From contig JAFGSB010000075.1 in the NCBI GenBank assembly GCA_016934825.1, positions 1 to 39,400 of the forward strand: 39,400 nt of DNA, in the 5' to 3' direction. A program made the position numbers and the translations under genes. This document shows, one piece after another, positions 1 to 39,400 of the stretch. Source of the stretch: Candidatus Zhuqueibacterota bacterium. Lineage in GTDB: Bacteria > Zhuqueibacterota > Zhuqueibacteria > Residuimicrobiales > Krinioviventaceae. The notes under the pieces were generated by a model, which searched no databases, was not told the DNA's origin, and saw nothing but the letters and a program-made list of their open reading frames with translations. Position 1 is the stretch's first letter; each line of letters begins with the position of its first letter.

Positions 1-532
1 AAAAAACATTTTTTGACTTTTATCTGAAAATTAAATCTATAATCACAATAATTGATTTTATTGAACTTATAAACCGGAGTAGGTTACTGAGTCCGTTAAC
101 CGGAATCCGACGATTTTAACATGGGACAGAATAGCATACAACAAGAACAAAAACAAATATCTTCCCTTTAATTTTGAAATCGCCGTTATAAAAAATGCGG
201 ATGACCTTTCAAACACCTAGGGGTGTCGGCGTTTGAGGGGGATGGCCATCCGCATTAATTTTTATTAAGTTATAAATATAATCAGTTGTCATATATATAA
301 CCAAAAATTTAAATAAACAATTCCCTCAAAAACGATTATTGGTTCCCCCTGTGTAAAAATTAATTTTATAAAACATCATTTTAAAACCCTGCCAGAAAGC
401 TGAAATTCCATTGAAAAAATCTGTTAACGGAATTTTGAATTTTAATTTAAATTGAAAAAATTCCTTGTAAACAATAAATTTTGTCATTAAAATAGTAAAA
501 CGTTTAAATCATGTTCACATATGGAGGATCAA
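1..532. other. AT-rich non-coding leader region
   Basis: No convincing gene is visible on either strand in this left-edge stretch. It is very AT-rich except for a conspicuous GC-rich fold at 194-256, listed separately. The last 100 bases presumably hold the promoter of the plus-strand gene that starts at 533, but no standard -35/-10 pair stands out. The ribosome binding site GGAGG lies at 523-527. Confidence 0.6.
194..264 (+). terminator. Large GC-rich hairpin with T-rich tail
   Basis: Bases 194-203 (AATGCGGATG) pair perfectly with 247-256 (CATCCGCATT). Inside, 207-214 can pair with 231-238 (two G-U pairs) and 215-217 with 222-224 around a TAGG loop. The right arm is followed by AATTTTTATT. 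On the plus strand this could terminate a transcript entering from the left. The long compound stem is larger than an ordinary terminator, so a structured RNA or a mobile palindromic repeat is also possible. Confidence 0.4.
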
Positions 533-1891
533 ATGAAAAAAACAGGTTTGTTGCTTTTATGTCTTGTTTTGTTTTTCTCCATCTCGGTTTTAGCACAGGA
601 TCCAATCGACCCGAACACCCAAAAAGAGGGACGAAACGGAATATATGCCGATTTTGAAGATGATACGATTGACGACCTTGGAGAAATCACCTGGGAAGCC
701 TTTGACTGCGATAACGCGGCCACGATTGAAGTGGTGAATAATCCGGATGCAACCGGAGTAAACACCAGCGCTAAAGTCGGCAAGTTTACCACAACAAGTT
801 GTACAAATGAAGGCGCGTTCGTACAGCAGGAATATGTTGCCATGAATATGATCAGGAATTATTTTAAAGTTGATGTATACGCACCGGCGGCCGACTGTAA
901 AGTTGTATTTAGACTTGAAAAATTTGATAATGCGGAAATAAAAGCTGAATCCACGGCGATGACAACCGTTGCGAACCAATGGGAGACGCTGGTATTCGAT
1001 TTTACCGGCGCCGAATCCGGTGTTTTTGGTAAAATCATTATTATGCCTGATTTTGAAGGTACGAATGAAGAGGTTTGGTATTTTGACAATATCTGGCAAT
1101 ACAGGGATCCGATTCTCTACAAGGATGGCCTGCTGGCAAATTTTGAGGATATAAATCCCTGGTGGCATTTCTGGGATTGCGACGATGGGTCGGCTGAATT
1201 TTATGTTGTGGAAAATCCGTTGCCCGATGATGTCAATTCAAGCGAAATGTGTGCCTGGATGTATACGTCCGTCTGTCCGTGGGAAGGCTTTGCCAACGAT
1301 GAAAAATACATGCCTTTCGAATGGGTGGACAAAATTGTTTTTAAACTTAAAGTCTTGGCTCCCGATGCGGGTCTTTCTGTATTATTCAAACTCGAAAATT
1401 TTGAAGACAAGAATATCAATAAAACAGTCGAAATGTATACCGAATCAGGCTCGAGTTGGGAAGAACTGTCCTTTGATTTCACCAACGTGGACGGAATGGA
1501 GCAGGGTATGTTCGGCAGGATAGCTATTTTCCCGGATTTTAATACAGACTTTGAAGATGACTGGTTCATGGATGATATCAGAATTGAAGGCCATACAACT
1601 GCAGTTGACAAAGAAATAAATCCTGTTTCATATAATCTGAGAGTCCAAAATTATCCGAATCCGTTCAATCCGCAGACAACAATATCCTATACTTTACCGA
1701 AAGCAACTAATGTGAAATTAGTTGTATACGATATTCAGGGCAAAGAGGTTGCCGTCCTTGTTAATGAAAACAAATCCGCCGGATCGTATAACGTATTATT
1801 CGACGGTGCCGATTTTGCCAGCGGCGTTTATTTTTACAAACTGGCAACCGATTACCGTACCGTAACAAACAAAATGCTGCTGGTGAAATAA
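533..1891 (+). CDS. Secreted two-domain protein with T9SS-type sorting tail
   Basis: Predicted secreted protein of 452 residues, function unknown. The start at 533 is chosen because GGAGG (523-527) sits five bases upstream; the in-frame ATG at 521 overlaps that site. A signal peptide (MKKTGLLLLCLVLFF, ending near VLAQ) is followed by two homologous domains of about 150 residues. Each opens with a (Y/L)A(D/N)FED motif and a DCD motif, and closes with a pattern like FGxIxIxPDF...W(Y/F)xD(N/D)I. They look like beta-sandwich, carbohydrate-binding-like modules, which is inference from the strand pattern. The last 80 residues are a PNPFNPQTTISY...GVYFYKL type C-terminal sorting domain, used by the type IX secretion machinery in FCB bacteria. 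It is the only plus-strand gene and converges on the WD40 gene. Confidence 0.85.
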   Translation: MKKTGLLLLCLVLFFSISVLAQDPIDPNTQKEGRNGIYADFEDDTIDDLGEITWEAFDCDNAATIEVVNNPDATGVNTSAKVGKFTTTSCTNEGAFVQQEYVAMNMIRNYFKVDVYAPAADCKVVFRLEKFDNAEIKAESTAMTTVANQWETLVFDFTGAESGVFGKIIIMPDFEGTNEEVWYFDNIWQYRDPILYKDGLLANFEDINPWWHFWDCDDGSAEFYVVENPLPDDVNSSEMCAWMYTSVCPWEGFANDEKYMPFEWVDKIVFKLKVLAPDAGLSVLFKLENFEDKNINKTVEMYTESGSSWEELSFDFTNVDGMEQGMFGRIAIFPDFNTDFEDDWFMDDIRIEGHTTAVDKEINPVSYNLRVQNYPNPFNPQTTISYTLPKATNVKLVVYDIQGKEVAVLVNENKSAGSYNVLFDGADFASGVYFYKLATDYRTVTNKMLLVK

Positions 1892-1955
1892 ACTGTAAAT
1901 AATAAAACGTTGCCCTAAAACTCCGTGAGCGTATAAATTTTTCAATCAGGATGTA

Positions 1956-1991
1956 ACCAAACCCCGGGTATATATCCGGGGTATTGGTTTT
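1956..1991. terminator. Bidirectional terminator between convergent genes
   Basis: ACCAA-A-CCCCGG pairs with CCGGGG-TA-TTGGT across a short AT loop, and the right arm runs into TTTT. It sits between the stop of the plus-strand sorting-domain gene and the end of the minus-strand WD40 gene, so it may serve both. Confidence 0.65.
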
Positions 1992-2018
1992 AATATCCAC
2001 CTCCGGGAGGTTTACGCC

Positions 2019-3422
2019 TCATTTAATCGGCACACAGGTGCAGATCTTATCACATGTACAGAACGTACTGGTTCTTGACTTTGGAGGCGCAACATAAAGC
2101 GTTCCGGGCACGCAGTCACACGTGCAAATCGCGCCGGGCGGCAGGGGTGAACCGCAGGGCATCGTGAACGTGATGACCTGTCCGTATTCATTGGTCACGG
2201 TATACTGGTTCGCTTTTTTCCCCCTTTCCAGGGCTGCCGGATCAAAGAGACAGGTTATGAACTTACCAGACGGCATCTCCCATAATTTGATAGTGTAATC
2301 ACGAAAGCCAGAGACAAGGAACCTGCCGTCAGGGCTGAAATCAACAGATTTGATGTAATTATAATTCGAATTTCCTTTCAAACTGAGTAACAATTTTCCA
2401 GTTGGCAACTCCCAGACTTCGATGATATTATTATCAGAACCGGAAGCAATTAACTTGCCGTCAGCACTGAAACAAACTGAATTTATCCGTTCCGATTGCC
2501 CTTTCAATGTTTTTATCAGCTTACCAGACGGGATGTCCCACAATTTTATAGTATCATCCAAAGAACCGGAGGCAAGTTGCATACTGTCCGGACTGAAACA
2601 GACTGAATATACGTCATATTTATGCTTTTTCAATGTCTTAAACAACTTTCCTGCCGGCATTTCCCAAAGCTTTATACTGTTATCATCTGAACCAGAGGCC
2701 AAAAGCTTGCCGTCAGGACTGAAACAAACAGAATTTACAGTTTTCGAATGCCCCTCCAGTGTATATATCAAATTCCCGGGAGGTACTTCCCATTTCTCGA
2801 AATTAGTCCTGCGAGCTAGTGTGTCGGTTATAATTAGCTTCTCGGTCGGCACTTCCCAAAGTTTGATGGTATTATCAGTTAATCCCGAGGCAATGTACTT
2901 GTTATCAGGACTAAAACAAACTGATTTGACGGCACTCCAATTCCTCTTTAGAGTCGTTATTAATTTCCCGGTTGAAATTTCCCACAATTTGATGGAATCC
3001 GAAAACCCGGAGGCAAGGAGCTTGCCGTCTGGGCTGAAACAAACTGAATTAATAATTGATTTACCCGCTTCCAATGTTTTGAGTAATTTGCCGGCCGGCA
3101 TCTCCCACAGTTTTATGGTATTGTCACTTGACCCCGAAGCCAGGAGCCTGCCGTCAGGACTGAAACGAACTGACTGTACAATACCGGTATGCGCATTAAT
3201 CTCTTCTGTGCAACTGCCGGTCCTTTCGTTTTGCGGGGTTTGCGGGGGAATAGTCGTCGTCGCACAACTGCTCAGTACACCGGTGCCAATCGCGGATGTT
3301 AATAAAAAGCCGCGCCTTCCCATTCGCCAATCGGTTTGAATATCTCTTATTTTATATATCTTTGGTTCTTCTTTACTGCCGTCCGAATAAATTCTTTGCA
3401 TTTGAAACCGTGGAACTTTCAT
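2019..3422 (-). CDS. Tat-lipoprotein WD40 propeller with Cys-rich C-terminal tail
   Basis: Exported beta-propeller of 467 residues. The start is supported by AGGAG at 3431-3435, eight bases upstream. After a 33-residue extension comes a twin-arginine motif (GRRGFLL, about residues 35-41) and a lipobox-like GVLSSC with Cys53, suggesting Tat export and lipid anchoring. About seven WD blades follow (residues 75-395), most with SVCFSPDGKLLASGS...IKLWE; residues 198-220 look like a decayed partial blade. The tail is unusual: Cys423, 433, 435, 437, 455, 457, 461 and 463, in CTCDC and CTCDKICTC clusters. The radical SAM/SPASM gene ends 25 bases upstream, so the two are probably one operon. I infer that the tail could be the enzyme's substrate or a metal site; neither is shown. 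WD blades are usually protein-interaction surfaces. Confidence 0.85.
   Translation of the reverse strand: MKVPRFQMQRIYSDGSKEEPKIYKIRDIQTDWRMGRRGFLLTSAIGTGVLSSCATTTIPPQTPQNERTGSCTEEINAHTGIVQSVRFSPDGRLLASGSSDNTIKLWEMPAGKLLKTLEAGKSIINSVCFSPDGKLLASGFSDSIKLWEISTGKLITTLKRNWSAVKSVCFSPDNKYIASGLTDNTIKLWEVPTEKLIITDTLARRTNFEKWEVPPGNLIYTLEGHSKTVNSVCFSPDGKLLASGSDDNSIKLWEMPAGKLFKTLKKHKYDVYSVCFSPDSMQLASGSLDDTIKLWDIPSGKLIKTLKGQSERINSVCFSADGKLIASGSDNNIIEVWELPTGKLLLSLKGNSNYNYIKSVDFSPDGRFLVSGFRDYTIKLWEMPSGKFITCLFDPAALERGKKANQYTVTNEYGQVITFTMPCGSPLPPGAICTCDCVPGTLYVAPPKSRTSTFCTCDKICTCVPIK
2230..3195 (-). repeat. Tandem WD-blade coding repeats
   Basis: Units of roughly 125 bases, each coding one propeller blade, recur inside the WD40 gene. 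The segment around CTTGCCGTCAGGACTGAAAC is nearly identical at about 2454, 2704, 3020 and 3147. Similarity at the DNA level, not only the protein level, points to recent duplication or gene conversion among blades. Confidence 0.7.
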
Positions 3423-3447
3423 GATCTGGTCTCCTTTATTGAATTTA

Positions 3448-4806
3448 TTACTGATGATGATTTACCCATAATAATCCGCCGTTTTGCTTGATTTTATCAA
3501 GGATCAGGTATTTTATCAGTTCCTGGTTGATCAAACAACGGGAGGGCTGGAATCCGTCGCCTGACGCTGCTGTGGTTTTTATTTCGCAGTCTCCGGCGCA
3601 GTGCCATTTGCAATAACAGTTTTGGCAAAAAGGGATTTCATCCACCGTTCGTGAAAAATGTTTTTGCCGTTTTTCCGTATTTATCTCAAAACCACCGTTT
3701 CCTGTATATGTGCCCACAAAAAAACGTGGACCAGCGGGATGTTCGCGGCCGTAGGTTTCAAAACAGGTCGTGACATCACCCTCTGTCGTTACGACAAAGG
3801 CCCGGCAGGCGGCCAGACAGAAACGTGTGGTCAGCGCATTCAGGCGGGCGCCGGAATAGAACAGTGTAACTTTTTGTTTTTCGGCAATGGAATACGCCCG
3901 CATAAACTGGTCGATAAAAACTCGAATATCTTTAATAAGTGAATGATTTTCAATGGCCCGGCCTTCCGCAAAAGCGGGCTCTACCTGGATTTTTTGCGGG
4001 TGAAAATTATCACAAATAAATGCTACGCTTTCCGCCAGCCTGTCAACCGTATCGTTCGTGATTGTCATTCGAATCCCGTAGGGAAAATCAGCCCCGTCGA
4101 GGGCGTGCAGCGTTTCAGCCACACGGGGATAGGATTCTTTGTTACCCATAGCGGGGCGCTGCAGATTTTGCACTTCGGGCAGGCCGTCAAAGGAGAGGCT
4201 CAGTTCGGTAAAATTATTCAAGATGTACTTTAATATTTTCCTCGACCAGTAACCGTTAAAAGAACCCGATACCTGCAAGGGTACACGGTTCTTGTCGGCA
4301 AGGCAACGCGCATAGTCCACCGATCTGGTCAAAATGTTCCAATTCAGGGTCGGTTCGCCGCCGCCATGAAATCCCAGCGTCATAACAGGAGCATTATGAA
4401 GTCGGACCGATTCCATAACATAATCAATCGCGTCTCTGGCAATTTCCCAGGACATTGTTTTGCGTGGATATTCACCCGAAGAAGCGTAACAGTAAGAACA
4501 ACGCAGGTTGCATTGATTCGTCAAAAACAGTATCACGGCGTCATATTGCGTACCGCTTTGTTTGTATTCATCGACGGGAAACGGTTCGGGTAAAAAAAAG
4601 TTCAATTGATGCAGGAAATCAAGATTTTCGGTCTTCCACAAAGCCCCGGAAGAACGACATTGTTCAAAGATGCTATTGACCAGCGACACATTACCGATAA
4701 ACGCAATACCCTTGAGAGGCGCGTAAATCAGATATTTATTTTCATCTAATGGTATTGAAAATATTTGGCGTAACAGGTTATCAGTTTCCATTTTCAAAAT
4801 CCGCAT
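3448..4806 (-). CDS. Radical SAM/SPASM peptide-modifying-type enzyme
   Basis: Predicted 452-residue radical SAM enzyme. The CxxxCxxC motif (Cys99, Cys103, Cys106, in NQCNLRCSYCY) binds the SAM-cleaving 4Fe-4S cluster. A GGGEPTLN motif, typical of SAM binding, follows near residues 149-156. The C-terminal third carries SPASM-like cysteines for auxiliary clusters: Cys330, 334, 348, 394, 397, 399, 403, 407 and 424. This is the layout of anaerobic sulfatase-maturating and peptide-modifying enzymes. No sulfatase lies in the window, while the next gene encodes a protein with a cysteine-rich tail, so peptide or protein modification is the more likely role (inference). An in-frame TAG two codons upstream limits the start to this ATG or the one at residue 6; neither has a strong Shine-Dalgarno site. 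Confidence 0.85.
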   Translation of the reverse strand: MRILKMETDNLLRQIFSIPLDENKYLIYAPLKGIAFIGNVSLVNSIFEQCRSSGALWKTENLDFLHQLNFFLPEPFPVDEYKQSGTQYDAVILFLTNQCNLRCSYCYASSGEYPRKTMSWEIARDAIDYVMESVRLHNAPVMTLGFHGGGEPTLNWNILTRSVDYARCLADKNRVPLQVSGSFNGYWSRKILKYILNNFTELSLSFDGLPEVQNLQRPAMGNKESYPRVAETLHALDGADFPYGIRMTITNDTVDRLAESVAFICDNFHPQKIQVEPAFAEGRAIENHSLIKDIRVFIDQFMRAYSIAEKQKVTLFYSGARLNALTTRFCLAACRAFVVTTEGDVTTCFETYGREHPAGPRFFVGTYTGNGGFEINTEKRQKHFSRTVDEIPFCQNCYCKWHCAGDCEIKTTAASGDGFQPSRCLINQELIKYLILDKIKQNGGLLWVNHHQ

Positions 4807-4811
4807 CCGCT

Positions 4812-4827
4812 AATGTTTTAGAACATT
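4812..4827. promoter_or_regulatory. Palindrome just upstream of the radical SAM start
   Basis: AATGTT-TTAG-AACATT is a perfect 6-4-6 inverted repeat that lies 5 to 21 bases before the radical SAM start codon. It could be a repressor operator or an mRNA hairpin that limits ribosome access. In AT-rich DNA a chance origin is also realistic. Confidence 0.25.
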
Positions 4828-5103
4828 TGGGTATTCCTCTGCCGAATTGTTTTAAAATAATCAATTTTCAAATAAATAGCTTTTTGTCCAATCCGGTAAT
4901 TTTAAAAAACTTGAACTCAAGTTGCATCATATTTTTCATCATCAATTATCGAAAAGTCCCTGTTGTAAACCCCGGAATGATAAAAATAATAAAATAAATA
5001 TTACATAAAAACAAGAAACATTTTTTAAATATTAACTTTACACCATCGGAAAACCTTGACCGATGATTTTAATTTAAGAATCGTTCTGTATTGAATATAT
5101 AAA

Positions 5104-5131
5104 TTACCCGGGATGTCGACATCCGGGGTAA
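5104..5131 (-). terminator. Hairpin after the glycosidase-like gene
   Basis: TTACCC-GGGATGTC and GACATCC-GGGGTAA form a near-perfect 14-base-arm palindrome with one mismatch. On the minus strand it is followed by TTTATATATT. Its position about 120 bases after the glycosidase-like stop fits transcription termination for that gene. Confidence 0.5.
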
Positions 5132-5249
5132 ACAAAAATTTATAATTAAATTTACCGACAGAATCTATGGATTTTTGTTCATATTCTCTTTTAGATATTT
5201 ATCCAGGAATACATTTGCACCTGGAACCTGAATTCACTCAATTTTTTTA

Positions 5250-7415
5250 CTATTCCGTTATTGTAAACCGTATACCCTGATATGCTTCTATCCGGGGTAT
5301 TAAAATCTTGACACTATTATCGCTTCGGGTCTGCGTTACTTCACCGGCGACCAAAGGGGAAACTGCCGTTATCTTTTTCCCTTTGGGAGCGGTTAATTCG
5401 ACCTTAACATTTTCAATTGGGGCCAGGTAATATTCATACATATCCTCTCTTTCCAACTTGTTGCCGGTCCAGTTCGTCAAATGTAGTATAAAAGTATTTC
5501 CTTTTTGGGTAAGATTGGTAATACATGACTTTGGCGCTTCCACCTTGTAAAGCCGGCTTTCCGGCTGGACCAAATTTACAAATTCTTTAATCAGGTATCC
5601 CAATACCGACATTGTATTTTGAGAATACAGGCTCTCAAGCGACGAGGAAGAATATAAGACCTTACCTTTTCCATACCGCGTTAAAACAACACCAGGCATG
5701 AGCAAGCGAGTGTCATCACCCGTTACAATATCCATCAATACTTCTCCGCCATCCAAAACCTTTATGGGTTCATAATGCCACAGCGGCACAAGACGACCTT
5801 TCCAGTAATCAGATAATTGATCGTTATTATCTTTGGCTAAGTAATACAATTCATTGGGACCGCCGAGCATACAGGTATAATTATCAATAATAAATTTCTT
5901 TTCACCGGTATAATTTCCCGGTTTTACCTGTATCAGCTCTTCCAACCCAAACTTTTCCTGTTTTTTACCATTTTCATCATATAAAGAAGTGGCGTAACCG
6001 ACTAAAAGACCGCCGCCATTACGAACATATTCTTTGATATTTTTTATGCGCTGCTCTGTTAAATAAGGTACATCCGCAAGATAAAGTACTTTGTATTTGG
6101 CCAACTCTTCCGGCGAATCGAGCAGTGATTCCATAGCAGAACTTACCTGAATATGCTGATACAAACAGGCGGCAAAAGCGCCGAGAGTGGCCGTACGTGT
6201 ATCCATTTTCCACCACCACCCCTTTTTTTCATGACCAGGAGGATTTTTGAATTGATAAATCACTGCCACATGCGGATTATTTACAAATCCTGAAAAATCC
6301 GCCTCGTGTTTATTCAAAAAATCGAAAGGTTCTTCAACATACTTGCGGTATTCGGTATGATCGGCATATGCCTGTGGCTGCGCAATGATCGGAGCGCCTC
6401 CAAACATCACTGTGGTATAGATTTGTTGCTGATAATCAATGCCGTTATACATAACGCGCGGCCAGTTATTGTATGTGCCGATATATGGGAAAACTCCCAG
6501 TCCCATAGAACGCGCCAGGCTGACCCCTTCAGCGCGTTCCAGCATGGTACTGCCTTTTTCATAAAGAAAAGCATCCATGGCGGCAATTACACGTGGATCT
6601 TGTTGTGACATTTTAATCGGATTATTCAAATTGATAATCATAGGTATATCTTTATATGATTTGATCATTTTTCGGATATCATAAAGTATATCGATCATCA
6701 CCTCATAATACCAGTCATGATACTCATCAATAATTGCCAGTTCCTCGGCCGTATAATCATTTTCATTTTCATGATACGGCAGGTCATGTCCGGAATATTT
6801 TTTGAATTCGGTTTGGCAGCCTTCACAATAACACACCTTGTGACCGCGCCAATAATAAAACGGCCACCAGGTATCAAAATAAATACCTTCTATATCATAA
6901 TCACGAACCACATGCTCCACATAGTCATAAAAAGCGTCTTTATATGGCGTATTCCAACAGACGGCAACATCGGGTTCGCCATTAAATTCCTTAAGCTCTT
7001 CTACTGGTCCTCCCGGAATCGGACGATACGCGTATTCAGGATAATCCCGGGTCAACATTGACAGGCCCAGTTTATGTCCGGTAGAAATGTAAGGAATGAC
7101 CTTTATGTTTCTTTTTTTACATGCCTCAATAGTCTCCGTCAGGCAATCACGATCACCCTGATCAGGGTGAACGGTAAAACGTATACCCTGAATGGCGGCA
7201 AATTTGCCCATTGTGCCAAAACGCACTATATTGACATTCATTTCCTCCATCATCTGTGCAGTTTTCTCCGCATCATATTCAAACTTGGGTTGAAAAGGAT
7301 ACTGGTAAGCATCAATAAGAAAAATTCGAGCCGTTTGCAGCCAGTCCGGAACTTTGGCAAATGAATTCATAGTAAAAACAAATAATAAAACAAAAACAAA
7401 TCGTAGAACCCTCAT
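5250..7415 (-). CDS. Secreted glycoside-hydrolase-like (GHL6-type) protein
   Basis: Exported 721-residue protein with a clear signal peptide (first 20 residues, ending near NSFAK). The N-terminal 350 residues look like a TIM-barrel of the hypothetical glycosyl hydrolase 6 type: FEYDAEKTAQMMEEMNVNIV, then HPDQGDRD, then an IEGIYFDTWWPFYYW strand followed by a CYCEGC cysteine cluster. This is the layout of alpha-fucosidase and GH29/GH42-related clans. The middle resembles a beta-galactosidase trimerisation-like fold (YKVLYLADVPYLTEQRIKNI, then VRNGGGLLVGYAT). The C-terminus looks like a beta-sandwich. The substrate cannot be told from the sequence. The double-cupin gene lies 54 bases upstream on the same strand, so the two are probably co-transcribed. 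Confidence 0.75.
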   Translation of the reverse strand: MRVLRFVFVLLFVFTMNSFAKVPDWLQTARIFLIDAYQYPFQPKFEYDAEKTAQMMEEMNVNIVRFGTMGKFAAIQGIRFTVHPDQGDRDCLTETIEACKKRNIKVIPYISTGHKLGLSMLTRDYPEYAYRPIPGGPVEELKEFNGEPDVAVCWNTPYKDAFYDYVEHVVRDYDIEGIYFDTWWPFYYWRGHKVCYCEGCQTEFKKYSGHDLPYHENENDYTAEELAIIDEYHDWYYEVMIDILYDIRKMIKSYKDIPMIINLNNPIKMSQQDPRVIAAMDAFLYEKGSTMLERAEGVSLARSMGLGVFPYIGTYNNWPRVMYNGIDYQQQIYTTVMFGGAPIIAQPQAYADHTEYRKYVEEPFDFLNKHEADFSGFVNNPHVAVIYQFKNPPGHEKKGWWWKMDTRTATLGAFAACLYQHIQVSSAMESLLDSPEELAKYKVLYLADVPYLTEQRIKNIKEYVRNGGGLLVGYATSLYDENGKKQEKFGLEELIQVKPGNYTGEKKFIIDNYTCMLGGPNELYYLAKDNNDQLSDYWKGRLVPLWHYEPIKVLDGGEVLMDIVTGDDTRLLMPGVVLTRYGKGKVLYSSSSLESLYSQNTMSVLGYLIKEFVNLVQPESRLYKVEAPKSCITNLTQKGNTFILHLTNWTGNKLEREDMYEYYLAPIENVKVELTAPKGKKITAVSPLVAGEVTQTRSDNSVKILIPRIEAYQGIRFTITE

Positions 7416-7469
7416 TTTCTTCTCCTCATTTTGTAAAAGTCTGTCAGGCCTGTTTTTACGTTTTCTTTT

Positions 7470-8240
7470 TTATTCCTCATCAATCGTATGGTGTTTATTT
7501 ATATATTCCTGTCCTTCCAAAGTCAGAAAAAAATCGAACCACATATAATTCAACTTTTTGCCTGCATCCACAGACGAAGAATGTTCCGAACCCAATGGAA
7601 TATGCAGGAGCATAAATTCTGTTAATTCTGCACTTTCTCCATCTGCATAACAAGTGCAGTTGCAACCGGGTAATCCTAAAAAAATCTGGTCCAGCATCGG
7701 ATGAACATGACTATCCACTTTATCCGGCCCAATCGTTTCTACGGTACCTGCGCAAAAGCGGGGAATCATCCCTTCCCGCAAAATCATCCGATTTAAGGTT
7801 TTTTCGCTCTTGATACTTTCGGTATACGTTGGACATTCTGAACGGGATTTTACAAACAAAGTTATGTGCTTTTCATTCTCCTGTTCTATCACTTTACGGT
7901 CCAGTGAATCCAGAAATTTTCTGAAACGAAAATAATGAATCTCCTCGCCGGGATCCACCTTAATTTGATAAATTTGATTATATGGGGCCCTTACAACAGA
8001 GTCATTTGTTAAAGTATACGCCAAACCTTGCGCATGAAAATTTGCCTGACCTTTCATTACGACAATAAAATCATAATAATCCGGATGCGCCGGTTCATCA
8101 ATTACGTGTAATCCTTTAACAGATATAAAATCGATTACAACCTCTTTCACTTCATCCGGCATAACATTCGTTTGTATGATTCCGGAATCAGATATTTCAT
8201 TCAAATCATTCGTTGATATTCTAACAGATTTCATTTTCAT
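7470..8240 (-). CDS. Double-cupin domain protein
   Basis: Cytosolic 256-residue protein without a signal peptide. The start has AGGTGG seven bases upstream. Two cupin-like beta-barrels are visible. The first (about residues 45-105) is centred on HPDYYDFIVVMKGQANF. The second (about 160-245) has DSHVHPMLDQIFLGLPG and a later SEHSSS, giving the His-x-His, Gln and His set expected of a metal-binding cupin. A CNCTC cluster sits between these motifs. No helix-turn-helix region is present, so it is not an ordinary AraC regulator. Its place directly before the secreted glycosidase suggests sugar sensing or processing, which is inference only. Confidence 0.65.
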   Translation of the reverse strand: MKMKSVRISTNDLNEISDSGIIQTNVMPDEVKEVVIDFISVKGLHVIDEPAHPDYYDFIVVMKGQANFHAQGLAYTLTNDSVVRAPYNQIYQIKVDPGEEIHYFRFRKFLDSLDRKVIEQENEKHITLFVKSRSECPTYTESIKSEKTLNRMILREGMIPRFCAGTVETIGPDKVDSHVHPMLDQIFLGLPGCNCTCYADGESAELTEFMLLHIPLGSEHSSSVDAGKKLNYMWFDFFLTLEGQEYINKHHTIDEE

Positions 8241-8538
8241 CTAAATTCCACCTATTCATTAATAGTATAAAATGCATTCATTTAAATTTAACAAATGGCC
8301 TGTCTGGTCTCTATGACGATTGAGCTGATATAAAAAATAAAGTAAAAAACCCGACACGAAAACGGCCCATATTGTTACCCGGTTATCCTCTATCCACTTT
8401 CCACAGAATTCGGTAACCGCATTGATTCCTGACAATAAAAAATTATATAAAGATAATTGTTAATTTGCAATGAAAATTTTATTCATTCAGCAAAAATCGA
8501 TATCTCCGGCAGGATTACGCCCCCCGAATCGGATGTTA

Positions 8539-9711
8539 TTACCCCAGCAGCCCCCTTGCCTTTTCCAGCGCTTCAGGTACGCCCGCAGAATTGGTCCCTC
8601 CCCCCTGCACGAACGAGACCGAACCGCCGCCGCGGCCGTCGATCAAAGGCAATACCTGCTGAAAAACCGGCCGCAGGTCCAGCTTTTCATCCGTGGTGGC
8701 AAAAACAAGACACGGCGTTTCGCCGGTCGAACCAAGTAAAAACGTTCCATGGCCATTTTTAATGACCGTACTGGCAATGCGGCGCAAGCCGTCGATCTTT
8801 TTGTCTTCGATATTTTTCACCACAATTTTTGATGTTTTATTTTCCGTCAAAAGCTCGCTCACGATTTTTTCCTCGCCCAGCTTTTCGAAATTCTGCAGCG
8901 CTTTGATATAATTTTTATTTTCCTCCAACAGCTTTTTCACCGCAGCGGGCATATCATCAACGCCGGTGGTTAACTGCTGGCATAGTGTTGTCAGTATATT
9001 GTATTGTTTCTGCATCTCCCGCAGAGCCCTGTTTCCGGCGACGAATACATAACGTGTATTTCCCCTGATTTTTTCACTGCCCAGTATTTTCACCAGGCCC
9101 ACCTCGCCGGTATTTCTTACGTGTGTGCCGCCGCAGGGATCGAGATCATAGTTTTCGATCTCCACCAGCCGAACCTTTTCGAATTCATCCGGAACCTTGC
9201 GCAGCAGCGGATTATCCATATCCTCCTTTTCCGCCCAGAAGGCCCGCACCGGCCGGTTCTCCCAGATGATCTTGTTGGCATGGTCCTCAACGTCTTTGAG
9301 CTGTGCCGCATCGATCCGGTCGCTGCGCACATCAATTGTGGAATACTCTTCCCCGAGATGCGAGGAGAGGGTCTCCACCTCAAGCTGGTGCAGAAAGCTG
9401 CCCGCCAGAATATGAAATCCCGTGTGCTGCTGCATAAAATCAAACCGCCGCACCCAGTTGATCTGGCCGTGTATATCCTTTTTTGAAACCGGTTTATCCA
9501 GCACGTGCCAGATGACGTTTTCCTTCAAAACAACACGGCATACGCTCACATTTTCAATAATACCCGTATCAAACATTTGTCCCCCGGATTCGGGATAAAA
9601 CAGGGTTTTATCCAGCACGACCGCAGGTCTGCCCTCTATCTCTCCCGTTTGAATGACCTTTGCGTTAAATTCTTTCAAATAACTGTCAGTATAGTACAAT
9701 CTTTCCGTCAC
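8539..9711 (-). CDS. AlaX-type alanyl-tRNA editing hydrolase
   Basis: Free-standing editing protein related to the C-terminal half of alanyl-tRNA synthetase, 390 residues. It would hydrolyse Ser- or Gly-mischarged tRNA-Ala. The zinc ligands are visible as HTGFH (His96, His100) and CGGTH (Cys193, His197). A DHHA1-like C-terminus ends with the glycine-rich GRGGGSVSFVQGGG stretch, which places it in the long AlaX class. The start is GTG, with GGAGG upstream, and overlaps the stop of the preceding exonuclease gene by four bases (GTGA), so translation is probably coupled. Confidence 0.88.
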   Translation of the reverse strand: MTERLYYTDSYLKEFNAKVIQTGEIEGRPAVVLDKTLFYPESGGQMFDTGIIENVSVCRVVLKENVIWHVLDKPVSKKDIHGQINWVRRFDFMQQHTGFHILAGSFLHQLEVETLSSHLGEEYSTIDVRSDRIDAAQLKDVEDHANKIIWENRPVRAFWAEKEDMDNPLLRKVPDEFEKVRLVEIENYDLDPCGGTHVRNTGEVGLVKILGSEKIRGNTRYVFVAGNRALREMQKQYNILTTLCQQLTTGVDDMPAAVKKLLEENKNYIKALQNFEKLGEEKIVSELLTENKTSKIVVKNIEDKKIDGLRRIASTVIKNGHGTFLLGSTGETPCLVFATTDEKLDLRPVFQQVLPLIDGRGGGSVSFVQGGGTNSAGVPEALEKARGLLG

Positions 9712-10961
9712 GTTTCGCCTCCTTCGCCGGTTTGTTTCAGCTTTCTGACAAGTCTTTGCTTTCGGTAAATCAGTTGTTCTTTTATATCGTTATTTAAGCC
9801 GCCCCGCAATTCGGCGATGATGTTCATCCTCTTTTCAGCCCGTTCGACAATCTCCAAGGCCCTGTTAATGTCCCGCAGTTTATGTTCATAATACTTGGCA
9901 AGCTCGGTATAAGGTTCGGGGAAAAACCGGTTCACACGATCTATCACTTTAAACCAGACCCGTTCCGCTTCTTCCATCCGGTTCATTTTTTTCAACAGCG
10001 TTGCGTTTTTGAGTAAAATCTGCACCAGTTCGGGTAATGACTCATATTCGAGAAATACTTCGCAGGCATGCACCGCCTTTGAATGGTCCCCCAGTTCCTC
10101 GAATGTTTTGATAATACTGAAATAATCATATTGATTTTGCTGCAAATTTTCATAACCGGAAAACGCCCGGCAGATGTTCACCGTGATGCTCACCAGCGAC
10201 AGAATATCCATTACATTATGCTTGAAAACCGGCACAATCGGTTCATAGTCACGGTTGCGCAAAAAGTCGAAATACAGGGCGGGTATCTCCCAGCCGGGAA
10301 TGTCCCCTTCCCGGCGAAAGCCCAAAATGTTCTGTTCGATATTTTGCAGGGTACATGGAGTTATGGTTTTTCGCCACAGTCTCCGCGACGCGTGCAGGAG
10401 GTCAAGATGTTTAAAAGCGTCCCACGGGATCCGGTCCTTGTTTATTATACCGCGCGTGTTCAATACGGGAATGTCGTAAGATTTGCCGTTGTAACTGACC
10501 AGTCCGGTTTTATCCTGCAAAACCCGGGATAACGCATGTAAAAGCGCCGGTTCCTCCCCGTAGTCGCGCATAAAATACTGACGGACAACAAATTCGGAAT
10601 CCGCGAAAAATCCGACTCCCACCAAAAAAGCATAGGTTCCTGTCCCGCCGGCGAGACCGGTGGTTTCCGTATCGATAAACAGTACTTTATCCGGCTGCAT
10701 CCCCTCAAGCTCCTGATTCTTTCCTGCGCAAACAAAATCCGGTCCTTTTAGTTCCAGGAATTCATGTAATGGAACGCCGTGTACAAAATTTAGAGAAAAC
10801 CTTTTTTCCCGGAATACATAAGCGCCGTAATCATTTTCAACGATCCGGGCGTCAAGTTCGGAGATGATCCGGGAAGAAGAATCCGACTCCCTCCTTTCCG
10901 CAGCCGGAGCGGCGGCTGATATATGAGAGAGTCCGCGAAGTTTTTCTTTTATAGAAGCCAA
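9708..10961 (-). CDS. mrfB: MrfB/YprB-like DEDDh exonuclease with TPR-like tail
   Basis: RNase H-fold exonuclease, partner of the helicase encoded just upstream. The frame is open further upstream, but that part lies inside the helicase gene; I place the start at the TTG at 10961 (then ASIKEKLRGL), giving 417 residues, close to the roughly 410 of Bacillus YprB. DEDDh residues can be seen: Asp97 and Glu99 in FIDTETTGL, Asp163 in SYNGKSYDIP, His248 and Asp252 in HNVMDIL. The C-terminal 150 residues are helical and TPR-like. In Bacillus the MrfA-MrfB pair repairs mitomycin-type DNA damage independently of UvrABC. The symbol is given by homology and adjacency. Confidence 0.8.
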   Translation of the reverse strand: MASIKEKLRGLSHISAAAPAAERRESDSSSRIISELDARIVENDYGAYVFREKRFSLNFVHGVPLHEFLELKGPDFVCAGKNQELEGMQPDKVLFIDTETTGLAGGTGTYAFLVGVGFFADSEFVVRQYFMRDYGEEPALLHALSRVLQDKTGLVSYNGKSYDIPVLNTRGIINKDRIPWDAFKHLDLLHASRRLWRKTITPCTLQNIEQNILGFRREGDIPGWEIPALYFDFLRNRDYEPIVPVFKHNVMDILSLVSITVNICRAFSGYENLQQNQYDYFSIIKTFEELGDHSKAVHACEVFLEYESLPELVQILLKNATLLKKMNRMEEAERVWFKVIDRVNRFFPEPYTELAKYYEHKLRDINRALEIVERAEKRMNIIAELRGGLNNDIKEQLIYRKQRLVRKLKQTGEGGET

Positions 10962-10983
10962 TGTTAATAATCCACGCCCCCGG

Positions 10984-13299
10984 TTATTTACCCGCGTTTT
11001 TGACCATGTAATCCAGCAGTAACAGGGCCGTCGATTTGCCGTATTCGCCGACTTCAAGAACCGGGCCGACGCATGAAGGACAACCGTTCTCGCAGCCGCA
11101 ATCGGAGACCAGACCGATCGAGGCGCGCGCCACATCCTGGTATATGTGGAACAGCTTTTTGCTGAAACCGACGCCGCCCGGGTACTGGTCCCAAATAAAA
11201 ACCGTGGGTTTCTGCCACAAGGGCGCGCGGACCATAGGCATGGACGCAAAATCGCGCATATCGCTCATAACAAACAACGGCACAACCCGGCTCAGCACAT
11301 TGGATACGGCCTTGATGCCGTCGCCAAGCTGCTGGTTGTCAACGCCGATCGACTGCGCGATCTCCTCCGGGAAAGAGTACCAGAAGGCCATGGTGTGCAG
11401 TTCCAGTTCGGGCAGGTTGATCTTGGCCCAGCCGATATTCTCGTGGGTATTGAATTTGACTTTTTTGAACATGGTTGCCACGCAGGAGACGACCACCTCG
11501 CCGTAGCCCGTTGTATTGGTCAGTGTTTGATTTTCCTCGAAAATTTCAATGACTTTCAGATCGGTTTTAAGCTGCGCGTCGGTGTAATGATCGACGTTCA
11601 CCTCGTGCACGTAGGCCTTGCGGCGTTCCCAGTCCAGTTTGTCGACATGGTACTGCTGGCCCTCGTGAATATATATGGCTTCGTCATGCACCATCAAAGG
11701 CGCGGCAAACAGGTCTATCTCGCCGATGACTTTTTCGTCCGGCCTGGTTTTATCGATAATGACGACATTCTCCTCGGCGGCGCTGCGCAGACTGACCGCT
11801 TCGGCGGGGTAGGTATCCGCCATCCAGTGCCACTTGCCCGCCGCCCGATGCAGAACATTTTCCTCGGCGAGGTATTCAAGGATCTCCTGGGTGCTGTCCA
11901 GACCGCCGCTGCCATCGAACCGCCCGCCGAACCGCTCGTCCGTATCGAACGGCAGTTCAAATGCGGCGCACTTGATATGGCTCAGCAGTATGACCAGGTT
12001 ATCGGGGTCGACAATCCCGGATTCCGGCGATTTCGAAAACATGTATTCGGGGTGATTGACAATATATTGATCCAGCGGCGACGAAGAGGCGACCAGGATC
12101 GCCAGCGAAAGACCGGTCCGTCTGCCCGACCGGCCCGCCTGCTGCCAGGTGCTGGATATGGTGCCGGGGTAACCGGCCATAACGCACACCTGAAGCCGGC
12201 CGATATCGATGCCCAGTTCCAGCGCGTTGGTGCTGACCACGCCGGTAATACTGCCGTCGCGCAATCCTTTCTCGATCTCGCGGCGCTGCAGCGGCAGGTA
12301 TCCACCGCGGTAACCGCGTATCAGACTGGCGGATTTTTTGTTTTTCCGCATGAAATCCTTGAGATAGGTCAGCAAAATCTCGACGCTCATCCGGGTGCGC
12401 ATAAACACGATGGTTTGCAGCATGTGATTGATAAACCGGGACGCGATGCGCTGGGTCTCCTTGATATAGGAACGGCGGATGCCCAGTTCCCTGTTGACCA
12501 CCGGCGGGTTGTATAATATAAAATATTTCTCGCCCTGTGGGGCGCCGTTGTTGTCCACAAGAAACATGGGTTCGCCGGTGACATGTTCGGCCAGTTCGAC
12601 CGGATTGGCAATGGTCGCCGAACAGCAGATGAACACGGGATTGCTGTTGTAAAACCGGCAGATACGCTTTAACCGGCGGATGACATTGGCCAGGTGGCTG
12701 CCGAACACGCCCCGGTAATGATGGATTTCGTCAATGACAATATATTGCAGGTTTTCAAACAGTTTCACCCAGGTCGTATGGTGCGGCATGACCCCGGTGT
12801 GCAGCATATCGGGATTGGTCACGACGATGTGCCCGGAGCTCTTGATCGCCTTGCGCGCAGACTGCGGCGTATCGCCGTCAAAGGTATAACTTTTAATATC
12901 AAAATCAATATCTTCTTCAAGCAGTTCGACAATGCTGTGCAGTTCCGTAAGCTGGTCCTGGGCCAGCGCCTTGGTCGGGAACAAATACAGCGCCCGGGCC
13001 TCCCGGGAATGCAGGACGGCGTTCAGTACGGGAATATTATAACACAGGGTTTTACCCGAAGCCGTCGGTGTGACGATCACCGTATTTTTACCGCTGATGG
13101 CGGAGGTAATGGCGTCGGCCTGGTGCGTGTAAAGTTTTTTGATGCCGTGTTTTTGCAGGGCGGTTATGATCCGTTTGTCCAGGTTTTCCGGGAATTCGGC
13201 ATATTCGGCTTCCCGCGCCGGAATATGTTTCCAGTATGTCGTATTGCTGTTAAAACCGCTGTCTCTTTTTAAGCTGTCGATAACCTGATCTATGGTCAT
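10984..13299 (-). CDS. mrfA: MrfA/YprA-like DEAD/DEAH helicase with DUF1998 Cys4 tail
   Basis: Superfamily 2 helicase of 771 residues, full length for the family. Motif I is TPTASGKT (77-84), motif II DEIH (190-193), motif III CSATIANP, and the motif V/VI region is STNALELGIDIG...QQAGRSGRR. The C-terminal DUF1998 region ends in Cys734, 736, 740 and 743, the four-cysteine iron or zinc site known for MrfA. The gene is followed after 22 bases by the exonuclease partner, the classic yprA-yprB order. The stretch looks distinctly richer in G+C than its neighbours. Confidence 0.88.
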   Translation of the reverse strand: MTIDQVIDSLKRDSGFNSNTTYWKHIPAREAEYAEFPENLDKRIITALQKHGIKKLYTHQADAITSAISGKNTVIVTPTASGKTLCYNIPVLNAVLHSREARALYLFPTKALAQDQLTELHSIVELLEEDIDFDIKSYTFDGDTPQSARKAIKSSGHIVVTNPDMLHTGVMPHHTTWVKLFENLQYIVIDEIHHYRGVFGSHLANVIRRLKRICRFYNSNPVFICCSATIANPVELAEHVTGEPMFLVDNNGAPQGEKYFILYNPPVVNRELGIRRSYIKETQRIASRFINHMLQTIVFMRTRMSVEILLTYLKDFMRKNKKSASLIRGYRGGYLPLQRREIEKGLRDGSITGVVSTNALELGIDIGRLQVCVMAGYPGTISSTWQQAGRSGRRTGLSLAILVASSSPLDQYIVNHPEYMFSKSPESGIVDPDNLVILLSHIKCAAFELPFDTDERFGGRFDGSGGLDSTQEILEYLAEENVLHRAAGKWHWMADTYPAEAVSLRSAAEENVVIIDKTRPDEKVIGEIDLFAAPLMVHDEAIYIHEGQQYHVDKLDWERRKAYVHEVNVDHYTDAQLKTDLKVIEIFEENQTLTNTTGYGEVVVSCVATMFKKVKFNTHENIGWAKINLPELELHTMAFWYSFPEEIAQSIGVDNQQLGDGIKAVSNVLSRVVPLFVMSDMRDFASMPMVRAPLWQKPTVFIWDQYPGGVGFSKKLFHIYQDVARASIGLVSDCGCENGCPSCVGPVLEVGEYGKSTALLLLDYMVKNAGK

Positions 13300-13330
13300 T
13301 GCAATTTATCCCGGATTAATATATATACTA

Positions 13331-15736
13331 TTATGATCTGATAATTTCCACGATACCGGATTCACCGTTAATTTCCAGCAAATCGCCGTTGCGGATGACC
13401 TGCGTTGCGCGGGCGATTCCGGTGACGGTGGGCAGGCCGAATTCCCGGGCGACAATGGAGGCGTGCGATAAAACCCCGCCTGTTTCCAGCACCATCCCGG
13501 ATATCACGCTGAATATCGGGGACCATGCCGGATCGGCGGAATGCGCGATCAGTATTTCATCGCCGTTGGCCTGGCGCGCTTCCGTGAACGACCTTGCAAT
13601 ACGGGCCCGGCCCCGGATAACACCTTTACTGACCCCAAAGCCCTCCAGCCGTTCCGATCCGTTTGCCGAGGAAAAACTTTTCTTTTTTTGCTGCTGTAAA
13701 ATTACATGATTACGATTTATATGATCGATGCGCTCTTTTTTTCTGTGCTCGATGCGAGCAGAAATATCGGTTTTATACAAATCAATTTTTAAAAATTCTC
13801 GCCGGTTTAAAAAGAACATATCATCGGTCTGTTTCAGCATACCCTGACGGACCAGCATTTCACCGCGCCGTTGTACGCTTGCCCGCATAACCGCCAGAAC
13901 TTTGTGCCACTGGTTCCGCTGATTTTCCCGCAGCAGGGTGAATTCCTGTGTGTAATATAACAACCATTTGAACAAGTGCTTCATCGCGGAACGGTAAACG
14001 GGGAAAAGACCGTCGATAAAATCAAAACACAATTTTTCGGCGTTTTCACGGATGGATACGCGGGCGGTAATCTCTTTTTTAACCATATCCGACTTTTTTG
14101 CTATACCGATCTTGTCAAACAGGCCTTTAATGGTTTCCGGATCGTCCATCCAGTTCGGATGGAATATATCCAGGCTTTCGGACCTGTGCCCGTATTTTTT
14201 GAAAAAACTCTCATATGAATCTTTACTTTGATCCAGATGCAGTAAATGCACATTGGCCTTTATTGTTTCGTTGTTAAGGCCCGCCAGTAATTCCGACAAC
14301 AATTTATCGCAATTGTTTACCGGTTTTATTAAATATAAAAACTTTTGCAACAGAACAAAAAAGATATCGGCAAACGTGATGCTCCATCTGTGCAGGGCTA
14401 AAAACCGGTCTGTTAACTGTTCGGTTTCTATGAATATATCCAAAATATTTTTTTCGTTCGTCAATCCGGTTTTTAATTCCGCGACACGCCTGTTACTAAA
14501 ACGAACAAACTTTCGCCACAGCCGCAAATTAATTTCCGGTATCCAGTTAAAATCCTTAATCAGTATCAGTCTGACAATATAGGGAACGGCTTTAACGGCT
14601 TCCAGCAGCCATCTGTTCTTCCGGTTTTGTAGTAATAACGATGCCTGTTTGTCTCGTGATATAAAATTCAGGGGAATCGGCGCGTAGATACGCTGGAAAA
14701 CAGTAATTTTTGTATACGGATAACCATCGATTAATTTTGTTATCTGTGCGCTTTTGGCCAGTTTCAGATTACCCATAAATTTTAAAGGCTCACGAAACGC
14801 ATTTTTTATAACCCATTTTTCCAAAATAGACCAGCCAAGCGGTGATAACGGTTCGACAAAACGCTCGGCGAAAAAATAATCCGTCCATATCTCGCCTTTT
14901 TTGTCCACCTTGGTCCGCTGAGTACTGACCGAATGGGTGATGGGACGGGACTGCAGTATCCACAATTTACTCTTTTCAACGGCCCACTCGATATCCTGCG
15001 GAGCGTCGAATAATTTTTCAATCTTTAAAGAGAGAGCCACCAATTCCGAAATCAGTCGTTCAAAATCACATAAAGAATTTAAATACTGTATATCTTTTTT
15101 GTCGCCGTATATTTTGTCGATTGTATGATTGTCTCTGCGGACTATTAAACGCACCGGTTCCTGTTTCCCTGATACCAGCGATTCACCGATCCCACGGACG
15201 ATTTCAATGAACAGTACATTTTCATCGCCGGTTACGGGATGCTTGGTAAATAACACTCCGGCGAAATCCGGTTTTAACATTTTCTGCACCAGTACCGCCA
15301 TGGCTGTTTTGTTCATGGAAAAGTTAAACTGCCGCATATATGCGCGCACATAACGGGAATTCATCGAGTCCCAGCATTTGTATACGGATTTTAGGAGCTC
15401 ATCGGGTGTGCGGTTATTGAGAAAAGTTTTAAATTGTCCGGCCAGAGAAAAAGTTGCATGATCTTCAAACGGCGCGGATGAACGAACAGCCAGAGACATC
15501 GGTTCGGAAGAGCTTCCCTGCAGGTATGCCAGTCCTTTTGATATAATAGCTGTAATATTTTTTTGGGTGTTTTTTTTTCGGACAAATTTTTTATATGCGG
15601 CGCAACTGATAACAAAAAATTCAGGCACCGGGAAGCCGTTTTTAAATATTTTGCCGAGTCGTGCGGCCTTGGCACCGGAAACATAAATATTGAGAACGGC
15701 GGGATCAGTATGTCTCAAAACATATTTATCGGACAT
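13331..15736 (-). CDS. PEP-synthase-like dikinase, rifampicin-phosphotransferase architecture
   Basis: An 801-residue enzyme with an N-terminal ATP-grasp domain (SGAKAARLGKI...GFPVPEFF; LAVRSSAPFED; FAGVLFTKHPVTG; IEWAVEKSKLWILQSRPIT). A divergent middle region of about 430 residues follows. At the C-terminus lies the swivelling phosphohistidine domain, with the catalytic His in GGVLSHASIVAREFGLPTV. The PEP/pyruvate-binding barrel of true PEP synthase is missing. ATP-grasp, variable acceptor region and His domain is the order seen in rifampicin phosphotransferase, where the middle region binds the acceptor. The acceptor here is unknown and the middle region looks divergent, so I do not assign rifampicin resistance. 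The helicase gene follows after 31 bases. No strong ribosome binding site is seen. Confidence 0.75.
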   Translation of the reverse strand: MSDKYVLRHTDPAVLNIYVSGAKAARLGKIFKNGFPVPEFFVISCAAYKKFVRKKNTQKNITAIISKGLAYLQGSSSEPMSLAVRSSAPFEDHATFSLAGQFKTFLNNRTPDELLKSVYKCWDSMNSRYVRAYMRQFNFSMNKTAMAVLVQKMLKPDFAGVLFTKHPVTGDENVLFIEIVRGIGESLVSGKQEPVRLIVRRDNHTIDKIYGDKKDIQYLNSLCDFERLISELVALSLKIEKLFDAPQDIEWAVEKSKLWILQSRPITHSVSTQRTKVDKKGEIWTDYFFAERFVEPLSPLGWSILEKWVIKNAFREPLKFMGNLKLAKSAQITKLIDGYPYTKITVFQRIYAPIPLNFISRDKQASLLLQNRKNRWLLEAVKAVPYIVRLILIKDFNWIPEINLRLWRKFVRFSNRRVAELKTGLTNEKNILDIFIETEQLTDRFLALHRWSITFADIFFVLLQKFLYLIKPVNNCDKLLSELLAGLNNETIKANVHLLHLDQSKDSYESFFKKYGHRSESLDIFHPNWMDDPETIKGLFDKIGIAKKSDMVKKEITARVSIRENAEKLCFDFIDGLFPVYRSAMKHLFKWLLYYTQEFTLLRENQRNQWHKVLAVMRASVQRRGEMLVRQGMLKQTDDMFFLNRREFLKIDLYKTDISARIEHRKKERIDHINRNHVILQQQKKKSFSSANGSERLEGFGVSKGVIRGRARIARSFTEARQANGDEILIAHSADPAWSPIFSVISGMVLETGGVLSHASIVAREFGLPTVTGIARATQVIRNGDLLEINGESGIVEIIRS

Positions 15737-15772
15737 TGAATTTAATATACCATAGTATGAAAGGATTTAATC

Positions 15773-15803
15773 AAAAAACGCTATGACCGGGATCATAGCG
15801 TTT
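15773..15803 (-). terminator. Strong Rho-independent terminator
   Basis: AAACGCTATGA (15776-15786) and TCATAGCGTTT (15793-15803) form a perfect 11-base-pair stem around a six-base loop. On the minus strand the stem is followed directly by TTTTTTG. It lies just after the stop of the metallophosphatase-like lipoprotein and should end that operon. Confidence 0.85.
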
Positions 15804-15819
15804 CATATTTCTGCCATAT

Positions 15820-16809
15820 TTATTCGGTTCCATATATTTGCGAATCCTGCAATTTTTTCTCCGCCTGTTCAAACTCCTGAACCAGTTTTACCATATCCGG
15901 ATCATCCTTCATGTCCTCTTTTAAGGCTTCCTGATGTACGCTGTGTGACACAATTTTTTTGTCCTTGTCCAGTTCTACGGTTAACTGGCCGACATATTTC
16001 CCCATGCTTGGCGTCGTGACAACGATTGTATTATTATAGAATTCATTAGGTGTAACCATATAATACTGACCGCCCATCACGGCTACATCAATGCCTTTTA
16101 CCTGGCCCGTTATCTCTTTAAAAGTCTTATAATTTCCGTTAAACAAAAATACTACCATATCGGATTTTTCACGAACCTTTTCAATATTCTTTTGTAATTC
16201 TCCAAGCGGGGGTTTGCTTTCCAGCATTTGTTCATCGAGTTGTTTGGAAAAAAGCATACCGTATTCATCACATGCACCGATAATTCCTATTTTGATTTTA
16301 TTAAACGGAATAGATTTGGCATTCTTGTTTGCTTTGATCGTTTTTACAAGAAACGGATCGGTAAAATGATTATTTGTATCCTTGTAATACGTATTGGACG
16401 CGACAAAATCCACATCATACTTTTTGGCAAGTCCGCGGATAAACTCGCCGCCGTTAAAAAAATCACGGTAAGATAGATTGAATATCCTGTACCCGATTTT
16501 CGATAATCCGTTAACAAGATAATTGGTATAAAGCTGAGCGATTTCGCCGCCGCCCCGGCCAAAACCTCCGGCATCCATAAAGATGACAAAATCCGTACTG
16601 TCCATATTGTCCTGTATAAAGGCAGCTCTCCGAGCCAGCCCGCCGTAGCGTGCGCTCTTTCAGCCGCAGGGATTCACATAACCCATAATATCGTTGGAAT
16701 AAAAAATCGTCAAAGTCGCGGTCGCATTTTCATCCAGCGCTTCAGAAGTATGGTTACATGCCAGTAAAATCCACATGATGGATAAGATGGTAAAAAAGCA
16801 AATTCGCAT
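15820..16809 (-). CDS. Candidate selenoprotein: metallophosphatase-like lipoprotein with in-frame TGA
   Basis: Read through one TGA (16660-16662) this is a 329-residue lipoprotein. The ATG at 16809 has GAGG six bases upstream; the signal peptide ends in the lipobox LLAC (Cys18). Codon 50 is TGA, in YVNPCG-TGA-KSARYGGLARRAAF. The frame continues without another stop to 15820, and both sides match one UshA/5'-nucleotidase-like domain (LTIFYSND before, GGLARR...FVIFMDAG after). Relatives that I recall carry PCGC here, so TGA replaces a cysteine codon, the usual sign of selenocysteine. Other genes here (exonuclease, asnS, mlaF) stop with TGA, so general recoding is excluded. Usual metal ligands look lost: SNDIMG for NDxHG, DAGG for DAGD, LSYRDF for LGNHEF. 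A nonsense mutation or sequencing error remains possible. Confidence 0.72.
16618..16641 (-). promoter_or_regulatory. Candidate bacterial SECIS hairpin after the in-frame TGA
   Basis: On the minus strand GGGCTGGCTC (ending at 16632) can pair with GAGCTGCCTTT (from 16628) around the three-base loop GGA at 16631-16629. The stem includes G-U pairs and one C-C mismatch. The loop starts 28 bases after the TGA and begins with G, which fits what I know of bacterial SECIS elements. A competing fold pairs GCGGCT with AGCTGC and GAGC with GCTC, and caps a CGC(TACG)GCG hairpin, with the TGA inside the lower part. Which fold forms cannot be decided by eye. Confidence 0.45.
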
Positions 16810-16946
16810 ATCTGACCTCAAAATAATGATTCTCAAACAATATTTTAATGATAAATGGTTTAAAAAGCAAGAAATCAATTAACAAATAAAACAAATATTA
16901 GAACATCAATGAAATTTACCTTTATTATAAATAAGTCAACAAAAAT

Positions 16947-18776
16947 TTATAGGGCTTTGACTACAATCAGATTTTCCAGTGCACTTACATCCACATTAAT
17001 CAACCGGTTGAGATCAAAAACAACCCGTGTGAAAGGACCGTCGCGGTGAAATCCAAACCGCGCGCGGATAAACGGTCCCCTGTTCAATTCGATTTCCTTT
17101 ACATCCGAAAGCATGTAAATATTCGGTATATCGATAATTAACCGGTCCGGCGAACTCAATGTTTTTACGCTGTAGCCGACCTTTCCGTTACACACAATAT
17201 GTATCGTCCGGTCATCAACGGCCAGAACAGTTCTTAATGCCGATCCGTCGGGCAACTCCGGTTTCGAGTCAAAAGTAAACAGCATAAATTCCACGCGCCG
17301 GTTTCTTGCCCGCCCCGCTTCCGTACCATTATCGGCTACCGGCCGGAGTTCTCCATAACCGATAGGCATATAGAATTTGTTATCCTCAAAATTCTTTTCG
17401 GTTTTCAGATATTTTATAACGCTTTCGATACGGCGCTGTGACAGACGGATATTGTACCAGTCGGTCCCGATGCTGTCCGTATGCCCGGAAACATGTATCT
17501 TTGCCTCGGGATAGGTGCCGAGAATATCCGCCGCCTGGTTGATCGTATTATAGTCGGCTTTACGGATATCAAATTTATCAAAATCGAAATTGATACGCAT
17601 GCTGACAAGCACCTTATTTTTCCCTTTTTGTTCAACCTCGATTTTTCCTTGACTTTCCGCGGCGATTTGCTTTGCCCGGGCAAGACGGCGGGCCATTTCA
17701 TCTTCCAGCTTTTGTAAAGCGATACGTGATCTTCTGGCGGCCTCCAGTTCATCCTGCAGCATCCGGTTGTAATCCTCCGATTTTTTAGCGGCGCCGAACA
17801 CGAATAAAAGTGAAAATCGATGAATATCGGTTTCAAACACGTCCATTGGCGAATAAGCGTAATCCAGCCGGGTCTGGGAACCGGCCAGCCATTCCATCGG
17901 AATTTTCAAACCGAATCCGGCTGATAACGGCGTTGCGGCAACATCATGGAACTGGTATCCCGTCCGCAGGGACAATAATTCACTGATGGTTAATTCTCCG
18001 CCGATATAATATCGCAGGTTTTCCTTCACAGTCCAGGATACATCACCAGCCACATTGATATGTAAAGACTCGCTTTTCCCCAGTCCTGCGGCCGTTCCAA
18101 GCCGGAATGTTGTGGGTAACGGCGCCGACATATCACGGAATTTTACTTTGGAGAGCCCGATATTCTGAATTGTCGCTCCGAAAAGGATGCTTTTATAATG
18201 AAATTGTGTTCCCAGGTCAATTCCTATCGTGGTGCTGTGCTGTCCGGCAAGCGTTTGTCGTAAAAATTTGAAACTGGAGCCGACGCTGAAAATATAATCC
18301 CATAATTTTAATCGCGACCCATACCCGACATTGAACAAAAAATCATCTCCGCTCACCGTCCCCCCGGTTTGTCGGAACTGTTCATCGACTTCATCAATTT
18401 TACCCTCATTAAAATAGGTAAAATCAATTCCGACAATGCCGTATTTATACGGCAACGCCAGCGCAAATGAACCCTGCTGGGTGTCGTCAAGCCAGTTATG
18501 AAAGTTAGCGGCCAGCATTTCGGTATTTAATTGTCCCAGGCCCCCGATATTATACCGCATCAGATTTATATCATCGGCCAAAGCTGTACACGCTTCACCC
18601 ATAGCAACCTGCCTTGCTGCGGAACTTATCCGGAGAAACGGGGCGCCGGAATAGCCGACTCCGCTGTTGTTAAACGAAAAAGTATTCCCGGTAATTGCCA
18701 GCCAGATACTTATTAAAACCGGCCATTTTATATTGTTAATAAAAGTGCAGTATTTAACACAGGTTATTTTATTCAT
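16947..18776 (-). CDS. PorV/PorQ-like barrel fused to OmpA and AMIN domains
   Basis: A 609-residue envelope protein with four parts. A signal peptide (about 1-35) is followed by a PorV/PorQ-type outer membrane beta-barrel (about 40-330, with SSAARQVAMGEACTALADD and LPTTFRLGTAAGL). Next come a short charged coiled coil (335-380) and an OmpA-like peptidoglycan-binding domain (about 390-500, with INFDFDKFDIRKAD, GHTDSIG, LSQRR and RARNRRVEF). An AMIN-like domain ends it (about 520-609, with DRLIIDIPN and FTRVVFDLN). PorV normally shuttles T9SS cargo at the outer membrane; OmpA and AMIN domains bind the cell wall. The fusion would tie such a barrel to peptidoglycan (inference). GGAG lies five bases before the ATG. 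Confidence 0.8.
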   Translation of the reverse strand: MNKITCVKYCTFINNIKWPVLISIWLAITGNTFSFNNSGVGYSGAPFLRISSAARQVAMGEACTALADDINLMRYNIGGLGQLNTEMLAANFHNWLDDTQQGSFALALPYKYGIVGIDFTYFNEGKIDEVDEQFRQTGGTVSGDDFLFNVGYGSRLKLWDYIFSVGSSFKFLRQTLAGQHSTTIGIDLGTQFHYKSILFGATIQNIGLSKVKFRDMSAPLPTTFRLGTAAGLGKSESLHINVAGDVSWTVKENLRYYIGGELTISELLSLRTGYQFHDVAATPLSAGFGLKIPMEWLAGSQTRLDYAYSPMDVFETDIHRFSLLFVFGAAKKSEDYNRMLQDELEAARRSRIALQKLEDEMARRLARAKQIAAESQGKIEVEQKGKNKVLVSMRINFDFDKFDIRKADYNTINQAADILGTYPEAKIHVSGHTDSIGTDWYNIRLSQRRIESVIKYLKTEKNFEDNKFYMPIGYGELRPVADNGTEAGRARNRRVEFMLFTFDSKPELPDGSALRTVLAVDDRTIHIVCNGKVGYSVKTLSSPDRLIIDIPNIYMLSDVKEIELNRGPFIRARFGFHRDGPFTRVVFDLNRLINVDVSALENLIVVKAL

Positions 18777-18791
18777 TTTGTCTCCAATACC

Positions 18792-18807
18792 GTAAACAAT
18801 AGTTTAC
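18792..18807. promoter_or_regulatory. Palindrome before the PorV-OmpA-AMIN gene
   Basis: GTAAAC-AATA-GTTTAC is a perfect 6-4-6 inverted repeat about 15 to 30 bases upstream of the PorV-like start codon, between two genes on the same strand. It may be an operator or a small hairpin in the leader. Alternatively it could end transcription from the upstream gene, but there is no T-run. Confidence 0.25.
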
Positions 18808-18827
18808 ATTAAAATAAAAAAACCGGA

Positions 18828-21749
18828 TTATCGAATAATCATAAACTTGCGAAAAATCGAAATTTGTTTGGTTTCATTTGGATTATCCAGTTGTAAATTA
18901 ACATGAACTTTTAACCAGTACGTCCCACTGCTTACTTTTTGTCCACTATCATTGTACAGGTCCCACCAGTTATCAGCAATACCATACCTTTCTTTGGGGA
19001 CCAATGTTCCGGTATCAAAATTTAACAAACCGCCGTCAATTTCTCTTACTCTTTCGCCGGCGATATTAAATATCTCAAGTTTCCGCACCACAAGCGAACC
19101 CGTAGCCGATGCTATCCTCATCCGGAAATTTGCGGCAGTATTTTCATTATAAGGATTCGGGGCAACTTCGACTATATAGGGTTCACCTCCAAGATCGATA
19201 TATACACTTTGTTCGGAGGGTACCAGTACGGACTTTGTCAACGTTACATTATCGACATATTCGGCCTGGATACTGCCGCCATAGGAGCTTTGCATGATAC
19301 CGTCGTTCAGGGTGATGCCGTTCTTGTTATCCATGACCGGTATGCCTGTTTTATTAATAAAATTGTCGCTATTATAAACCCCCTTGCTGTTGGGAATTTC
19401 GTATAAATAAACATCCTCGCGGTCCAGGGCCGTATTTTTGAGGACAATCTTTAACGAATCCTGTTTTGCCGGATTTAGATTTTTATCCTGTTCGCCGGTA
19501 ACCCGGATAAATAATTGATCACCGAAATATACTTCCGATAACGGCTGGCCTTTGGCGTTTTCTATCGTCATTTCTCCCCTGGTTGCCTGGACAACCAGGA
19601 CCGAATCAGCGGATATATCTGTGGAATCATTTGCATCCTGATAATATACAATCATCGTATCCCTGTCGACAACTTCAAGTGTATCGTTACCGGGAACGGA
19701 ATAATTTCTGATAACGATGGGCAGGCCCGTGTCGTTTTGAAAATAGTTTTGTTTAAACCGCAGATTGATCGTTTCCTCATCACGGCTTATTAATGATTTT
19801 ACCGGCAATTCAACATACTGGCGGGTCAGTTCCAGGTTATTATCATCCAGAATGATATAGATTTTATCCATCACTTCACCCGCGGCCGGTTCACCCGCCG
19901 TTGCCAGGTAGCTGTAAACATTATTACCCTCCTCGTCCACGAACCGTAGCGACGATACAGTGGACATAATCTTTTCATAAACCACTTTCCAGCTTATAAG
20001 CGCAGGAGTAACGGAGGAATTTTGAGTGCTCGGGAACGCGTTCAGATTGATGGACGTCGCTTCCCATAATGCCGGAATATTCTCCAGATTGAGTATATTT
20101 TCGCTTTCGTTCGTGTTGGCGGAAAACTCGTGCAACGTTCGATACGGGCTTTTGTTTTCAATTATTCTGAATAGTAATTGTATATCGCCTCTCTTTAGCG
20201 GATCATCCGGGAGTTTTAATTTACAGGAAAATTCTTTCCATTTGGGGATCATCGAATCCGATTCGGCGATCCCGATCGAAGAAGCCCAAAAATACGGTTT
20301 GGGAGTACCGTTGATTTTATAATAATGATATTTGACGCTGACTTTTTTCAAAACCGGCGTATCTTTTGGGCTTTCCGTTTTGAGATAAGCCCGGAACTGG
20401 TAAATTCTGAATCCGTTATGCGCATCAGCAAACTTTTGTCCTGATTTTTTATATGTCGACAATGTGTCCCCGTCGGGTCCGAGCCATGGGGCGCGTTTAA
20501 TGCTGTTTTCATCCGCACCGGTGCGGAATTGCAATTCCAGCGATGTGAGTTGGGAATGGTTTGTATCCGCGTCCCAAAATAACGTATCAAAGTTGACATC
20601 CTGGGCAAGCACATAAATCTGGGATTCCCGCCAGCCGCTTTGAAAACCGATCCGGGAGGGCAATATTTTATTGGCCTGTTCATTTCGGTGCACGACCATG
20701 AGTTTGTCCCGATCTTTGGAATCGGCGCCGATCTGATCGACATCCCGCAATGTGTACAGAGATAATTTCAACTCCCAGAAATATTCGCTATCGTTCGGAT
20801 CAACTTCTATAACCCGGTTGTTGCCCGCATCGGCGATGAGTACATGACCGTTTACCAGAATATCCGCGTCCACTGGATTGTTTAATCCGTATTCCGGGTT
20901 GCCGGCATCGGCCGGGTCCGGGTACTGCCATATTATCGAGGAATCCTGCCTCGAGACAATAATGACACGATTGTGACCCTGGTCCGTGACGAGTATATTA
21001 TTCGAGGTTTTTATATACTCCACATCCACCGGATTGCTCAACACATCTGGACCCAATTCCCATACAACAGTTTTGGATGCCTTGTCGACAATAATGACCC
21101 GGTTGTTCCCGCGGTCGGCTATGAGTACCTGTGAAGCCCCGTCAATTTTCACCGCGTCCGCGGGATTGGATAACTGGTTCGGACCGCTTCCCTCAAGTCC
21201 GTTCGGATCGCCATATTCCCAATCGATTGATTGGGTTTCACGACCGATCTGCATCACTTTATGATTTCCCCGGTCGGCAACCAGGATACGGTACTGGCCG
21301 TTTTCAAAAAATTCAAAAGCGTCCACCGGCAATACAAGCTCACTGCCTGTATATTCCCAAGTGATTCTTTTTTCCAGCGGATTGTAGATAAAAAGTTTTC
21401 CCGACACCCCGGGCACGACCGGACGAAGCGGATCGGTGATCAGGTAAAGGTCCTGGTCATCCAAAGTTCTGATATCTATATCCTCCACCCCGCCCAATTC
21501 AATACTATTATATGGCCACTCCCAGTCAAATCCTCCGAGCGTAAAATTCTCAAGATCTATATCATTCCCATTTAATCCAAAAACTGGTTCAAGTGTTATT
21601 AATGAATCTTTTTGGACACCCGCTTCAACAATAGTTTTGGGAAATGGGGCGCTGTCCTCCCATACAATTATTTCTCCCGCGGAAACAGTGTGGATGTATA
21701 AAAGACAATTGATAACAAATGAATAAAAAATTATTAAATTTTTTTTCAT
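18828..21749 (-). CDS. Secreted NHL/PQQ-like propeller protein with sorting-like C-terminus
   Basis: Large exported protein of 973 residues with a signal peptide (MKKNLIIFYSFVINCLLYIHTVSAG). Residues of about 80-370 hold at least four repeats with the core (V/I)L(I/V)(A/T)DxGxN(R/K)V(I/M), interleaved with WEYG/WELG tryptophan motifs, as in NHL and PQQ-like propellers. The middle (about 370-840) looks like beta-sandwich domains. The final 110 residues (YIVEVAPNPYNENTAANFRMRI...LEIFNIAGERVREI...SSGTYWLKV) form a FlgD-like/T9SS type A sorting-like module. It lies directly upstream of the PorV-like gene, so it may be a cargo of that barrel (inference). Its ligand or enzymatic role is unknown. 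Confidence 0.8.
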   Translation of the reverse strand: MKKNLIIFYSFVINCLLYIHTVSAGEIIVWEDSAPFPKTIVEAGVQKDSLITLEPVFGLNGNDIDLENFTLGGFDWEWPYNSIELGGVEDIDIRTLDDQDLYLITDPLRPVVPGVSGKLFIYNPLEKRITWEYTGSELVLPVDAFEFFENGQYRILVADRGNHKVMQIGRETQSIDWEYGDPNGLEGSGPNQLSNPADAVKIDGASQVLIADRGNNRVIIVDKASKTVVWELGPDVLSNPVDVEYIKTSNNILVTDQGHNRVIIVSRQDSSIIWQYPDPADAGNPEYGLNNPVDADILVNGHVLIADAGNNRVIEVDPNDSEYFWELKLSLYTLRDVDQIGADSKDRDKLMVVHRNEQANKILPSRIGFQSGWRESQIYVLAQDVNFDTLFWDADTNHSQLTSLELQFRTGADENSIKRAPWLGPDGDTLSTYKKSGQKFADAHNGFRIYQFRAYLKTESPKDTPVLKKVSVKYHYYKINGTPKPYFWASSIGIAESDSMIPKWKEFSCKLKLPDDPLKRGDIQLLFRIIENKSPYRTLHEFSANTNESENILNLENIPALWEATSINLNAFPSTQNSSVTPALISWKVVYEKIMSTVSSLRFVDEEGNNVYSYLATAGEPAAGEVMDKIYIILDDNNLELTRQYVELPVKSLISRDEETINLRFKQNYFQNDTGLPIVIRNYSVPGNDTLEVVDRDTMIVYYQDANDSTDISADSVLVVQATRGEMTIENAKGQPLSEVYFGDQLFIRVTGEQDKNLNPAKQDSLKIVLKNTALDREDVYLYEIPNSKGVYNSDNFINKTGIPVMDNKNGITLNDGIMQSSYGGSIQAEYVDNVTLTKSVLVPSEQSVYIDLGGEPYIVEVAPNPYNENTAANFRMRIASATGSLVVRKLEIFNIAGERVREIDGGLLNFDTGTLVPKERYGIADNWWDLYNDSGQKVSSGTYWLKVHVNLQLDNPNETKQISIFRKFMIIR

Positions 21750-21766
21750 GTTTTCAATCCCGATTA

Positions 21767-23059
21767 TTATAAATTATTTAAGGCCAATTTTCTGTTCAGG
21801 TAATGTAATAAAAGAATAAAAACGATCCCGTTTGGCAATATCGGGATCGAAAAAGCAAGACACTTTAACAGAAAAAGTTTACCCGCCATGGGCACTAAAA
21901 TATCGTGCGTCGTGATGATGGACAATATCCCTGTTGCATAGATTATCCATTTCACTATACTGCCGGTTATCAATTTTTCCTTAACCGCAATTAAAAAATA
22001 CAAATATACAACAAGGAACGAAACAACATGATGTTCTTCTATCAGAACAGACACAAAATTCATTAAAAGCAATGTAAGTACAAAAGCACCGTTATGCAAA
22101 TTTATTTTTGACACGGAAGCAGTTTGGGATTCTTTTTTTGTAAACAAATAAATATAAATAACAAAAAAAATATTTATTACAAAAACAAAAACTTTAATCA
22201 ATGCCATACTCAAATTTGTTAAATTCAGGTAAACCGGCTGATCCTGGTAGACAAAAGATTTGTTAAAAGTTAAAGTTCTGACCATCGTTCCCCATATTGA
22301 AAAATTTTCAATTACAGCGCCTTTTGCCGACATGATCCGCCCCGTATATTCCTTAAACTCGATTAGATAAGCAATATATTTCGGGAGACCTAATATCAGG
22401 AGCGGTGAAAGGGTCGCGACAATAAATCCGAGCAATATATATATAATAGGTTTAATTTCTTTTTTTGCAAAAAAATAAATAATAAATAAAAGCGGAAATA
22501 TTTTTATCGCGGCGGTAATACCGATCAGTAAAAAATAATAATCATGTTTATTGTTCATGTAAAGGTAAAAACTCAAGACGATAAGAAACAAAATCAGAAT
22601 ATTGACATTTGCGTCCTGAAAATTCCTTACCAGGAACCGCGAAGAAAATAAAATCGCAAGGCCGTAATAAAACCATTTTTCTTTATATGAGAGACTCTTC
22701 GAATGCCTGCCGGTTAGAATAAAATAAGCGTATCGTAAAATATATATTAAAAAAACGATGTTCAAAATATACCAGATTATATCTACTATTTGGGGATCGA
22801 GAAAGCTCAGCGGTATATTCACAAATGCGTAAAACGGCAAATAAACATAACTGTTCTTATTCCCCTGTGCATCATAATAGATATTTTCACCATGTAATAA
22901 AGATTTTCCGGCATTCACAAATACCATAACATCACTGGATATGACTTTTTCCCCGGTACTTGACTTGCGAACGTGTTTTTTGAGTATATTGAATCCTGCC
23001 ACTGTTAAAAGCACAACCAATAAAACGCCTGTTATCCACTGTCTTGCTGATATTTTCAT
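21767..23059 (-). CDS. GT87-like (DUF2029) membrane glycosyltransferase
   Basis: Integral membrane protein of 430 residues with about ten hydrophobic segments. The pattern matches polyprenyl-phosphate-dependent GT-C enzymes of family GT87: an early loop with DVMVFVNAGKSLLHGENIY and YVYLPFYAFVNIPLSFLDP, followed by a chain of membrane helices. It would transfer a sugar, in relatives mannose, from a lipid carrier on the outer face of the inner membrane. It stands 76 bases after the O-antigen-ligase-like gene and 17 bases before the propeller gene, which suggests a surface-glycan role. Confidence 0.75.
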   Translation of the reverse strand: MKISARQWITGVLLVVLLTVAGFNILKKHVRKSSTGEKVISSDVMVFVNAGKSLLHGENIYYDAQGNKNSYVYLPFYAFVNIPLSFLDPQIVDIIWYILNIVFLIYILRYAYFILTGRHSKSLSYKEKWFYYGLAILFSSRFLVRNFQDANVNILILFLIVLSFYLYMNNKHDYYFLLIGITAAIKIFPLLFIIYFFAKKEIKPIIYILLGFIVATLSPLLILGLPKYIAYLIEFKEYTGRIMSAKGAVIENFSIWGTMVRTLTFNKSFVYQDQPVYLNLTNLSMALIKVFVFVINIFFVIYIYLFTKKESQTASVSKINLHNGAFVLTLLLMNFVSVLIEEHHVVSFLVVYLYFLIAVKEKLITGSIVKWIIYATGILSIITTHDILVPMAGKLFLLKCLAFSIPILPNGIVFILLLHYLNRKLALNNL

Positions 23060-23135
23060 TTCACATAGTTCCTTTTATTTTAGGGATCAACACACGAACG
23101 CCTCTATACATTATATAAAAATCGCTGCCACGAAA

Positions 23136-24290
23136 CTAATTAATTTGAGAATCCGGCCCGGAAATTTTCTGAAACATAGCCAGACCAATCGTGAACCATA
23201 TGATGGTAATGATCTCCTGGTCGCCAAAATTCCATTCAAAAAGACCGTTTACATGGAATGCGGCAAACATGGCCAGTGCGGCAAGGCACCAGCCCGATTT
23301 TAATTTTTTCAACTGCCTGATTAACTGAACAAATATCGAAATCGTCATAAATAAAAAAGCCAAAAATCCCACACTGCCCAGAGTTACGGCAATATGAACA
23401 AAATTGTTATGAAAATGCCCGATGACTTTTTCATCCGGATCTTTGTATTTTCTGTAAACATCACCCGCGCCAACGTCACCAATGCCGACAAGCGGATGAT
23501 CCGTAAATATTTTTACACCCACTTTCCACCAGTGTAAACGCAACGCGTTACTCTCATATTTCGGGTTAAAGATATTCTCAACCCGATATTTAAAATTAGC
23601 CGGAAGCAGAAGATAAAAAACCAATAAAAAAACAGGTATGAATAATAACAACTTTTTATTAACATAAAAGAAGATCACCATTAAACCGATAAAAAAACCA
23701 ACCCACGAACCCCTTGTCGCCGTTAAAATTAAACAAACACTATTTAATATAGCGATAAATAAAAAAAGAACCTTCCATCGTTTATTTATCGTCTTGAATC
23801 CGACGGCAAAACCGGCCAGGGCGCTTAACATGGTGATACCGCCTGCCGTCATCGCGTTATGAATATGACTGACCCGCACGGCGGGATTTATGATATAGGA
23901 AATAATTCCGGTGAAAGAATAAACGCCGCTCGCTATAATAAAAATGTAAACCATTTTTTTCAGATCGGATTCCTCATCGATCCCGGTGGCCAGGAAATAG
24001 ACTATTGGAAAAAGCAGCAGGCGTTTTAAATAAATAAATGACTGCATTAAGTTTGTGGAAAACGGCAGAGATATGAACTCGGCAAGAACAAAAGCCAGGA
24101 AGGCCCATTCAAGACCAATTTTTCTGAACCTTAATCGTTTGGTTATTAAAATCCTGGCCAACCAGGTCAGCAGTAAAATGCCGATAGACAGTTCGGGTAT
24201 AAAGATATAAAACGGTACCGCCGCCGCAAATATATATAAAAAGCTCCGGTATACGTTTTTTAAATAGATATCCAGTTTTACCGAATTCAT
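23136..24290 (-). CDS. O-antigen ligase/polymerase family membrane protein
   Basis: A 384-residue membrane protein with about ten to eleven hydrophobic segments and one long periplasmic loop. The loop carries the Wzy/WaaL family signature: TATRGSWVGFFIGL before it, then WWKVGVKIFTDHPLVGIGDVGAGD and HFHNNFVHIAVTLG. Members join or polymerise O-antigen or other lipid-linked glycans in the periplasm. The sequence does not separate ligase from polymerase. It is the first gene of the envelope block and has GGGA a few bases before the ATG. Confidence 0.8.
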   Translation of the reverse strand: MNSVKLDIYLKNVYRSFLYIFAAAVPFYIFIPELSIGILLLTWLARILITKRLRFRKIGLEWAFLAFVLAEFISLPFSTNLMQSFIYLKRLLLFPIVYFLATGIDEESDLKKMVYIFIIASGVYSFTGIISYIINPAVRVSHIHNAMTAGGITMLSALAGFAVGFKTINKRWKVLFLFIAILNSVCLILTATRGSWVGFFIGLMVIFFYVNKKLLLFIPVFLLVFYLLLPANFKYRVENIFNPKYESNALRLHWWKVGVKIFTDHPLVGIGDVGAGDVYRKYKDPDEKVIGHFHNNFVHIAVTLGSVGFLAFLFMTISIFVQLIRQLKKLKSGWCLAALAMFAAFHVNGLFEWNFGDQEIITIIWFTIGLAMFQKISGPDSQIN

Positions 24291-24765
24291 TACTTTCCCT
24301 TGTATTTTTTAAATTCCAATATCAGGTTCACTATGTTTGTGAGAACATATTATTAACACAATAATACATGACTTTAGAAATATAATAATTAACAAATGTA
24401 AAAAAAACTAAATTCACATATTAATTGACGAATGAATAAAATAATTTAAAAAAATTTCTGTAAATTAAAAAGCAAAGCATAAAAATTTTTCCAATAAATG
24501 AAAAAAGGGGGCCGTTATTCACTCCACATAATCAAATGACCTGGATTTTCTGTAAGGTTTTTCAGGATATAGCAAATACTTTAGCCGTAACCGAATCCGG
24601 CAATACTGAATAAAGCGATTCAATTATCCCGGGTATGACGTTTATTTGAAAAATCTAATCGAATGTTTCAATTACTAATAAATCCGGTGTGATCAGATTA
24701 TTATCGTAATGTATCAGCACAGCACTTAGGTCAAATCGGAAAAGAATAGTTTTTTTACATTTATC
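24291..24765. other. AT-rich intergenic region
   Basis: This 475-base gap between ptb and the O-antigen-ligase-like gene holds no convincing ORF, tRNA or strong hairpin on either strand. It should contain the end of the ptb transcript and the promoter of the envelope block, but no clear element for either can be pointed to. Confidence 0.55.
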
Positions 24766-25680
24766 TTACTGTTTACTTTTCACACTAATGCTTAAACCGA
24801 CAGCAATCGATAAATATTTTGTTTCTTCGCTGTCTGCCCGCGAAGATAAAATGATGGGGACCTTGGCCCCCAGAACGACGCCGGCGGTTTTCGCGTGCGC
24901 CAGAATACTGAGCGCTTTATAAAAAACATTGCCGGCCTCAATTGCCGGCATGATCAAAATATCGGCGTCACCGCCGACGGGACTTTCTATACCTTTAATT
25001 TCACATGCTTTTTTACTGATCGCGTTATCCAGCGCCAGCGGTCCGTCCACAATGGCATTCTGAATTTGCCCTCTCTGGTTCATTTTGGATAGAACCGCGG
25101 CGTCGATCGTGCAGGGCATGGCTTTATAATTGACCTTTTCCAGGGCGGATATGAGAGCCACTTTTGGGGGATCTATTCCCAACAATCTTGCGCAGGCCAC
25201 CGCGTTATCGATAATACCGATTTTCGCGTCAAGATCGGGCGCGATATTCATTCCACCATCCGTCATAAAGATGAGTTTGTGATAGGTCGGAACTTCCAGA
25301 ATCGCGCAATGAGATAAAAGTTTGCCGGTACGGACATCATGCTGTTTGTCAAGTATGCCCTTTAACAAAGTAGCGGAAGAACAACGGCCTTTCATCAGGG
25401 TGTCGGCCAAATGTTCATGAACCAACTGTATCGCCCGCACGACCGATTGATTTTCATTGTCGGCCTGGACAATATCAAATTTACTGATATCAATATTTTT
25501 CTCTTTAGCACATTGAATTATGCTTTTTTTATCACCCACCAGTACGGCATCGGCAATGCCTTCTTTGTTTGCTTGGGATATTGCCGACAATACTTCATGT
25601 TCATCGGCCATCGCCACCGCTATTGTTTTTTTTGGTCTGGTCTTGACAATTTTCAACAGTTCATCAAATGATGTAATCAT
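24766..25680 (-). CDS. ptb: Phosphate butyryltransferase (phosphate acyltransferase)
   Basis: A 304-residue enzyme that converts butyryl-CoA (or a branched acyl-CoA) and phosphate into acyl phosphate and CoA. Family features include DTLMKGRCSSATLLKGILDK, SHCAILEVP, FMTDGGMNIAPDL and the C-terminal PVGGDADILIMPAIEAGN...AGVVLGAKVPIILSSRAD. The length is typical for Ptb. The start ATG overlaps the stop of the kinase gene by four bases (ATGA), so the two are translated together. Acetyl- or branched-acyl specificity cannot be excluded. Confidence 0.88.
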   Translation of the reverse strand: MITSFDELLKIVKTRPKKTIAVAMADEHEVLSAISQANKEGIADAVLVGDKKSIIQCAKEKNIDISKFDIVQADNENQSVVRAIQLVHEHLADTLMKGRCSSATLLKGILDKQHDVRTGKLLSHCAILEVPTYHKLIFMTDGGMNIAPDLDAKIGIIDNAVACARLLGIDPPKVALISALEKVNYKAMPCTIDAAVLSKMNQRGQIQNAIVDGPLALDNAISKKACEIKGIESPVGGDADILIMPAIEAGNVFYKALSILAHAKTAGVVLGAKVPIILSSRADSEETKYLSIAVGLSISVKSKQ

Positions 25681-26765
25681 GATTGTTTGACCTCTTTTGC
25701 ATATATTTTCGCTTTTTCCTGCCCGCTTAAGATACGAAAAACTCCTTGCGCCAGGGCCTCCATCTCTTCTTCGCCCGGGAAAATATAAACCGGAGCAAGA
25801 AAAGAAACTCTCTCTTTAATTTGTTTGATAATCAGCTTATTATTCGCTATTCCCCCGGTAAGTACAATTGCATCGATTTTTCCTTTTAAAACCGCGGCAA
25901 GTGATGCAATTTCTTTTGAAATTTGATATACCATTCCAGCCAGTATTTTCTCGATATTCCGGTCCTTTTTGTTACGGATTTTGTCCTGCAGTTCTTTTAA
26001 ATCGTTGGTACCCAGATAAGCGACAATTCCGCCCTTTCCCGTGATTTTTTTTAAAATCTGCTCCTGATCGAATTTGCCGGAAAAACACAACCGTACCAGG
26101 TCGCCGGCCGGCAAGGTTCCGGCCCTTTCGGGTGAATAGGGCCCTTCGCCGTCCAGCGCGTTATTGACATCGATAACCCGCCCTTTTTTATGCGCGGCAA
26201 CGGATATACCTCCGCCGAGGTGGGCGACGATCAGGTTCACATTCTTGTAATCTTTATTTAATAACGCGGCCGTCTTGCGGGCTACCGCTTTATGATTTAA
26301 AGCATGAAATATACTTTTGCGCGTTAATTGAGGATGTCCCGATAACCGCGCCACATCATCCAGTTCGTCCACTACAACCGGGTCCACGATAAAAGCGGGT
26401 TTGTTATATTTTTGAGCCAGCGCGTTTGCCAGTATCCCGCCCAGGTTGGATGCGTGTTCGCCCTGAACACCGGAACGCAGATCATTTAACATCTCGTTAT
26501 CTATTTTATAAGAACCCCCCGGAATGGCTTTCAGTAAACCTCCCCGGCCCACATACGCGTCGATGTCCTGTAGGGAAATATTTTCATCTTTTAATAATTT
26601 GAGTATCCATTCAAGCCGGTACTCAAATTGATCGACAATCCTGGTAAAACCGGACAAATCACCAACCGGATGGTGAAGACATTTATCAAAAATCTTTTCA
26701 ATATCATTAAAAAGCGCTAACTTTGTTGAGGTGGAACCGGGATTGATCACTAAAATTTTAAACAT
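25677..26765 (-). CDS. buk: Butyrate kinase
   Basis: ASKHA-fold kinase of 362 residues that makes ATP from butyryl phosphate, or the reverse. Visible motifs are NPGSTSTKLALF (phosphate 1), the RGGLLKAIPGGSY loop, HLGGGISVAAHKKGRVIDV, DGEGPYSPERAGTLPAGDLV and LTGGIANNK. I start the gene at the ATG at 26765, preceded by GGGAG five bases away; the TTG four codons upstream would overlap that site. With ptb it forms a fermentative module that yields ATP from acyl-CoA, or works in branched-chain acid metabolism. Confidence 0.9.
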   Translation of the reverse strand: MFKILVINPGSTSTKLALFNDIEKIFDKCLHHPVGDLSGFTRIVDQFEYRLEWILKLLKDENISLQDIDAYVGRGGLLKAIPGGSYKIDNEMLNDLRSGVQGEHASNLGGILANALAQKYNKPAFIVDPVVVDELDDVARLSGHPQLTRKSIFHALNHKAVARKTAALLNKDYKNVNLIVAHLGGGISVAAHKKGRVIDVNNALDGEGPYSPERAGTLPAGDLVRLCFSGKFDQEQILKKITGKGGIVAYLGTNDLKELQDKIRNKKDRNIEKILAGMVYQISKEIASLAAVLKGKIDAIVLTGGIANNKLIIKQIKERVSFLAPVYIFPGEEEMEALAQGVFRILSGQEKAKIYAKEVKQS

Positions 26766-26882
26766 CCAGCCTCCCAATTTACCGAAAATGAATCAGATTT
26801 TACTTATTAAAGCGCTTATACAATAACAGTACTGTACAAATCACAAATAAAAATCAAAAAAATAAAAATTCTTTAAAGCAAC

Positions 26883-27407
26883 CTATTCTTCCGAAAAATG
26901 TACCAGGGATTCAACCCGGTAACCGGTCAATTTTTTTCGCGCACCTAAAAAATCCAGTTCCACTAAAAAACAGCAGCCGACAACATTGGCGCCAAGTCGC
27001 TCCGCCAGACGTGTTGTGGCGACAATGGTACCGCCGGTTGCCAGCAAATCATCGACAATTAAAACATTTTGACCCTGTTTTATCGCGTCCACATGGATTT
27101 CGAGGGAATCTTGTCCATATTCCAGTTCATAACTCTCACTTATGGTTTTTGCCGGGAGTTTGCCCGGTTTGCGCACGGGCACAAAACCCACTCCCCATTC
27201 ATAAGCCAGTATCGCCGCAAAAATAAAACCCCGCGATTCAATGCCGATAACTGCATCAATTTTATCATCCGCGAACAATCCCTTCATTCTTTTTATCGTT
27301 TCCCGCAGGGCCTGCCCGTCGCCAACCAGAGTTGTAATATCTTTAAATCCAATCCCCTTTTTCGGAAAATCAGGCACATTGCGTATTTTTCCCTCAAAAT
27401 CGAACAT
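26883..27407 (-). CDS. apt: Adenine phosphoribosyltransferase
   Basis: Purine salvage enzyme of 174 residues that makes AMP from adenine and PRPP. The start FDFEGKIRNVPDFPKKGIGFKDIT and the PRPP loop VDDLLATGGTIVAT are family hallmarks. ESRGFIFAAILAY and FVPVRKPGKLP are also present. AAGGA lies just before the ATG. It is followed after 117 bases by buk and preceded after 16 bases by the acylphosphatase gene. Confidence 0.93.
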   Translation of the reverse strand: MFDFEGKIRNVPDFPKKGIGFKDITTLVGDGQALRETIKRMKGLFADDKIDAVIGIESRGFIFAAILAYEWGVGFVPVRKPGKLPAKTISESYELEYGQDSLEIHVDAIKQGQNVLIVDDLLATGGTIVATTRLAERLGANVVGCCFLVELDFLGARKKLTGYRVESLVHFSEE

Positions 27408-27423
27408 TCATTTATCCTTCCAT

Positions 27424-27696
27424 TCAAGATATATAAAACGATTTGTATTTATTTTCGTACTTTTTCCATTTGATATTTATACCCGTAACATGGGAATATG
27501 AAGACCCGCGATGCAACGCGCCGATATAAGCTTCAACATACGGCTTTTGACCTTCCACTTCACTTTCTACGGAGCCATCGGTATTGTTCCGCACATATCC
27601 TTTCAATTTATAAGACTGCGCTTCCCGGTAAGCAAAATACCGGAAACCGACCCCCTGAACCACACCGTGAACTGTAATATGAGCACATACATCCAT
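27424..27696 (-). CDS. acyP: Acylphosphatase
   Basis: Small 90-residue enzyme that hydrolyses acyl phosphates. The N-terminal GVVQGVGFRYFAYREA contains the catalytic arginine and phosphate loop, and KLKGYVRNNTDGSVE contains the catalytic asparagine. The size matches the family. No good Shine-Dalgarno sequence is seen before the ATG. Acyl phosphates are the product of the nearby ptb gene, so its position may be meaningful or accidental. Confidence 0.9.
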   Translation of the reverse strand: MDVCAHITVHGVVQGVGFRYFAYREAQSYKLKGYVRNNTDGSVESEVEGQKPYVEAYIGALHRGSSYSHVTGINIKWKKYENKYKSFYIS

Positions 27697-27736
27697 AAAT
27701 TTTATTCAATATATTAAATTCGAATTTACCATATAA

Positions 27737-27757
27737 CCCTGAAAACAAAAATCAGGG
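27737..27757 (-). terminator. Possible weak hairpin at the end of asnS
   Basis: CCCTGA (27737-27742) pairs with TCAGGG (27752-27757), which includes the asnS stop codon. The T-run is in the loop, not after the stem, so this is at best a weak terminator. Confidence 0.25.
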
Positions 27758-29047
27758 ATAAAGCCTGTACAGCATCCTTGGATATGGAATTGTTTCGCGT
27801 ACATGACTGCGGCCGCAAAGCCAGGACACGGTACGCTCAATTCCCAGGCCAAAACCGCCGTGCGGTACGCTGCCGTACCTGCGAACATCCAGGTACCATT
27901 TAAAAGAGTCCATGGGCAAATCATGTTTTTTGATCTTTTGCACAAGCGTTTCATAATCATCTTCACGCTGGCCGCCGCCGATTATCTCTCCGTAACCCTC
28001 GGGCGCCAACATATCAACGCACAATGCCCGGTCGGGTCTTTGCGGATCATTTTTCATATAAAATGCTTTTACGTTTGCCGGATAATGTGTAACCATGACC
28101 GGACTATCAAATTTATCCGAAATGATCGTTTCATCGCCGCCGCCAAAGTCATCCCCGAAAACAAATTCAGAGCCGGCCTCTTTGAGTATTTTTGCCGCTT
28201 CATCATAATCAATCCTGGGAAAAGGTTTTTTCACCTTTTCGAGAGCGGATATATCACGTTCCAGTGTTTCCAGTTCGTCGCGTTTATTTTCCAGCACCCG
28301 CTCTACAATATAAGATACCAGACCTTCCGCAAGGTCCATATTCTGATTCAGGTCGCAAAAAGCCACTTCGGGTTCAACCATCCAGAATTCGGTTAAATGG
28401 CGGCGGGTTTTGGATTTTTCCGCCCTGAAAGTCGGACCGAAACAATAAACTTTGCCAAAGGCCATTGCGCCCGGTTCCATGTATAACTGTCCGCTCTGGG
28501 TTAGATAGGCTTTTTCATCAAAATAATTGACTTCAAACAGGTTTGTTGTCCCTTCGCATGCGGCCGGAGTAAAAATGGGAGCGTCCAGCAGGGTAAATCC
28601 AAGATTGTCAAAGTAATCACGGCACGACTTTATTATTTCATGCCTAATTTTAATAATCGCGTGCTGTTTGTTGGAGCGAAGCCAGAGATGGCGATGGTCC
28701 ATGAGGAATTCGGTCCCGTGTTCTTTGGGAGTAATGGGATACTCTTCCGCGACATGAACGACCTGTATCTCCTTTACCTGTAATTCACAGCCGCCTTTGG
28801 CTCTTTTATCTTCGACGACATGTCCGGTAATATGTAACGAACTTTCCTGGGGTAAATGTTCACATTTTTCAAAAACATCTTCTTCAACATTGTTTTTAAA
28901 CAAAACCGCCTGTACAATACCGGTTCCGTCACGTATCATTAAAAACAATAATTTACCTTTTCCGGTTTTGTTATAAAGCCATCCGGAAATGGTAACATCC
29001 TGTCCTATATAATCCTTCAGTTCCGAGATGAATGCCTTTGCTGCCAT
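27752..29047 (-). CDS. asnS: Asparaginyl-tRNA synthetase
   Basis: Class IIb synthetase of 431 residues. An N-terminal OB-fold anticodon-binding domain ([29 protein letters not shown]) is followed by the catalytic core with [23 protein letters not shown]. Motif 2 is [19 protein letters not shown] and motif 3 [16 protein letters not shown]. The compact form lacks a GAD insertion, which excludes bacterial AspRS. AspRS of the archaeal type shares this plan; the [16 protein letters not shown] stretch favours AsnRS. AGGA lies about ten bases before the ATG. Confidence 0.87.
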
Positions 29048-29086
29048 TATTTCTGCTTCCTTTCTGATACAATAAGAGTATCCCTG

Positions 29087-29923
29087 TTATTTCGCCAGTA
29101 AAACGTGACATGGTGAATATCTTAAAACATAATCCGTGTTACTACCCAGTAAAGCCTCGCGAATTCTTGAATGACCATACGCGCCGATTGCTACCAGGTT
29201 AATATTATTGTTTTCGGCATATTTTATGATTTCCTTGTCCGGTGTTCCCGGTAAAAGGACGAATTCAATTTTTACCTTGTAACTTTTTAAATATTTTTCA
29301 GCTTCTTTTAGATAATGCTCGCCCAGTTCCTGGTCATCGGTAATGGTCAGAACCGTTATTGCCGCGTTCAGTTTTTCTCCGAGGTGTCCGACAAACAGCA
29401 TTGCCTGGTTGGCATTGGCGCTGCCGTCGTACCCGAATAATATTTTTTGAATGGGAGAATGTTTTTTATCCGTTATAATAACGGGCTTACGGATCAATCT
29501 GCTTACCGTTTCCACGGTTGCGCCCAATTGTGTTCTCTCCCATCTGGAAAATTCTCCGCATTTCCCCATAATGACCAGATCGGAAATCTGTGATCGCTCG
29601 ATGATGGCATTCACAGGCGAGGAAACCATTTTTTCCACTTCAAAATCAAGCTTTTCCTTTTCCAGGATTTGGTTACATTTTTCAAGAACCTTTATACATT
29701 TCTCTTCCAAAAGCCTGATCGATTCTTTTTGATATAAACTGGTTGGGGTAATGGGAACAAAACCATCCGAACCGATTGCCGTCGCCCACTCGAATACCCG
29801 GATATCGGCGACGGTTAAAACCTGTAGATGGCTGTGGAATGCTCTGGCAAGTGTAATACCTAATGATAAAACGGAATCTGTATAATTTGAGCCGTCCACG
29901 GCGAGCATGATATTTTTAAACAT
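29087..29923 (-). CDS. Tandem universal stress protein (two UspA domains)
   Basis: Cytosolic 278-residue protein made of two UspA folds. The first half begins MFKNIMLAVDGSNYTDSVL. The second begins KILFGYDGSANANQAMLF and carries GAYGHSRIREALLGSNT, an exact G-2x-G-9x-G-S ATP-binding motif; the corresponding part of the first half (GKCGEFSRWERTQLGAT) is one residue off. ATP binding is therefore likely in the second domain. AAGGAG lies before the ATG. The target is unknown. Confidence 0.85.
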   Translation of the reverse strand: MFKNIMLAVDGSNYTDSVLSLGITLARAFHSHLQVLTVADIRVFEWATAIGSDGFVPITPTSLYQKESIRLLEEKCIKVLEKCNQILEKEKLDFEVEKMVSSPVNAIIERSQISDLVIMGKCGEFSRWERTQLGATVETVSRLIRKPVIITDKKHSPIQKILFGYDGSANANQAMLFVGHLGEKLNAAITVLTITDDQELGEHYLKEAEKYLKSYKVKIEFVLLPGTPDKEIIKYAENNNINLVAIGAYGHSRIREALLGSNTDYVLRYSPCHVLLAK

Positions 29924-29968
29924 AATTCACTCCTTGTTTGACGGCAAAATTAAATAATTTTAAATGAA

Positions 29969-30991
29969 TTAATACCATACCTCCGGTTTCACATCCCTGT
30001 TCATTAAATCCTGCAGGGCGGCTTTGGGTTCCTTGTTTTCGAATAACACATCGTAAACCTGCCGACAGATCGGCATTTCTACATTATATTTATTTGATAA
30101 CGCCACGACGGATTTACAAGTACGGACTCCTTCCGCGACCATAGTCATATGTGACATGATTTGATCTAATTTTAATCCCTTACCAATCTGTTCGCCGACA
30201 AATCTGTTCCGGCTGAGTTTACTCATACAGGTCACGATCAAATCACCAATACCGGATAGTCCCGCAAATGTATTGGGATCCGCACCCAATTTCCGGCCAA
30301 GCCTAATGATCTCGGCAAGCCCCCGCGGCTGCAGCGCCGCTTTGGTATTGTCGCCGAATCCGGCGCCGTCGCATATTCCCGCGGCAATCGCGATGACATT
30401 TTTCAACGCGCCGCCCAGTTCAACTCCCGTTACATCATGGCTCGTATAAATACGAAAAGAAATATTGTTCATAGCTTCCTGGATCAATACCGATGTTTCC
30501 TCATTTGCAGAGGCCACAACGACGGCCGTTGGAATCTGTCGGCTGACTTCCTCCGCATGACTCGGTCCGGACAACACCGCGAACCGGTTGAAATCGAATT
30601 CGGGTAGGACTTGCCGGAATATTTCGGACATACGCATCTGCGTATCATTTTCTATACCTTTTGTACAACTGACAAATACAGCATTTTTGCGGTATGATGT
30701 TTTCGTAAAATCTGTCATAACATTTCTGGCGACATGAGAAGGAATAACAAAATAAATCAAATCGGCCCGGGAAACGGCATCCGGCAGCGAAGAGGTGACT
30801 TTAATGGTCTGCATTAATTTGATACCTTTTAACACCTCTTTTCTGGATCTATGAAAATTCAACTTTTTCGCGGCTTTTGGATCAAATTCCCATAAAGAGA
30901 CACGATGTCCCAGCCGTGCGCAATGATTGGCTATCGCGATACCCCAGCTTCCGGCCCCGAGTACCGCTGTATTTGTTTCTTTCATATCCAT
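29969..30991 (-). CDS. gpsA: Glycerol-3-phosphate dehydrogenase [NAD(P)+]
   Basis: A 340-residue enzyme that reduces dihydroxyacetone phosphate to sn-glycerol-3-phosphate for phospholipid synthesis. The N-terminal Rossmann motif is VLGAGSWGIAIANHCARLGH; SCTKGIE and the GGALKNVIAIAAGICDGAGFGDNTKAAL segment with the catalytic lysine follow. The purM stop lies one base upstream. A second ATG at 30985 is an equally possible start, since neither has a clear ribosome binding site. Confidence 0.92.
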   Translation of the reverse strand: MDMKETNTAVLGAGSWGIAIANHCARLGHRVSLWEFDPKAAKKLNFHRSRKEVLKGIKLMQTIKVTSSLPDAVSRADLIYFVIPSHVARNVMTDFTKTSYRKNAVFVSCTKGIENDTQMRMSEIFRQVLPEFDFNRFAVLSGPSHAEEVSRQIPTAVVVASANEETSVLIQEAMNNISFRIYTSHDVTGVELGGALKNVIAIAAGICDGAGFGDNTKAALQPRGLAEIIRLGRKLGADPNTFAGLSGIGDLIVTCMSKLSRNRFVGEQIGKGLKLDQIMSHMTMVAEGVRTCKSVVALSNKYNVEMPICRQVYDVLFENKEPKAALQDLMNRDVKPEVWY

Positions 30992-30992
30992 C

Positions 30993-31994
30993 TTATTTTA
31001 TGTTTCCGATATGAAACGGTTTTTCTCCCGCATTTTCCAAAGCGGTAAATACGGAATCATAAAAATCCGGTTTTACAACAAAAACAAGCCCGATACCGAG
31101 GTTAAAAGTTTGACGCATCTCCGGGTCTGTAACATTGCCGAAATCCTGTATGAGCCTGAATTCCACGGGAATCTGCCAGCTGCTCCAGTCAATGTGCAAT
31201 TTCATATTTTCACGCAGTAATCTTTTGGTATTGCCGATAATTCCGCCGCCTGTAATATGACTGATACCGACCAATCCCGGGATTCTTCTAACAGCCCTGA
31301 TGGCCTTTGCATAACTTTTATGAACCTTTAACAAACATTTACCCCACGACTCACCCAGGTCATCCACGTGCTTTGTTAAATCAACTTTGTTGACTTCAAG
31401 CAGGACCTTACGCGCCAGGGAATAACCATTGGTGTGCAGGCCATTGGAGGTTATTCCGAGCAACAGATCGCCGGCTTCAATCCTGCTGCCGTCGATGATG
31501 TCGTTCTTATTCACGGCGCCGACTATGGTACCGGCAAGATCATATTCGCCGGGTGAATAAAAACCGGGCATTTCGGCCGTTTCACCGCCGATCAGCGCGC
31601 AGTCGTTAGTTTTACAGGCTTCAGCCATACCGCTGACAATTTGTTCGGCGATCTCCGGCTTTAACGATAATGTACCGATATAATCCAGGAAAAACAACGG
31701 ATCTGCCCCGGATACCATAATGTCATTAACACAGTGATTGACCAGATCCTGGCCGATCGTATCATGAATGTCCATGGCAAAAGCTATTTTTAATTTGGTT
31801 CCCACACCGTCGACGCTGGATACGATAACGGGTTCCGGGTATTTTTTCAAATCCAGACTAAAAAATCCTGAAAAAAGTCCAACATCTTTTAACACATTGG
31901 TATTAAAAGTGGATTTTGCCAGAGCGGCGATTTTTTTGGTGGAGACCTCCGCGGCATGCAGATCGACTCCAGAATCCTTGTAACTAATGGACAC
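30993..31994 (-). CDS. purM: Phosphoribosylformylglycinamidine cyclo-ligase
   Basis: AIR synthetase of 333 residues, step five of de novo purine synthesis. Motifs include YKDSGVD at the N-terminus, SSVDGVGTKLKIAF, LIGGETAEMPGFY, GITSNGLHTNGYSLAR and HITGGGIIGN. The start is GTG, directly after the TGA of the DUF4416 gene (TGAGTG), with AGGAG inside that gene's end. No other purine synthesis gene is nearby except the salvage gene apt. Confidence 0.92.
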   Translation of the reverse strand: MSISYKDSGVDLHAAEVSTKKIAALAKSTFNTNVLKDVGLFSGFFSLDLKKYPEPVIVSSVDGVGTKLKIAFAMDIHDTIGQDLVNHCVNDIMVSGADPLFFLDYIGTLSLKPEIAEQIVSGMAEACKTNDCALIGGETAEMPGFYSPGEYDLAGTIVGAVNKNDIIDGSRIEAGDLLLGITSNGLHTNGYSLARKVLLEVNKVDLTKHVDDLGESWGKCLLKVHKSYAKAIRAVRRIPGLVGISHITGGGIIGNTKRLLRENMKLHIDWSSWQIPVEFRLIQDFGNVTDPEMRQTFNLGIGLVFVVKPDFYDSVFTALENAGEKPFHIGNIK

Positions 31995-32528
31995 TCAATT
32001 AACTCCTTTTTGAATAAATTTAAAATATTCTTTCCTGGCATTGACAAAAAAATCAAAGTTTTGCGGTTCCGTGTAATCCGGGTAGGTCCAGGGATTTGCC
32101 TGAAAAGTACCCCGGGACCAATATAACTGCACATCGCCGTATATGCCTTTTCCAAGATATATACGATGACCATAATTCTTGGTTGTCGCCAGCACTAATT
32201 TTGGAACCTCTATATAACCCGGATCAATATTCACATTTCGTTTGCCTTCTTTACTGTACTTTTCTTCGATGTCGTTTGTTTGCAGTTTAATATCGACAAT
32301 TTCCATTGGTTCGATATGTTGTTCAAAAGTACAATAAAACTTGAACAGGTTTTCACCCATTTCATCGCAGTAATATTGTGTATGAGTAAAAGCGAACGGT
32401 TTTATTCTCGATTTTACCGGCCCGTATAATTCAATCATTTCAGTTAGAGAATTATTTACGTCCGCTTCATTATTGTAACAAAAAGCGGAAATTAACAGTA
32501 CTTTTTGTGGTAATTTGATCCGGCCCAT
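31995..32528 (-). CDS. DUF4416 family protein
   Basis: Cytosolic 177-residue protein of unknown function that resembles the DUF4416 family: an N-terminal KLPQKVLLISAFCYN strand, FAFTHTQYYCDEMGENLFKFYCTFEQ, a central VNIDPGYIEVPKLVLATTKN and a C-terminal WTYPDYTEP. The regular strands and conserved aromatic and acidic residues suggest an enzyme or ligand-binding fold. It abuts purM without a gap, so the two are likely co-expressed. Confidence 0.7.
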   Translation of the reverse strand: MGRIKLPQKVLLISAFCYNNEADVNNSLTEMIELYGPVKSRIKPFAFTHTQYYCDEMGENLFKFYCTFEQHIEPMEIVDIKLQTNDIEEKYSKEGKRNVNIDPGYIEVPKLVLATTKNYGHRIYLGKGIYGDVQLYWSRGTFQANPWTYPDYTEPQNFDFFVNARKEYFKFIQKGVN

Positions 32529-32740
32529 AAATTTTTCAGATTAAAATATCCATAATATTCAAACCAAAATCAAGGAAAAACTCTGCTGAAATAATATGAA
32601 TTGTCAAAAAATTCTGTTAAAAATTACACCACAAACATTTAACGTATTCTCATAGGGATTTCGTTCCACCTGTATGTTTAAAAAAATCGAAACAGGAACG
32701 GAACAACAATACTTGAAACCGCCTTTTCCGTGATTGTTCA
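32529..32740. other. Intergenic region with a possible hairpin
   Basis: GTTCC-A-CCTGT (about 32664-32673) can pair with ACAGG-AAC-GGAAC (about 32692-32704) around an A/T-rich loop. It lies after the xylose isomerase stop on the minus strand and might end that transcript, but it has no T-run behind it. Confidence 0.3.
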
Positions 32741-34078
32741 TTAACGAATAAATTGATTCACAATACTCTCATACAGTTCCTGTTTACCGCTGATTTGTTC
32801 GGGTTCTCCATGTTTTGCCGCAATTTCCGCCAACTGTTCCATATCTAACAGACCTTTTTCAAATCTGGCGCCGTCGCCGCTGTCGTAACTCGCATAGCGG
32901 CTTTTTTTTATCGCCGGAATTTCTGATTTTGTCAATATATTATCGGCAATCACCAGAGCGCGGGCGATTGTATCCATCGAATTGATATGGGCGATAAAAA
33001 TATCTTCCAGATCGGTCGAACTTCGACGGGTTTTGGCGTCAAAATTCATACCACCGTTCCCCAATCCGCCGGCGGCCAGAATTGAAAGCATGGCTTCAAC
33101 CGCATCCTGTATATTATGCCAGAATTCATCGGTATCCCATCCGTTATGCGGATCACCCTGGTTTACATCAAGACTGCCGAACAGTCCGGCATTGGCAGCT
33201 ACCTCAATTTCATGGGCAAAAGTATGACCCGCAAGAGTGGCATGATTATTTTCAATATTAATTTTAAAATCCTTATCCAGCCCGTTATAACGTAAAAATC
33301 CGATCACCGTGGCGGTATCGAAATCATATTGATGCTTGGTCGGTTCCATTGGTTTCGGTTCAATCAGAAAAGTCCCTTTAAAACCGATTTTTCGGCCATA
33401 GTCTCTGGCTTTGGTTAAAAACATGGCCAGGTGCTCCAGTTCGCGTTTCATATCCGTGTTTAAAAGTGTAAAATAACCTTCACGGCCGCCCCAGAAAACG
33501 TAATTGGAGCCGCCCAGTTCCACCGTGGCCTCCAGAGCCGCTTTTACCTGGGCTGCTGCGTGAGCCATGGCGTAAAAATCTGGATTTGTTGCGGCCCCGT
33601 TCATATAACGAGGTTTGGAAAACACATTTGCGGTTCCCCACAATAACTGGATACCGGATTCGGACTGTTTTTGTTTGGCCAGCGTGACAATTTCGTTTAA
33701 ATTCTTTTCCGATTCTTTGACCGAACATCCTTCCGGTGCGATATCTCTGTCATGAAAACAATAAAAAGGCACACCAAGCTTGGAAATGAATTCAAATGCG
33801 GCATCGAGTTTGTCTTTTGCGGCCTGCATGGAATTTGAACTTTCATCCCATGGAAATTTCTGAGTACCCGGGCCAAACGGATCTTCACCGGTCCCGCAGA
33901 ATGTATGCCAATAAGCAATTGCAAAACGAAAAAAATCTTTCATCGTTTTACCGGCAACGACTTTACTTTCATCATAATATTTAAATGCCAGGGGATTTTT
34001 GGAATCCGGGCCTTCGTATTTTATTTGTGATATTCCGGGAAAGTATTCCCGTTGCCCAATGGTGACTTTAATTTCCAT
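32741..34078 (-). CDS. xylA: Xylose isomerase
   Basis: Class II-sized isomerase of 445 residues that interconverts D-xylose and D-xylulose. Visible features are [27 protein letters not shown] with the catalytic histidine and aspartate, [42 protein letters not shown] and LDVNQGD with the metal ligands. I begin at the ATG at 34078 because AAGGAG sits seven bases upstream; the TTG at 34099 would precede that site. No xylulokinase gene is next to it. Confidence 0.93.
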
Positions 34079-34109
34079 GATGCGCTCCTTAGCAGTCAAT
34101 TGAAAAATA

Positions 34110-34144
34110 AAAATACCGGTGTCCGCTTTTGGCGAACACCGGTA
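34110..34144 (-). terminator. Rho-independent terminator after gdhA
   Basis: TACCGGTGT (34114-34122) pairs perfectly with ACACCGGTA (34136-34144), with partial pairing of the inner CCGC/GGCG. On the minus strand the stem is followed by TTTTTATTTTTC. It separates gdhA from xylA. Confidence 0.85.
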
Positions 34145-34164
34145 AGATGTAAAAAAAAATTTGA

Positions 34165-35424
34165 TCAGGGGAAAATACCGCGTTCTTCAACAGCGGTTGC
34201 AACCCGGCTCACCGCGATCATCATTGCCGCGTTGCGTAAATCTACCTTTTCCTGTTGCGCGATTTTCCAAACCGAATCAAAACTTTTTACGATGACATTT
34301 TTTAAATTTCTATTGACTTCATCTTCATCCCAGAAAAATGAATTAATACTTTGAACCCATTCAAAATAAGACACTACCACACCGCCGCTGTTCGCCAGGA
34401 TATCGGGCACAATATATTTACCTTTTTTCAATAAATATTTTTCGGCGTCGGGCGTTGTCGGTCCGTTTGCGCCTTCTATGATAGCTTTTGCTTTTATTTT
34501 GCTCGCATTCTCCAGAGTAATCTGTTTTTCCAGCGCAGCAGGGACCAGGATATCCACATCAAGTTCAAAAAGTTCCTGCCGTCCGATTTTGCTGACACAA
34601 TTTGAAGTGAATCCCTCCAAAAGCCCATGCTTGCTCGTTTTGCAATACTCAATCATTTCAGCAATCGGCAGACCGTTTTGATTATAGTATGCGCCGGACA
34701 CATCACTCACGGCAACTACTTTACATCCCGCTTTTTGTAATAAATCGGCGCTGACCGATCCCACATTACCAAATCCCTGAACGGCAACCGAAGTTTTACC
34801 AGCATCCATATCAAGCCGTTTTAAAAGTTCCAGGGTATTGAACATCACTCCGCGGCCGGTTGCCTCCCGGCGTCCAAGTGAACCTCCAAGCTCTATCGAT
34901 TTACCGGTCACAATATCCAGCACCGTAGAGCCCTGAAACATGCTCACCGTATCCATGATCCAGCCCATGGTTTCGGCGTTGGTTCCGACATCCGGCGCCG
35001 GAATATCTTTATGCGGCCCGATAATCGGCATGATTGAAACAGTATATCGCCGGGTTAACCTGCGAATTTCTTCTTTACTTAATTTGGTAACATCAACCTG
35101 AACACCGCCTTTACCCCCTCCATAGGGAATATTCACAACGGCGCACTTCCAGGTCATCCACATGGATAGAGCTTTTACTTCATCAAGTGTTACCGTTTCA
35201 TGAAACCGGATACCGCCCTTACATGGACCGCGGGCATTCGAATGCTGAACACGATGACCGGTAAAAACTTCTATTCGTCCGTCATCCATTACAACGGGAC
35301 AGGCAACCGTTAATTCTCTTTCAGGGTGGCTGAGAACTCGCAAAGTACTGTCACTTAACTTCAGTCTTTTTGCGGCAGCTTCTAATTGTTCGAGAGCCAT
35401 TGCAAAAACACCTGGATTCGACAT
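34165..35424 (-). CDS. gdhA: Glutamate dehydrogenase (Glu/Leu/Phe/Val family)
   Basis: A 419-residue oxidoreductase linking glutamate and 2-oxoglutarate plus ammonia. Family motifs are [10 protein letters not shown] with the catalytic lysine region, [28 protein letters not shown] and the nucleotide-binding [10 protein letters not shown]. The C-terminus has [12 protein letters not shown]. The start at 35424 is chosen because GGAGG lies five bases upstream; the ATG at 35436 would overlap it. A leucine-type dehydrogenase is shorter, so glutamate is favoured. Confidence 0.92.
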
Positions 35425-35449
35425 GACGACCTCCATTCATTGTTTTTCG

Positions 35450-36250
35450 TTATCGATTTGTTTGTTGTATGATATAATACGCTGACATGGAAAAAAAATT
35501 TCGTATATATGGAATTCTTGTTATAGACGAATTCAATTTTTTAGGTTGCAGTTTAAATTTGTATTTATAAATGGGCGGTATAAAATAAAGTATTCGGTCC
35601 AGTATCTGAAAATTATTTTTTTTCGCGATCCGTTCAAATCTTTCTATGGAGATGCCGGTTTCCTTCACTTCCATAAACATTTCAATTTTTTCTTTTTTTT
35701 CCCCGAATAATTTTAAATACAGTTTGTAAGCGGGCTTTGGCAGTAAATGGATATAAGGAGTTCTGGCGGGTATTTTATGATCACACATTTGCTGGTGTCC
35801 GCCAAACGGGTGATACCATGGAGGAAATCCAAAAAATACTTTCCCCTGAGGATTTAAAAAATTTGTCATAAAGGGTATAAATTTTTCCTGATCACGTATA
35901 TGCTCTATCACATCTTTTAATATAATCAAATCATATTTAAAACCAATATCTTTTTTAAGATCTATGTCATAAATATTTTTTGCAAAGAACCGGACTTTGC
36001 CTGCCTCCATTTCCGGTTTCATTAATTTACGGGCCAGTTCAACTCTTTCCGGACTCAGTTCAATTCCCGTACATTGGCAACCTAAATCTGTAAAGGCCTT
36101 TAAAACACCGGCTTCTGCACTGCCTATTTCAAGCACGCGGGTGCTTTCGTCTAACTGCATATACGTTGAAACAAAAGGAACAATTGATTCTTTCGAATTC
36201 TCATATTGAATATCAAAATAATTTCGTTTATCGGAATGAAAATCAAACAT
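35450..36250 (-). CDS. SAM-dependent class I methyltransferase
   Basis: A 266-residue enzyme with the Rossmann motif VLEIGSAEAGVLKAF, the acidic loop GIELSPERVE and YDLIILKDVIEHI, typical of Methyltransf_11/23 enzymes. The C-terminal half (FPPWYHPFGGHQQMCDH, then basic and aromatic stretches) resembles methyltransferases that act on glycans or lipids, so a small molecule or envelope substrate is possible (inference). No clear Shine-Dalgarno site. It lies 25 bases before gdhA and 43 after the S4 gene. Confidence 0.8.
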   Translation of the reverse strand: MFDFHSDKRNYFDIQYENSKESIVPFVSTYMQLDESTRVLEIGSAEAGVLKAFTDLGCQCTGIELSPERVELARKLMKPEMEAGKVRFFAKNIYDIDLKKDIGFKYDLIILKDVIEHIRDQEKFIPFMTNFLNPQGKVFFGFPPWYHPFGGHQQMCDHKIPARTPYIHLLPKPAYKLYLKLFGEKKEKIEMFMEVKETGISIERFERIAKKNNFQILDRILYFIPPIYKYKFKLQPKKLNSSITRIPYIRNFFSMSAYYIIQQTNR

Positions 36251-36293
36251 GCGGTATCAGCTTAAAAATTAAATTCCAAAGTATATTTATCTG

Positions 36294-36734
36294 TCAAGAC
36301 CAGGGTAAAGATCCTTTTTTAAAATCATCCATTTTACGGCGCTCTTTCTTTGTCGGCCGGCCCTTATATTTCGGTTTTATCTTTTTAATGGATTTGTAAT
36401 GCAGTGCCATCAATTCTTTTGCTTCATCGGACAACTTTATTTCCTCTTTTATATATAACGTTCTGGCATCCTTTGCGGAAACATTTTTAAAAGCCAGCCC
36501 GGTTACCGTATAATTAATAAACGTTCCGTTTTTATTTTTTATGGTCAAAACATCACCGGCTTTGATCATTTTTGCGGGTTTGGCGACCTCGCCGTTAACT
36601 TTGATTTTGCGATCATCACAGGCTTTGGTCGCCTGCGCTCTTGTTTTGAATAAACAGGATATATTCAACCATTTATCAAGACGCTGAACTTCAATTTCGT
36701 TGTTTTCCGTATGTAGACTTTTTGTATCCTGCAT
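36294..36734 (-). CDS. S4-domain RNA-binding protein (Hsp15/HslR-like)
   Basis: A 146-residue protein with an S4 RNA-binding fold (VQRLDKWLNISCLFKTRAQATKACDDRKIKVNG, then KPAKMIKAGDVLTI) and a very basic C-terminal tail (KPKYKGRPTKKERRKMDDFKKG). This is the layout of Hsp15/HslR, which rescues stalled 50S subunits carrying nascent chains. The ATG is three bases after the mlaD stop, so translation is probably coupled to mlaD. Length is typical. Confidence 0.82.
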   Translation of the reverse strand: MQDTKSLHTENNEIEVQRLDKWLNISCLFKTRAQATKACDDRKIKVNGEVAKPAKMIKAGDVLTIKNKNGTFINYTVTGLAFKNVSAKDARTLYIKEEIKLSDEAKELMALHYKSIKKIKPKYKGRPTKKERRKMDDFKKGSLPWS

Positions 36735-36737
36735 ATG

Positions 36738-37706
36738 TCAAAATATTTCCACTTTTAAATATCTCTGCGGATTTTTGCGGACATCTTTGACCAGGCTGTC
36801 CAGTTCGCTTGTTACCCGGATCATATCCCGGTACAGGTCTTTATTGTTGATCGTTTCTCCAAGAGTCCCGTCCCCTTTTTCAATTTTTTCGATTATCTTG
36901 TTTAATCGAAGCGTTGTTTCCGCAAGATCATTATAAATCCGGGGATTATTAATAAATTTGCTGGCAGTTCCCTGACCCTTCTTCAAACTGTCGGATATAG
37001 CCTGAATATTTTTTATTGATTCGGCCAGATTTGCGGAAAAGGTTGAATCATCCAGGAGTAAAGAAACCGTCCCTTCGCCTTTTGCAACTTTATTACCGAG
37101 TATTTCCATGATATTTAAAATTTTATCCAGATCGAAATAGATACGGGGATCGTTTACCAACAATCCCAGCGTACCTTTACCTTTATTGATCTTATCTGCA
37201 ATTTCATTAATATCCACCGATGCCTTTTTCAAGCCTTCAACAACATTCACACCTTCGTCCAATAACTTTTCCAAATCGATCGGATCTGAGCTGTTCAATA
37301 AATCACCGCTTTCCAGCATCGGTTTATCCAGTGTACCCATGGTGATACCTATGAATTTATCACCCAGTAAACCGAGGGTTCCGATATGGGCCTCAGAATC
37401 CTCCCGTATACGCTGCTGCACTTTTTTATCAATTTCCAGAGTCACTTCAATTTTCGGGTCCTGTACTTCACGTGCAAATTCCACGCCGACAACACTTCCC
37501 ACCCGGACTCCGGCAAGCCGGACCGGCGCACCTGTCTGCAAACCATTTACCCGTGACATTAAAACACGCAGCTTGTATCGGTCGCTTAATATCCCCTGTT
37601 GATTGCCGACAGAAAAAATTGCGAATATCAGTAATGCAATACCGATCACAACTGTCAACCCTACTTTAATTTCGTGTTTTTTTTCTGCTTCTTGTCTTGT
37701 TTTCAT
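36738..37706 (-). CDS. mlaD: MlaD-family MCE-domain lipid-transport protein
   Basis: Periplasmic, inner-membrane-anchored component of a lipid transporter, 322 residues. After a basic N-terminus, one membrane helix (VGLTVVIGIALLIFAIFSV) is followed by an MCE domain (LRVLMSRVNGLQTGAPVRLAGVRVGSVVGV...GDKFIGITMG). The C-terminal half is an alpha-helical, repeat-rich region with several KGxGT(L/V/A) motifs, longer than in E. coli MlaD (183 residues). This tail may form an extended tunnel or tether. The gene overlaps mlaF by four bases (ATGA). Confidence 0.87.
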   Translation of the reverse strand: MKTRQEAEKKHEIKVGLTVVIGIALLIFAIFSVGNQQGILSDRYKLRVLMSRVNGLQTGAPVRLAGVRVGSVVGVEFAREVQDPKIEVTLEIDKKVQQRIREDSEAHIGTLGLLGDKFIGITMGTLDKPMLESGDLLNSSDPIDLEKLLDEGVNVVEGLKKASVDINEIADKINKGKGTLGLLVNDPRIYFDLDKILNIMEILGNKVAKGEGTVSLLLDDSTFSANLAESIKNIQAISDSLKKGQGTASKFINNPRIYNDLAETTLRLNKIIEKIEKGDGTLGETINNKDLYRDMIRVTSELDSLVKDVRKNPQRYLKVEIF

Positions 37707-38449
37707 TTTGGACCTGCTATAAATCTTTGAACAAATTCATTATCACATTTTTTTATTTGCTCGATTGAGCCAATTTCAAGGATCACGCCCTCATTAATGA
37801 CGGCTACCCGGTCGGCCACACTGAATCCGCTGTCCAGTTCATGAGTGACCACAATGGATGTAACGCCCAGTTCTTTCTGGGTTTTGCGAATAAGGGCGTT
37901 AATTGTAGTTGCCGTAATCGGGTCCAATCCGGTAGTCGGCTCGTCGTATAACATAATCTGCGGCTGATAGGCCATAGCGCGTGCCAGAGCAACCCGTTTT
38001 CGCATACCCCCGGATAAATCGGACGGCATGAGCTGTTCGGTGCCCTCCAGATCCACAAAGGATAAATTTTTCTTTACTATTTCCTTAATTTCAGAATCGG
38101 ATTTTTTTGAATGTTCCCTTAATGCAAAGGCGATATTTTCACCAACCGTTAACGAATCAAACAGCGCCGATCCCTGAAAGAGCATTCCGATTTTTTGCCG
38201 AATGGCAAACAAACTTCCCTCAGCGATTTCTGTAATCTCGGTATCCTCTACAAATACCTGTCCCGAATCCGCAGGTATCAGACCCAGTAAAATTTTTAAC
38301 ATGACGCTTTTACCGCAGCCGCTTCTGCCGAGAACAACAAGCGTTTCTCCGGGATGAATTGCCAGGTTCAATCCCTGGAGAACCTTATTATCTTCGAAAG
38401 ATTTATATACGTCCTTAAATTCAATCATGTTTAAATTTTTGCCGGTCAT
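37703..38449 (-). CDS. mlaF: Mla-type ABC transporter ATP-binding protein
   Basis: A 248-residue ATPase that drives lipid transport through the MlaE permease. Walker A is GRSGCGKS (41-48), the Q-loop is MLFQGSALFDSLTV, the signature is LSGGM (145-149) and Walker B is QIMLYDEP (164-171), followed by TTGLDP. The first ATG has AAGG immediately next to it, which is too close; the Met at residue 8 lacks a better site, so the start is uncertain by seven residues. Confidence 0.9.
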   Translation of the reverse strand: MTGKNLNMIEFKDVYKSFEDNKVLQGLNLAIHPGETLVVLGRSGCGKSVMLKILLGLIPADSGQVFVEDTEITEIAEGSLFAIRQKIGMLFQGSALFDSLTVGENIAFALREHSKKSDSEIKEIVKKNLSFVDLEGTEQLMPSDLSGGMRKRVALARAMAYQPQIMLYDEPTTGLDPITATTINALIRKTQKELGVTSIVVTHELDSGFSVADRVAVINEGVILEIGSIEQIKKCDNEFVQRFIAGPK

Positions 38450-38456
38450 CCTTTTC

Positions 38457-39233
38457 TTACCAGGTTATTGCAAATATGAGTTTGGTTATAAAAAAATCAA
38501 AAATGAATATTAAAATCGAAGAGACCACAACTGACTGGGTTGTCGCTTCGCCCACTCCCCTTGTGCCTCCACGGGCAGTGAAACCCATATAACAACTGAC
38601 CGTCGCAATGATCATTGCAAATACAAACGGTTTGATTACTCCCGTAATAATATCATTAAATGTAAGGGCCCGAACCACAGTCGTCCAGTAAAAAGAAGAA
38701 CTGATACCGAGCGACGACGTGGCAACGATAAGACCGCCCAAAATCCCGACCATATCGCCGATTATCGTTAACAACGGCAGCATGATAATAATCGCTTTAA
38801 AACGTGTAGACGACAATTTTTTGATCGGATTGGTACCGAGGGCGCGCATGGCATCCAGTTGTTCCGTTACATTCATCGAGCCGAGTTCAGCGGTGATCCC
38901 GGCGCCGACCCGTCCCGCAACAACCAGGGAAACCAGCACCGGTCCGAGTTCACGAACCAGAGACACACTGACAAGTGTACCGACATACATCTTTGCGCCG
39001 TAAATTGCCATTTCATAACCGGATTGCAGAGAGAGTACCATGCCGGTAAAACCGGAGGTCATAATGATGATAATAAGAGACCGGACCCCTATGCTGTGCA
39101 TCTGATCAATTGTATCACGCAAATAAAAGGGTCTGGTGAAAGCAAAAAAAATCGTTCTGCCGAATAATTCGGTAATCCCGTGAAGGTGAATTAAAAATTT
39201 AATTATTGCTTGTAATCTGTCTTTCAAAGGCAA
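38457..39233 (-). CDS. mlaE: MlaE-family ABC transporter permease
   Basis: Inner membrane permease of 258 residues with about five to six helices. The family signature is RELGPVLVSLVVAGRVGAGITAELGSMNVTEQLDAM, followed by FYWTTVVRALTFNDIITGVIKPFVFA and CYMGFTARGGTRGVGEATTQSVV. The start is a TTG at 39233 without a ribosome binding site; an in-frame TAA lies four codons upstream, so the start must be this TTG or one a few codons later. With mlaF and mlaD it forms a phospholipid transport complex that maintains outer membrane lipid asymmetry; mlaB, mlaC and mlaA are not in the window. Confidence 0.88.
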   Translation of the reverse strand: MPLKDRLQAIIKFLIHLHGITELFGRTIFFAFTRPFYLRDTIDQMHSIGVRSLIIIIMTSGFTGMVLSLQSGYEMAIYGAKMYVGTLVSVSLVRELGPVLVSLVVAGRVGAGITAELGSMNVTEQLDAMRALGTNPIKKLSSTRFKAIIIMLPLLTIIGDMVGILGGLIVATSSLGISSSFYWTTVVRALTFNDIITGVIKPFVFAMIIATVSCYMGFTARGGTRGVGEATTQSVVVSSILIFIFDFFITKLIFAITW

Positions 39234-39400
39234 TACTGGTTTTTATATATTCAATTATTATTTTTTATGTATTTACAACTGCTGAACACTGGTGTCCGGT
39301 TTACGGATACCGCTCCCTGATCAGGCTTACAAGTTAAATAAAATCAGGATAAATAATTATAAAAATTTATTTTCTCCCACACAAATCAATTAATGATGTT

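Follow-up and report, generated by a model that had tools for sequence, protein, structure and literature searches.

The window, the 39,400-nucleotide stretch of DNA that we analyzed, contains a gene made of two open frames joined by one TGA with no change of frame (Table 1). A sequence-only reading had placed and described these frames correctly and had left the strand unstated. The gene is read from the minus strand, 16809 to 15820, with its start ATG at 16809-16807 and a terminal TAA at 15822-15820. Reading through the TGA, which is the only one in frame, gives a protein of 329 residues, and the sequence around codon 50 is PCG-TGA-KSARYGGLARR. The lipobox signal peptide and ribosome binding site proposed by that reading can both be seen in the sequence, as LLAC and GAGGT. 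We infer that the product is a secreted envelope lipoprotein.

Table 1. Features at and around the gene, in window positions.
Feature	Position	Strand	Basis or remark
UshA-like selenoprotein gene, short heme-free form	15820..16809	minus	329 aa, Sec at codon 50
Sec codon TGA (codon 50) in PCGU	16660..16662	minus	sequence and alignment of relatives
Ribosome binding site region, GAGGT core	16813..16824	minus	sequence; a few bases 5' of the ATG
Lipoprotein signal peptide, lipobox LLAC, Cys18 at 16758-16756	16756..16809	minus	sequence; aligned Cys in several members of the same family
Predicted bacterial SECIS hairpin, GGGCUGGCUC-GGA-GAGCUGCCU	16620..16641	minus	apical loop GGA at 16631-16629, 28 nt after UGA
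OmpA-domain outer membrane protein with AMIN domain, upstream neighbor	16947..18776	minus	common to 10 of 15 sequences compared, window included
NHL-repeat protein, conserved neighbor	18828..21749	minus	locus comparison
PPDK_N/PEP-utilizer protein, downstream neighbor	13331..15736	minus	locus comparison

Judging by the genomic sequences, codon 50 almost certainly encodes selenocysteine. The sequence-only reading had made its case depend on selA, selB, selC and selD, and all four are found in the source genome (5.39 Mb, 95% complete). SelA (576 bits), SelB (347 bits) and SelD (371 bits) score over their curated cut-offs, and there is a tRNA-Sec with anticodon UCA (L011, G000:C16:23471-23565). 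In the proposed mechanism, the genome's SelA, SelB, SelD and tRNA-Sec would insert Sec at position 50 at the UGA, which the SECIS hairpin then follows. As the same reading held, TGA is a normal stop elsewhere: a same-genus homologue (L020) carries the internal TGA and terminates at another TGA.

Some side observations concern the machinery itself. The selD gene is a selenoprotein gene too, with its own in-frame TGA near the N-terminus (L008 2394-2396, minus; KCAG-TGA-ASKLAP). The SelD model also matches the window weakly at 31182-31736 on the minus strand (29 bits, under its cut-off), where the product is probably another protein of SelD's ATP-binding superfamily. The nearest named relatives of the source genome are KSB1/Calditrichota MAGs. 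selC has been reported absent from KSB1 genomes (PMC9012183); the tRNA-Sec (UCA) is clear in the source genome, and selC was probably overlooked in the genomes of that report.

If translation really stopped at the TGA, or if the TGA were a base error, the locus would be a pseudogene or an assembly error with two separate open frames. The sole point in favor of this is that a bacterial TGA is normally a stop, and we give it next to no chance. The same TGA is present in many genomes that were assembled separately. A protein search found homologues in 56 of 60 related genomes, some of the matches being separate UshA-like paralogues that have no TGA, and most of the same-class matches have the in-frame TGA. 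In all of the aligned relatives that we read out, including a same-genus homologue with 60% identity, the TGA is at the same column. Comparing assemblies rather than reads, we found TGA conserved where a base error would have hidden a TGC or TGT. The codons 3' of the TGA are under purifying selection relative to the same-genus homologue (dN 0.28 over 278 codons, with a dS of 1.9 that is near saturation). The covariation in the SECIS (below) and the full Sec machinery in the genome also argue against a pseudogene or an assembly error. In our reading, the presence of this TGA in other genera and phyla already refutes the explanation.

We also scanned GTDB genomes with a 12-row alignment as the query and found 80 loci in many phyla, including candidate division KSB1, Calditrichota, Chloroflexota, Krumholzibacteriota, Armatimonadota, Planctomycetota, Fibrobacterota, Gemmatimonadota, deltaproteobacterial groups and others. 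Where the motif was found, it is PCG-TGA in most loci and PCGC in some. Codon 50 of the homologues is thus TGA or encodes Cys, in keeping with the earlier proposal that the TGA replaces a Cys of PCGC (Cys48-Gly-Sec50).

The co-occurrence with SelA supports the Sec reading because a genome with no detectable SelA has Cys. G031, which is of the same class and 96% complete, has no SelA over the cut-off, and its homologue has Cys in a QCGC motif and reads AQCGCKVNPAGGLSRR. This is the best natural control for Sec/Cys exchange. Among the 60 relatives there are three genomes with a TGA gene and no SelA match (G035, G039 and G057), and a fourth (G007) in which the SelA match is below the cut-off. SelA is present in genomes of the same genera as these four (G055, G045, G041 and G002), and the missing SelA is likely due to incomplete assemblies (78-95% complete).

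The SECIS element was expected within 16600-16665, and the predicted hairpin does lie inside that stretch. Folding GGGCUGGCUC-GGA-GAGCUGCC gives a hairpin with a stem of 5 bp plus 3-4 bp across a bulge and a GGA triloop that starts 28 nt after the UGA. This agrees in loop, stem and spacing with published bSECIS constraints: a loop of 3-9 nt with a G in the first two places, an upper stem of 4-16 bp, and 16-37 nt from the UGA (PMC13188914). We found no Rfam family match on the window. The folding energy of the region is weak (mean z of -0.79 in one test and z of -0.08 in another, with synonymous or dinucleotide shuffles), because most of the stem already follows from the A-R-R-A codons.

The overall folding energy is no proof; what discriminates is a synonymous pair that joins the third base of the Ala59 codon to that of the Arg61 codon. 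This pair forms in 58 of 63 Sec genes (C-G in 31, U-A in 26, G-C in 1) and is broken in the other five, versus none of 7 Cys genes (Fisher p 6.6e-7, indicative only as the sequences are related). Among distinct Sec sequences, 38 of 43 pair, versus a mean of 19.8 and a maximum of 32 in 20,000 shuffles (here too the sequences are related and the p is only indicative). The identity of the pair switches at least 8 times on the family tree. For example, the window gene has GCT..AGA and a same-genus relative has GCC..AGG, so both sides of the pair changed together.

The claim that no selenoprotein of this kind had been described did not hold. A UshA-like CxU family (COG0737) is listed among the major selenoprotein families in a 2008 ocean survey (PMC2398784), reviews from 2022 and 2026 list UshA-like selenoproteins (PMC9312934, PMC13188914), and NCBIfam has a model for them, NF041198 (UshA_like_PCGU). 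The 2008 survey counts the UshA-like family as one of the few major families that have no conserved Cys-based redox motif (PMC2398784), which speaks against the redox role proposed below. In the literature searched, which was mainly open access, we did not find a functional study of UshA-like selenoproteins.

The window protein shares with NF041198 the PCGU motif, the metallophosphatase fold, the signal peptide, the Sec/Cys interchange and PCG(U/C) followed by GGLARR, and it matches model positions 3-288 (1.1e-41). However, NF041198 is an equivalog with a cut-off of 275 bits, which the window protein, at 143 bits, does not reach. Seven short relatives score 114-189 bits. The members that we scored over the cut-off are fused forms (L042, L066 and L113, 297-337 bits) with a C-terminal tetraheme c554-like region, which the window protein does not have. 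There is also a local match to UshA-like selenoprotein family 2 (NF049981) over the PCGU region, residues 33-73 (1.8e-8). Its 34 bits fall below the cut-off of 140, and the motif described for that family is CxxU (PMC13188914), whereas the window protein has CxU.

The family comes in two sizes. The longer members, of about 425-470 residues, mostly carry a cytochrome c554-like tail with four CxxCH motifs, and members of about 300-330 residues have no CxxCH; there is none in the window protein. In the family alignment, 2 of the 29 members have NCBIfam c554/decaheme matches. On the tree, the KSB1-group sequences form a single heme-free clade of 17 (support 100/100), and next to it is a same-class clade with both short and heme forms. 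The heme tail has changed state several times on this tree. Two same-class genes (L042 and L045) have the PCGU domain with a cytochrome tail, and their sister genes (L046 and L047) do not have the tail. The heme tail is readily gained or lost. One sequence titled Actinomycetota (L050) adjoins the window protein within the KSB1-group clade (100/95), and it is likely from a misnamed MAG or contig.

An AlphaFold model (alignment A3, pLDDT 94) was compared with known structures by VIA-align, which gave UshA at Z 32, CD73 at Z 31.5 and SoxB at Z 29 over about 270-285 residues. A PDB profile search agrees with this fold, and a viral fold library returned generic phosphoesterases only. The modeled fold is that of the metallophosphatase domain of UshA, CD73 and SoxB, with the C-terminal domain absent. 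Together with the Sec machinery and the conserved TGA, this match bears out the idea of a UshA-fold selenoprotein. The kinship to SoxB thiosulfohydrolase also appears in a profile match to TIGR04486 (1e-16), but this reaches 60 bits against a cut-off of 550 and begins after the CGU motif.

We used as a ligand reference a UshA-like protein of the same genome in which DxH, GD, GNH and GHxH are intact. Unlike UshA and CD73, the window protein lacks the metal ligands DxH, GD, GNH, H and GHxH, apart from Asp40, and has the PCGU motif. Within the clade of its own order, Asp40 is the only one of seven metal-ligand positions that is kept throughout. Other residues stand there in place of the His of DxH, the Asp of GD, the Asn of GNH and the two His of GHxH, and mostly also in place of the His of SHLG, which is Asn in the window protein. 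The fused tetraheme members and the same-class short forms, on the other hand, mostly keep D, D, H and H, with Glu at the Asn position; where the fused forms mostly have four ligand positions, the window protein keeps one. The heme-free, ligand-poor KSB1 form is therefore a variant of a known family that falls beyond the NF041198 model at its cut-off.

The residues that are kept in the family include C48, G49, U50, the GG-AR motif and Gly270. The invariant Cys48-Gly-Sec50 follows the former D-x-H ligand loop by 6-8 residues, which would put CGU close to the old metal site. The GGxARRA motif after CGU also occurs in active 5'-nucleotidases and is ancestral. That shared motif, with the kinship in fold and sequence to 5'-nucleotidases, is what speaks for a protein that has a real Sec in an accessory role and is still a nucleotidase or phosphoesterase. 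We consider this very unlikely, as the ligands listed above are replaced, the C-terminal substrate-binding domain is absent, and the genome has the separate UshA-like protein with its ligands intact. With six of the seven metal ligands lost, the alignment makes it unlikely that the window protein still works as the ancestral type of phosphohydrolase.

A gene order of NHL-repeat protein, OmpA/AMIN protein, selenoprotein, and PPDK-like protein or helicase is widely kept in the KSB1 group. This gene order suggests an envelope setting and does not point to any chemistry. We found no cytochrome or redox partner in the conserved neighborhood of the KSB1/Calditrichota loci, a point against the proposed redox role, and relatives outside the KSB1 group have different neighbors with no shared partner. 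Elsewhere in the window (24769-26777, minus) there are adjacent phosphate acetyl/butyryl transferase and acetate-kinase-family genes, and this butyrate-kinase-like pair is kept near the selenoprotein locus in several relatives.

The best-supported role, which we think is probable, is that of an envelope protein with a redox function through Cys-Gly-Sec, built on a dead phosphohydrolase scaffold. Cys48-Gly-Sec50 would most likely be a selenenylsulfide/thiol redox pair, and the protein would be a periplasmic or outer-membrane oxidoreductase that exchanges electrons with a c-type cytochrome. We propose this exchange because most of the longer relatives, which are from other phyla, have a fused tetraheme c554-like domain. 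In the heme-free branch, the cytochrome partner would be a separate protein. The source genome does have a stand-alone tetraheme c554-like protein (locus L130, 1375-1956) that shares 33% identity with the fused tail (E 6.7e-16), and its partnership with the selenoprotein is a guess.

The selenocysteine could also be real and CGU not be an electron-transfer pair, binding a metal or metalloid instead or acting as the nucleophile in SoxB-like sulfur/selenium chemistry. Profile and fold both place SoxB among the closest relatives, and the fused and same-class short forms, with mostly D, D, H, H and Glu for Asn, may still bind one metal. However, the clade of the window protein's own order is nearly free of ligands while its CGU is invariant, and the fusion to a tetraheme cytochrome points to electron transfer. 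On balance, we regard metal binding or nucleophilic chemistry as unlikely, though clearly less so than a surviving nucleotidase.

Returning to the redox role, we tentatively propose, as somewhat less likely than not, that the KSB1/Calditrichota sequences are a monophyletic heme-free subfamily in which a metal-less 5'-nucleotidase fold has become an envelope oxidoreductase of a new Cys-Gly-Sec type, with a chemistry unseen in characterized selenoproteins and a separate multiheme cytochrome as its partner. The short members are under the NCBIfam cut-off, so annotations of these genomes may split them in two or list them as pseudogenes. For the family as a whole, the graded loss of ligands, the invariant CGU and the tetraheme fusions mean that selection keeps CGU and not the hydrolase center, and a redox function is therefore directly testable.
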